From assembly GCA_963971405.1 (NCBI GenBank), contig OZ020486.1:27365419-27429418 (forward strand): a DNA stretch of 64,000 nucleotides, given 5' to 3'. Positions 1 through 64,000 of the stretch are shown here, one piece after another. Position 1 is the first letter of the stretch. Every line of letters begins with the position of its first letter. Source of the DNA: Psococerastis gibbosa. Taxonomy: Eukaryota > Arthropoda > Insecta > Psocodea > Psocidae. Both the position numbers and the translations under genes were made by a program. Under the pieces are notes generated by a model. That model saw nothing but the letters and a program-made list of their open reading frames with translations. It ran no database searches and had not been told where the DNA came from.

Positions 1-269
1 CCATAATAATAAGCACTATTAGGAGCGCTGGCCTACCTAAATAAACGATTATAACGTCGTTATCAGGCAACCGTTGTGTTTGGGCAAGCTTGAATTCAGG
101 GACAATTGGAGGGGAAAAAGCTTTATAGTAAGTATAGTGTAATGTAAATGTAATATCATATATTATGCATGGATGAGTAGGGAGCATGGACTTCTACTTA
201 ACACAGTTTCTAACTGGGCATGGCAGTTTTCGGGCTTTCCTTTATGTGTGTAAAAGAAGTAGTCCCACA

Positions 270-545
270 TAGCCATCGAAGATATTGATGTCTATCAGAT
301 ATCTAGACTCAGACATGAATATCTACATCTGAAATAGTTATCATATAGACGTTTTGTAGACGTCAATGGACATAATGTCTATACCTAAACGTTTTTAAGA
401 AGTTTGATAGATGTCATGATGTCTACGCGGGTTGACTCGAGCTATCTGTAAGATACTAGCATCTAGAAGATATGAATAACTTCATTTATATATCTATTAG
501 ATATTCAAATCTACGCTAAGACGTCCATAATACATCTTCAAGATG
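270..545. repeat. Motif-rich stretch of GTCTA/ATCTA words
   Basis: The stretch is dense in short related words such as GATGTCTA, TAGACGTC, GATATCTA and ATCTAGA, occurring on both strands at irregular 10-25 base spacing. It has no open frame of note. It looks like a decayed tandem or fold-back repeat, but no unit length can be fixed by eye. Confidence 0.35.
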
Positions 546-827
546 GCATTTGGCTAACCAGTGCATAAACGACGGGGAAAAGGATACGGCCGCACACACT
601 TTCTTTAACTGTCGGCTTTGGGAAAACGAGAGGAGGGGTTGTGAAGCCATGATCGGAACTCTAAATGTGAACATAGTGCGGAAAATGGTTCAGTCAGGCC
701 CTCAGGCGCTGTGAAGGAGTTGGCATGGCTCATCTTCAGCCGCAAGGTGAAAGAGGAAAGACCTTCACCAACAATAACAGCAGAAAAAAAGGACTGTCCC
801 GAAGTAATGCTGAAAAGCGGTTCCAGG

Positions 828-856
<29 letters not shown>
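828..856. repeat. (ATT)n microsatellite
   Basis: An uninterrupted run of about nine ATT triplets. A shorter AAT run lies near 2490-2503. Confidence 0.9.
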
Positions 857-858
<2 letters not shown>

Positions 859-980
859 TCCAACAGCAATAACAATATAATACTATGGTAGTACATATAC
901 CGCAAGGCAATGGCCCATGTGCCGTTTGGCATGTTGGTTACCTATCTAAACAAATAAATACATATAAAATGCGTCCAGTA

Positions 981-1375
981 TTAAATTGCTCATGCACGAG
1001 AAAAGTGACACATTTCTAAATATTGACTTTTGAGATAATTCAAATTTTAGTTCTGACCATTTTTTAGTTTTTACTTGTAGTACTATCGAGACACTTAATA
1101 CTTTCGAGATGTGACAGTTTACTTGAAAGAGTGTGTAATAACCACGTCAACGCCTGGAGCACATTCCGAATTATGTCAGTATTGCCAAACCCGAAGTAGT
1201 CAATCTTGACAATGGATCAGTGACAAAACGCAATCTTATGGAAACAAATTAAACTAGATATGTGACACTACATTCATAAAATTCGCTATATTTTCCTCGA
1301 CATTTTTGTATAAATAACTCAATTTTGCAATTTTTTGAAATGTGTCACTTTTCTCGTGCATGAGCGAAATGTTAA
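981..1375. mobile_element. MITE with 29-bp perfect inverted repeats, TTAA-flanked
   Basis: Bases 988-1016 (GCTCATGCACGAG... to ...CACATTTC) are the exact reverse complement of 1337-1365. TTAA lies just outside on both sides (981-984 and 1372-1375), and a TTAA target is typical of piggyBac-type transposition. There is no coding capacity in the roughly 320-bp interior. The inverted repeats are read directly; the piggyBac link is inference. Confidence 0.75.
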
Positions 1376-1982
1376 AATGATAAACAAAAACACACAATGT
1401 AGACAAAGACTGTTACATCGGAGGATAGTTCGGGGATGAAAAAAAATCATATATTATGGTGTTCTGTGGTCCAATTTGCTTCAACGTGGATTTCACGTGA
1501 GTTTGTGCTAGTCTCGTGTGAAAGGACCTTAATAATGTGTCGGCCGAATGCTGGAGTAAAACTGCCCAATAATGCCGCACAATAACTCGTCTATCGTTTG
1601 GTATTGTCATAGATCAAGGTTCACTTCACAGCTACGCGGTTGGTCACGTGTTTTAGGTTCGCCAACCGTATAGTTTGGCCTAGGTCGTACCCATCACATA
1701 ACTTCATGGGCCTTTAGGTCCCTAATGATCCTAAAAATGTTCGCTTTACACAATACTAATTTTAACTGCTTATCTGTTATTCTTAATTTTTAGTCCACCA
1801 TGCTGTGTTCCATGTTTTACCTTCATATCGCTTTATTGTTTCAAGTAGTTTTTTGAAAGGGCACTCTACCGATGGAGCTCTAAGTTAATTCAAACCGGCT
1901 CCGGCTCAATGACAACTAACTTTCAAAGTCCACTTACTGGAACTTGTTAAATGGAATGTGGTTGATTTGGCGTGCTACTCAC

Positions 1983-2294
1983 CAGGGGCGTAAAGTTGGC
2001 GGGGGCACGGTCCATCTTCCCCAGCCTTGAGCATTGTAAGACGAGGTTCATGGAGGCCCCCGGGCCCCCCTGTTTGCAGCAATATGAATATAAGCATTCC
2101 TTTGTTAGCTTTGTAAAATCAGCTATACTTTACTACCATTGTATTAAAATGCGTAAATCCCTACTTTTATGCACTTATATTTTCAAATTTTTCCCCATGC
2201 ATAAAAAATATCATTACGAAAAGCCTGGTGACGGCATAAGGGCTAGGCCTACTTAGGTTTGCCCCCATCATTATTCTAAAACTTTACGCCTCTG
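1983..2294. mobile_element. Fold-back element with CAGGGGCGTAAAGTT tips
   Basis: CAGGGGCGTAAAGTT at 1983 pairs with AACTTTACGCCTCTG at 2280-2294. The interior carries GGCCCCCGGGCCCCCCTG followed by AATATGAATATAAGCATT and TTAAAATGCGTAAA. The same interior words recur in tandem inside the 41837-43361 element, so the two share a module. Confidence 0.55.
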
Positions 2295-2509
2295 CTACTT
2301 ACTAACTTATATTGTCTTATTGATAGTGCTTCATAGAACTCGCAACTATTCGAAACCCTCAGTTTGCAAAAATAGTTTTCAGACTACGAAAAAACGCAGT
2401 CATTCAGCTTAATCTACGTACTTTCACCGTGTTGTACACTAAAATGCATGTTTCCTTTATGTACAGTACCGTATTATACCGAACTACAATAATAATAATA
2501 ATAATGTCC

Positions 2510-2765
2510 TGAAGGACTTATTATGAACCTTGGCCTACTTATAGTGGCCCATTGGTCCCTTGTCCAATGTCAACATGTTCATGGGGGTCCATGGATTTCG
2601 GACATTATTTGTATTGTTTCCGTATGAATTTTTGGTCATTGGCAAACTGGTATATGTCCTCGATGTCAACCTACACCGGCTACAAGCGATAATGGAAAAG
2701 CTGAGACAAGCCTACCATTAACGCAGGCGAAAGCAGCGAAAGACTTAAACAAGTACAGATACTAG
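2510..2765. repeat. Dispersed repeat, partner at 20590-20845
   Basis: The block containing GGATTTCGGACATTATTTG, GAATTTTTGGTCATTGGCAAA and GCTACAAGCGATAATGGA is closely matched at 20590-20845 in the same orientation. No coding frame is open in both copies. It is probably an inactive transposon or SINE fragment. Confidence 0.6.
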
Positions 2766-3177
2766 TCTACTTAGTACAACAATACTAATTTAATTAATAA
2801 ATATGCATACATTTGTTGAAATTGTACCCTTTTGGCCCCAATCCATTCGGATATTTTGAGTTCTAGTCTATAGTAAAGTATAGTGGTCACACTTGTGGAA
2901 TAAATCCCCGCCACTCAGTTATACATGCGGTTCATACTCGTAGGGGAAAGCTGGCCGCACATGGATTACCCGAAAATTGTAGGTTTATATTCTTTATTAT
3001 ATTACATACTTAAGTTATAAAGATTAGGTCTAAAGACGCGTATGGGGCGTCCCTTCTGGACCCTTTGTTACTTGGTTAGCTTTTGCAAGGGTATGTTGTG
3101 AATCCAGCCAATATAATATATGTGAATATGAATATAGTGAAAACTTTAAATATAATCACAAATTAAAATTTAACGAC

Positions 3178-3358
3178 TGCGGCGGCAATGTGGTGTGCTG
3201 TACTTGTGCGAGTCTCTACACACCTTGCGGTCGGAGACGTGTCGTAACTCGACGCAAGTACCTATTAGGTTACTTAGTGAGGCGACTGAAGAGGTTAACC
3301 GGATACATTCACTAAATTGTTTGTACGCGTTTAACCTTTATAAAAAAAAATTAAAAAA
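3178..3358 (+). mobile_element. SINE family 1 copy
   Basis: A short retroposon of about 170 bp. The head is GGCAATGTGGTGTGCT, a degraded pol III A-box. The body has GAGTCTCTACAC, CGGAGACGTGTCGTAACTCG and GGCGACTGAAGAGG, followed by TTGTTTGTACGCGTTTAACC and an A-rich tail. The same consensus recurs in both orientations near 9.4, 17.1-17.6, 24.5-24.7, 27.2, 36.9, 48.4 and 63.5 kb. The tRNA origin is inferred from the A-box-like GGCNNNGTGGT head seen in better copies. Confidence 0.7.
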
Positions 3359-3794
3359 GAAGTAACACAGTGGCTATAAAAGAGAGCGTCAAAATGTTGA
3401 ATATCTACCCTTGGTTATAATACCACTTTGTGCCACGTTCACACATTGTGCGAGTAGTAGTTTATTAAAAACACCCCCGGACCTCCTTCTATGTGATAAT
3501 ACCAATATAACTTTGTCAATGCAAGTTAACTTCTTTAAACCGTCGTTATTGTTAACTGCATTGCATACAGTATATTTATTACTTTGATATGATTTATGTT
3601 GAAAAATGCCTCCCCCCAACAGGAACCTTAATTGGCGCCCCCGGTTTGGTCTCGTCAATTGGAAATGGACTATTTCATACACACAGTACTACAAGTATTT
3701 TTTTTTTTTAGTTTTCAAGGGGTTCTGCCGTGAAACAGACAGGCGACAGAAGTTTACCAACTTATCAAGCTCATGAATAAATTATAACACCAAA

Positions 3795-4530
3795 ATTGAA
3801 AAACCCCTTAGTGCCGCAAAGGGTCTGTAGGTGTGCCGCAAAAAAAGACGAACATTTTGTGACATCAGCAGCCTCATCGAGGCGATTATAATACCGGAGT
3901 TAAATAAATACCCTAGGATTATAACTGTAAACAAACAAATTTTGAATAGCACTTTCCATTATAAAATTATCATGTTCACATTTTTAATACCAGGGGATTA
4001 AATAAATACCGGTATTATAATCGCCTCGATCAGGCTGCTGTTACGACCGTTAGTTGTCACCATCCCGAGGCTGGAGACCGTTATCAATATGGCTGCTAGT
4101 GTAGCCTGCACAAGAGAAGTACGCAATTTGGCGGGGAGACCTAGTGATAAGTGTAGCCTGCACAAGCTAAGTACAGAGTTTTTGACAGGGTCCAGGTATC
4201 CGTTCTGCTATGCTGCAATGTGTAAGACTTCGATATTTTTTGCGTTGGTACTTATCTCTGATAGTTGGCTTATGGTTAACGGGTGCCTCGTAAGGCATAT
4301 TATGGCTCCCGCCGCTCCAATTAATGGATTTCTATGGTTGTCACCCGGTAAAATGCGTTTTTAAATCTTAATATTTGTTTAACCAAGTATACATACCACG
4401 TTTTACAATTTTCTAGTTTTCCCTAACTGAATGTAATGAAATGACAATAACATAGTGTGCCGTAAGTAAATTTGATGTCAGTTAGTGTGCCGTGAGGTAA
4501 GTAAAAAAGGTTGAGAAACGCTGCTCTACC
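3795..4530 (+). mobile_element. hAT-like remnant hosting other repeats
   Basis: The right end reads GTGTGCCGTGAGG...AAAGGTTGAGAAACGCTGCTC, a terminal sequence typical of non-autonomous hAT elements. AGTGCCGCAAAGG and GTGTGCCGC near 3810-3840 look like the matching left end. Inside lie a fold-back element (3866-4040) and a short direct duplication of GTGTAGCCTGCACAAG (near 4098 and 4153). Family assignment rests on the termini only. Confidence 0.45.
3866..4040. mobile_element. Fold-back family B, copy b1
   Basis: A near-perfect palindrome from CAGCAGCCTCATCGAGGCG to CGCCTCGATCAGGCTGCTG. The arms continue through ATTATAATACCGG. The core is CTGTAAACAAACAAATTTTG, then AATAGCACTTTCCATTATAA, then a diverged TTGTTTACA mate. 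Copies with the same arms lie at 50972-51145 and 55292-55464. Copies with different arms but a similar core lie at 60561-60708 and 60701-60860. Confidence 0.85.
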
Positions 4531-4534
4531 CATT

Positions 4535-6180
4535 GACGCGACCAAATCTTTATAACCTACGAGTTCAATTAAATAAAAATATATAAACCAACCTATTTTG
4601 TGGTGATCCAGGGATGTCAGCGGTCAGCTTCCCTTTAATGTATTATACTGTTGTGTAGATACCCAATTCGTTCACTTTCTTCACAACACGAAACTTCTGG
4701 GATTAGTGCTAAAATGTATTTACTTGACAGCCCAGTCTCGCTAATTACCCATACAGTTATAATTTTATAAGACCGTAATACTCCATCTGGTCACAAGTCA
4801 TTCTGGTCCATCCAGCTGGGGCATTCTGACTTTCGTCTCGCAGTTTAATCAATTTAAATCCTTATTAGTTATTGTCTTGTCTCGCAGAATTCAATTTTTC
4901 ATCCCTCAAAAATGGATAAGATTTCGATTGCAATTTTCCCGGTGTCTCAGCATCGTTATAAGTTACAACGTAGTATATACGAGTATAGGTGCGTATACTG
5001 CAGGGCCTGGGCATATATTTTGTTCATTCTGACCCTGTATCTACACTTGCAGATTATTATATTATAAGTTATGTATACACATATAGTATATATGACAGAA
5101 TAAAGTATGTCAAGGTGGCTAGCTAGATGAAGAGGTTGGCTGCCTTGACCGTGAACTAAAATAAAACACTTTCGCACATAGGTTATTTATTCCTGAAATA
5201 TTTCTCCTTCCTTTTTATGTCGCAAAAAATAAAATCGTGATAGACCCATCCCCATAAACACTAACTAGTAAAACTCTACTGCCAAACCTGTTTTCTCAAA
5301 CAACGCATCCTCATGGACAAATTCCAGGCCTACTTAAAGTATCTTAATTCATAGACTTATTGAATATTCTTGCATATGCATTGCACACACTGTGCCTAAG
5401 TGTAATTGTATTGACGCTTCGTAAGTGCTGAACAATATAAATTTGGAACCATTATTAATTTAAGGGGAGATTGAAATCAGTAGATAAACACCAACACAAA
5501 AGGATAAGTTACCACCAATCTCCCTAAGGGGTTTGCGGTCATTATCATAACTTATCACTAGAACGCCAAATTTACTTAAAATGCGAGTTATAAGGTTAAA
5601 CGTAAGCCAACTTACAAAAACATTCATGAAAACGCCAGGAGTACTATTAGTCACAATAAAAGGCACCGATAGTATTTTTCGTCTCATACGTCTTGTGCTG
5701 TGAGGCTCAGTATGTGAATACAATGACCTAAATTGTTAATGTTGGAAAACTGTTTGCGAGAGAACAAGCACATCATCACCACTGACGAAGATATTATCTG
5801 CAATTTAACAATTGCTGACTTACAGTAACTACCTTAACTTCAGTCCCTCTTCATACCAAGACCTTTACTGATCACTTCTGACAATAGCGCAAGGCGCAAG
5901 CCGCCATATAATCTGCATTTTCTGTAATTATCATTTTCTGCAATAATGGTAAAATTATAATGATTTTCATTTTCCTGAGAAATCAGCGATTTGATCGGTC
6001 ACATGCTAACTTCTGCCATTTACAGATATACGCTAGATCTCTGTGTGATTACACGCACGCAAAAAGATTAATCCAGTAGGATTTTGGTAAAGTCGAAAAA
6101 AACATGATCTAAGTTTTTAAGGGAAACCCAAATAGCACAAATTTGTGCGAAAGCATTAAGAGTATGAACCCCGCATTTTT
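4535..6180. other. No gene recognised
   Basis: The open frames are short and have no splice context or recognisable protein. A short repeat near 4575-4620 (ATATAAACCAACCTATTTTG then GGTGATCCAGGG) recurs near 36090-36125. No other structure stands out by eye. Confidence 0.5.
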
Positions 6181-6319
6181 CATTATGTTGCACGAAGTCA
6201 AATTTCTAATGAGATTTCGTAGAGCCATAAATGAGATGTCATAGATTATAAGACATATGCTCCTCTTCATTTTGATGTATAGTGTGTAGCTGTGGCTAAA
6301 AGTAATTGTACTTTGAAGC

Positions 6320-6905
6320 GTTGTAACTCATTTGACCTGACATTCTGAATGACCGTTATTTTTAGGGATATTCATCTACCTATTGAGATGGCGACCACTG
6401 TTCGCCTTTCGGAAAAATTCTTCACAACTTTTCATTTCATGACCCCCTGAGCCTAAAACCACCCTCCGTTCAAAATGTTATATATATATATGTATATCGA
6501 TTTTAGGAAACACTCTAACTTCCGCAAATATTTTCCGATTTTCATGACACTTGGCACAAAAATTGATCGAGTTCGTTAACCAGCTAGATCCACTATTTAG
6601 TTACAAGATGGCGGCCGATTGAAACCTTGTATAATTCATATCCCAGTTGATATTGGTCGCAGGGGGATGAATTAAAATTTGACTGAAAGTCCGTATTATT
6701 ATCTACGATAATGGTTATCACCACTTTTTACGACAAATGAACCATTTTAAGATGGCATCCAGTCAAAGTGAAAATAATTTGATAAATAAAAGTTCATAGT
6801 CGGCATTGTGGTTCGAAATTTGGAACACAAGAGTGTTTTGTGTGTTGATGTTGTGGTCGGGAAAATAATGAAGTATTTTTTATTTGTTATTACATACATA
6901 GCGTA
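6320..6905 (+). repeat. Dispersed ~600-bp repeat, copy 1
   Basis: The block starts near TTTTTAGGGATATTCATCTACC. It includes GAGCCTAAAACCACCCTCCG, a TA-rich microsatellite, TTGGCACAAAAATTGATC and ACAAGATGGCGGCCGATTGA, and ends in GTCGGGAAAATAATGAAG. A close second copy lies at 29220-29822, and a diverged inverted copy near 48590-49110. The preceding bases 6180-6320 (CATAAATGAG, GACCGTTATTTTT) belong to another loose family also seen near 22980-23110, 38885-39170 and 51360-51430. No protein is encoded. Confidence 0.7.
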
Positions 6906-8100
6906 GGTAGCGTAGAGGAAAAGCAGCAGGTTCTGCGGAATCTCCCTACTCCTGATCGGCCAGAGCCGAAAGGGACTTCTTTTTTACAAATCATGCTCAA
7001 TAACTGTGGCCGCGATTGGTGTTACATCAAAGCGTAGAGGAATATTTTTTTTTTTTTCTGACACCTCATTATGACTCTACGATCGATATTTCAAGAGAAA
7101 TTGGAAACGAGGGGGGTGGGTCTCCATTTGCCCTTAATAAATACTAGGTATGAGAGCCAAAATTAGTCTTCAATTTGAAAAACGGTATTTATCTCTCCAG
7201 TGATAAATCACGTTTGCGGTGAAAGTCATTTGCCGATAGCCTGTCCAGTGATGAGCTAGTGGCTCAAAATTGATAGTCTATGTGTAGGTACCTCTTTGTA
7301 ATATTTTATTATGATTTTTATTGCATGTATACGTCATAACGTCAGTGTAAGGAAAGCTTTAATGGCCTAAATTTACGATTTCAAGATTCAAATGGCTTTA
7401 CACGTTCCCAGTGTGTTTTGTACTAAAACTAATTTTTGCTGAGGCTCGGGATCTCAAGCCTCCGTGTAATCGCCCGTATAGTACAGTATATAGTATAGGA
7501 CTGCATATGCTTTCTCTTAATTTTTAATACTAAATTAGGTAGACTAGGTGATATATACAGTACTAAGGCTATTTTCTATAAATGGTTACGAACATTACTT
7601 GTTTACTTGCCCCACCCTTCCTCTTCCTTGCACTGAACATCCATCGGTGATTGAAATCTTCTTCCGATCACACGCAGCCTACTTGTCATAAATCGAAAGT
7701 TCTCAACGGCAAATCACTGTACAGTGCACTCGTTCTCGCGGGCTGACCTGAGGCGCACTGCGCTATCAAACATATAACTCGAATGCAAATTTCACTGGCA
7801 GCTACGGGGATTTAATGACGAAGTGCCAGGTTCAAGTACAAATACCATAACATTCTTCTTATAATACCAGGTACCGGTACCATTTCTGAGTGCGCCTGAA
7901 TGGGATGTTATGAAGACTATTGTTCTGGGCTGTTACTATTAATTCGGGAAAGGGGGCCCTCAGAACTTTCAGTTTTCCTTCCAGTTTCAGCAGCAATCTG
8001 CAGTTGGGCTGGGTCGTCAACCATGGAGCCAGTTCTCAGTGACCTATGAAGCTTGCGGAGGTAGACGTACTATATAATACATACACTATTTTCATAGATA
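6905..8100. other. No gene recognised
   Basis: The block from GTAGAGGAAAAGCAGCAGG to CTCCTGATCGGCCAGAGCC (about 6910-6970) recurs near 30065-30115. It marks the end of a repeat shared with the OTC-like intron. Nothing else is recognised. Confidence 0.45.
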
Positions 8101-8571
8101 GGGGCCGTCCATTAAGCACGTGAGGTTCGAAAGGGCAGGCGGGGGGGGGGGGGGGGGGGTCGGCAAAAATCACGAAATATCACAAGGGGAGAGGGGGGTA
8201 TAGTAAGATATCACGTGTATTTTTTTTTTTTTTGTCAAATGCATGATCGCATGATTACACGCGCATGATTACACGCGCATGATTACACCTTCCTTCAATA
8301 TTGTTTTTATGCCAGTAAAAACAACCTGCAACCTTTCTGTCTGGACATTTTTATCACGGTCCTTAATTTTCTACAATGTTGTAGAATAAAATTAGATTAT
8401 ACTTTATAGGTACCTGTATTTAAAAATAATATTATAAAAATTTTAAGATTCTTTGTAGGTACTAAAAAATACACGTGATTTTGGGTGGGGGGGGGGGTAG
8501 TCTTAAACCTCACCACGTGTCACGGTTAAAAAATGTATTATTAAAACATCACGTGATTAATGGACGGCCCC
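8101..8571. mobile_element. DNA-transposon MITE with GGGGCCGTCCATTAA tips
   Basis: GGGGCCGTCCATTAAGCACG at 8101 pairs with the reverse complement ending at 8571 (CACGTGATTAATGGACGGCC then CC). G-runs lie just inside both ends: 8143-8159 on the left and GGTGGGGGGGGGG near 8485 on the right. A 14-bp unit (CATGATTACACGCG) is tandemly repeated about three times near 8250-8288. The interior is non-coding. Confidence 0.75.
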
Positions 8572-8574
8572 ATA

Positions 8575-9370
8575 GGAAAAACAGGGGTAGGGGAAAGTAA
8601 CTTAATTTTTTATAACTGTTTTTAATACTTTTACATACAATTAGTTAGACTACATACATGTATACTGTATATTTGAATTCGATATGATGCAAATAGAAAA
8701 ACTACTTTATTTTATTTTAAACACACAGTTACTTAACTTTGTAACGTACGGTAACATAACAACACCCGGTTCGTTGGACCATAATGTACGCGGGATAACT
8801 TAGGAAAATAAATGGATAGGTACTGTATGTTACGGATATATTCTAGCATTTAATCTTACTCGTACGAAGCTTCTTTCACAACTGATTTAAATAAAATACG
8901 AGAAAGTAAAACATGTGGAGACAAGCTAATATATGCAAACTCCGGCGTGACACCTATCTAACGATTATACAACAATTTATTTATTTTTTCGTTTTGAATT
9001 TCCATTTGATGGATTAGATTTTGATTTTTTCTAGAATAGTTTCAATTTTAATTCTACCGGTGGTAGCCAGAACCAAAGCTGCTCGGAGCCCCGAGCCATA
9101 GGTTGACGACCACTGGTCTAGGTAATGAGGCCGGGATTTACCGCAAGGCTTGCTCCCAAGAGGCACACTTTGCTATTAAATAAACATATTTCTAAACATT
9201 TTGCTTCCTATTCTTTATTATTTCTTTCTTTCTTTCTTTCCAATTATTTTTTCAAGGCGATTACATTTAGATGTATGAAAAACTTGAATTCTACTGCGGG
9301 CATTGTAATAATACACGGGGGTGTTCTTTTTCTATTATTGTTCAAAGGACAATGTATAAGTTAGATCTGG
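8575..9370. other. No gene recognised
   Basis: Unassigned AT-rich sequence, with a short TTTC microsatellite at about 9221-9241. Confidence 0.45.
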
Positions 9371-9384
9371 CAGTGTGTGTGTGT

Positions 9385-9535
9385 TTTTTTTTTTTTTAAT
9401 AAAAGATTAATCGCATGCAAACAATTTAATGAATGTATCCGATTGACCTCTTCAGTAGCCTCTCTAGGTTAATACCCGTGTTGCGCTACGACACGTCTCC
9501 GATCGCATGGCGTGTGCAGCCTCGCCTCGCCTCGA
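9385..9535 (-). mobile_element. SINE family 1 copy
   Basis: Reverse-strand copy. A T-run (the A tail of the element) is followed by AATCGCATGCAAACAATTTA, GACCTCTTCAG, ACGACACGTCTCCGATCGCA and GCGTGTGCAG. The head is replaced by CTCGCCTCGCCTCGACTC. The following 70-codon open frame (to 9724) has no recognisable product. Confidence 0.7.
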
Positions 9536-9940
9536 CTCAGAATTCTCAAATTATGCTGCAGACCACGGAATAAGCGTAAAATGTTGAGTGCTGATTATTT
9601 GAGAGAACTACAAGTTGACATTGGACCTAGCTGGTCATTATACGAGTATGTGCATCAGTTGTATAAAGTTACCAAAGCGTGGGAATTCAACAGCGACATT
9701 CATGCTCCACTGCTTCTGGCGTAATCTGTATTTTATTTTATAAACCATTAAAAACATTCCATCACGTTGGTACTTACACAGTATATGATTATAAAAAAAT
9801 AGACTGCTTAATGTATATAAGCTGTCATGTTGTAGTGCTTCATAAATAGCCCTTCATTATTTTATCCTTATACATCCAACATTGCACTTGAAAATTGCAT
9901 TCAAACCATTCAAAGAAATGACCGAGTGGCAACTGAACAA

Positions 9941-10083
9941 TTAACCGAGAATAGAGGTTATAGAAAAAACTGGACATGGCGGGATTCGAACCCACGATCT
10001 ACGCCTAACCGGGGTTCGTGGGTTTTCGTGGGTTTGAATCCCGCCAAGTCAAGTTTTTTCTATATCCTCTAGTGTCGGTTATA
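9941..10083. repeat. Palindrome built from two tRNA T-arm-like sequences
   Basis: Left of centre, GGCGGGATTCGAACCCACGA is the reverse complement of a tRNA T-arm. Right of centre, CGTGGGTTTGAATCCCGCC is the forward version. Each is followed outward by a T-run reading away from the centre, and the outer arms (TTAACCGAGAATAGAGG against CCTCTAGTGTCGGTTATAA) also pair. No complete tRNA cloverleaf is present. It could be an inverted SINE pair or a fold-back element containing B-box sequence. Confidence 0.6.
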
Positions 10084-10946
10084 ACGACGAGGTTACCTCT
10101 TCAACCAAAGTTAATTATTTTCATCAGTGCTATGTGTACCATATACTGTACTTAATACTGCAATATAACTGAACAAGTTCCTGCTTTTTCCTTCCGTTAC
10201 ACTTACACCTTCACCTTACATGTTTCGCTTCTACCATTTACTTTTGATTTAAATAACATGTCTGAGTACTACTCTGCTGTAATCTCTACATATAAAAATG
10301 AATCCCTATATCCCTGTCATGTCCATGTCACGGCATCTCGCGTGAATGGCTGGACCGATTTCATTATTTTTTTTATTTTTTTGTTGTGTTTGTTATTGTC
10401 AAGAAAAGGTTCTTATGTAAGAAAAAAGTTTAAAAATTGCGCGGAAAATTGAAAAAAAAAATTGAAATAGAAAATTGAAGTTGATAATCGTTGGGTTTTT
10501 CCGTTTTCTCGCGTGTCGTGCGAGCCCCGAATGGGCGAGCTGCCTAATGCTCAATGGAACCACGTTAATGCGAGGCCCCGAAGCGGTCCCAAGCCCCGCT
10601 TGTTTGTTTATGAATTCCACTTATGATATGTCAAGTCCGTGTCTTTTTTATGGTACCTCTTCTATTATACAGTATATGACTATTTAAATTACAATAGAAA
10701 CTGGTCATGAGGAAATTTAAATTATTTTAATTCACTTAAATACAATAAATTATAGTTCATAAATTAGGACTACTGGTCTGCCCGAGGCTGGAAGACGGAC
10801 AGACGGATCTTTTTGATGCCAACGACAATGCCATCCAGGCCGCAACGTTTTGGATCATCATGTCCTAGGCCGGGACGCGTTAAGTAAGTAAGTATAAATC
10901 AGGGCTGGCATATACAACATTTTGTCTTCAAAATAACGAAAAGTAA

Positions 10947-12152
10947 TTATTTGTATCCAGAATATGTTGCGTTTTGGCTCTGCCGCCTGTTCCACCGTTT
11001 GTAAGCTAAGTATTCGGGGGAGGGGGGCTGTGATTCCTCAATTTCGGTATGCTTGAAGAAGGACGGCTCGAATTCAACCCCATGGTGATGATCTTTGAAG
11101 GAGCAGGCGTGACTCCACTTACTGATAACTGGCCACAAGAGGGCGAGCAGGACTTTAACTGTTAAAATGAAGCCACCCCATATGGCAACGAGGAACAAGA
11201 CTACTTTCACTTTAATAGCCAGCAGCAGTCCAAAAATTGAGTGGAGATCTGAAAGTTAGGCGCAATTAGAAGCGAAATGAAGCCCTTCGTTACATGCCTT
11301 CCAACTCGATAACCAGGAGCTTAGCGCTATGTGAAAAATTGGCTTCATATCCATGTGATAAAGTAGATGAAACACTCCTCTACATTTCAATGCACAGCAT
11401 CTGCAAGTATTTTTGAAGGCGTGAAAAATGCACGGAAAAGTTAGGACTACTACTACATACTGTGTACATATTAAAATGTAGAGGAGCATTTCTTCAACTT
11501 CTAGATACTTAGCTTGGCCATCTCATTTATAATTCTAACATCAATATTTCATTAGAAATTCGACTTTGTAAAAAAATGTTCAGTAGGGTGTCTGATTTGC
11601 TTGGTCCATGGAGTCCGGACCCCCCCCCCCCCCGAGATAAATTTTTGTATGTAAACCTGTATGGTTTCAAGAATTAATCCATTCATTGGGGGGGGGGTGG
11701 TCCATGGAGGCCGGACCCCCCGAAATAAATTTTTGTATGTGAACCTGTATGGTTTGAAGAATTTATCCATTAATTCGTTAATAAAGTATGTAAAAAAAAT
11801 TGACCCCCCCCCCCCCGAAAGCAAAACCTGGGCACGACCTTGCTAACTTAGTTGTCTAAATAGCTTTTAATAATTAATTTAAGAGCATTTTATACAATAT
11901 GTACTGTATGGTCTGTATGTAGGCCTATTCATTGCTTTAGCTGTTAGATTCAAATGACAAGTTTTTCAACCCTACAAAAGCCTAGAACTATTATCCCTTA
12001 CATTGCATTCCGAAATAGAAATGACTCGAATAGAAAGTGTACTTACAGAAACCACCTACTAACTCGTGCTTCTTCTTTTTGGCTTCCACTTCATCAATAA
12101 ATGGACTTGATAATAAAATTACAGCTATGAGCAATAATACCATACAATTCAT
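10947..12152 (-). CDS. Small secreted/membrane protein (135 aa), two coding exons
   Basis: Coding exons are 12152-12047 and 11248-10947. ATG is at 12152-12150. A TTTCAG acceptor lies 3 bases upstream of ATG, so a 5'-UTR intron is likely. The donor is T/GTAAGT and the acceptor TTTCAG; the split codon is T|AT and the frame is continuous to TAA. The protein starts with a signal peptide (about residues 1-24, MNCMVLLLIAVILLSSPF...), followed by KKKK. A long hydrophobic segment follows (about 49-77, containing VKVVLFLVAIWGGFILTVK). The polar tail has HHH, QPPSPEYLAYKRWNRR and a final YSGYK. The architecture resembles arthropod-specific small secreted or membrane proteins, perhaps cuticle-associated. 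I do not recognise the family and infer no function. The splice sites make the gene model strong. Confidence 0.8.
11575..11840. repeat. G/C-run repeat with internal duplication
   Basis: Two adjacent units both begin GTCCATGGAG(T/G)CCGGACCCCCC and continue AATAAATTTTTGTATGTRAACC and TGTATGGTTT (about 11603-11699 and 11700-11775). A C-run and AGCAAAACCTGGGCACGACC close the block. The TCCGGACCCCCC junction is shared with the elements at 23507, 41033 and 62124. It lies in the intron of the 10947-12152 gene. Confidence 0.6.
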
Positions 12153-12440
12153 TTTCTGAAACAAAATTATAAATCATATGTGAAGATGTGCCAATAAGAA
12201 CTGTTGGGCTTTTATTTTATTTATCGTATATGAAGTAGAGATTCATTACACATTCTTTAGAGGCATTACACAATTAGAATAGAGCTATGGTCTATGTAAC
12301 ACCGTGACATAATAACCTAATAAAGATCTGATAGAGGATCCTCTCTGTTGATCAGTGTTCTATTTGGGGTGTTGTGGTCAGAAACATGCGCCCGCCAGCC
12401 ACGTTACTCCCTACTAATGAAGATAAGGTACCTACCATAC

Positions 12441-12580
12441 AGGCCCCCCCCCCCAAAAAAAATGGTAAATCTGTTGTTAATTAATTTATTACGCTCTGAT
12501 TTAATCGATACTACATGTGTTTTTCATATTTTGACCCACAACTACCCCCCCCCCCCCCAAATGGGCTGGATCCGTCCCTG
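12441..12580. mobile_element. G/C-run repeat ending GGATCCGTCCCTG
   Basis: A C-run at 12437-12446 and another at 12544-12558 flank an AT-rich interior (GTTAATTAATTTATTACGCT and ATCGATACTACATG). The end AAATGGGCTGGATCCGTCCC matches, inverted, the element starting CAGGGACGGATACAGCCCAT at 51148. Confidence 0.6.
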
Positions 12581-13203
12581 ACCTTGTAGGGCTGGGTGAA
12601 AAAATTGTCCTCTTATGTTGAGTCTCGAATCTTGTGTCCGTGTCAGTCTAGTTCTATACTAACTGGCCTATTCTTGACCCAATAGCCTACCTTTCTAAAT
12701 AATAAAATCAGAGTGACTAGTAAATTCTTCTAAAAATACCATATTAGAAAAATTGGGCTCTAATGAGAATGTCAGCAAAGTATTTTTATTTTTCGCGCAT
12801 TTCTTTGGCTTTCACCATTTGAAGACGTCATCAGGGGAATATCGGGCTTAGTCAACACTAAATTCGTGGCAAATGTAATTTTAAACTAAAAAACCTTCTA
12901 CACATGGCATTATTATTGTCTTCTATGATTGGAACAATCACTGATACCTTTACAAAATTTGTAATAATAATAATAGTCGATTGGGCCGATAACCCAATGA
13001 CTCTGTAATTAGCTCATTTCGTTAGCCGCTTGAAGCTGCCCAAGATTGGATCATGGGCCTTGTCTGTGCCATCAAGAGAGAGGAAGGATCGTTACCAATG
13101 GTGGATCCACGGGTGGGGGGGGGTGGGGTCATGACACCTAAATGAGTAAATTTATAAGATACAATAAGATAAAATAAAAATAAAAAAACTCAACTTTTCA
13201 ACT

Positions 13204-13349
13204 AAGGCGGGGTTTCCACATACGTAAATGATCAATAGTAAATGTGGTATTGACGTTTTAGCAGACTTTAAAGACATACTAAAAATGTTTGCTACCACGT
13301 CAAAACCATATTTACCATTGACCATTGACTTATGTGGAAACCCCGCCTA
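13204..13349. mobile_element. Fold-back family A, copy with flanking AACTA
   Basis: The palindrome runs from AAGGCGGGGTTTCCACATAC to its mate GTATGTGGAAACCCCGCCT, allowing a few mismatches. The arms carry GTCAATGGTCAATGGTAAAT-type sequence. The core is TTTTAGCAGACTTTAAAGAC...AAAATGTTTGCTACCACGTC. AACTA lies directly outside both ends and could be a target-site duplication. There is no coding capacity. Confidence 0.85.
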
Positions 13350-13994
13350 ACTAACAAAAATTACCTTTTAAACTTTCAAACAACAGCTTGTGACCCTCCT
13401 CCTTAATTTTCAGCTGAAAGCGCCCTTGATCGTTACCCCGGGAGCCACTCGATCATTCTTTTATTTTCGGCATGCCAAAGCATTTGAATTGAGATCAGAT
13501 AATCGCCTGTCGAGTCCCTGCCTCAAATGCTTTAACTATTTTACTGTGAATTACTAAGCAAACGGTGCTAAGCCTGCGTTGGGGAACCGAAAATTAGTAA
13601 TGTGGGCATATGGCGGCATAAAACACGTTGCTTTTAAATAAATCGTACTTACCACTCCTAAAATTTGGTAAGCAAATCCCCAGGTACTATAGATAATTAC
13701 TATTCAATAATACAACAAGCGACAATCTCTTTCACAGCTCTTTAAAAACTGCACGCTACAAACCAAAATAGGCAGGTGTGGAAAGTTTTAATGCTTTTAG
13801 CACGCCCCTCTCCTGCAGCCAACCTTAGGTCCACTCTCACACTGCAAACAACAACTTGCATGCTAATCACATTAGTTAGCAACTCCCTTTCCAATCTGGA
13901 ATGTATATGCTTAGAACAGCAGGCCCAAACGAAGCATATTTATCCCAAAAAGTTACCTAATAGCCACGGCATTATTCTTTAAATGCCTCTTCTA

Positions 13995-14125
13995 TCAAAG
14001 ATTCGCGATTATCAAGGTAATTTGGACATTGGGGACTGTTGCTTGTTCTATCTTCCCTTGGATTATTGCATGCAGAAGGCGATACTTTTCGTTCAAAATG
14101 ACATGGCCGAAGTATGTGTATGAAG
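13995..14125 (-). pseudogene. LINE reverse-transcriptase C-terminal remnant
   Basis: On the minus strand a short frame reads TYFGHVILNEKYRLLHAIIQ, then GKIEQATVPN, to a stop at 13997-13995. The pattern FGHV-x6-Y-x-LL-x2-IIQGKIE is the conserved end of many LINE reverse transcriptases (usually YxGHVMR...YxLLxxIIQGKIEGKR). The upstream part has no matching open frame, so the copy is a decayed fragment. The C-terminal GRR part is also lost. Confidence 0.6.
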
Positions 14126-14317
14126 TATGGCACGATATCTCCAGCGCAGCATTCATTCTGTCTACGGCATACTGGGCCCGAATTATTTAGAAAAAGCCAA
14201 CATGAAAAATCTGGAGAGAAGGAAGGGTACCAGAAAAATTGAGAATTAAAACCATGTACTGTATATCTGCCAATTATAGGAGCAAAATTTTGCCTAAAAT
14301 GCTCAAAGACAAACTGG

Positions 14318-14850
14318 GGAACAAAAGGGCCTGTAGAGTAGTGGTACAGACTCCGACTTTTACCCGAAAGGTTGTTCGAGTCCCACACTGGCTACACTTT
14401 CTGGCCATGCTTCAGAGGGCATGGAAAGTAGACGGTCCCGGGCATGGGCGCCGGTTCCATAAGGCTTGGTATGGCCTGGGCCATACCAATATTCAGATTG
14501 GTATGGCTGAGCCATACCAATAATTTTAGGAATAACCACCTCATATTTTAGTGTAGCCTAAGTTATTTTGATATTTTTTTTATTTTTATTTATTTTTATT
14601 GAAATGATAGCTACAGAGTGAAGCCATATATTTATTGGGGGAGAGGGGGGGGGGGGCAAATTGACTCCTTCCCCCCGAAAAAAAGATTTCCTCGGTGTTA
14701 GGCCATACCAATAATTTTCACAATTCGGCGGATTCCATGGTCCCGGGTCATATCAGTTGAGTGTAAGAGAGGGCTGTACCGCCCTAACTCCGCTATAGGT
14801 TGGCTTAGTAATAGAACAACAAAAAGTCAAGATTTATTTATTTAAGGGCC
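14318..14850 (+). mobile_element. SINE family 2 split by an inserted element
   Basis: The head is CTGTAGAGTAGTGGTACAGACTCC (A-box like), then GAAAGGTTGTTCGAGTCCCA (B-box like), then GGCCATGCTTCAGAGGGCAT. It continues to GGTCCCGGGCA near 14450. After an insertion the body resumes at TCCCGGGTCATATCAGTTGA near 14742 and ends at CCGCCCTAACTCCGC, TTGGCTTAGTAATAGAAC and an A/T tail. Reverse-strand copies lie at 15885-16012 and 37545-37740. Confidence 0.7.
14451..14741. mobile_element. Element inserted in SINE 2
   Basis: The segment interrupts SINE family 2. It holds repeats of GCCATACCAATAATTTT (near 14509 and 14702), their inverted mate TTGGTATGGC (near 14469 and 14498), and a G-run near 14645 with CCCCCCGAAAAAA. 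It ends close to ATTCCATGGTCCCGGG, where the SINE body resumes. The class is unknown. Confidence 0.5.
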
Positions 14851-15884
14851 GAGGGCGTAAGTATGAATTCTCAGGCAAAGAGGGAAAAATACTGTATTTA
14901 GCAAACTGACTGACAGGGTAGCTTAAAAAGCAGAAATTCAGCAAGTAGGCGTTGTATAACACAAAAAATAAACGGTTTCAGATTCTCATCTAGTTGGTAC
15001 CTAGTAGGCTACATAATAGCCTATTTTTATTTTAATAAAATTGAAGTTGAGCAACGCCGAGTATATTGGAAATTACTTAGCGCTAAATTTTACTTGCTTG
15101 AACAAACAAAAAAATAGTGTTTTAATAAAACTTGCTATAATAAAAATGGTTTTATACTAACACTACAGTGGGTTTCTTTGATAAAGTTAATTTCTTAGCT
15201 ATTATTTGGGTGATTAGGTATTATAATATTTTAGTTTCGTTTAACTAATAATACTAGTAGTTAGGTACCTATAGTTGTTTTAACAATTTCATTATATCAA
15301 AGCACTAATTTTTTGTTTGCTGATTAAAATGAACTACCACAAAAGTCCTATTATTTTTTCTATTTTGCTTCCTTTGTGAAATTGGCCAAATCATGTTCCT
15401 ATGTCCCTAGGCCAATGCAAAAAATTGTGGTTGCCTCGTCTTTTTTGAAACAATTAAGCCTACCGCCGTAGCACGATGCATGCTGCATGAAAGCTTCAAG
15501 TAAAATCAAACAACGTTTCATAACTGATTAGTTTTAGGCTGCCTTTTTAAACAACTTAGATATGAAAAGCGGTTCTGTGATAGGTATAGGACAAAAAATC
15601 GGAGATCCCGTTATACAAAACTGATTGCAAGCAACAAAGCTACAACTACCAACCTACGTAATAAGGCCAGACTTTTCTATAGTAGGTACGAATCCCACTG
15701 TTAAAACCTTCTGTTGCCTGTACCAGCTGTGCGGTTATAGGCCTCCCCAGTATCGTACATTCCTTGTTTCAATGGAAGATACGATACGTTTTCCTATCCA
15801 CAATGTATTTTTCCAACTATTTTTCCCTTAGTTCCTTAGCTAGGTATCATCATCATTGATCATCCCTATTGACTTATAAATAAA

Positions 15885-16012
15885 TAAATAAGGACTTCTT
15901 GTTGTTTCTATTACTAAGCCAACCTAGTGGAGTTAGGGCTATAAAGCCCTCGCTTACACTCAACTAGGAAGGCCCGGGACCGCCTGCTTTACATGCCCTC
16001 CGAAGAATGGCC
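15885..16012 (-). mobile_element. SINE family 2 fragment
   Basis: Reverse copy: TTTCTATTACTAAGCCAACC, GTGGAGTTAGGGCTAT, ACACTCAACTAGGAAGGCCC, GGGACCGCCTGC and CCCTCCGAAGAATGGCCA. The tRNA-like head is missing where the nested palindrome region begins. Confidence 0.65.
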
Positions 16013-16046
16013 ACAAACTTACAGGCCCCACCACCACATCGCTTAA

Positions 16047-16997
16047 TAAGGTGCGGTTTCCACCGACCTCTAAGTGCAAAATACACATACGGTGACGTGG
16101 TAGCAGACATTCAAGACTTAGGCGGGTTTTCCGACGACCTATCATTGCAGAATGCACATGACATTGACGGAAATTTGAATTTTTCTTTTTATAGAAATCT
16201 ATTAAAATGTTTGTACTTAACATATCCCATGACGCCATTTTTTAATTTTAGTTTGTTTGTTTGTGACTTTAGGCGGGGTTTCCATATACGTCAATGGTCA
16301 ATGAGAAATATGGTTTTGACGTGGTAGCAGACATTTTTAGTAAGTCTTAAGGCGCCCATTCCACCGACCGGCTAGGGCTATTTACAAAAACGGTGACGTG
16401 GTAGCAGACATTCAAGACTTAGGTGGCGTTTCCGCCGACCTCGCATTGCAGAATGCAAATGACATTGACGGAAATTAGAATTTTTCTTTTTATAGAAATA
16501 AGCTATTAAAATGTTTGTACTTAACATATCCCATGACGCCATTTTTTAATTTTAGTTTGTTTGTTTGTGATTTTACTGTATGATCATTAATTGATCCATT
16601 TTAACTATGGCATAGAGGAAAATAAACATTTCCGTCAATTCTGCAATGCGAGGTCGGTGGAAACCCCGCCTAAGTCTTGAATGTCTGTCACGTCACTGTT
16701 TTTATAAATAGCCCTAGCCGGTCGATGGAATGGTCGCCTAAATGTAACCTGCTAAAACGTCAATTTCATATTTCTCATTGACCATTCACGTATGTGGAAA
16801 GCCCGCCTTACTCAATGATCATTGATCAATTTTAACTAGGCCTAGAGTAAAACAAAAATTTCCGTCAATGTCATTTGCATTCTGCAATGAGAGGTCGGTG
16901 GAACACCGCCTTTGTTAATGAGCTGAGTATGAGTATCTGCTACCACGTCACCGTATGTGTATTTTGCACTTAGAGGTCGATGGAAACCGCGCCTTAT
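16047..16997. mobile_element. Five concentric nested family-A palindromes
   Basis: Left half-elements start at 16047 (AAGGTGCGGTTTCCACCGAC), about 16119 (TTAGGCGGGTTTTCCGACG), 16270 (TAGGCGGGGTTTCCATATAC), 16348 (TAAGGCGCCCATTCCACCG) and 16419 (TTAGGTGGCGTTTCCGCCG). The mates end, in exactly reversed order, at about 16673, 16740, 16810, 16912 and 16997. Most shell junctions occur just after a GACGTGGTAGCAGACATT core. The second and fifth left units are about 150-bp direct repeats of each other (both with GAATGCAXATGACATTGACGG and CATATCCCATGACGCC). Confidence 0.8.
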
Positions 16998-17136
16998 GAG
17001 GAATATTGGATGTACCGCCATCCACCAATGCAGTTTCCCTTACTGTCACTTTTAAACCGATGTTGGGAACCGCCATTAATACAAAAATTAATGTTGTTGC
17101 AATAATTATTTAGATACGGCAGTTACTGAAAATCTG

Positions 17137-17575
17137 CTTCGGTGGCAAGGTGGTAGTCTACTTGGGCGAGTCTCTACACACCTTCGGAAACATAAGTCGT
17201 AACTTGACACAAGTACCTATTAGGTACACACGGACAATTCTCCCAGTTGCGATTTGCCGACGTCTTCGTAGTAGTCATAGGGCTAGCAGTGGATTTCTGA
17301 AGCTGAACCGCACGAAAGTGCACCGTTTTCTCCAAGACACGGCAGATCATAGAAATATTCTGAATCTAACTCTGTAATTTTGCACTGTATATTACACCAA
17401 GACAGCCTTATCCCTACAATGGAAAAGACATCGGCAAATCGCGTATGACAGAATCGTCCGCGTGTGTACCGGGCCTTAGGTTATATTTAGTGGGCCGACT
17501 GAAGAGGTCAATTGAATACATTCATTAAATTTTTTGTATGAGATTAACCTTTTTTTATTTAAAAAAAAAAAAACA
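17137..17575 (+). mobile_element. SINE family 1 copy interrupted by a MITE
   Basis: The head is TCGGTGGCAAGGTGGTAGTC (a good A-box), followed by GCGAGTCTCTACAC and GTAACTTGACACAAGTACC. The body breaks at CTATTAGG near 17224 and resumes at TTATATTTAGTGGGCCGACT after 17470. It ends in GATTAACC and an A-rich tail. Confidence 0.75.
17223..17470. mobile_element. MITE with GGTACACACGGAC tips nested in SINE 1
   Basis: GGTACACACGGACAATTCTC...GCGATTTGCCGACGTCTT on the left pairs with AAGACATCGGCAAATCGCG...CCGCGTGTGTACCGGGCC on the right. The same terminal sequence bounds the 41837-43361 element. TTAGG is present at both junctions with the SINE and may be the target duplication. Confidence 0.8.
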
Positions 17576-18840
17576 AAATGATGGCCTCGAAGTCCACATT
17601 GGCCCGGCACGTTTTTTTTTTTTTTTGTCTTGAAACCCCTCGACGTAAGCCTAGTCCCATAGGAATATTACATTCAATTGTAGTTGATCTTATGTTTGTG
17701 TGGCTCATATTTACACATTGGGAACTCGTACATACAATGGGAAACATTGCATATGCTTAAGGGCCCCTGTGCCTATTATTTTGCGAGTAGCCGTAGCAAT
17801 TAAGCGTGCCTTCTACTCGTAGATAAATACTGCCTTCAGTAAAAGTGAAAAAATTTCATAAAGATTTTGTCTAACATTGTAGTAAGCCTATTATTCCACA
17901 CCCCCCCCCCCCCCTACACTTTCCCCCTTCAACCCCTAATTCACATGAGTGCTTAAAGCGTTAGAAATTGTCTATAAACTCAATGCTCCATCATAACATT
18001 CTCAGTATTACAATATTGTCACTAATATATCTAGGCTATATGACTGGATTAGTTTATTAATTATTAAATAATAAAAATATTAGATTAAGTTAATGTTTCC
18101 ACCATTTCAACAAAATAAATAATAATAGTTTTGATACAAAGAACACATAGCCCATTGTTACGTAAAACAAAATAATCATTTGACAATGACCCGAGGCAAG
18201 GGTGAAATCCGCCCCTATACCTGAGTAAAGATGAACGGCAACATCGTTTAAATGATGCATGAGATGGCACCACATATAGAAAAATTTCAATTTTTTTTCT
18301 CGAAAACTGTTGAGGTTATAAACAATTTAATTAAATAGGTACCTAAAATCGGTATCCTTTTTTTGGTTTAGGTTGGAAAAGGGACGGGGAGCGCACTGGA
18401 AAACAAGGGCAACCAAGAGCCATCTAAAACAGTTCGCCCATTGTACCTATCTATCATTTTTATCATGTTATGATATATTTTGAGATACGCGTATATCGAC
18501 CACCCGTCACTCCGTTATAATGGTCAAGCTAGTCCATAGTAATTTTTAGGGCATTGCTTAGACATATAGTGCGATTTGCCAATAGCCCACAAACTGAATA
18601 TTTCTTCTGAACTATGTGATACAAGACAAATTTTAATACAGAAAAAATATAGGCTATAATTTTTTCTGTGGTGTACCTGATGACTAATATTGTTGGGTCG
18701 CGGCCACCCTCTATCTGTCCATGTTTAGTTACCATATAGCTTTTAGTTGCTCGATTCATCTTTAACGAATGGTAAAGGCAGGTACAGGCGCCAAGGATAT
18801 AATCCTGATGACCCACATGGGATTTTTTGTGCTCGCCAAG
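17576..18840. other. No gene recognised
   Basis: Intergenic sequence with T-run 17611-17626 and a long C-run at about 17902-17916. The open frames are short and lack splice context. Confidence 0.45.
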
Positions 18841-18842
18841 TT

Positions 18843-18850
18843 GATAAAAG
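18843..18850 (+). promoter_or_regulatory. Candidate TATA-like box
   Basis: GATAAAAG lies 73 bases before the ATG of the secreted-protein gene, with a TCAT initiator-like site about 30 bases downstream. Spacing fits a TATA promoter, but the motif is weak evidence alone. Confidence 0.35.
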
Positions 18851-18922
18851 GGCGGTGCGCCTGGGGTTCTAGGCTCTTTCATCCCCTGACCTACCCTGCA
18901 CTAGTTGCCCAACCCTTCCGGT

Positions 18923-21741
18923 ATGAAGTCCTTGTCGTTATTTCTTTTGTACTTTGTTGCGTTGGCCATTGCCACGGAGGACAATGTCCAAGAAGAAGAA
19001 TCAGAGGAACCAAGTACGGGACTGTCATCTCTTAATCTTCCAGGTAAGTTAATATTGTGTGCCATTCAACTAAGGGTTCCCCACATAGACAGAAGGGCAA
19101 GTACAAGTAACTTCCAGAGATGAAACATTGGCAATTCGCTAAGCAAAGGGAGTTCGAAATTGAAACTCAAAGTAACCATGAAAGATAATTAATTGGTGGA
19201 CACGGCCTCATGAATCGCTAAGAACCGTAATGCTAGTCCACGGCTCTGTTGTCCAGTAGGGTCTGACAATTTTTATTTCACATACCACGCAATTTAATGA
19301 AGGTCCAATCCGACGTCTGATACTTAAAATTAAAGTGACGCGTATCTTATTATTATAATTATTGACGTAGGCGAACCACTGGACTAACATGAGCCTAATA
19401 GCAAGGCCGTAGCCAAGGCCCCCCCCCCCCCGAAATGAAATCGCTTGATACTAGATAAAATCAGATTTTGAGAGGAAAAATAAAAACCACTAGGCCTATG
19501 TAATATCCAATGAAAATTCTGAACCCCCCCCCCAAAAAAAAAATCCTGGCTACGGCCTTGCCTAATAGACTACATTTCATTTTTCATTTCGCCTAGAGCT
19601 CTATACAGGAGATGGGCCATTCGTTCGCTTCTCACCAAAAATATATTTTTGCATTTCAGGGGCCACCTGACACACCTCCTGTGACCAGCCATTGAAAAGA
19701 CGTGGCAGGTCGCCTCAGACATTTTTGGAGGGAGCGAATATCCCATCTCACTTATATAGAATTCTAATTAGGCCTACAGTGGTAGATCAGTGTGATGAAG
19801 TGAATACTAGTAGTCCATATTAATAATTCAGTTTTTCTTAGTTCTTCGGTGTATGTTACAGGTGACTTCGCTGTTTCTGAAAATTTCTTACGAGCTATCA
19901 GCGTGGCAGGGGCCATTGTGACAGGAGTAGCAGGCTTCGCGGCAATCCTATCATTTGTCCTTCCGCTCATTGGATTCAGAACATGCTTGATCCTTGGAAA
20001 CTGCGGCGACGATACAACGCCATACAACCAGGGCGTTAGTTCTAACTCCGTATATGACCAAGGGTAAGCCGTACGATTTTATTTTATTAAAAAATCTATA
20101 AGGAACTCAGGACATTTACGTCTCCTCCTAGCCTACTGTGTCATGGGCATAGCTTGTGGAAACAGTGCTTCTTATCGATAATCTTGACATGCAGCAACTT
20201 GCAATCCGACTAATCTCAACACTGTGCACCCAATATAGAGCAATGTTAGATGACCTCCATGATCCTGTGCATGGTAGATATTGCCAGTAACCTGTCAGAC
20301 TTGTCACATATACTGGTCTGAGGCGCTTATTCCACCTACGTCAATAGTCAATAGTAAATGTGGTATTGACGTGGTAGCAGACATTTTTAGACTGTCTTTA
20401 CTGTCTGCTACCACGTCAATACCACGTTTACAATTGACTATTGACGTAGGTGGAATAAGCGCCTGATGGGAGTAACGGGTAGTAATTGGTATGAAGTGAT
20501 TGTTGAGCTGATGGTCAGGAATAGTCCAGCAGGCAGAGAACTGGGTTATGAAACGTAAGGTAAAGATTTCAGACTCGACATAAAAGGTAAAATATTCCGC
20601 TTGACCCTAATGGGTACCATAATAATGAAGGAATCTTTATGAGTCTAGTCCAATGCCAACGACCCCACGGATTTCGGACATTATTTGTATTGTTCCCGTA
20701 TGAATTTTTGGCCATTGGCAAATTGGTATACGTCCTCGATGTCAACCTCCACCAGCTACAAGCGATAATGGACAAGCTGAGACAAGCTCGCCATTGACGC
20801 AATGAAACAGGCGGCGAAAGCATGACTTAACCAAGTACAAATACGAGTCAAAATGGGTACACACCTTCACTGGAAAGGAAAAGACCACCGGACATGTTAC
20901 TAATCACAACATCCGATCAAGAGAGAGGGATCCTCTACCAGTCCTCAAGACTAGACCCTCTTGGGCAGTCGTTCTTCAAACTGATCGCCACAAGCTCTCA
21001 AAAGTTCACCCTAACTTTTGTTGTACTCTAAATAGCGTGATTAGCTTTACTAACCCAATTCAATGCCTAGAGCATGACGAAATTTCAATAGGGCGTTCAC
21101 TAATTTCTTATTTTCAATTAAACACTACCGGTACTAAAAATCTGAACTTTCACCTTTTCAATAGGCATATATACACTATGAAATGATGTTTACACGTAGT
21201 TTTATAAGATTGAGATGTGCGGCTTTCAAAAAAGTTTATATTCTATTAAGGCTTTTCCATTGACCTCGTATTTGAACGTGAGCGAGATATTGACGTGGTA
21301 GCAGACATTAAATACAGTCTAAAAATGTCTGCTACCAAGTCAATAACTCGCTCACGTTCAAATACGAGGTCAATTTATTGCTGAAATTGGGCTAACCTCG
21401 CGAAAAGTTTCGCTTCGTGGGGTCAGCATTTATTGCTACAAATATTAATGCGTGACTGTTTTTCTTTCAGTTGAATATTGATTATGATCTATTTTTGCCA
21501 AATATGCCAAGCTACTGTATATGTATTTTTAATATCAATCGTGTCTGATGCTAAAGCTAATAATGTTGGTTTTATTTTTAGGTACACTGGCTACAACTAT
21601 GGAGGTGGATTCAGAAAGAGATCTCTCGAATATGTTGGACCAATATTAAAAGCACTCTCGTCAGCTTATGAAAAGTATGGTCCTCCGGCACATCTACAGG
21701 CACGGAAAGCCGTCCACAAATCAGCACAGAAGAGACGCTAA
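18923..21741 (+). CDS. Small secreted protein (160 aa), three exons
   Basis: Exons are 18923-19043, 19862-20063 and 21582-21741. Junctions G/GTAAGT...CAG/GT and GG/GTAAGC...TTTTTAG/G keep one frame, with split codons G|GT and GG|G. Residues 1-18 (MKSLSLFLLYFVALAIAT) are a signal peptide. An acidic stretch follows (EDNVQEEESEEP), then a hydrophobic segment at about 52-79 (AISVAGAIVTGVAGFAAILS). Two cysteines at 82-88 could form a disulfide. A tyrosine/glycine-rich piece (YTGYNYGGG) precedes a likely furin site RKR at 119-121. The C-terminus SLEYVGPILKALSSAYEKY may be a released peptide or helix. AATAAA lies near 22057. The plan is typical of arthropod-restricted secreted proteins. I do not recognise the family; function is unknown. 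Confidence 0.85.
19401..19560. mobile_element. Fold-back with GCAAGGCCGTAGCC tips and C-runs
   Basis: CAAGGCCGTAGCCAAGG pairs with CCTGGCTACGGCCTTG at the far end. C-runs lie just inside both ends. The interior GAAATCGCTTGATACTAGAT / TTTTGAGAGGAAAAATAAAA matches the element at 41474-41634. It lies in intron 1 of the 160-aa secreted-protein gene. Confidence 0.8.
20321..20464. mobile_element. Fold-back family A, near-perfect palindrome
   Basis: AGGCGCTTATTCCACCTACG pairs with CGTAGGTGGAATAAGCGCCT. The core is GACGTGGTAGCAGACATTTT...CTGTCTGCTACCACGTC. Few mismatches in about 70-bp arms suggest a recent origin. It lies in intron 2 of the 160-aa secreted-protein gene. Confidence 0.9.
20590..20845. 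repeat. Dispersed repeat, partner of 2510-2765
   Basis: It shares GGATTTCGGACATTATTTG, GTATGAATTTTTGGCCATTG and CAAGCGATAATGGACAAGC with the 2.5-kb copy. It lies within intron 2 of the secreted-protein gene. Confidence 0.6.
21248..21375. mobile_element. Fold-back family A with different arms
   Basis: The left tip is AAGGCTTTTCCATTGACCTC. The arms are CGTATTTGAACGTGAGCGAG, unlike other copies. The core TTGACGTGGTAGCAGACATT and mate AATGTCTGCTACCAAGTCAA are shared with them. The right arm mirrors the left up to GAGGTCAAT, but the right tip itself is missing. Confidence 0.85.
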
Positions 21742-22721
21742 ACGAAAAAATGACCCACACGGGAAATCATGACAATTATTTTATAGCATATATATTTTAT
21801 AATCTACTGTAATACGCTGCTCGTAGAACTTATCAACACTAACATTAATTTCTACTTAGGGCTAATTATTGTACTGCTTAAGGAATGCAATGACAACAGC
21901 TGCGTTCCTTATTCTTGACTCAAAAAGTGCAGGAAATTGCGGTTATTTAATTACGTTTAGTTTTTAGAAATACTTATGAAATGTATCAAGCTTAATTTAA
22001 GGTGAAGAAAGAACACTAAAAACAATAGTTAAGTTTGATGTCAGTTTGGATTGAATAAAATTGTAGGTCTGCAATAACTTATTATGACGATATTTTTAAT
22101 GATGCGGCTCACTGTATAGCCTTGTAATGGAAACATGTAAGAAAAATATAACATCATGCAGGAATTCATACTCGCAATTCAAAAAAAAAATAAAGCAGTT
22201 TTTTTGTAGCATTTGAACCTTTTTTATGACCACTGCCCCAACCAGCTAAAAAGGATTAGTGTCGTTCTAAAGATTTGGACGTATTTTATTTAGAAAATGC
22301 TTCCGGCCAACAAGAAAGTATTAACAAATAGGGGTGCACGTGATCTCTCAGTGGTGGCATTCATAGTAGACATTTTGGATTTATGGATAGATAGTCCATT
22401 AACAAAAATATCATATTCTATTATGGATTTCATAGTGTATTTGAGAGTAACAATAAGGACAGATTTTCATTATTAAGATCAATAAAAGTGTGTGTCATAA
22501 GGAGCGTTACGATACTTCACTAAATTATCGCATAATACTCCAAAGAGAGTAGACTAGTTTCATAAGTCATTTTGTTCATCATCGCTAGTGATCTTTTAAA
22601 ATGTCGGGGCCAACCAACCATATGGCATGCCGATACCTTAAAAGGCACGTACTATTTCTCCATATATCCTGTTTTTTTGCTCCCAAAAATCTTACTTGAC
22701 CTTAATGAAGGAAAGCCGTCG

Positions 22722-25333
22722 CTACGCATCATCGCCTTCTTCCATTTCTTCCTCCTCAGGGTCACTTTCAATAGATTCAATGTTTTTTTGAAGCTTTTCA
22801 AAAGGCCCGTTCTTATTCCACACACAAACCAGCGTAACTCTGAATTCAGCCATATGAATTCCAAGATGCTTAAGTATCTACAAAATTAAGAACAATAAAT
22901 TTTTCAAAATACACGCACAGGCAATGAATGCTCAAATACTAATACACCTAAGGATTAGTGAAGTGATTTTTTAATATAGATTGTAGAGCCATAAATAACA
23001 TTTTATAAAGTAGAAGAGAGGTTCCTCTACATTCTGATCAACATAATTCACATGTCATGTCACTAACAGTTTATTGAACTGGTTATGTAAAAAATAACGG
23101 ACACAGAGTATACGTCAAGTCCGAGCAGTTCCAAAACTGTGGCCAATTGTTGTTAGTCACTGCTGTACATCCAAATGTAGTTCTTCTTCTTTAAGGTTTA
23201 TGATATCTTATGAATGACCCTACAATCAATATTTCATCGGAAATTTGATTTCATTAAAATAAAGTGACTCTGGGGTGTCAGTTTTCCCTTGATTAAATTT
23301 ATTATTAATTTCGTGGTAAAGTATAGAAAAATTGTCGGATTGTGAGTGAACATTTTCTACACTCCATACAATACTTTTAAAGAATTTATAAGACAATGGT
23401 TGCTAGAGACGTGTTAGGGTCGAAGGCCAAAACTCTTAATCTATTAGTGGTGGCCACATATATTTTTTATGACGCCACCCCATACAAGCTGCAACGAGTT
23501 AGGAACTAGGGCGGATTTTAGGGGGGTTAGAGGGTCCGGACCCCCCCCCCCCCCAAATAAATTAACTTACACTAGATAACAATGAGTTTACAGTAGGAAT
23601 TTAAAAAAATTCTGTTTTTTTTAAATGATATAATCCACTGAACCTGCCCGCTGACCCCCCCCCCCCTAAATTGGAGGCAAAATCCGCCCTTGGTTGGGAA
23701 TGTATGCTTGGCAATGCAGTATGTAAGACAGTGCTGTAGCAGCTATCCGTGGGAGTATCGCTGTTCAACTATCCTCTCCAAGCATCTGAAGTGCGCTGAA
23801 TTATTTAAATAAATAAACATTTACCTGTGCTTGGCTTGGCGTGAGAATCTGGTCTTCTTTGCACACCGTATGGGCTTCTCTTAAGTAGACTTTACCAAGT
23901 TTTATTGACGTAGGTAAGCCCAATTTCCTTAATTCAGGCTCCATTGGTGTTTTAAAGTCTTCTAGAGGACCCTCCGATAACTGAACTGTTTGAGTAGCCT
24001 TGAAACCAGAACGTGCTATTTCAGGCTCCACGTAGGATTCAAACCATCTAAAAAATAAAATTTGCAATAAGGTAAATAAGGGAGATATCAAAAACGGTAT
24101 CCAGAGAATGTCATTAGTGCTCTACCTACCGTTCATCAAAAGTCTCAGATCGCGTAGGTAAACTCTTCTCACGGCACAACGTGAAGACTATTTTAAAAGC
24201 TTATGCGACAATTAAATTGAATGTTCAGACCAGCCAAAGATAGCAGGGACCCACTGACGTAAGCCGGTGTCTACAGGATTCCGTGTTCACGTGGGAGAAT
24301 TTATATAGATACTACAAAACGTAACTTGAAGACCAGGATAGATGAACATAAACGTAACTGCCGTCTTCTACAGTCAGAAACGTCTGCAATTGCAGAACAG
24401 GTCATTTCTGGATGCTACAGTACTATCTAGAACTGCTTCATACTACCCCCGATTATACAGAGAAGCTATAGAAATCTACAAGCACCCGCAAAACTTCAAC
24501 AGAAAAGAAGAAGGACTTTTTTTTTTTTCTTTTTTTTTTTTTTAAAAGGTTAATCGCATACAAACAATTCAATGAATGTATTCGATTGACCTCTTTAGCC
24601 GCCTCAATAAGTTACCTAATAGGTACTTGTGTCGAGTTACGACACGTCTCCGATCGCATGGCGTGTAGAGACTCGCACAAGTACAAGCACGCTACCACCT
24701 GGCCATCGAAGTCGATTGACTAAAGGTCAATAGAATATGGTATCCAGCCTTTAACAAGCCTACAACCAAAAATGACGTCATCGTCATGAAATCAGTTTGA
24801 GGTAGCAACATATAGCCGGGTCAGAAAATAAAAACCTTCTATTTTAATGTATGGTGTATCAGAAAAGCATCCCTAGTAGAAGCAGGGTAAATGGACTTAC
24901 TCAATTACTTTTGATTGATCCTCATTGGTAAATAGCAATCCACATTGCCCTCGCACCTCTTTAGAGAGCAAGTGTAAATTGGCGGCTACTTCTTCCTCCA
25001 CCGTCTTGCCTAGAGCCAGGGCCATAACTTTGCTCTTTCCAAAGAAGAAACGACTGCTTTTCCACTGCATTCGGACATCCTTTAGGTGAACATTTCTCAT
25101 ATTTATAACAGAAAAAACAAATATGCGCTGGAACTTATCAACATTGCTGCGTATGTCTTCAACTAACTTTTGCTTGAATCCTAAAGTTTTCTTCTTAGTT
25201 TTGGTAAGTGAAACTGAAAGGAACAAAGTAGGGTTAGTAAGGTCAAAATCGTAGTATTACGAAGGATAAGTAATAGTACAAGAATTTGAAGTCATATTTA
25301 CTTACTCTTCTTGTCCCTTTTGGATTTTGGCAT
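22722..25333 (-). CDS. Mrto4: mRNA turnover protein 4 homolog (ribosome assembly), 239 aa
   Basis: Exons are 25333-25306, 25213-24901, 24047-23825 and 22877-22722. All junctions are GT-AG with a continuous frame (split codons A|TT and GA|A). The protein starts MPKSKRDKKISLTKTKKKTL, as in MRTO4/Mrt4. It contains FSVINMRNVHLKDVR, SRFFFGKSKVMALALGK, GLLFTN, then MEPELRKLGLPT, VCKEDQILTPSQAQ and ILKHLGIHMAEFRVTL. It ends in an acidic tail, EEEEMEEGDDA. The length equals that of the human protein. This is a uL10/P0-like nucleolar factor that occupies the P0 site on pre-60S particles and is later exchanged for P0. It faces the OTC-like gene head to head. Identification is firm from sequence similarity to the family. 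Confidence 0.96.
22978..23500. repeat. Loose dispersed repeat in MRTO4 intron 3
   Basis: The segment with GTAGAGCCATAAATAAC, GTTCCTCTACATTC and AAAAAATAACGGACAC recalls pieces near 6200-6360, 38885-39170 and 51360-51430. Copies are diverged and their ends are unclear. Confidence 0.35.
23507..23692. mobile_element. Fold-back with GGGCGGATTTT tips and G/C runs
   Basis: AGGGCGGATTTTAGGGGGG pairs with AAAATCCGCCCTTGG. The sub-terminal sequence is GAGGGTCCGGACCCCC... and the interior is TTACACTAGATAACAATG. Copies lie at 41033-41224 and, inverted, 62124-62315. This one is in intron 3 of MRTO4. Confidence 0.8.
24518..24710 (-). mobile_element. SINE family 1 copy in MRTO4 intron 2
   Basis: It runs from a T-run tail to the head GCTACCACCTGGCCATCGAA, whose reverse complement carries an A-box-like GGCCAGGTGGTAGC. 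The body words TACGACACGTCTCCGATCGC and GACCTCTTTAGCCGCC are present. It is one of the more complete copies. Confidence 0.8.
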
Positions 25334-25544
25334 GTTTTAACAGCAATAAAAAATTTAGAAGCAGTTGAATTTTTAATATTTATTATAAGACATGCACGCG
25401 TTATTTGTAAACAGTAATTATTATTTATATTTTATTTGATTCTTTCATTAGTTTCATTTACTGATACTATTGACACGACGAAAGGACTAACTTTCCTACG
25501 CACTTGGTCACTGCCTTGTATAATGACTTTTTTATAGCGATATA

Positions 25545-26128
25545 GTGGGTTCATTTGTGGGGTCATTTTTTAGATGGCAGCACCAGTTGCAATGATATTA
25601 AAGTATAATATAAAGTATATTAAAAATATTATTGATTTTTCCATAAGCCTCAATACTATTTTAAAATGATTTTTAATTACGTATTATTTTAAAGTGATAT
25701 TTTTCTATAAATCATGGAGAATACATATATTAAATTATATGCAGCGAAATAAGGTCCAGGCATAGTAAAAATATTATAAAAAATATTAAAAAATTAATTA
25801 GGGACAGTTTTGGTCACTAGGTTCGCTGACGACAAGCCGATATCCATATTATTCAAAATGGCCGCCGTTTGCATGCGAAAACTCTTAGCATCTAATTAAT
25901 TCTTTTAATATTTTTTATAATATTTTTACTATGCCTGGACCTTATTTCGCTGCATATAATTTAATATATAATATATATTCTCCGTGATTTATAGAAAAAT
26001 ATCACTTTAAAATAATACATAAATAAAATAATTTTAAAATAGTATTGAGGCTTATGGAAAAATCAACGCTTCGATATCAGTGCAACTGGTGCTGCCATCT
26101 ACCAAATGACGTCTCAAATGAACCTCAT
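25545..26128. mobile_element. Large fold-back element between MRTO4 and the OTC-like gene
   Basis: GGTTCATTTGTGGGGTCATT...GATGGCAGCACCAGTTGCA on the left mirrors TGCAACTGGTGCTGCCATCT...TGACGTCTCAAATGAACC on the right. The mirror continues through AGCCTCAATACTATTTTAAAAT and GCAGCGAAATAAGGTCCAGG, for arms of roughly 230-250 bp. The approximately 90-bp centre contains CAAAATGGCCGCC. There is no coding capacity. Confidence 0.85.
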
Positions 26129-26399
26129 GGAAACGCCGCCTAAATACAAGGCAGTGATCAGATGCGTAGAAAAGTTCTGCTTCCACTGTAAAAAGAACAA
26201 AAAGAAAAACTGAAAAAGTCAAAACTCAAAACACAATTCTTATTAGTCTTATTACACTCAATCTCAACAATAAATCTCAACTAGTCAATACATGGTCAAT
26301 ATTTTATTATATATATTTTAATGCATCTGTCTAAATGCTTTGCGAGTACAGGACGCTGCTGTTCTATTACGAGCAGGCGTTTTTTCTCAAATTCTACAT

Positions 26400-26835
26400 C
26401 GATAAAGCAATGGTATGTACTATAAGTCAGTAAATATTGAATGAGTAGCATTTGAATAAAATATGTGCAATTGCCAATTGTGCACCGCTCCACTAGCAAC
26501 AACAGATCAAAACTTTGGGCCAATCAAAGAATTTACTGTAACTATCAAATAGTTGACGGAACTGGGGAATCCAGGTTATTGCTCCAGTGCCAGTGGGCCT
26601 TGCGGTCCATCTCAGAGTATACCTACTCCCGGAAAGGTTTCTACACCTTCAACTTCAGTGTCATAGGGCAACGCAGACTTAAGTCTCAGTTTTCGGAAGC
26701 TTCCTTCAAAGTCTACGCAGTGCATTTAGGCGAAACGTTGGGCTGATCGATCACTGCGCATTAGCTTGGATTCTAATGTTTTATCATCTGAATTCTGTGT
26801 CAAAATGCTGATGCTGATTTTAATTAATGTTTTAG
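26400..26835 (+). other. Probable 5' region of the OTC-like gene, first exon unresolved
   Basis: Exon 26836 needs an upstream exon ending with two bases of a codon. A 94-codon open frame from 26465 has compatible donors at 26575 (AG/GTTATT) and 26617 (GA/GTATAC). The second would join ...ALRSISE to the OTC-like NIKGRDV. That frame has no ATG, however, so another upstream exon or another model is required. Confidence 0.35.
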
Positions 26836-29345
26836 GAACATTAAGGGCAGAGATGTAATTTCACCCCTGGACCTAACCTCTAACGAAGTCAAATATATTC
26901 TGTGGACTGCTTTTGACATTAAGACTCAAAAGCGAACTAATCATTTACTGGACTCTCGACATATTACTTTTATTAATGCAGTTTCTTCAGTTCGAAATCA
27001 AGTCTCATTCGAACGAGCTGTTCAAGCCTTAGGGGGGAACTTCAGTATTATCCACGGAAATAACTTGGGACCCTCATCTCAGTCATCTGACCTCACTGAT
27101 TGTGGAAGGTAAGCTTCATAAAAAAATTAGTCAAGGCACACTGCTAATTTTTTTTTTTTTTTTTTTTTTACAAAAGGATAATCGTATACAAACAATTGCA
27201 TGGCACTACGTACTGATTGTTACTTACCATAGGCCAAGAGACTGTGAAATCTAATAGTCCTTAGTTTCTCAAAATGCGCATGAAGAATTAAGGTTCATCA
27301 CTTAGCCAAACCTTGTGATAAGCCAGGCAAATATGACAGTTGTAGTAGCTTTCGAAATAAATCGGGTATACTGTGTAGAGCGATATTAAGCTACACAATC
27401 CCAATGGTTGACAAATCTCTGGTTCAATAATTTGTCTTGCGTGTTATACTCTGAGCCAATTTAATATTGTCTGGTTAGACAACGTGCATAAAGCAGATGT
27501 TAGAAGAACATTGGAGGATAAGTATGAATCCAAGTACTTTGCCTTGAATTAATTGCCGGCCGCCATACCAAGTTGAATCCAGCGGACCAGAGCAGGTTGA
27601 AAGCCGCAGATAACTTGGTCGTGTGCACAGTGCCGGTAGGGAAACATGGTAGGACTTGTCCTGGTCACCTCCGAACTAATCGTGTGACTTCACTGTGTTT
27701 CCCAAGTGGTAATCAGGAGGTCCACTGTCCTATGGGCTGGCGTAGGACAGTCAAGTCGGGGTCGCTCTATGGGCCCAAATATGAGGCCTAAGTCGTTATT
27801 ATCCCGACGAACACTACTACAACTACATTTGAATTAACGTGCGAGAACACATCTGTCAGTGTGCGCAGTTAAATATGCGTGTCATAATAATAAGACCGTT
27901 GACTTTTGACCGTTGGTCACTTGGTCAGTGTTGCTCAATCTTTCACTAGTCTAGTAAAATAACTCTTACTGTAAAGAGCCAAAGTGTTTCTGTATATAAT
28001 AAAGAGTTAAACGTTACAAAAATTATAACGTTTATATATTATTCTACCAATTAACTCTAACAGTACACGGCAACGATGTAATTCTTTATACTTCATAGTT
28101 TATGGTATCAAAATATCACCAATTGGGCAATTATGCTAATAATTGGGCCAATCATCCACATTCCTTAAACGATTGGCACATTACTGAACCTCAATCAGTC
28201 AAGCCGGAATAATGCAAGCGACCAAAAAGAGCAGTGGTCAAAGAAGGGAATCCTTCATTAGTTGGCTTGCCAGAGCGTTTTTTTTTTATAATGTATTATT
28301 TCTATTTTATTTTTATATTGACGAGTTTGGAACACATTTTCTTTCTCTCACCGAATTATATTTTAGAATGTTTTCTTCACTGACTGACATGATTGTTATT
28401 AATGGACTGGAACAGAAAAAAACAATATCCTTAGCTGATGGAGCATCCATTCCAGTGTTTGCCACTAGAACTGACCTCTTTGCAATATCAACAGTGTTAG
28501 CTGACCTGATGACACTAATTGAAGTTGTCGGTCCTCTTCGAAGAAAGTGCCTCGCTTGGATTGGTCCTGTCACACCCAGTATTGAGACTTACCTCTGCTT
28601 AGGCCCTAAACTAGGATTAAGCGTACGTCTGCATTGCTTTTGCCCGGTATGTTCTTTTATCATTATAAAAAATAGTCTTAAAATTTTTAAAAGATATTCT
28701 TCTTTTATTGATGGGCATAATATTTTAATTGAAATTTTCTGAGATTTTATGAATGTATCTCCGCCCATCACACAAATACTACACTACACTACAAATACAA
28801 TCAGCAAGGGGTATCTTTTCCTAACCAATAGGTAATATAGCAACTCTTTCTCTGTCTTGGAGCCGTGTGGGACAGGGTACGTTAAATTATAATTTGGGTG
28901 ACTATTTACACATTTGAAAAGGTACCAATGTTTACTTATGTTAAGCTGTGTTTGTTTTCTGTGTAGGTGTAATTATAATATGCTGGACTTACATTGGCAT
29001 TACTATGGCTCACATTTTTTTTTTAAATGCGTCGAACCCAAATCCTTCAGTCTTGCCGATATATTGGGTCTTGCGAAACTCAGAGTTCAACTATCGGTTG
29101 ATTCTCAATAGGACGAAGTCTGTTGGCAAAAGTGCCCATTTTCTTCTTAGGTCGGAAGAAAATTAGAATCAATGCCGCTGTCGTGGTGTGTGATTTTTCC
29201 CTAACTGCGCGTAGGTGGGAACAACTATTTTAGGGAGATTCATCTACCTATTCAAATGTCGACCAATGTTCGACTTTTGGAAAATTCCTTCACAACTTTT
29301 CATTTCATGATCCCCTGAGCCTAAAACCACCCTCCGTTCAAAATG

Positions 29346-29388
<43 letters not shown>

Positions 29389-31818
29389 GTATGTATATCG
29401 ATTTTAGGAAACACTCAAACTTCCGTAAATATTATCCGATTTTGATGAAACTTGGCACAAAAATTGATCATACAAATGTCTTGATCGAGTTCGTTAACCA
29501 GCTAGATCCACTCTTTAGTTACAAGATGGCGGCCGATTGAAACATAGTTTAATTCATATCTCAGTTAATATTGGTCGCAGAGGAATGAATTAAAATTTAA
29601 CTGAAAGTTCGTATTATTATCTACGATAATGACAATCACCACTTTTTACGACAAATGAACCATTTTAAGATGGCATCCAGTCAAAGTCAAAATAATTTGA
29701 TAAATAAAAGTTCACAGTCGGCATTGTGGTTCGAATTTTGGAACACAAGAGAACTTTGTGTGTTGATGTTGTGGTCGGGAAAATAATGAAGTATTTTTTA
29801 TTTGTTATTACATACATAGCGTAGAGGCCGCCTTACCAAGTTGAATCCAGCGGGCCAGAGCAGGTTCAACGATGCAGATAACTGGGTAGTGTGCACAGTG
29901 CCGGTAGGGAAACATGGTAGGACTTGTCCTGGTCACCTCCGAACTAATCGTGTGACTTCACTGTTTCCCAAGTGGTTGGGAATGCACTATAATCAGGAGG
30001 TCCTCTGTCCTATGGGTCCCCACCGTGGCCTGGGACTTTGTCCAACCATACTACTACTACATACCGTAGAGGAAAAGGAATCTCCCTACTCCTGATCGTC
30101 CAGAGCCAAAAGGAATTTTTTTTTTCAAGTATCTCCCTCTCAAGACGTTAAAAATCTCGACTTGTACTATGAAATATTTGACATTGTGTCACAGTTCAAT
30201 TGTCAAAAACATACTTTCCTCTTCTTTTTTTTGTTTGTTAAAGGTCAACTAATCATATCATCTTTGGATCATGGTATGGGCTATCATCAAAACAATAATC
30301 CCACCAAGGCTAGTGACAAAGCGTGCTGGCTTAAGCCTTCATCCCCACCTACCCCATTCATAATTTTCTCTGTGCCTAAGGTTGCCTTGTCAACGTCAAG
30401 AAAACCACAAATCCAGTTTCTGTTTTTAGGATGGTTCTGGTAATATGTCACCTGCTGTTCTTCTCAAGGCCCATAGCCTTAAAAACTCGGAGATTCATGA
30501 TTGTATGAGTGCAGAAGAGGCAGTGTATCGTGCTGATATAGTGGCAACTTCATGTCATAGCGATTCAAGAAACAAAATTACACTTAAGGTATGGCAAAGA
30601 GTACTAAGCGAGTTCTATCATAATTGGTAGTGTCTTCAATACAAAGATTTACGGCAGGCTTATGGCTGTAGGCTTACTGTAAATGCCGTAAAAACTAAAT
30701 CATGATGGGTACATTTGAAGCAGTTTTTTTTAAATCTTGACCTTGATAATTGCGAATAAATCTAGTTACTACATCTATTATTATTTATTTATAGTTACTA
30801 GATTCTACAGTACCATTCTATACATATATACTGTATATATATTTATAGAATCTATAGTACCATAGGAGTCCCTAAGTCCCTTTATCCCACACGAAAGCAC
30901 TCCATGCTCAATTTGGTAAAACGCCTAATTTCCTAGGTCAACCAACCAGCGATATAAGGTTCAGGAACCTCTTAGATTGCTTCCATACCTGAATTGAATT
31001 AAACTACTATCAAATAACCAAATAACACTAGGCGTCTTAATACCTTTACGAAAATTAGTTAATCAATGGTCTAAATTACATAAGCGATTTTTTCCACTTA
31101 GTTTGTAAACCATATATTGTAATTCAATATCATCTGCTATTACACTGCATAACATCCATGACGTGGCAGTCCACATGAATACCTAAAAAAAATAATACAA
31201 TTTCCATTGAGTGAGGGGAACCCGTAAATGAGTAAAATTAAAATTAGAGAGAATGTAATATATTGGTAGTTAAGGTACTATAGAGGTATTAGTAGAAAGA
31301 AGTGTCAATACCATTGTCATACCTATAAGTAATAGTAATTCCTTAAAATCGAAAACTCCATATCCTGCCTATCATATGTATCGTGGCCTACGTTAAAAAT
31401 GTATTATTCCTGATTTTCAGATATTAGAAGAGGCTGCACTAGACTGGTTCTTCTTGCATTCTCTACCCAGAAGTGATATTGAAGTTAGTGATGACGTTTT
31501 CAAACATAAGAGCAACTTGACTTGGCAAAGCGTGACAAATACAAAGTATATTTATATGGTAAGACGCTGCTGTTTTGAAATTTATGAAACTCAAGACAGC
31601 CTTTCTACTTTTTTTTTATCAACGTCCACAGCTGTGGTCAATCGGTGTTTGTGACTGCCACACATTATAACATTAATTTCTTCCGTGTGATGTGACCTTT
31701 ACAATTATGTAACTTTGCTCTGATTCTCATGTTATTCTCCTTTCAGGCTTTACTAGAAAGATTGTTGACAGACCATCCGTTGACATCATCAATTCCGGAT
31801 TTTGACGGACCACCTTGA
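26836..31818 (+). CDS. Ornithine transcarbamylase-like protein, active site degenerate (5' partial)
   Basis: Exons are 26836-27108, 28367-28646, 30430-30588, 31421-31558 and 31747-31818. All have GT-AG borders and one frame to TGA. The order of blocks follows OTC: NIKGRDVISPLDL (OTC LKGRDLLTLKNF), then ALGGNFSIIHGNNLG. Next come ASIPVFATRTDLFAIS and ADLMTLIE (OTC ASIPIINGLSDLYHPIQ, ADYLTLQE). The last blocks are CLAWIGP, SAEEAVYRADIV and LDWFFLHSLPR (OTC ASDWTFLHCLPR). The carbamoyl-phosphate loop STRTR reads SSVRN, HPxQ reads FAIS, DxxxSMG is absent and HCLP is HSLP. OTC makes citrulline in mitochondria; this protein almost certainly cannot. Intact frames and splice sites argue for a conserved pseudoenzyme rather than a dead gene. 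The first coding exon was not found. Homology is seen; loss of catalysis is inferred from known OTC residues. Confidence 0.85.
27148..27200 (-). mobile_element. SINE family 1 tail fragment
   Basis: A T-run of about 22 bases is followed by ACAAAAGGATAATCGTATAC and AAACAATTGCATGG, the 3' end of SINE 1 in reverse. The rest is absent. Confidence 0.6.
27553..27835 (+). mobile_element. SINE-like family 3 copy in OTC-like intron
   Basis: It begins GGCCGCCATACCAAGTTGAA, then GTGTGCACAGTGCCGGTAGG, CCTGGTCACCTCCG, and ATCAGGAGGTCC, ending in an ACT/AAC-type microsatellite. Other copies lie at 29825-30060, 52613-52955 and, reversed and interrupted, 37330-37900. Confidence 0.7.
29220..29822 (+). repeat. 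Dispersed ~600-bp repeat, copy 2
   Basis: It is closely similar to 6320-6905, with an expanded (TA)n run at about 29346-29385. It ends at ACATACATAGCGTAGAG, where a SINE-like family 3 copy begins. It lies in the OTC-like intron between exons 28367-28646 and 30430-30588. Confidence 0.75.
29825..30060 (+). mobile_element. SINE-like family 3 copy inserted in the 600-bp repeat
   Basis: GGCCGCCTTACCAAGTTGAA through CAAGTGGTTGGGAATGCAC and ATCAGGAGGTCCTCTG to a (CTA)n end. The flanking repeat reads CATAGCGTAGAGG before it and ACCGTAGAGGAAAAGG after it. Copy 1 near 6900 is uninterrupted here, which supports insertion. Confidence 0.7.
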
Positions 31819-33592
31819 ATTTGACAAGCAACTATACTAGGCCTAGCTAGTTCAAGATGTTACTAGACAAGTTGACATTGCTACACCATTTTTATCTCAA
31901 ACTCGCGGGTTTCAAATTTTGAACGACTAGTTGTGCACCCGTAATTCGCCGTCAACAATGGATGCACTAATTTGTTAATGGCATACAGTCAACCACAATG
32001 TTTTATTGGTCGGACGCTAGCATTTTCCCTATATTAAAGAGCACCTCTTTCGTAGCCTATACGAAAGAGGTGCATGATTGAATTTAATACCACCTGTGAG
32101 CACAGCATTTTATGTAAGTAGAAGCTCATAAAGCAATCAAGACAGCGTGGTTTTGTCAGTTTAAAAAAAGAGGCTTTGTGGTCTGGCCAACGTTTTGACT
32201 TCATTTTTTTTAACGGGCGAAAACCCGTTAAGATGTAAGTACCACGTTAGGGCATGAAGGCAAAGAATAAACAATGAGAAAATATTGTGGATTTTCCTAA
32301 ACTGACAGAATCTTCCGTTAGCACAACTAAAGGATTTTAAGTTAATGAGACTAAATTTTTAATGTGTTATTATTTTATTAGGGGTACATTTTAATAAATA
32401 TCTTTACGGTTACACGAGTCCAGAGGTATTGCACAGTACACGTGATACCTATTCTATTCAGTCTCGGAGAGCAAGCAAACCGACCAAAACAAATTCTTTG
32501 TAAAATTAATCACTTTCGGCAAACATTTCCACACAAGAACCAAAAATAATATATATTATATATTAAATACTCTCCGCACGATTTTCAAAGTTTAGGATGA
32601 GTAGTTTACGATCAAAATATTGCTCAGGTTGGTATTCCAAAATTTGCAGTCAAATCTCAGTATAGGATCAGAAGTGGTCTAATGAATGAGAACACAAACA
32701 TTCATGCTAGACTTTAAGCAACAAAAAAAAACACACTGCACGGTTCCTGAACAGCAGCCAGGTCTGTAAGATTAGTTCGCGTTCGTAAATACATGGAAAA
32801 TGGCATCCATAAAAATGCAGATAACCGTCAGCGGTTCTTCCGTCAATAGGCTACTGGACAGTTGTAACAATAATAATACAATGTTCTTACTTCAGAAAAA
32901 TTGTAAATATTACAACCAAATAAATAAATGTTTGTATTTTCAACTGAGGATTACAAGAGCCAAAACGCTGGTAGACATGGTTGACCTTCAAATAACGTCA
33001 CTACCAATACCACTGCTAGTAGTTCTCCAACTGGCGGCTCCTCCACGGCATCACAAATGATATCACATTTTTTTCACGTGGCCCCGTTATATAAAAAGTC
33101 GACTAATGCATTAAAATAGGTTATCAAAAATTGTCAAGTAGCCTATTGTATGGGTTAATTGTTAATTCGCCCATATGGAAAATAAAGACAATTTTCTTTC
33201 TTATAGTATGAAGTATTATTAAATTGAGGTCTATGAACGCCACTTGAAGAAAAATGTAAGCTTTAGGTTAATTCCATACACGGTGAGCTTCAAATCCACA
33301 AACTAATTTAAACGGGTGGTTTGCTTAGTATCCTTTTACTTCAGCAACTTATACACGTGTGCATGAACCATTCACGCGGTCTGTGTATTTTGCCAAGGTT
33401 TGAATCTTTTCACTAAAATTTTCCTTATTCGTCGCAAATATTAAATAGACTCCACGGTTTTTAATCGACATTTAAATTTTTTCATAGACGGGCCATGGTT
33501 TACGGTGACTAAACGAAACTAAAATATGGGTAGAATGAAAACTGCAGAACATGGTTGGGAGTTTAAAGTCCTTAAAATTGCTGAAGAAACGT
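31819..33592. other. Convergent intergenic region, no further gene seen
   Basis: It separates the 3' ends of the OTC-like and SWIB genes. ATTAAA at 32033 and AATAAA near 32268 are possible polyadenylation signals for the OTC-like gene. A small hairpin, CACCTCTTTCGTAGCCTATA with mate ACGAAAGAGGTG, lies at 32042-32073. Open frames (for example 32800-33060) show no protein family. Confidence 0.45.
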
Positions 33593-36500
33593 CTACGTGA
33601 AGTGTGACTTCAAATACTTCATCATGCCGAAGATTCTAAATCTCTTCTCCCCGATAACTTTCAACAGCTCGTCGTCGCAAATAGCGAACTGCTTGTTTTT
33701 TGGGTCCTAGAAAAAATGAAAGTAATTAATAATATCACGTTTTAAAAATATTCCAATACTTCAGATCTCTTAATCATATTAATTACTTCGGACAGAATCG
33801 ACCGTGAATGGGAGAGTGGCTTTCGGAGGGATAGGTGTCAGCAGCCATGTTTAAATCACCATTTAAAGCTAGGACACTATGGTCGAATTTACTATTCACA
33901 TCAAAATAGTTTATTTATTGCTTTCCTATTTTGTATTTATACGTTATGGGTTTACATCCACGGTTTGAGGTCCCAGGAACCCTACGTGGCTTTTACCAAA
34001 TGTCTGCCTGGTTTGGGGGCAAACTACTTGATAAAATTTGGCATGTGATTCACAGATCTTTTATTTATTTTTCTTCAGATAATATATACAACAATATAGT
34101 ATTTTAGCAATTTAATGGAAATTAAAGAGAAAAATAAGTGAGCAACCTATTTCATAGACGAGCACGAACGAAACACGATCACGACACGTTCATAAGTATA
34201 AACAGTCTATATACTGTAAGGAATTATAAGTATATTCAGTACCAGAATGAAATAAAGACGTCTTACTATACTATAAACTGGCTTTACTATAAACTAATTT
34301 TTAATTGTTAAAATATGATAAAAGAAAGGGTTGTGGCTGGAGCTCTAGATCCAACTTCCTAAATAAACATAAGTTGAAGCACCGTTGACATTGGCCATCC
34401 TTGGATCACCCAAAATAGGTTGATTTCTATTTTTTATTGAAGTTAATACAGAAGTTATAACTATTTGGCCCATTCAATTGGTAGATGACTACTTCATACG
34501 CCATAAATTATTATAAGATGTTCTTTATTTTTATTATAATTTTTCCATGAATTTAAGAGAGTACATACGTCCCGTAGAAAATTGGCAGCCCGAAATTTAA
34601 TACTTCTGAATTTTTATTTAATTAACTAAGCAAGTCATTGAGATATTTGGTTCATTTAAGTTGTAGAAGACTACTTTATGAATCATATAATAGGGCATTA
34701 TTAATTGTTAGTTTTGATATTTTTTCCATGGTATACAGTATTGGTCATAAATCCTGGAACAAACACGTTTATGGCTTTTTATACAAAAGTAGTACACATA
34801 TCAAACTGTACATGATATTGTAGTATCGTGGGTAGGTACCACACACTGTCACCAAAAAACTGTGAAATTGGATCAGTGGTTTCAAGAGGATGAGCTGATA
34901 ACGAAATGTCGTTGGCCATAATGGTTGGAACAAACCTATCACAACTCTTGCTCATGAATTTTCTTAAATAATAATTTAGAATGTAATTGTAAACATTGAG
35001 GTTTTAAAACTTGATGGAGGACAAATCGTTGACCATGGACACAAGAGAAAGAATTCTGCGAATGCGAATTTCGGCCGAGCCTTTATGTTCTTCCTCGATG
35101 GACAAGGCAGGGCAGCAACTCTTAAGGCCATTTCCAGTTAGCCAAAATTTTCCGCGATACGCAACAGGGATGCCCGCGACACACTGAAAACACCTTTCTT
35201 TTGTACTTCTCTGGCGTTTTACGAGGACGGCCTACACTTTTACAAGCTTGGGGGTATCAGTACACATTTCACTAGATAATTCTATAAATTGATGACCTGG
35301 GGACCTGTACCTGCCACCCAATGTCAATAGGCTTCATCCCCTACTTGAAGGGGGCCAGAATTCTTTCTCTTGTGTCCATGGTCAACGATTTGTCCTCCAT
35401 CAAGTTTTAAAACCTCAATGTTTACAATTACATTCTAAATTATTATTTAAGAAGGCGAAAATTCATGAGCAAGAGTTGTGATAGATTTGTTCCAACCAAT
35501 ATGGCCAACGACATTTCCGCCTTCAGCTCATCCTCTTGAAACCACTATCTAATTTCAAAGTTTTTTGGCGACAGAATCAGAATCAGTATAATCCGTTTAA
35601 GTGCCAGGACATAGCTGGATTCACATCGTCATGTCATCGTCATCGTCGTGTGTGGTACCTACCCACGATACTACAATATCATGTACAGTTTGATATGTGA
35701 GCTACTTTTGTATAAAAAGCCATACACGTGTTTGTTCCAGGATTTATAACCAATGCTGAACGTGAAATTTAGCTCTCAATCGTTTTTTTTTAAAAGCTAC
35801 GGTACCAAAAATTGAAAAATCCCTATATATGAAGTAGTCTTCTACAACTTAAATGAGCCCAATCTTTAATAACTTGCTTAGTTAATTAAATAAAGTCTGT
35901 AGAAATAACGGATTTTGGGGTATTTATTTTCTACACGTACACTCTTAATAATTCGGTAAATTTCTATCGCCTTTCACTTTAACGGTAAACCTCCTGGATC
36001 AAAACTTAAAACAATTCCTCGTAGTATTATGACGCATCAAAGTGAACAGACCAGATGAGTATAACTTAAGTATTAAATTAAGTACAAAATATAAACCAAC
36101 ATATTTTGGGGTGATCCAGGGGTCAACGGCCACCTTCCTCTGAATTTACTAGGGAAAATATAAAAATTTAAGACGTCGTAGACAACTCTGAAATGTATTG
36201 CATCACAAGGAGTTTTTGATTTTTGGCGGAGTGACTTTCGTAAAACTGACGTTGAACAAAGTAAATAGAAAAACCACTTCGCCAAATATTAAACACTTAT
36301 GTTCCAATACATAAAATAGTTATCCACAACTTCGGCTTATTCCATTCAGATAACTTTCGTAAAGTTAATTAAAATCATTAAATGAATCAAACTTCGGAGT
36401 GATCACATGGCCTTGAAATTTCTTCTTAATCCTTTTTTTGGTGGGATTCCAACTTCAGCATTTTAAAAACACTTTCTTTAAGATTTACAATAAATACTTA

Positions 36501-39500
36501 CATATAAGTTTCGCTCCTTAATCAATGCCCACATCCTCTTGACCACTTCGTGACGGGGCATCTGTTCTTGCCCCATAAGCTTGGCTAGATCTTTGCTGAG
36601 GGTCAAAGGGCGGCAGTAGCCTTTTGCTGATCCACCACCTGCACCGCCGCCGCCGCGCTTCTTCTTCTTTTTGCCCCAGTCCTCGTCACTGTCACTTTCT
36701 GAGCCTTTCTTCTTACGACCGCCCTTTTTAGGAGCTGGCTTAGCCTTCTTTTTGGGACTATATTCTTCTTCCTCTGAATTCTCCTGCGCAATTAATACAT
36801 AAATAAATGCCTTGTAGACTGATTCATGTTGTGACGCCCTAAAATCCATCTCAATGAGCAAGATAATGCTTATAGAACGTAAGTACTCTCAAACACTATG
36901 ACAGCTACATTTCTTTTTTAAATTAAAATATTTCTTCATAAAAGGTTAATCACATGCAAAAAATGAATGTATACTATCTCTTCGGTCGCTTCTGTAGGTT
37001 AGTAGGCATAGGGTAAAATTCATTGACGTGAACAGGCTTACTGTAACTAAAGCTTAATACAGAATGAACCAACAGTCAAATGTGCATTTACCTCTCCAGA
37101 GCCGTCTTCACTGTCACTCTCTTTCTTCTTCGCGGCTCTCTTGGGGGCCTTCTTTTTCTTCTTGTCTTCTTCGCTATCTTCTTCGTCATCGTTGCCTGCC
37201 CCGTTTTCATCATCATCTTCCTCCTATATTAGATTGATCAACATTAAAATATATATCAGTGAATAAGTAGACACCATACATTTCCATTATACGTCACGCT
37301 GGGATCATCTTCCAAAAAATTACTCACCTGCTAATGTTGTTTCCAACGTCTGCTTTCAGCATTTCTGCTTTAAGCAACCCTGTCAACCTGGCGGGGGAGT
37401 GAGTCTGTTTGTTAACTTGAGGCACCTCGGGGGAAGTGGAGTTGGGGAGTTGACTGGCAGGGTGGACCTCCTCATTATAGTGGATTCCGAACCACTTGGG
37501 GAACATGGTAAAGTCACACGATTAAATAAATAAATAAATAAATATCGACTTTTTTTTGTTCTATTACTAAGCCAACCTGGCGGAGTTAGGGCTATACACT
37601 CAACTAGGAAAGCCCGGGACCGCCTGCTTTACATGCCCTCCGAAGCATGGCCAGAAAATATAGCAAGTGTGGGACTCGAACCAATAACCTTTCGCGTGAA
37701 AGTTGGAGTCCGTTCCATTACTCTACATGTCCTGACGATTAAATCGGAGGTGACCAGGACTCGACACGCACGTCGCAAGTCTCAGCGCGTTATCATGTTC
37801 CACCATGTTCCTCTGCCAACGCTGTGCACACAACCAAATTTGCCGCTGTTTGAAACATGTTCTGCTCTCATGGAATCAACATGGTAGGGCCGTTGGCTCA
37901 CCTGCTAATGATAGTAAGCGAATTTCACTAAAATAATATTTTACCCCTTGGGTTGCCTGAAATCAGTTGTGGGCCCAAAAATTGAAAAGGAAGAGGGCCT
38001 ATAATTGGGTTAAAATGATATCAATAACAATTTAAAGACTTACAAACGCAATTTATTTTTATTGGGTGAAAAAATATAAAAATTAAACAAAGCCTCTAAT
38101 GCATTGCATAGACCAGGGAAAAAAAAGTTTATGCTCATGTTATGCTTGGAATGAATTTTTTCAGGCGAATTTAAACGAAGATGAGACAGGTGTTTGAATA
38201 GCTGACGAAGATGAAGTCGAATGTGATTGCCGCGACGAGGAAGAATGTCATTTGTTAGAGTTGTTCTTGTTTTTTTAATATGTTGGATTAAATTAATTCT
38301 TTATTTCATTTCAAATTTTCATTTTTTTTTTTTTTTTCAAAGTGTACAAATCCTTGGATTTTTCTCAAACCAAAACGGCGCTTTCTTCGTTACCGATCAG
38401 TGAAAATCTATCATACGTTACGTCAGATTGTGGTTTTATCAAGATATGGCTCTACAAAAATGTATTATAAATAAGCTGAAATATGTAATTCGTGTTTCCT
38501 GAACCTTTAACGAAAATGAATTCGTGCCGTTTGTAAGTTTACTCCTCATTTGCTATTGCATAAATATAATAAAGTTTTTAAGGTCTTGATTTAGCACGCA
38601 TAATAATTAAGAAGTTATAGCTTCCCCTCCCCATTCAACAGATAATTTACCAGTGGATATTGGTATTACCTCATCCTCACTGTCATTCTTGCTATCCTTC
38701 TGGTCTCGTAAGTACTCCATTACGAGGTCATCAACAATCTTCTTTTTGTTCGCTAAGTCAATTTCTAATTTTTCTTCGAGTTGAGTGCGGACTTTTTTAG
38801 CCGTTGTTTGAGTAAGATCTGCATCCTTTAGAATATCTGGAACAATTTGAAATTTTTCATTAAATATCGATCACAGGGTCATAAATGAGAGTAGAAGTAG
38901 AAGAAATGCTCCTCTCTGCACTTAATGTCGTCAGTAACAGCATTTGGCTAGTTTTTAAGGGCCAACCGGAGTCGCCCATATTCCATTTTCTGTTCAAACA
39001 TCAATTTCTCATGAAATATGGAACGCAGAACAATGAAAAAATGCTGAATAGCAAGAAGAATTTTTTCTCCTAATTTTGATACATAGTATGTGGCCTTAAC
39101 TAACCCCAATTCGCCACAGTTTAATAACTCCTCCAACTTGAACTCCTGAGTGACCGTTATTTTTTGCGTATCAAGTTCACTAACTATAGCCGATCGGTAT
39201 TGATGATTGCAACATACTATATATCAAAATTAGGAGAAAAATCTTGTTTCGATTCAGCATTTTTTCATTGCTCTGCGTTCCATATTTCATGAGAAATTGA
39301 AGTTTGCACAGAAATGGAATATCGGCGACTCCGGTTTGCCCTTAAGGTGACACACTTTTGAAAATTTTTATGTGGGACAAGCCTGTGGCCAGCAGCCCCC
39401 CTACCCCCAAATTATTTGGTGTGTTCACTGGGCAGATGGGATTTAGTGGTCTGTACCTTTGACTAATAAATTGCCCGCTCTAAATTATTTCCTGGCAAAG

Positions 39501-40384
39501 GTTTTGACGAGGTCTACAGAGCGTAGGCTTAAGTGTGAGTAAGTACCTAAGAAACTAAAAAAAGTCCAAAAATTAATTAGGTACTCTTTTTTATTTATAA
39601 AGTTTTTGACGAGGAAATTGCTGAAATCAATAGTGTATACAGTAAGCCTAAATTATATTAGGTACCTCAAAGGTCTTCGAAATTTATAAGGGTTTAAACT
39701 TGACGGTAGCAATGGGGGGACATGTGGGACGTAGACGTATTGAGCGTTTTTGGGGACAATTTAACCTGCTTTTGAAAGCTTCAGCCATTGTGATACTGCC
39801 CAACTCATTGTGAGACGGTTGGTCACCTTAGGGCTTAGACTAGGTAAAAGTACTTATCACTAAAATATATATATATATATACATATAACCTTCAGAAGGT
39901 ATGGTGCGCTTATGTACTGTTTAAAGTCTAAAACCAACGTTTTCAAACCAAAATTCAATACGATGGCTTTCCTCCACCCTTTCCAACCGCCAAACTGGGT
40001 GACATCAGCAATGGAAATATCTATGATATTACGCCACTCAATGTCCTAAACTGTTATTATACATACGCCTTAAGAAACAATAATCTCTTCCTTGTGCTAA
40101 TTTTAAATTATTTCGTGGTAAAAGCTGTGATGATTTTTTTTTATTTAAACAATGTTAATCAAGAAGCGTCATCAAGCTAACAAACTTCATCTTAGTCTCA
40201 GTTCGAAAAATATTCAATAACATTTTAACGGCTAATAGTATAGCAATGGCATTTAAAATATAGCTAAGTTACATTATTTGTAGGCAATTAACGCAATTTC
40301 CTTAACCAAACATTATAGACCATAAAGAATTTGATAAATACCGGCAATTTCTTTCTTCAATTTAGTTCTAGAAATGTCGGCCAT
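33593..40384 (-). CDS. DEK_C and SWIB/MDM2 domain protein (245 aa), five exons
   Basis: Exons are 40384-40342, 38836-38670, 37223-37092, 36783-36502 and 33706-33593, all GT-AG, with one split codon (G|AT). Residues 1-70 (MADISRTKLKKEIADILKDA..., ...TAKKVRTQLEEKL) form a DEK_C-type helical domain. Residues 71-168 are an acidic/lysine/serine-rich linker with SESDSDEDW, KKKKKR and a glycine tract, rich in likely nuclear-localisation and CK2 sites. Residues 169-245 are a SWIB domain: KGYCRPLTLSKDLAKLMGQE, MWALIKERNLY, then DPKNKQFAICDDELL and FRIFGMMKYLKSHF. This is the plan of the UAF30/spp27/TRI1-like proteins, nuclear factors linked to rDNA and chromatin transcription. Domain calls are firm; the exact role in this organism is inferred. 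Introns are large and full of repeats. Confidence 0.93.
34562..35946. mobile_element. Fold-back element interrupted by a Tc1-like element
   Basis: The left arm TACATACGTCCCGTAGAAAA...TTTAATTAACTAAGCAAG and TAAGTTGTAGAAGACTACTT mirror the right arm, AAGTAGTCTTCTACAACTTA...AACTTGCTTAGTTAATTAAA then TTTTCTACACGTACA. The 1-kb Tc1-like element (34736-35758) sits in the middle. Relatives lie at 50008-50650 and, more diverged, 59590-59960. Confidence 0.7.
34736..35758. mobile_element. Tc1/mariner-like element with long inverted repeats and transposase remnant
   Basis: The ends CAGTATTGGTCATAAATCCT and AGGATTTATAACCAATGCTG are Tc1-like (CAGTnnTGG...CCnnnnCTG). The arms extend 300 bp or more (ACCATGGACACAAGAGAAAG mirrored near 35365). 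In the centre, minus strand, a short frame reads GRPRKTPEKYKRKVF, like the GRPRK AT-hook and helix-turn-helix of Tc1 transposases. Stops follow, so the protein is dead. The terminal match is seen; the class is inferred. Confidence 0.65.
36935..37005 (-). mobile_element. SINE family 1 fragment in SWIB gene intron 3
   Basis: CATAAAAGGTTAATCACATG, then TGAATGTATACTATCTCTTC and GTCGCTTCTGTAGGTTAGTA, correspond to the 3' half of SINE 1 in reverse. Confidence 0.6.
37330..37900 (-). mobile_element. SINE-like family 3 copy interrupted by SINE 2
   Basis: The family 3 body (TTTCAGCATTTCTGCTTTAA, GTGAGTCTGTTTGTTAACTT, GGACCTCCTCATTATAGTGG) runs to CACACGATTAAATAAA near 37530. It resumes at GACGATTAAATCGGAGGTGA near 37735 and finishes at GGAATCAACATGGTAGGGC. 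ACGATTAAAT flanks the insert on both sides, a likely target-site duplication. Confidence 0.75.
37545..37734 (-). mobile_element. SINE family 2 copy, nearly complete
   Basis: In reverse it reads TAAATAAATAAATA tail, ATTACTAAGCCAACCTGGC, CCGGGACCGCCTGC, GCATGGCC, GTGGGACTCGAACCAATAAC (B-box reverse) and GTTCCATTACTCTACATGTC (A-box reverse). It is inserted in SINE-like family 3. Confidence 0.75.
38885..39350. repeat. Inverted repeat in SWIB gene intron 1
   Basis: TTTCTCATGAAATATGGAAC, GCAGAACAATGAAAAAATGC and TTTTCTCCTAATTTTGATA (38955-39080) are mirrored at about 39215-39345. The flanks CTTTTAAGGGCCAACCGGAG and GACTCCGGTTTGCCCTTAAG also pair approximately. No protein is encoded. Confidence 0.65.
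39360..40341. other. SWIB gene intron 1 remainder
   Basis: No exon or clear element is recognised. A short (TA)n run is at about 39866-39885. Confidence 0.45.
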
Positions 40385-41032
40385 GGTGAATTTGTCGGGT
40401 TCCGCTTCCTAATCTCTACTGAAGTCAGTAGTGACTTTCAACTACAAAGCATACGAAAATGAGAATAATCGATTGACGAACTAGAAGCATTTTTACCAAC
40501 AAAAGTCTTTATAATAATTACATTTAAATTTTAAGCAGAATGAAAGCAAGGAAAATTATTTCTAACATTATCTTTATAACAAAAGAAGCTACTGAAGCAT
40601 ATCCGGTTAACTGCAAGCTACTATGTTCAGCTATCTAGTGATAATATTTGAACTAATGTAGTACAAACAATATCCGTAAGATGGCAAAGGCTGTGCTAAA
40701 TTTTAAACTTGGCGCTTCACCGTGACGTGTTTAATATAGACTACGTGTATATACAGCACATAAATCATAATCAGGTACGGTACCTAATTACTGTACTGAT
40801 ACTGAACTACAGTAGTGAGCCTTTTTATTGTATTTATAACCTCGCCATTTTTTCCTTTGTCACGCACGTATTACAATTTCCCTACGATATGGCAAACAAT
40901 GCGAAAACTAAATTTATTATCAACAGTATGAAACATAAGAATTTGAAGCTGTGTTTCCCAGTGATGTTTCGCATAGGTAGGCCTATCCGCCGACAGGGAC
41001 TAAAGCAGTAACCTACAGTATACAGGGCCCCA

Positions 41033-41224
41033 GCAAGGGCGGATTTTGGGGGGGTGTCAGAGGGTCCGGACCCCCCCCCCAACCCCAAAAAAATGAACTT
41101 ACACTAGATAACAATGGGTTTACAGCGGTAATTAAAAATAATAATGTTTTTTAATGTTATCATCCACTGAACCTGTCCGCTGACTCCCCCCCCCCCCTAA
41201 ACTGAAGGCAAAATCCACCCTTGG
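41033..41224. mobile_element. Fold-back with GGGCGGATTTT tips and G/C runs
   Basis: CAAGGGCGGATTTTGGGGGG pairs with AAAATCCACCCTTGG. TCAGAGGGTCCGGACCCCC lies inside the left end and the AT-rich interior matches 23507-23692. Confidence 0.8.
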
Positions 41225-41473
41225 GTCCCAGCGAGTTTTAGATAAGGTAGGGGGGTTCATTTCGAGATGATTTCACCAATCAACCCATGGTCGTAATGGA
41301 ACGGCGCCACTAAGTAGCCTAGCCTAAGACGTGTCCCCGCGCGGATTTCATGAGAATGTTTCACGACCCCTGTACGTACAATTCGACGCTCTGTGGTTAC
41401 ATTTACAAATAATACACTTCATAAAACTGTAAAACTGCTCCTCAATCCGACAAATTTCTTAACTTATATCCAG

Positions 41474-41634
41474 TCAAGGTCGCGTAGCCAAGGGGGGTTC
41501 AACCCCCCCCCCCCCCAAATGAAATGGCTTGATACTAGATAGAATCGGATTTTGAGAGGAAAAATAAAAACTACTATGTAACATCCAATAAAATTTCAGA
41601 ACTTCCCCCCTTAAAAAATTCTGCCTACGGTCTT
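41474..41634. mobile_element. Fold-back with GCGTAGCCAAGG tips and C-runs
   Basis: CAAGGTCGCGTAGCCAAGG pairs with CTGCCTACGGTCTTG. The interior matches the element at 19401-19560. Confidence 0.75.
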
Positions 41635-41836
41635 GTATCCATTTCTTGATGTTACGATTGTATACTCACAGAGGGGCTAAGGGGCTAATTGCACTGTGGC
41701 TGAAATTTTAAAATTGTTCTGATGAAAAAAAATTCCTTTTAGTCCTCTTACAGCTGGCCTACTTCAAAGGTAATTTTACCTCTGACGTATTTATATTAAT
41801 TCCTTTTGAATGAAATTTTGAATCATGGTTTCTGAT

Positions 41837-43361
41837 GACCCGGTACACATGGACGATTCGGCCAGTCGCGCTTTGCCGACGTCTTTACCAATGTAGCCAC
41901 AATGCTAGCAGAAGATTTCTTGTCGTTTTCTCGACGATTTCGCCAGCTGGCGTGAAACTCATGGGCGGAAAATGGGGGTCCTGGGGGGGCATCTCTGGCC
42001 TAGTCCCCCTCAGCCTCCCAGGTCTGGCCTAGCCCCCCAAGCCCCCCAGGTCTGTCCCTGCCCCCCTAGCATCCTAAGTAACTATAAAATTTATATGTAT
42101 TGTGCCATCCATTAAGCGAATGAAGTCCCAATTATTTTATAGGAAGTCGCTATGTTGGATGTATTTATTGTATATATGTATATTCTTTGCGTCTAAAATC
42201 CAATTGTTACTGCATTCAAAATGCGTAAAACTCCACGATTTTAGGCTTATTTTTCTAAAATTTTCACCCGGGGGAGACCCCCGGGCCCCCCTTGTTCGCA
42301 ATTGCATTAATTGCCTGTAAAATCTCTAAGGTACTGCTATCAAAATGCGTAAAATAAAACTATTTCAGGTCTGTTTACTCCCCCCCCCCCTTCAGGTCCC
42401 CTGAACCCTGTGGCTCCTTCGCAAAGGACACTAAGGTCATTAATTTTAAGCTGTATGTATGACGTTTTTCCCCCCTTCGAAACCCAATCGTTCACTGCTG
42501 TTAAAATGCGTAAAACCCCACTATTTTTCCATTATATTTTCATATTTTTCCTCCGGGGGAGACCCCCGGGCCCCCTGGATCTTGCAATATGAATAAGCAT
42601 TATTGCTGATGTTAAAATGCAGAAAACCCTATTATATTTTCAAATTTTTCCACCGGGGGAGACCCCTGGCCCCCTGATTCCAAAATATGAATAAGCATAT
42701 TTACTGCTGTTAAAATGCGTAAACCCCCGACTATTTTGCCCTTATATTTTAGATTTTTCTCGGGGACACCCCCGAACGCCCCATTGGTATCTCTCTGCAT
42801 CAGGCGCATGGGTTATTCAAGTAAGGCACTGTAAATTAATGGGCCTTGTTTCGCTAACAAACACACCAATTGCACAATCGATAAAAATTAATTTGGCTAG
42901 GTAGGCTACACCCACATTTCCCGGAATACCCCCCCCCCCGAAAATCTGACCTGGACCCGCCCTTGGGCCTCGCGCAGAATCCCGCTCCTGGCCGAGCCGG
43001 CCCTGGTTACGCCACTGAGCATTGCTATTATAATCTTTCGTGAACTTGACAGGACATTTTTATTTTTTGTTTTAATGAGAAGCAGGGGTGAAGGCCGAGG
43101 CTTCTGGAAAATTAACAGATTTACTGTTGTTTTTTTTAATTTTATTAGGGGCTTAGCCCCCCCCCCCAGACTTTTTGAATTTTTCCGCCAATGGTGAAAC
43201 TGACCGCTCAAAACTGCACGGTTTCCCCGCTAGACACACCCCAAATACGTCAAAAAACCTTCGGAAGCGGCAAGAAATATATACTGGTAGCCCTATGGCT
43301 ACAATGGAAAAGACGTCGGCAAATCGCGACGGCCAGAAACGTCCTTATGTACCGGGCCTTA
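41837..43361. mobile_element. 1.5-kb element with CCCGGTACAC tips and internal GC tandem array
   Basis: GACCCGGTACACATGGACGA...TTTGCCGACGTCTT on the left pairs with AAGACGTCGGCAAATCGCG...TATGTACCGGGCC on the right, the termini of the MITE at 17223. Inside, degenerate units of roughly 100 bases repeat GACCCCCGGGCCCCC, ATATGAATAAGCAT and GTTAAAATGCGTAAA (about 42180-42790). No transposase frame is seen. A CCTTGGG/GACCCGCCC C-run repeat fragment lies near 42925-42970. Confidence 0.7.
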
Positions 43362-44640
43362 TAGCTTACCTTTTTCTGTAAAGATTTTCAGCTCCCTAGC
43401 CTCATTCACTCGAATAGCCACTGTATAGGGGAAAGCGTGCCCCCCCCCCCCAGTGAGGTGATTTTGTCCCCTACTTTTGAGCATATTGCCCCAAACAAAT
43501 TGTGCACAAATTTCAAATTCCAAGACTAACAAAACTAGAAATTAGAATAATAAGAAAAAATAGTCAAAAGTTACGTTTTCCATCGTATTTATGGGCTTGT
43601 GCCGCCAATTTTGTTATTAACGTGACCGAAGAACTTATTTATGGGGGGGGGGTGGATACAAGCTAAATTTACACTATTTAGAATAGGATTTCAATTTGTG
43701 CCACCCAGTGAAAATTTCTTAAAATATGATCTGGGCCTTATTGGTGGTGTAAATCCTAATCACGTTCAGTGAAATTATTTTGGTATTATTTTAAAAGTGT
43801 GACAGCCAATCATAACTAAGAATGGTTGATGCCAGCTGGAAGCGGAAGCCAATCTAACTAGTATCTACTACTACCTTTCCGTACTATACCAAACGCGCAA
43901 TGCAGATGGCACGCTTCACTCACAAGGCCATAAGTTCTTTAATTGGTAAGTACCTGACAGAGTCCAGTGGCGTATACATATGAATTATTTTCAGCAGGGG
44001 CCAAGACCAGATGGTCATTCCTTAATTGGTAAGTACCTGTCGGAGTTCAGTGGCGTACATGTAAATTATTTTCGGGAGGGGCCACGACCAGATGGCCACT
44101 AGCTATCAACTTCTTGCAGCGGGCAAAGGACCAAGACGGCAAGACGACGTGTTGAATTCTATCAATCAAACCGCTTACCACCCACTGTTGACTCGAAGTT
44201 CGATTATCTATTAGATCTGGTAAATTATGCATTGCAAGTTGCAACAACTCACCTAAGTTAATTTCGTCTTACATTTCCCATTTCGGGATAGGGGACATAT
44301 TAACTCCACTGTGACGCAATAAATCCCCCCTAAATCAATAAATTTATAAGATAGTAAAAAAAACTTAACAAACAGTGATTACAATATCAGGTGTGTGAAA
44401 AGAACAACATATGCTAACAATTAATAATAGATTTAACCCAGCCTGCTTCCATATAGAAAAACCAACTCTGTGTCCCCAGCTAAAGGAGCTGATGAGACAC
44501 AGAGGGTAGTTTAAAGATATTATTGAATAAAGGAAATAAGTAAGCAACCTGTCCGGTTTCGTTACACAATTTAACAGCTAAAACATGCCTGAAGGTAGAA
44601 ATCATCGATAGAAAGGTTTCGCAGAAAAATTATTTTTTAG
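43362..44640. other. No gene recognised
   Basis: It contains a C-run near 43440, a G-run near 43645 and a direct duplication of TTAATTGGTAAGTACCTG with AGT(T/C)CAGTGGCGTA (about 43935-43980 and 44020-44058). No coding evidence is seen. Confidence 0.5.
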
Positions 44641-45070
44641 TCATTTTTCATTCAAATTTAGTTACTTTTATTTTTTTACCCCCAGAAGCAAACTATCAAG
44701 GGGCAAGTGACCCCCCGCATTTCGTCAACATTAATAACGACTACAATATATGTGGATTTAAAAGAAATCGTTGGAGCCGTTTTTGAGAAATAATTTTTTA
44801 GACCTTTTTTGGAGTTTTTTGAGAATAAAACCCCCCAAATTGAGTTAGCCCAAAATAAAAAAAATGGTCCCGAGGTATGATTTTTGTAAACCTACATGCT
44901 GAATTTTATCATAATCGACAGAGCCCGGAAATCGATGAACAGACAGACAGACAGAGCGACAGACAGACAGACAGACATTTCGTAAAAACCACTTTTTTGG
45001 GGTTCCTGGGACCTCAAAACGTGTAATTCCGTTGAAATCTCGGAATCGAACGTTTCAACCATCACAAAGC
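44640..45070. repeat. Repeat with (ACAG)n tract and conserved tail
   Basis: The segment with CATAATCGACAGAGCCCGGA, an (ACAG)n microsatellite (44939-44976) and GGGTTCCTGGGACCTCAAA looks like a transposon end. The last words recur inverted near 33962. Confidence 0.5.
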
Positions 45071-45800
45071 TTTCCTTATACTACGTATAAATTGGAAAGC
45101 AATTAGGCCTAGAACGCACCTCTGCAATGTTAAAATCCATTGACAGCTGACGCATGCTGCAAACGGTCCCTGAAACGCCAAACATGCATACATTCTGCGT
45201 AGAAAAAAAGGCTGTTTATCCAATTAATTACAATTTTTTTAATCTTTACGAGGACCAGGCATCGAACAAACCTAACAGCATAGCGGTTTTCAGTCCGTTC
45301 GCCGAATTTTACACAACTTATAGTTAATGTCAATGTCATAGGTCTATATAATTCTTCTGTAAGTATTTTTTAACCTAGTAGGCCTTTGTATGTTCAGTCT
45401 CTATAGACAAGGCGAAGACACACAAACTGAAGCCGGTGCTGGACTGGAATAAGGTGAGGCTGACTGTTTGCATTTAACCTTGATCTATATTCAAATTTGC
45501 TCTCCGATCGCCGCCTGCGCCTACGAGCTAGCCTATGGACCTTCTCATGGGGGTCCACTCTGTGCCATCTTTACAATTTCCCATGCCGTACGATTATTGT
45601 CAGTCAGAGTCACACAAATAGGCCTAGAACAGAGGAGGAGCACTATTTCAAAAATGTACGAAGAGCTAGAGAGTGTCTCCAGTGTCTGCAAGTATGGCGT
45701 TCATACTATATATATGTCATTTTAATAATATAGTACCAAGTATATTTCTATATTGAAATACCTATCGTAATACCAGGATCGTTTGGAGAATCAGCGGGCC

Positions 45801-46155
45801 TTAGGCGACTATTCCACCGGCGAATTTACTTAATTTGTGATTTGAGATTTTTTTTTTTAAGGAGATTATTATGTAGATACTTAACGTATCTATTATAAAT
45901 TAAGTTATAATATGGTAGCAGACATCACTAATAAGTCTCTTCCATATTATAACTTAATTTATAATAGATATACATACTTAACGAGTCCAGGCGGAAGACG
46001 TTTTATGGGGTGTCCAGTAGCGGCCTGGATGGCCTTGTCGTTAGCTTCGGCTAATAGATAAGTTAAATATCTACATAATAGTTTCCTTAAAACAAAACAA
46101 GCAAAAAATCTCAAATCACAAATGAAGTAAATTCGCCGGTGGAATGCCCGTCTTA
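45801..46155. mobile_element. Long fold-back family A with unique arms
   Basis: TTAGGCGACTATTCCACCGG and GCGAATTTACTTAATTTGTG pair with CACAAATGAAGTAAATTCGC and CCGGTGGAATGCCCGTCTTA. The middle arms TAAATTAAGTTATAATATGG pair with CCATATTATAACTTAATTTA. The core GGTAGCAGACATCA is retained. The right half carries about 60 extra bases near 45985-46060. Confidence 0.8.
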
Positions 46156-46347
46156 GGTCAAGCAGAACTCTCACACTCAGGCACACGCACAAAATGTTTT
46201 TTGTGGGGGGGTTAAAACCTTGAGCATGAAACAGTGGTGTGACTAGATGACCAAAAATGAAGCCCACTCCGTAGGCTAAAATGCAAACCGAGCTTCTCAC
46301 CCCCTCGCGCGTTGTGCGATAAAGATTGTTGATTATGATGACATCAG

Positions 46348-47698
46348 GGTTGCCAAACGTCCCGTAATTCAAGGGACAGTCCCGTATTTGAAGGGTTTGT
46401 CCCGTGTCCCTTACGCTTCTCGTAAGGGACGGAAAATGACCGTATTTAAATTAAAGGTTTAGGTTGAATTTGCTAATAAAATATGTTTAAAAAAAGTGTT
46501 AAAAAAAAGTGTAAAAAACTTAACAATTCGAAAAAAATTATTGATTTGGTAAAATCCAGTCAAAAATATGATATTGTTAAAAATTATAAACAGTGTGAGG
46601 GAAAATTACCTACTTTTTTCACATAGGTTAGTGCCTACCTATACATAGGTGGGGTTTCCACATACGTCAATGGTCAGTGGTAAATGTGGTATTGACGTTT
46701 TGGCAGACATTAAAGACATACTAAAAATGTCTGCTACCACGTCAAAACCATATTTACCATTGACCATTGACTTAGGTGTTCACTTCACTTACGAAAACTT
46801 AAATGTTGGCCTGAATCCTTGTTAATACGCATGTGTCAGGCTCTACCCCTCCAACGAGGAAGGTGTACAACTTACAAGTTCCAAAATTTTAAAATATAGC
46901 CTAAAAGTAAAACCTCCAGCACTTATTTTTATCAATAGCTTTTCATGGTCCTTAAACGTTATTATTAGCCTAAATGCAACCAGTATGTACTGGATTTTGA
47001 TCATAGCAAACCTACCAACCTATAGGTTTTACTTTCAGGCTATATTTTTTAATTCTGGAATGTTGACTTTATCAAATGGTTAATTGTTAGGTATTATTAA
47101 TTATGACAGCTAACTTAATTAGTTACTGTTTTGACTATTTTCCGTGACGAAATCGAGAATCTACTGAATTGTATTATATTGTTGGAAATGGAATAAATAG
47201 CCTAGGCTACTACTTTGCATATAGTAACTGTTAAGTAACTATATTATATAGTAACTAGTTAAGTTAGCTGCCATAATTAATAATATCTAACAATTAACCA
47301 TTAATTTTTATAAACTCAAAGTTCCAGAATTTAAAAATATAGCCTAAAAGTAAAACCTATAGGTAGGTATGCTATGATCAAAATCTAGTACATACTGGTT
47401 GCATTTAGGCTTATAATAAAGTTTAAGGACCATGAAAAGCTATTGATAAAAATGAGGGCTGGAGGTTTTACTTTTAGGCTATATTTTAAAATTCTGGAAC
47501 TTGTAAGTTGTACACCGTCCTCGTTGGAGGGGTAGAGCCAATTGGACACGAAGTCCTGACACATGCGCAGTAACTAGGCTTCAGGCCAGCATTTAAGTTT
47601 TCGTTCGTGTCCACTTGCTCTTTGGATTTGACGAGGGCCCCTGAAGAAAAGTGCAACAGGGCGTCCCGTAAATGCGAAAAATTTATTTGCTAGCCCTG
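46348..47698. mobile_element. hAT-like element (CAGGGTTGCCA tip) loaded with fold-backs
   Basis: CAGGGTTGCCAAACGTCCCG on the left pairs loosely with CGTCCCGTAAATGCG...TTTGCTAGCCCTGG on the right. Inside are a family A fold-back (46647-46779) and a very long inverted repeat. The left arm is about 46790-47100 and the right about 47290-47610, with TATAGCCTAAAAGTAAAACC, CTTTTCATGGTCCTTAAAC and CCCCTCCAACGAGGA mirrored. The centre TTAATTGTTAGGTATTATTA is also mirrored. Confidence 0.6.
46647..46779. mobile_element. Fold-back family A copy
   Basis: AGGTGGGGTTTCCACATACG, arms GTCAATGGTCAGTGGTAAAT and core GCAGACATTAAAGACATACT...ATGTCTGCTACCACGTC. The right tip is truncated at GACTTAGGTG. Confidence 0.8.
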
Positions 47699-47699
47699 G

Positions 47700-48380
47700 A
47701 TGAAATGAAACAGCTAGTCAACAACGCATGGGTGGCAAATATCGGATCGGCACGAATCTTTACAATAAAAAGGTCACTCACCGATATACAACCTGGAAAA
47801 AATGTTTTACACAAAAACTGGATTTTCGAATGGGTATAAGCAACTTGCAAAGCAACATTCATGTGGTGTAACAAAACAGGCTCTCGGCTGCATTTTAGCG
47901 GAGCAGACTCCAACATTTTATGCTGCAAAATCAACTTATTTTGGAAGACAATACAGGTTTCAGGCAGAACGAGTTATGTGTATGTATTTGCTGGGCGCCG
48001 TCTGCTGCAAGGGTCACGTTATAGTGCGTGGGCAGATGATGAGGGGATATAAACTCAAAAAGGTTCCGAATTTGAGCCTTTTATTTTCTTCGAATCCTGG
48101 CCAGTGGCCACCCTACTCGTAAAACATAAGCGGACAAGCCGAATCAAGTTAAAAAAAATTTTTTTAAATGCCAAAAATCCCTTTTAAGTTGTGGCCGATC
48201 AAGTGTAGGGAGATTTCATGCAAGCGCACACACTACGCTTCACGGGGCGATGGGTTCTTCTGCCTCTATAATTTATAAATGATATAATATTGCAGAACAA
48301 TAGCGTTCTTTCGCACTAGCACCGATAGTCCGATACCGCTGTTCCTCTATGCTACGCTATGTATTTACTTAAAAATTAAA
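47700..48380. other. No gene recognised
   Basis: A 106-codon open frame (47802-48122) has no recognised family, splice context or supporting motif. Confidence 0.4.
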
Positions 48381-48383
48381 AAG

Positions 48384-48531
48384 ACTTGTACTAGTGCGAG
48401 GCTCTACAAGCCATGCGATCGGAGACGTATCGTAACTCAACACAGGTACTAACCTACAGAGGCGACTGAAGAGGTCAATCGGATGCATTCATTAAATTGT
48501 TTGTATGCGATTAACCTTTTTTTAATGAAAA
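48384..48531 (+). mobile_element. SINE family 1 copy
   Basis: CTTGTACTAGTGCGAGGCTC, CGATCGGAGACGTATCGTAA, GAGGCGACTGAAGAGGTCAA and TTGTTTGTATGCGATTAACC. The tRNA-like head is truncated. Confidence 0.75.
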
Positions 48532-48589
48532 GAAAAAGAAAAAAGACTTCTATAGGGTCATCCCGCTCTCTATTGACTCCATTATTTTC

Positions 48590-49110
48590 CTGACCACAAC
48601 ATCAACAAACAAAACATTCCAGTGCTCCAAATTCCGAACCACAATATTGACGACTATGAATTGTTGCTATCAAGTATCACATTATGTTCAATCTGACTAG
48701 ACGCATTGAAATCGTTGATTTGTCGTAAAAAGTGTTAATGACCATTATCGTAGATAATAATACTGGCGTTCAGTTACATTTAATTCCATTCCTCTGTGAC
48801 CAATATTAACTTAGATACTGTATATGCATCCATTTTTTAAGGTTGAAACAAAATGTTAGCGAACTCGATCGATGATAACTTTTTGGGTCAAGTTTCGTCA
48901 AAATCGGATTATATCCATGGAAGTTACAGAGTTTCCCAAATTCTAGATAAATGGCGGACATACGGTACATACATAGGCTACATACAGTATATAATACTAC
49001 AATATATAGTTTTAGGGGTCATGACATGAAAATTTATGGGAAATTTTCCGGAAGTCGAACATTGGTCGCCGTCTCATTAGGTCTGATGAAATCTCTAAAA
49101 TGGGCTTTGG
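48590..49110 (-). repeat. Dispersed ~600-bp repeat, diverged inverted copy
   Basis: TATTTTCCTGACCACAACAT, CCACAATATTGACGACTATG and TTTGTCGTAAAAAGTGTTAA are reverse complements of words in 6320-6905 and 29220-29822. Divergence is high. Confidence 0.55.
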
Positions 49111-50007
49111 ACAAGTTTTTAACATGTACAGGTACATACCGTACCGTGCGTATAGTTTTGGCCTTGCATCATTTTCTTATCGATAATTATTTGCTACTTA
49201 CCCCGAACAATGGAATACATTTAATCATTCTCCGGGCAATTATTTACCATTATAGACATATTTACAACTTTACGAGGACGATATAGTTTTAATATCCGGT
49301 CATCCCCGAAATTTTTACTAAGTCGGCGCGAGGAATCCTCCGTGTAAGCGGTAAGGCAAGCTTATTTAGGAATAATAAGACCAATAGGGAAAAGCTGACA
49401 CTTGAAGAGCGGAGATAGTACGTTTCTAATCATAGGCCTACCTTGAAAACACAGGCCAGCTAAATGCAATTTTTATGTCCAAGTGCATTTCGAATGCATA
49501 TGACATGGTTCAGGTCCGGAACCTGGGAACAGCGCTTACCAGCTCCTCGGTAATTTCCACGAACGGAAACAAAATGAGTGACTAGACTCCAGAGTAGGTA
49601 GTATAGCCAGGCATCAGGTTTGGTTTATTCTACCTTATTCTTTCTCTGCCGAAGCACTACAGTTTGTGACTTGCTTCGGCTCCACCTAATTTCCCACGGT
49701 GCCAACCATATATGGTTATACGTATGACGTAATTAACCAAAGGTTATCAACAAAAATGTTCTTTGCCACAAAGCATTGGAATGTTGAATGGCAACATTAT
49801 CAGTAGAATTTAGAATTTTATTTAAAATGGATGGTACCACCATACTACTATACTATACCATCATGGTAGTATAGTATCGCCTTCTGTATATAGCAGTCCC
49901 AGGGAAGATAGAAAGATAGAGGGCCCCCGGCAGAAGATTACTTATTTAGATTTAGCATTAGAACCGAGATTCGCACTTTAACAGCTCACATTTTTGTAAC
50001 GTTAGGA
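49111..50007. other. No gene recognised
   Basis: A short hairpin lies at about 49838-49876 (ACCATACTACTATACTATAC with mate ATGGTAGTATAGTAT). Nothing else is assigned. Confidence 0.4.
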
Positions 50008-50650
50008 GTGTACGTTCTGTAGAAAATGGGTACCCCAACCTCCGTTGTTTTTACCGACTTCTTATTGTTTATTTAATTAACAAAGCAAGAGATTAAAGAA
50101 TTGGCTCATTTAAGTTGTAGAAGACTACTTCACAGTGCCGGGTTAACCCCTATGGAGATATGTGGGTGAACACTCTGTCTACCAATATTGCAGCAAAAAA
50201 AAATCGTTTAATTTCCCGCCAATTTTAAAACTTTGTTTGGAAATTGTTTTCAACATTATTATTATTATTTTTTTTTTTTAGTAAAAAAAAGTAAATTTAT
50301 CGGTTGTGCAAATTAAGGTATTTTTTTGGGGGGGGGGGCGTGGGCCTGTGCCCATGGGTTAATCCGGCACTGTTACTTCATGAATAATATATAATAGAAC
50401 ATTTTCAATTTATGGTACCGTTTTCATAAAAATTATTGAGGGCTAAAATTTCACGTAAAATAGATACCATGAAAAAACTACCTACCAATCCAAAAATTAA
50501 TAATACCCCATTATACTATGCGTAAAGTAATCTTCTGCTACAACTTAAATGAACCAATATTTTGATAACTTGCTCAGTTAATTAAGTAAATAAAAAATTA
50601 GAAGTATTAAATTTCGGGCTGCCAATTTCCGTACGGGATGTACACTGTTA
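50008..50650. mobile_element. Fold-back element interrupted by a hAT-like MITE
   Basis: GTGTACGTTCTGTAGAAAAT...TTTAATTAACAAAGCAAGAG and TTAAGTTGTAGAAGACTACT mirror TTCTGCTACAACTTAAATGA...GCTCAGTTAATTAAGTAAAT and CCGTACGGGATGTAC. It is the same family as 34562-35946. It is broken at ACTACTTCA by a MITE (50142-50373). Confidence 0.7.
50142..50373. mobile_element. hAT-like MITE with CAGTGCCGGGTTAACCC tips
   Basis: CAGTGCCGGGTTAACCCCTA pairs with ATGGGTTAATCCGGCACTG. CTTCA-type sequence flanks both sides. A T-run and a G-run lie inside. There is no coding content. Confidence 0.75.
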
Positions 50651-50971
50651 ATTGAATTTGCATGTAGCAACCGAGGTTATTGTGCACTTTTCGAAAAGGG
50701 GAAATTGGGAGCCCCCTGCCAGCCTAATACTGGCAGAGGAGGAGTGCAACTTTTATTACGTATTAACCTGCCTCAACGTTCTACTCCTTGCCCGCCACAT
50801 AATATACCCTCCAGTGTGTGTGACCTCAGATTGGCTGCGTCCCTCACGCAACTGCTGCAGATCCCATTCATTGTATTTCTCGTTTACCATACGAAATACA
50901 GTAGGCGGGGAACAGAGTGATGAGGTCAGTCTTTTTAAGTAAGCTTTATTACAGCTGTGTAGAAGTAGGCC

Positions 50972-51145
50972 TGCAGCCTGATCGAGGCGATTATAATACC
51001 GGTATTTATTTAATCCCCTGGTATTAAAAATGTAAACAAGATAATTTTATAATGGAAAGTGCTATTCAAAATTTGTTTGCTTACAGTTATAATCCTAGGG
51101 TATTTTTTTAACCCCGGTATTATAATCGCCTCGATAAGGCTGCTG
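50972..51145. mobile_element. Fold-back family B, copy b2
   Basis: TGCAGCCTGATCGAGGCGAT and its mate ATCGCCTCGATAAGGCTGCT, with the b1 core in inverse orientation. It directly abuts the next G-run element at 51148. Confidence 0.85.
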
Positions 51146-51147
51146 GT

Positions 51148-51312
51148 CAGGGACGGATACAGCCCATTTGGGGGGGGGGGGGTAGTTGTAGTTGGGGTCA
51201 AAATAGGAAAAACGTATGTAGGATCGATTAAATCAGAGCGTAATAAATTAACTTACAATAGATTTACTAAATTTAGAGGGGGCTGCCCCCGCTGTATCCG
51301 TTCATGGGCCTG
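51148..51312. mobile_element. G-run element with CAGGGACGGATAC tip
   Basis: CAGGGACGGATACAGCCCAT, a G-run (51171-51182), interior TCGATTAAATCAGAGCGTAA, and GCCCCCGCTGTATCCGTTCA. It is an inverted relative of 12441-12580. Confidence 0.7.
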
Positions 51313-52189
51313 GTCAGGAAAAGCCCAGGAAAAATTACAATTTTATTATTGAACATGATTTGAAAAAAATAACGGACACTCAAAGATGCCAGGTCTTAAC
51401 AGTTAAAAAACTGTGGCCAATAAAAAATCTGTGTAAGTGATGGCCACATAAAAATCATATATCAAATTTAGGGGAGTATTTCTACTAAGGGATGTGAAAT
51501 TTGGATAGCTCAACAATCTTGTGAATTTTGATTTTGCTCAAAAAACAGATCTTGGGGGCAATCAATTTGCTCTTAGAGAAATAGATAACAAACTTAATTG
51601 CTTTGTTATCTTTTGGAAAATGGTAAAGATTATTTACACGTATTCTTGCGCATGGATGCATCCCTTTTGTAACATTTGAACCTGGCTGCGTCTCGGAAAA
51701 TCAGTGACACCAAGGTCCTAAGATAATTTTATTCATTAGATATACCATATACAGTACAGCATACGTTTCGTAATTCGTTAGCTTATAATTCATCCTCGCT
51801 ACAAAATAAATGTAAAATTTGAAGTGCAAAAATTGTTCAAATAGAACACAGCCAATCTTATGTCGCAAACATAGTTATAAAAAGGGCATTGACTCCGTCT
51901 GAAAAGTGCCCTCTCCAGATTCACAACAGTCAAACTTGTTTTCCAGTGAGGCAATGGAGTGTAGGCTTTGTGAATTTTAACACTTTTGGTGTCTGGCCAT
52001 TCTGTCTCGCCCGAAGTTGAACTTGCGAAGGGCTGTAACGCACAATTTTTGAGATAAATATTTCTAGCACATTTTTTAGGTGCTGTCGACGCCCTTACGA
52101 ATTTTTGGAAATGTTTGCTAGCTTGTGTTGCCTTTACGAACTACAGTACAATGCGTGTACTACTCACTCTACTGAGTACTGAGTAGAAG
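51313..52189. other. No gene recognised
   Basis: A loose repeat occurs near 51360-51430 (AAAAAAATAACGGACACTCA), shared with about 23090. The rest is unassigned. Confidence 0.4.
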
Positions 52190-52468
52190 GCATAGGGTTG
52201 CCAGGTGTCCGGTGAAAAAATAAAGGTTTGACCGGACAATGCTTTGTCCAGTTTTTCGCTCGTGTGCAAAAACATTATTCTGGAGGATAGAACAAAATAA
52301 TTTAAAAAATCTGATACTAGCTACAATAGCTACTAAGAAAGTTCCTGAAAATTCACTAAATTTAAGACTAGATAAAATGACATTATTTTTAAAAAAATTT
52401 ACACTAGATAGAATGGCCCATTGACTCCCTGTCCGGTTTTCATGTTTTGTAAATCTGGCAACCCTAAG
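52190..52468. mobile_element. hAT-like MITE with AGGGTTGCCAGGTGTCCGG tips
   Basis: AGGGTTGCCAGGTGTCCGGT pairs with CCGGTTTTCATGTTTTGTAA...ATCTGGCAACCCT. The tip resembles that of the element starting at 46348. An internal 61-codon frame (52239-52424) could be a transposase shred but is not recognisable. Confidence 0.7.
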
Positions 52469-52612
52469 AAGGCCACATCTTATTTCTTACCACCGAAAGC
52501 AGAAACCTCGGGCCACGCCCGGCCACGTGTCTTATAACCGAGTATGCATTTCAGAGCTGCCATTAAAACATATAGGCTGCTGTATAGCCACACATACTAT
52601 ATTCATTTACCG

Positions 52613-52955
52613 CCAACGGCCTTACCATGTTGATTCCATTACAGCAGAACATGTTTCAAACTGCGGCAACTTGGTAGTGTGCACAGCGTTGGCAGGAGAA
52701 CCTGCTGGGACATGATAACGCGCTTAGGCAGTACAAGTCGAGTCCTGGTCACCATGTTCCCCAAGTGGTTCGGAATCCACTATAATCAGGAGGTCCACCC
52801 TGTTAGTCAACTCCCCTTTCCCCGAGGTGAAAGAGTCTGCCCTTAGGGTGCCTCAAGTTAACAAACAGACTCACTCCACCCGCCAGGCTGACAGGGTTGC
52901 TTAAAGCAGAAATGCTGAAAGCAGGCGTTAGAAACAACAACAACAACAACAACAT
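52613..52955 (+). mobile_element. SINE-like family 3 copy with (AAC)n tail
   Basis: ACGGCCTTACCATGTTGATT, GTGTGCACAGCGTTGGCAGG, CCTGGTCACCATGTTCCCCA and AGTGGTTCGGAATCCACTAT to AAATGCTGAAAGCAGGCGTT and (AAC)n. This is the longest copy. Confidence 0.75.
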
Positions 52956-55290
52956 ATTAATTTACCAACAATTATTAATACTTTGTAACTTACAACTTAC
53001 AGAACTTTGGTACTAAAATAAAGGATAAAGACGGTAGCACAATTGTCAAATAAATAATTAATTAATTAGGGCATAATAATAATTATGCATACAGGAAGGC
53101 ACGGAATTCGCCAAAAAAAAATTTGCGCAAGCATGTCACGGAATTGTAAAAAGTGAATAAAAAAAGTTACGCATGAGCTATTAGTAAGTCATCGAAGATA
53201 GATAAATAAGGTATAATGTAAGATATAAATCTCACTTACGCTATTTGAGAGGTTTTTTGAGTGAGCGTCAGGCATCACTTCGTGCCCCCCCCCCCTTGTA
53301 CAACCTAGGCAAAGCTTCGAGGATTCCTTGCATAAAGATAATTAATGTCGGCGAGGCAAGTGAAACATTTCAGTACAGCCAGTTGCATAATCAGGTAATT
53401 GCAGGCTTTTACCAATTATGGGTAAACTCACATCCAATACTGCTGCACAGCGTTTCAAAAGAAAAGGAATTTTCTAAATTATGTCTTTATAATAATAATT
53501 AGTTAAGGCTCTTATGAAAATACGATAGGTAATGTACTAAATACTTGGGAAAGCGCTTCGTGGGACCATATCCATTGTGAAACGAAATTTTCGAAACAGG
53601 CTTAAGGGAGAACTTTCCAAATTTTTCGTTAACACAGGGCGACAGGGGTTTTATGACGAAATTAATTAATTTCTCAGTCCACAACCACAAGCATATTAGA
53701 ATAGCGTTTTAAAAGACTTAAAAAAAATACATACTGTATATACAAGGTTTCGCAGCAAATAAACATTTTCTTAACTGAAAAATAGTTGCTCTAGTCTAGA
53801 TTCTAGAAAATACGTTTAAGTACATTACACCGATAAAATATTTGTATACGTATAATAGTAACTCAGCTAAGTTAATATTAAAGTCAGCATAATTTTTAAT
53901 TTTAATTTTTAGAAAACTAGTACCTATCTACTTTTTATGAAGCCTTAAAAATATTATTTTAACAGATTTGTTGCTGTGAACAAAGAAGTTAATCAAATAA
54001 CTCCAACAGTACTGGTAATACTACTAAACATAAAAAATTGCTAAAACAAGATCCATTTAAGATTTTCGTATTAGACTACCTACTATTCAGCAGAAAATCT
54101 ATGTAAGTAATGCTGTAATGGGAAAATATACACTTGCACCGATAAATTACAGAGGACACCTTTTTTTGAATAGGATATACTAGGTAGGTACCTTGGACTT
54201 CAATTTTCCGCATTCCAACTCAATTTTAATTGGTTGCCTTGAGACAGTTTAAAAGTATACGACGACCTCATGGTAAAACGTATATCTTACGACAGTAAAC
54301 TAGGTAATATATGCATTATATTAACTTTGAACTTACTAGTCTTCATTTAGTTTACACTCCCCCACTCTTATAGTAGCAGGGGAGAGCCTTTTGTTTATCC
54401 ATTTTCTTTGGTTGGGAATACCGCATAATGAGTACCTGTGTTTGAACTACTGTAAGGTCTCACAGCACTATAAAAACTTCAATTAAAAGCACAAAAGAGC
54501 CTATAGTTTTGCCGGCTCTATTTCCCCCAGCATTCATCTCTTTTGACGTAAACGCAAAAGCAACGGGCCTAGATGCGTAATTGGGGTCAAATTGCCGGAA
54601 AATTGCTATAGAACGTTAAAAAGTGCGGTGCTCGGAACGCATTGTTCTCTACATGGCTGAGTATTACCCAGATATTGGTGCTCCTAACCAGTAATAATAC
54701 TTATTAATTACAGTATAATCATGAATTACTATGGGTATGATAGGCACTTGAAAAACAAGGAGTTTGCATGACAGTTATATTGGGGATGAGAACTGATTCG
54801 GTCTCGATATCAAGCTAATTCTGTGAAAATTAATTTATACAAACCGCTTCAATGGTTTACGAATTACATGTTTTTCTCTTCACTTATGAGGCATACACGC
54901 ATTTAAAATGCATAGGGAAAGTGCTTATACAATTTATAACTACACTATAGTACGTAGGCTCTTGGCCGGCATTAGAGCTGTGCAAGGTGTAACCTTTCAA
55001 AATATGGACGATAGTCGTATATTGTAAGAAAACCGAAATACCATAAGTCGAGACCCTCATTAGGCCCGGACCCGCCACGCTTAGAAACGTTTTTGTATGC
55101 TGAATACTGGCGTATCCCAACGCACTGGAACACGGAGGTGCCGCCTTACTGTATAACTGAATTCAGAATTCTATACCGTGTTTATTGTTATGCAGTAAGA
55201 TGGCACCCCCATATTCTGATGCAAAGCGGTGCACCAGTATTCCTTACTTAAGTCATACTTTGAAAATTGTTTTATTCACATTTGTAACCC
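52956..55290. other. No gene recognised
   Basis: Short frames on both strands (for example 53499-53690 minus) show no family or splice pattern. A C-run lies near 53286-53295. Confidence 0.4.
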
Positions 55291-55291
55291 T

Positions 55292-55464
55292 GCAGCCTGA
55301 TCGAGGCGATAATAATACCGGGGTTAAATAAATACCCAAGGATTACAACTGTAAACAAACAAATTTTGAATAGCACTTTCCATTATAAAATTATCTTGTT
55401 TACATTTCCAATACCTGGGGATTAAATAAATACCGGTATTATAATCGCCTCGATCAGGCTGCTG
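55292..55464. mobile_element. Fold-back family B, copy b3
   Basis: The palindrome from GCAGCCTGATCGAGGCGATA to ATAATCGCCTCGATCAGGCT with GCTG, and the standard core TGAATAGCACTTTCCATTAT. Confidence 0.85.
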
Positions 55465-55465
55465 C

Positions 55466-56849
55466 TAATAAGTAAAATAGGAAGCTCGTCCTACACCGGC
55501 TGAACTTTATATACAATATAAAATAAAATTTACTATTATAGCGGATGAATTCAGTGCGAGGGTAAACTATAAAAATTTAAGAATTAACGTTTGTACATTT
55601 TTTCTCACCAGCATAAATACAGTATAGACCTATCGATAATACGGGTAGTTACCATATATAATTTATTTATATATTCTTTATGAATATTTGAGCCCTTGCC
55701 AAAATTGGTCCAACGACAAAATATGCCTCGACTGTCATACCCTGCCTGCCTGTACGTTTTGCATCTAAATGTAACCTTCTTTGCGAATAGGGCTGCAATT
55801 TATAAGAGCAGTAGGTACCTGATTTTGTAGATTTTAAATGTGTCAGCATTATATACATCAAGTTTTTTATTTTACTTCAATGCGTCAGTCGTGTTTGGCG
55901 GCATTACCATCCTTGTGAATCTCCAATGACTTTTAATTGTATACGGTACCTGGCAATTCTTAATGTATTGCTGAATTCTTCGGTACCATGCATATTTACG
56001 CATACAATTGTCCGTTGAAAAAATTAAGACTACTGATAGCATAATAACGTTTCTAATCCGTAAAATAACAAGCAATACAAATGTGGAAGCTACGTGTAAG
56101 TACAGTCTATAGTAGGCTACAATACTATAGTTGTGGGGTATGCACGTGCTAATAACAACCCACCAGATCTCCTATAAGCTGCCATAAAATCGAATCCTTA
56201 TACTGGCAATATAGATGATGTAACTACCTCCTCAAGCCGTTTACTATACTCATAGAATTAAATTACTGTAGGTATGAGATAACTGATAACCTTGCTTGCT
56301 TTTATAAAACACCTGCAAACGGCCCATCACAGTTAAAATTAGAGCTTAGAAATACAGTGTATCTCCGGTTAGAAAGGCTACAGGCAAATTTCTTATAGGA
56401 CAACTCGCCAGGAGCTCTTAATAATAAGCTCCGATCAAACTGAATGCTTATTAAGTAAAAGTAAGTAAGTAAATAATATATTGCATGATATACGGTTTAG
56501 AGTAATGTCTACCCCAGGACTAAGTTCTATAGACTTGTATCGCAGGGGTAAAATAAATTTACATGTTGCTTACATACATTAATCGTCAATTATTACTTAC
56601 AGTCTACGGTATTTATAAAGTAAAGCACAAAATAAAAATAAAATACATGTATACAGTTAACAGTTACTCGTACATCCATAGTTAAAAGACTCCGTAACAT
56701 TTAGAACAGTAACGTAAAAATATTCAAATATTTAATCTTACAATGACTAATAGTATACAGTACATTGTATAACAGTACATTACAATTTAATTTAAATTTT
56801 CAACATTTGCTGCCGTGTATCGTTTGTACACATGTATTTTTATCTACAG
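55466..56849. other. No gene recognised
   Basis: AT-rich, with no supported exon. A possible upstream exon of the frame at 56850 was sought and not found. Confidence 0.4.
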
Positions 56850-57037
56850 AGATCCTCAGGCCAGAGTTAGAGGCGATAATATATGAGTGCATTATACAAT
56901 ACAATAGGCTTTTGCTTGAGCTGGCTGCAGTTCCTCCTTCGATCTCACGTGATACTCCATTATTAGACTCACACCTCTCTATGGCTTCCGGGTCTAGGTT
57001 GGCCTACGAAAATCAGGAAAAACATTTTTGGGAATAA
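56850..57037 (+). CDS. Possible 3'-terminal exon of an unknown gene
   Basis: A pyrimidine-rich tract and acceptor (TTTTTATCTACAG) precede a frame that reads ILRPELEAIIYECIIQYNRL, then LAAVPPSISRDTPLLDSHLS and ends EKHFWE, stop at 57037. Base composition and hydrophobic spacing look coding, and AATAAA lies at 57218. No upstream exon was located and the protein is not recognised, so this may be a chance frame. Confidence 0.35.
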
Positions 57038-57224
57038 TGCACGTTTCGACTCATTTTCGCAAGCTGAAACTATTTTTTTTACCTATGGCACTTTAACAAT
57101 ATTCCCATTGCTTCCTTTGGGCTTTGTTTAACTACATCAAATTTTGTCGATTTAGTTTCAACATTTTTGGACTTTGAAATCATAAGAAATATTGCGATTT
57201 TGCGGGCCAAAAGAGATAATAAAT

Positions 57225-60200
57225 CCATAGAAAATCTCCTGATCCTGATGAAATTATCTAGACTGGTATGTTATCGTGTATGAACACTTTAAAATTACCT
57301 TTAAGTAGTGTTGCCATTTATTGGGTTTTTTGACGTCATTCTTACTGATTTTTCAGAAGCAGAATCTTGTATTATGCAATGAGAAACAACGCGAAACTTT
57401 TGATATATGAGATAGCAACGAAAGGATTCGTTCGCTTAAGGGGTTTGTCCCGGATAAGAACAATAATTGCTCGTAATTTAGAGAAAGACGTATATAAGAG
57501 GAAAGAAAGAGCGTGTTCGGCAGAGGCACGTGAGAGGTTCAACAGACAAAGAGCGTGCAAAGCAAAGGCCCCGCAAGGCAGTGGTTACTTCGAAATGCTA
57601 GGAGTGCCAGGTTCGAAACAATCAGCCCTGACCTGGGTCAAAAGGTCAAAACTTGATCAAGGTTGTTGCCCGAAAGATAACAAAATGTTTGTTACGCGGA
57701 CTGGAAGGAAAGAGACAAAAATCCGCAGAACAGTCTTATAAGGTTAATAAAAAGTTTAATTACGAAGGTTTTCGCGGTCGGAGTCAGAAGATGGTCGGAA
57801 CAGGCAGTAATATAACCCGGGTTTCCAAACGTTGATGACAATCTGACAGCTGCCAATCATTTATTTCTGATATTACAGTTTAAGGCGGAAAATAGTTCAT
57901 TTTTAATATTAAAGGTGTAATATCAACATATTCCGGTCATGGATGGCCAGGTGCATATATCATTGTACACTTATAACATCAATTTGGTTGTTATAAACTA
58001 CTGTATATACTGTATTCACGGGGGACAACTCATAAGAGGCTTAAAGGGTGCCTTCTCGATGCGTCAATTAGTGCTATGACAATTGCTGTAACAAAATTAC
58101 CTACACCATTTAATCATTTTAAGGAAATATTACTTTTCCTAATGTGTTTATTTTGTAGTAGAAAGTCCAAAATCTTAACAACAAATAAAAATTATTTTCA
58201 CTAAGAACAGCAAGTACCTTCTTTAGCAGACGTAAGGCACAGAACTACCTCTACTGTATGTCTGTATAAGTATTCACTATCGCGCTTTAACTATCTGCCC
58301 AGTACGCTGGCACTTGGTGCATTAGAAAAAATTATCTGGTAAGCTAACTTGACCAAATTTGAGTTGACTATGATTGATTGTCGCAACCTGGAACCTGCCA
58401 ATAACTAGTTAAGAATATTATTTGAAGTTGCATCGGGGCTGACTCGGACGTGGCGTGGGGTTAATTGACCTGAAGCCTTACTCCGTCGCTGAGCGATACA
58501 GGGGATTTCGCTCGAGTAGGCCGGATGAGTTTAGCTTTAGAACCCGGTCGGACAGCAGACAGCACTCGAGTGCATTAATTATTGAGGACCGAGTAGACAA
58601 AGGAGACAGAGCCGTCAAACGTGTTGCCAGCAATAAACAAGGCTCGCAGTCGTTGACCCAGGTTCGGGTTTGATTCTGCGGAATCGGTGCCCCGACCGGT
58701 CCAGTAGGTCGACAGAACGAGTCTTGCGATCCTCATGTCCAATCAACAACCGAAGAAAGAGTCAAATCAGGATCAAATTGTAATTATCGCAGTATAAGAC
58801 TAAGCGAATGACCTTTTTTCCACTATCCCACCGGGTTTGACATTTTATTTCCATTGAGAGTTTGTCGACTCCGCTCCTCTAAGAACTTTGACGTTGACAC
58901 CAGCAGACGTAGCAACAACACAAAGTGATAAGTTATCCATGGGATTGGGGCTTAATAAACTTCACTCACAATTAAGATTAATTTAAACAGAGGGGGTTAA
59001 GGTTGAACCGTCAACTGATTGCTTGTCACTGTTTCATATATGCTAAACGTGAGACAATTTCTTGGTGCATCTCTCTTGATGAAAATATTGGACAGCTACT
59101 GGTTCCATTACAAGCGAGTTTCAACCGCGGGTTAGTTTAACTCCTGGTTAGTTTAACTCCAAGAATAACTTATTCTTTTGAGCTCGCGCTAAACCTTGAG
59201 AGCTTGTAGTTTTTCGGTAATCAATCAATTCATGTACTATACTTTGATGCTAAATCTGTTTTAGCCTAACCAAGTGCACAGTCCTTTCTTGAATTGGGTA
59301 AAATTCTCAATATTAACCATCAATCTATAACATTAAGGCAACATGCCAATAAGGGTAATTGCTACATGGATTCACAAGTGACAGAAACTTAATTCACTGT
59401 TGAAGTATAAAGAAACTTATAAGTACTTAGCAGATAAGAAGGAACAAGAACTAACAACTTCAAAAAGAACCGTAAAAAAATGACGTTTTCCTTCTACCGC
59501 TGAAAGCGTGGACTTACAAAAACTTAAATTTATGGTCTTTGGGGATTTAGAAGTAAGCTTTGAATCCAAAACCCTAAAATCCTTCATATCCAACCGCAAG
59601 CATATTTTAATTAAATTAATTAGATTAAGAGGATGTGGAACGCAGAAAATTGGCACACCAAAATCTGATGCTTTTATTGAGTTTTTGTTTTTTGTTAAAT
59701 TTACTAAGCAAGTTATTAGAGATTTAGTCTATTGAAGGCTGTTTCCTACATCATAGCTTAGGTATTTTTAATTTTAAGCACAACAGTTCTTTGATGACAG
59801 TTACTGGGGACTACATTTCATGGAAAAACTATAACACAAACGATTATAAATATCCTCTAATGTGACGTATGAATGGCCTTCTAGAACTTGAATACACCAA
59901 ATTTTTAACCACTTGCTTTGTAAATTAAATAAAAAATATTAAGTATCGGATTTCTGCACCACATATCCTCTGAATTCAGAACACATCAGAGGTCCTGATG
60001 TTCTATGCTGGTATCATAAGTACCATACACATTTACGCTATTTAATTTTTCAACCTATTTCGTTTTTCTTCTTAATAAGTAGCCCACCTTCGGAAGTAAG
60101 GTGGAGGCTTCAAAGAAGGTTTGTGTCATAAAGACTATGATTGAGAATACTCCGGAAATGTTCCTAAGTACTACTTTACTAAACAGCTTTTTAGGTAGGC

Positions 60201-60430
60201 TACTAGGTAGCTAAAAAGGAAAAATCGGCCTAGAACGATCGGTGGTTGGTAATACAAGTATTATTTAAGTTTAAGTTTTAACCATAAAATACAATTACTC
60301 GACTGATAATATCATGGTTGCAATGTAAACAATTAAATCAGCCAGTTAAGAAATAACTGCTATATACTTCAGTTAAATTTACTATACTTATGTACAATAA
60401 TTACATACTGAACATCCGCAGTACCTACAT
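57225..60430. other. No gene supported
   Basis: A 124-codon frame (57367-57741) and a 72-codon frame (58455-58673) are basic or charged but show no domain or splice signals. The GC-richer block 58436-58740 contains GGTTCGGGTTTGATTC, a B-box-like word, so it may include a SINE. Bases 59590-59960 are a diverged relative of the fold-back at 34562 (ACTAAGCAAGTTATTAGAG mirrored by AACCACTTGCTTTG). Confidence 0.4.
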
Positions 60431-60437
60431 AACGCGA

Positions 60438-60467
60438 ACTATCACTAAGTAAGGTTACTTAGTGATA
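60438..60467. repeat. Short perfect hairpin
   Basis: CTATCACTAAGTAA, a two-base loop, then TTACTTAGTGATAG. A second nearby pair is TCTCCATGG...CCATGGAGA (60467-60497). It may be the relic of a small fold-back. Confidence 0.65.
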
Positions 60468-60560
60468 GTCTCCATGGTTCCATGTTTCCATGGAGACTAT
60501 TACCTATACAGTACATCGCACTGTACACAATATACACTATTGTAATATATCCCTATAGCT

Positions 60561-60708
60561 TCCTGAGTATGAGGTACCAAGTTCACTTATCACCGGGGTG
60601 AAAAATGTAAACAAAACGCAAAATAGCACGTTGCATTCTAAAAATATTTTGTTTACTTGTTTAACCCCGGTAATAAGTTAACTTGGTACCTTGTGCTCGG
60701 GCAGCAGG
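60561..60708. mobile_element. Fold-back family B-like, copy b4 with unique arms
   Basis: Arms GAGGTACCAAGTTCACTTAT and ATAAGTTAACTTGGTACCTT. The core GGGGTGAAAAATGTAAACAA, AATAGCACGTTGCATTC and TTTTGTTTACTTGTTTAACC matches family B cores in layout. The right tip GCTCGGGCAGCAGG recalls the family tip CAGCAGCC. Confidence 0.75.
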
Positions 60709-60860
60709 CCTACCATGCCGTTCGGTATTAATTTATTCTGGGGTAAAAAATGTAAACAAGTCAATTTAAAATGCAGAGTGCTACTCTAAAATTGTTCTGT
60801 TCACAGTTTTAACCCCAGGTTATGGTTAAGTTACTACTAAACGGAATGGTAGGCCGGCTG
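60701..60860. mobile_element. Fold-back family B-like, copy b5 with unique arms
   Basis: GCAGCAGGCCTACCATGCCG and ACGGAATGGTAGGCCGGCTG are the tips. The core is TGGGGTAAAAAATGTAAACA, GAGTGCTACTCTAAA, TTGTTCTGTTCACAGTTTTA and ACCCCA. It overlaps the right tip of b4 by a few bases. Confidence 0.75.
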
Positions 60861-60861
60861 A

Positions 60862-61780
60862 TAGGAATTTGTTAGAAAAAATTATTAATTATTCTCACAC
60901 TTCATTCACGATTTACCACAGCAAAAACGATAAGAATAAGTTAAACAAATAACATATGTATCACAACAGCACAATCCACACTGAAATAACACATCACAAG
61001 ATAATAATCAACCCATCGTAGTAATAATAGGCTTCGGTGCTACCTGCTAATAAGCCGTCACAACCATAAAAGGCATTCATTTTCTATCCACAGCAACCTT
61101 TTCGATGCAAAAGAATACTGAACACTGTGTTTAAAAGAAAATATCACATCTGTAATAAAATAAATGCACACAAACCATGTCTAGTCACTGGTGGGCTTTC
61201 CCAAATGACTGGCTTCAATTCGGCTTGAATGGCCCGCAGTTTCGGCATCCTAGTGTTTCGTGTGCTGGTCCTAACCAATTTAACAAGGACCGCGTCGCTG
61301 TACTTAGTTTAGCTCAATAGTGTTCTTTTTAGCAGTCAGGCAGATAGTAGGCTGTTAGTGCGACAGGAAATTTTAACCTGCTGAGTTACCTACAGTAACC
61401 TTCTGCAGTACCACACCACCACAGTACCATGATTATCGTTTAATCTCAACAGTAACGTAGCACGAATTAGTCACATTTGCCCGCCAGACGTTTTTTTTTA
61501 ATGACCCGTAATCCTGTTCACCAACCCGTCAACTTGTATTCATCTAAAAATACAAAAAATGCCCAAATACAAGGACAATATCAAGGGCATCGCCAATATT
61601 ACCTGCAGCATTACAACAACGAATATCCTGCACGGTATACAACATGAGAATGTCGTTATATAGTCCTATACAGAACTACCGTATATACTGTACATAATAC
61701 AGAGAGTTATAATTATTTTTTATGATGTATGTAATGTGAACCATTAATCAATTGATAGATTGGTATAGCTTAGGTACTGG
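60862..61780. other. No gene supported
   Basis: No open frame with a start, a splice context or a known domain was found. It may hold upstream exons of the 61.8-kb frame, but none can be defended. Confidence 0.35.
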
Positions 61781-61808
61781 ATGTTTACTTATCTTAATTT
61801 TAAACTAA

Positions 61809-61984
61809 TATTTGATGAAGCAGTAGAAACCGGCATGATGGGCCATGGTCGATCAGACGATCAGGAAGCATACTTTCAGACGTTTCGTCAATATCTGCGG
61901 TCGATATCTTCAGTGGCACTGCGTAGACTTCTAAGATTGTATCTCGCAGGCTCAGCAGCAGTGGCTCCTCAATTAGGATTCTAG
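61809..61984 (+). CDS. Possible 3'-terminal exon of an unknown gene
   Basis: The frame reads DEAVETGMMGHGRSDDQEAY, then FQTFRQYLRSISSVALRRLL and ends GSAAVAPQLGF, with TAG at 61982-61984. AATAAA begins at 62041, 57 bases past the stop. Codon use looks coding and the C-terminal helix plus small hydrophobic tail recall arthropod secreted proteins. The acceptor is uncertain (GCTTAG near 61772 or GCAG near 61833), so the left border is approximate. No upstream exon was found. Confidence 0.4.
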
Positions 61985-62123
61985 CCTACTGCTTCTTTAA
62001 ATAACTCCGGCCCTGAATGTCTTGTAATTATATTTTAACTAATAAAATAACTAAGCACAATAAGGGCCAACATCGGAATTTTTTTTAACTCGCGGTTTTT
62101 TATGACAGAAATACTCACCATGG

Positions 62124-62315
62124 CCAAGGGCGGATTTTGCCTCCAATTTGGGCGGGGGGGGGGGGGGGGTCAGCGGGCAGGTTCAGTGGATTATAACATT
62201 AAAAAACATTATTATTTTTCATTCCCACTGTAAACCCATTGTTATCTAATGTAAGTTCATTTTATTTGGGGGGGGGGGGGTCCGGACCCTGTGACCCCCC
62301 TAAAATCCACCCTTG
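62124..62315. mobile_element. Fold-back with GGGCGGATTTT tips, inverse orientation
   Basis: CCAAGGGCGGATTTTGCCTC, a long G-run (62153-62170), interior AACCCATTGTTATCTAATGT, a second G-run, then TCCGGACCCTGTGACCCCCC and AAAATCCACCCTTG. It is the reverse orientation of 23507-23692 and 41033-41224. Confidence 0.8.
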
Positions 62316-63480
62316 ATCATGGCTTTCTATAACTAAAAGTATATACAGTAGGTCTAAGAAAATCGGACCGGAGCGTCTTTAGTTTTTCAAGGCCAAAGTT
62401 CATAATCGTCCCTTTTTTGAAAATAACGAGCTGGCTTTTAGTCGAACGATGCATTAGGTAAATGTAAAAGTTGAAGAACTATCAAATGATATATATACTA
62501 TAGTTGTCCGCCATCATTCAAACTAGAATGACGTCACGCTAAAAGTATTTATAGTGACTATATAACTTTGGTTCTATTCGTCCGATTAATCGAACTTGGC
62601 ATATCGATTCAGTGTGCCAATAGTCATTAACAGAAAATTAGGGAGCGCCGCAGCGCACGAGCCAAATTTCGGATTCGGCAAACTTGATTATAGGCTAAAT
62701 GTTTATTAAATTATTAATTTAATTAAATATAAATTTTAGTCTGGATTTTCCAAACTAGGATTCAGTGTTTTTCTTAGCGTAACGCACTTGACGAATACCC
62801 TTATTAATAAATTGGGCCTGCCGCCTGCTTAAACATCGCCAACCAGTTTAATCCTGTAAGGAAGTAGTTAGTTTCCCTTTCTTTACCTGCTTAACCTTGC
62901 CTATAAAAAAAAATCTCAGCCCGCCATCATGCAGTCAACTTGGTATAAGTTGCATTACATCGCCTTCTTCATATTCCCAATTTGCATTATTCTCTCAAGC
63001 TAAGAACATCGCGATCTCTTACGACCCACAGTCCTGGAGAAACTTCTTCTAACAGCCAACGCATTGTTTATCACTTTATCCTTGACTTAGTGAAGTTTTT
63101 CAGAATATATTTTCTTATAAAAAGCTATTCCCTATGAATGAGTTAAGTCACTGGGCATTATTCTTTATAAAATGCAGCACTATGAAATCCAAATATTGCT
63201 ATTTTTGCATTGTTAGCAGGTGTGCCATCGCTTGTATTTTATTCCATGCAATTAACCAAATAAAAGGATGTACGTCCAAGCGAATGGAAAATCGGGTAAT
63301 TTCTGACCTTGAGTCTTCATCATTATCGACATCTCACGTATAGCCTAATGATACGCCCAAATGAAAGATGAAGGAAAAAATGTGAAAGAATGACTTTTTA
63401 TTGATAACTGATAAAAATGCATATTATTGTGCAAACCTACAGCACAATCGGAGGAGTTTTTGTTTTGTTTTGTTTTTTGT
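62316..63480. other. No gene recognised
   Basis: The short open frames (for example 63134-63343) have no recognised product. No repeat structure is evident by eye. Confidence 0.4.
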
Positions 63481-63481
63481 T

Positions 63482-63635
63482 TTTTATAACAAAAAGGTTT
63501 ATCGCATACAAACAATTTAATGAATGTATCCGATTGACCTCTTCAGTCGCCTCTGTAGGTTAGTACCCGTGTTGAGTTATGAAACGTCTCCGACCGAATG
63601 GCTTGTAGAGCACGCTACCACCTTGCCATCGAAGT
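63482..63635 (-). mobile_element. SINE family 1 copy
   Basis: TTTATCGCATACAAACAATT, GACCTCTTCAGTCGCCTCTG, AACGTCTCCGACCGAATGGC and head ACGCTACCACCTTGCCATCG. The head contains the A-box in reverse. Confidence 0.8.
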
Positions 63636-64000
63636 AAGGACTCAGTCTCACTAATTTGCTTCGCTATATATAAGGAACTTATGTACCGTAAGTGACTTAG
63701 TGGTAAGTTGTTATACACATTGTATCGTGCCTCCGGCTGTTAGAGAAAGATATGAAAATAGTTATTTTTGTAGTTTATTTTTTATTTTCTTCTTTTTGGA
63801 GGCCCGACGATCGACGAGAGCCTGGGCTCCAGCCCATTTACCCCAATGGGTGATCCGTTACTGATTCCCGTAACAACCCAGCCCTTTGTTAAGAAAACCT
63901 TTCTTGTGTTACAAGTAGAAGTAGGGGACCCAATGGGCAAGGCTTATAACAACGTACCCCAAAATAAGAAAACAAAAATCCTATCATATGGCATTGAACT
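63636..64000. other. No gene recognised
   Basis: The window ends in unassigned sequence. The GC-richer segment near 63800-63900 may be part of a repeat not seen elsewhere in the window. Confidence 0.4.

Follow-up and report, generated by a model that had tools for sequence, protein, structure and literature searches.

Matched ends in a large complex of PIF/Harbinger-like hairpin MITEs of Psococerastis gibbosa

How does a hairpin element whose arms vary from copy to copy keep its own two arms alike? The question arises from a 64,000-nucleotide stretch of the Psococerastis gibbosa genome (contig OZ020486.1 of assembly GCA_963971405.1; hereafter the window), in which an initial annotation recognized hairpins with common tips and a common core. 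It described their arms as interchangeable and matching each other in every copy, and proposed that new arm sequence is re-symmetrised. Here we describe these hairpins, ask where in their history arm symmetry is kept and where it is lost, and weigh the explanations.

Results

Hairpins and nested elements in the window

The tip-and-core hairpins noticed near 13204, 20321, 21248 and 46647 are real. They lie at 13206-13347, 20322-20463, 21249-21374 and 46648-46780, built from the tip GGYGNNNWTTCCAY and the core GACGTGGTAGCAGACATT or a near version of it, and the shells of the same kind lie at 16050-16993 (Table 1). Three window hairpins folded far better than shuffled sequences (z of -22.9, -13.6 and -17.0). 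The arms of 20322-20463 are 63 nt long and 97% complementary, and TGA flanks the element on the left (20319-20321) and the right (20464-20466). The copy placed near 45801 has its tip in common with the others, but its core is degenerate and it belongs to a distant family at 45804-46152.

Two further generalizations did not hold for all copies. Tips are incomplete in the hairpin at 21249, whose left tip is degraded and right tip absent, and in the one at 46648, which has no right tip. The arms do not always match either: 13206-13347 and 46648-46780 bear different cores on their two arms. This inequality (GACGTTTT vs. GACGTGG) recurs in sampled loci L005 and L031, and appears as AACGTTTT in L020 and L050. 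The core plus its preceding T (for example, window positions 20367-20385) includes TGACGTGG, a putative ATF6/XBP1 site of the unfolded-protein response. The window also holds a second inverted-repeat pair (14739-14844 and 15877-15981), about 1.1 kb apart, from which the tip and core of the hairpins are absent.

Table 1. Hairpin elements and nested features in the window.
Feature	Positions	Description
Type ii simple hairpin	13206-13347	Cores unequal: GACGTTTT left, GACGTGG right; TAA on both flanks
Outer shell	16050-16993	Tip, arm CCGACCTCTAAGTGCAAAATACACATACGGT, core; 68-nt arms, 94%; encloses nested elements
Inner element B of outer shell	16121-16910	Tip, GACCTATCATTGCAG arm, without core; 62-nt arms, 85%
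Type ii hairpin inside B	16272-16807	Loop occupied by composite; 60-nt arms, 87%
Full-length composite	16351-16738	Outer arm CCGACCGGCTAGGGCTATTTACAAAAACGGT; in loop of type ii hairpin 16272-16807
Inner element B of composite	16422-16670	Lies within composite 16351-16738
Type i simple hairpin	20322-20463	Arm CCTACGTCAATAGTCAATAGTAAATGTGGTATT with tip and core; mate arm across an 18-nt centre
Type iv simple hairpin	21249-21374	GTATTTGAACGTGAGCG arm; 51-nt arms, 96% complementary
Separate longer family	45804-46152	Shares tip and degenerate core ATATGGTAGCAGACATC; TTA on both flanks
Type ii simple hairpin, cores unequal	46648-46780	Right tip lost; right end approximate

The elements at 16050-16993 form a nest that reads, from the outside inward, shell, B, type ii hairpin, composite and second B, with the first B (16121-16910) split by the type ii hairpin 16272-16807. 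The composite, flanked by TAA at 16348-16350 and 16739-16741, scores 348 against the 384-column composite majority sequence, in reverse orientation. Composites consist of an outer end, core and spacer around an inner element at a constant position; their stem is a single palindrome of ~103 bp, and the composite bears its flanking target duplication as a single unit. Genome-wide, three places have the b arm and an exact core with each of the next five bases differing from the composite spacer CAAGA; a random follower passes this filter only about one time in four, so the count is weak evidence. At L020:1521-1881, the right outer tip of a composite is fused directly to the arm of the inner element, as if by a deletion between tips.

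Genome-wide abundance and sampling

The genome-wide core search that the initial annotation had proposed located the 18-nt core, with up to two mismatches, at 46,633 places (23,299 and 23,334 in the two orientations; 409 Mb genome, 68 contigs), against 13 (8 and 5) for a reversed-pattern control, all of these counts being lower bounds. We sampled 103 loci: the first core matches (L001-L008), 12 arbitrary 10-kb stretches, 80 core-bearing loci and three transposase loci. The 80 core-bearing loci (L021-L100, ~600 bases each) come from the first 5 Mb of a single contig and were picked for carrying an exact core in forward orientation. Type frequencies are biased, since L001-L008 and L021-L100 were picked via core matches.

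The final set, drawn from these loci and the window, comprised 77 distinct elements with two tips and two cores. L003 (which overlaps L002), four duplicates, ten tipless core pairs and 18 unpaired cores were left out before counting. Composites of the b type were the commonest family in this sample (61 of 77 elements). Several loci (L068/L069/L070/L071, L067/L072 and L055/L056) have shared or near-shared flanks and are local duplications that carried the hairpins along.

Target duplication and class

Identical 3-bp flanks were present in 45 of the 77 elements, and were TAA or TTA in 37 of these. Another 17 differ only by A or T in the middle base (TAA/TTA or TTA/TAA), and flank pairs other than those of TAA and TTA amount to 23 of 77 in total. 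Just outside the duplication, C before and G after were the commonest bases (C at -4 in 26 and G at +4 in 37 of 67 elements, duplicates still included), and element ends begin with GG. Whether empty sites show a target duplication had been posed as a check, and paralogous empty sites do show one, of 3 bp. By joined flanks, single-copy empty sites were found for L064 (94.9% identity), L091 (95.5%), L093 (85.8% and 83.3%) and L066 (81.7%). This search covered the fetched loci and gave 41 spanning matches, the rest being weak, gapped or self-matches.

The 3-bp TWA duplication that marks PIF/Harbinger (PHIS) elements is thus seen among the 77 elements, in 2,583 concordant composites and at empty sites, and the hairpins are PIF/Harbinger-like (Tourist-type), non-autonomous MITEs that form a large complex with thousands of copies. 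A 2-bp AT duplication, as in ISL2EU elements, does not match the 3 bp seen here, nor does the Spy pattern of insertion at AAATTT with no duplication. A hairpin of long inverted arms agrees with Foldback elements in structure only. Foldback-like elements make longer target duplications, and the 3 bp found here set the hairpins apart from them.

The genome holds 220 candidate DDE_Tnp_4 transposases, and all 150 of those scored lay above the cut-off. One transposase locus, L101, carries its DDE_Tnp_4 transposase ORF together with a THAP domain ORF and a YqaJ-like ORF, a set of genes known from ISL2EU elements; a long-arm hairpin lies at 3535-3698 of the same locus.

Among described systems, PIF/Harbinger elements make a TWA duplication, and NuwaII is reported to have a C|TNA|G target and TIRs starting with GG (PMC4482050). 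The likeness to the hairpins covers the TWA duplication, the GG ends, a target bias towards C|TWA|G that here amounts to a preference only, short non-coding copies and the presence of DDE_Tnp_4 transposases within the same genome. Unlike the MITEs portrayed there, the hairpins have a long stem with a conserved inner core and a self-nested composite, and 30% of the counted composites have duplications discordant in the middle base. Around the three transposases inspected (L101-L103), no pair of hairpin ends brackets the gene within the 5 kb fetched, so that no autonomous partner with matching ends emerged there. The Foldback transposon Tetris (and Galileo, cited in the same source, PMC4079207) resembles our elements in its long inverted arms, scant middle, rearranged forms and the lack of a known autonomous copy, but the hairpins differ in their 3-bp duplication and in short arms that show no tandem repeats.

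Arm types form a graded series

The 192 half-arms reduced to 24 representative sequences. Clustering by arm sequence, a check suggested with the initial annotation, joined 23 of the 24 in one similarity graph at z >= 4 against shuffled partners, with two clades at z >= 5; the graph is single linkage on raw z over 276 pairs, and the L059 and window 21292 representatives contain flanking bases. The only type outside belongs to the family of 45804-46152 (TTTACTTAATTTGTG type; half-arm L050:429). Of 153 arms scored, 147 have 44-46 nt between tip start and core. Given the linked graph and this near-fixed distance, arm variety is best read as divergence at near-constant length, with intermediates. 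The arms are thus, for the most part, not interchangeable modules. The annotation had named alignment by simple divergence as the outcome that would count against it, and this is largely what emerged, a single related series of mostly equal length, with the 45804 type excepted. By sequence, the arms grade into one another across lineages.

Inserted copies drift independently

Among 61 aligned composites, arm states private to a few copies (present on three arms or fewer) were on one arm in 160 cases and mirrored on both in 1. These counts exclude in-place re-symmetrisation after insertion, and the idea that individual copies are re-symmetrised fails with it. In the three largest subfamilies, the distance between the left and right arms of the same element was close to the left-right distance between copies (0.063/0.069, 0.071/0.068 and 0.049/0.049). 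Type ii simple hairpins retain a common left-right core difference, so that asymmetry is inherited, not erased. Inserted copies drift independently, each in the ordinary fashion.

Several subfamily changes are mirrored in the outer arms

The initial idea of matched arm change does hold for source lineages, although not for single inserted copies. In the 61 composites, the changes at arm positions 13, 14, 33 and 37 were on both arms vs. one in 26/3, 27/6, 28/4 and 9/4 copies (each p 0.0005 by reshuffling of right arms). Positions 5, 6 and 31 were also mirrored by majority, but in two or three copies each. Nearly every carrier of a state at outer-stem position 2, 18 or 41 has it on a single arm, and positions 7 and 30 were tied, so mirroring is not uniform along the outer arm; the variants at 5, 6, 7, 30 and 31 have few carrier copies. 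The one-arm reading of position 41 rests on the 61 copies, and genome-wide 205 composites are A/A there.

Mirroring by majority was confined to the outer part of the stem. Seven of 12 common variants were mirrored by majority in the outer stem vs. 0 of 11 in the inner stem (Fisher p 0.005, a test that overstates independence because diagnostic sites are linked within a subfamily). With the 53 copies of unambiguous orientation, the counts were 4 of 6 vs. 0 of 9 (p 0.011). Inner positions 73 and 76 were changed on both arms in four and three copies, all within the eight ambiguously oriented ones. At site 33, 5,929 composites genome-wide were 2,251 A/A, 3,280 C/C and 398 mixed, where ~2,875 mixed would be expected if the arms were independent. 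Mixed-end copies are present (TTCA/TCAA three times), so a mixed element can insert. Across lineages, the core was less variable than the arms.

Many target duplications are discordant in the middle base

By base, the non-identical flanks among the 77 elements differ at the middle (A/T in 17, otherwise in 2), the first (5), the last (1) or several positions (7). Genome-wide, composites with exact tips were 2,583 concordant, 696 TAA/TTA and 428 TTA/TAA, so that 1,124 of 3,707 (30.3%) are discordant in the middle A/T base only. The TAA/TTA order exceeds the TTA/TAA order. TAA was paired with TCA or TGA, half of such configurations, in 92 composites genome-wide.

Mutation does not account for 1,124 A/T-discordant copies vs. 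92 with C or G, though transitions are expected to be commoner. A duplication of 2 bp, TA, would suit the 428 TTA/TAA copies but not the 696 TAA/TTA copies. We also rejected end conversion: the palindromic match of the flanks stops at -4 (matched in 5 of 17 discordant vs. 20 of 45 concordant elements), and own-arm distance is equal in the two classes (0.058 and 0.060). Pointing the other way, position -7 matches in 9 of 17 discordant vs. 12 of 45 concordant elements; the flanks of L057 are wholly palindromic over the 12 bases shown.

A staggered cut within the duplication, leaving 5-prime overhangs, was proposed for mPing excision in a study based on yeast assays (PMC4561436). We tentatively suggest that the transposase here may cut inside TWA, and that the 3-nt overhangs of the donor would anneal in the 3-nt target gap and be ligated untrimmed; this is a possibility to which we give well under even odds. 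Since the outer T and A must pair and the middle base is free, many new insertions would have a middle base from the donor on one side and from the target on the other. Full retention with equal A and T predicts about half to be discordant, so the 30% observed would correspond to retention in ~60% of insertions. Three empty sites related to the discordant copy L030 (TGA/TAA) have TAA, and a fourth match is gapped at this point; one side of L030 thus agrees with the target, as it would also after simple mutation. For L075 (TTA/TAA), one weak empty-site match (73%) reads CTA. The mPing study resembles our case in TWA flanks, a free middle base and an excision model with a staggered cut inside the duplication; its mismatched duplications are engineered constructs, whereas here they are common in natural copies (PMC4561436). 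Among the papers listed on mismatched or non-matching target site duplications, titles and abstract openings held no report of natural middle-base discordance.

Discussion

The explanation that we consider somewhat better than even (a probability of roughly 0.55) joins three parts: the hairpins are non-autonomous PIF/Harbinger-like MITEs, their tip and arm are read by a transposase and kept matched in source copies, and the core is a second site. The end recognised by an evolving transposase would consist of tip and arm together, roughly the outermost 38 bp, and source copies with two like ends would amplify best. Mixed-end copies could come from mutation or from end exchange among copies, and later be outnumbered by matched copies; a matched successor of a mixed element might arise via end exchange among copies or by short conversion in a source. 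The core may serve as a further site of binding, possibly by a Myb-like accessory protein, by analogy with zebrafish Harbinger3_DR, in which a 9-bp subterminal motif is bound by a Myb-like protein (PMC9710019). As a second binding site, the core would change little. Weighing against this explanation are the lack of a pair of these ends around the three transposase genes inspected, within the 5 kb covered, and the outer-stem positions that are not mirrored.

Selection with end exchange is favoured, and conversion in source copies is its live rival. Arm-to-arm conversion in active sources, by hairpin or cruciform repair or by template switching in gap repair, would make selection unnecessary, and we regard it as a serious but less probable account. 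It explains the mirrored positions 13, 14, 33 and 37 as well as mixed-arm copies, and it suits the type ii and long-arm types, which share an asymmetric centre and differ in their outer arms on both sides, with L101:3582 as an intermediate. What it handles poorly is the rest of the stem. Because the composite stem is one palindrome, copying from arm to arm along it should reach the inner part, yet no common variant in the inner 40 bp is mirrored by majority, and copies with the mirrored change at 37 retain a one-arm T at position 2. The single mirrored private state in 61 copies also speaks against it. Most carriers of a common inner-half variant have it on a single arm, which disfavours fold-back copying of the whole stem; under dependence on contacts with an end-binding protein, the inner part would not be expected to mirror.

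One-arm differences that persist at position 2 and within the inner element weigh against a separate founding of each arm type by fold-back of one transposon end, in which symmetry would be the founder's own. Simple hairpins are near-perfect palindromes, as such founding predicts, but composites with differing outer arms have a like inner element at the same position and mixed-arm copies exist, and we think this origin unlikely. Least probable is the boldest form of the initial proposal, in which unrelated arm modules were exchanged or captured from other sequence; the family of 45804-46152, which has no more than the tip and a weak core in common with the others, would fit such a history, but sequence links all the other arm types.

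Under the favoured reading of selection with end exchange, the hairpin symmetry of an inserted copy, which is lost by drift, is separable from the symmetry of its source lineage, which is kept. The thousands of copies could reveal which end positions need to match, and so yield a predicted transposase footprint. The discordant middle bases offer natural evidence on how PIF/Harbinger-type elements are cut and joined. If the overhang reading is true, the genome would hold a record of transfer from donor to target in thousands of copies, beside the concerted evolution of the ends.
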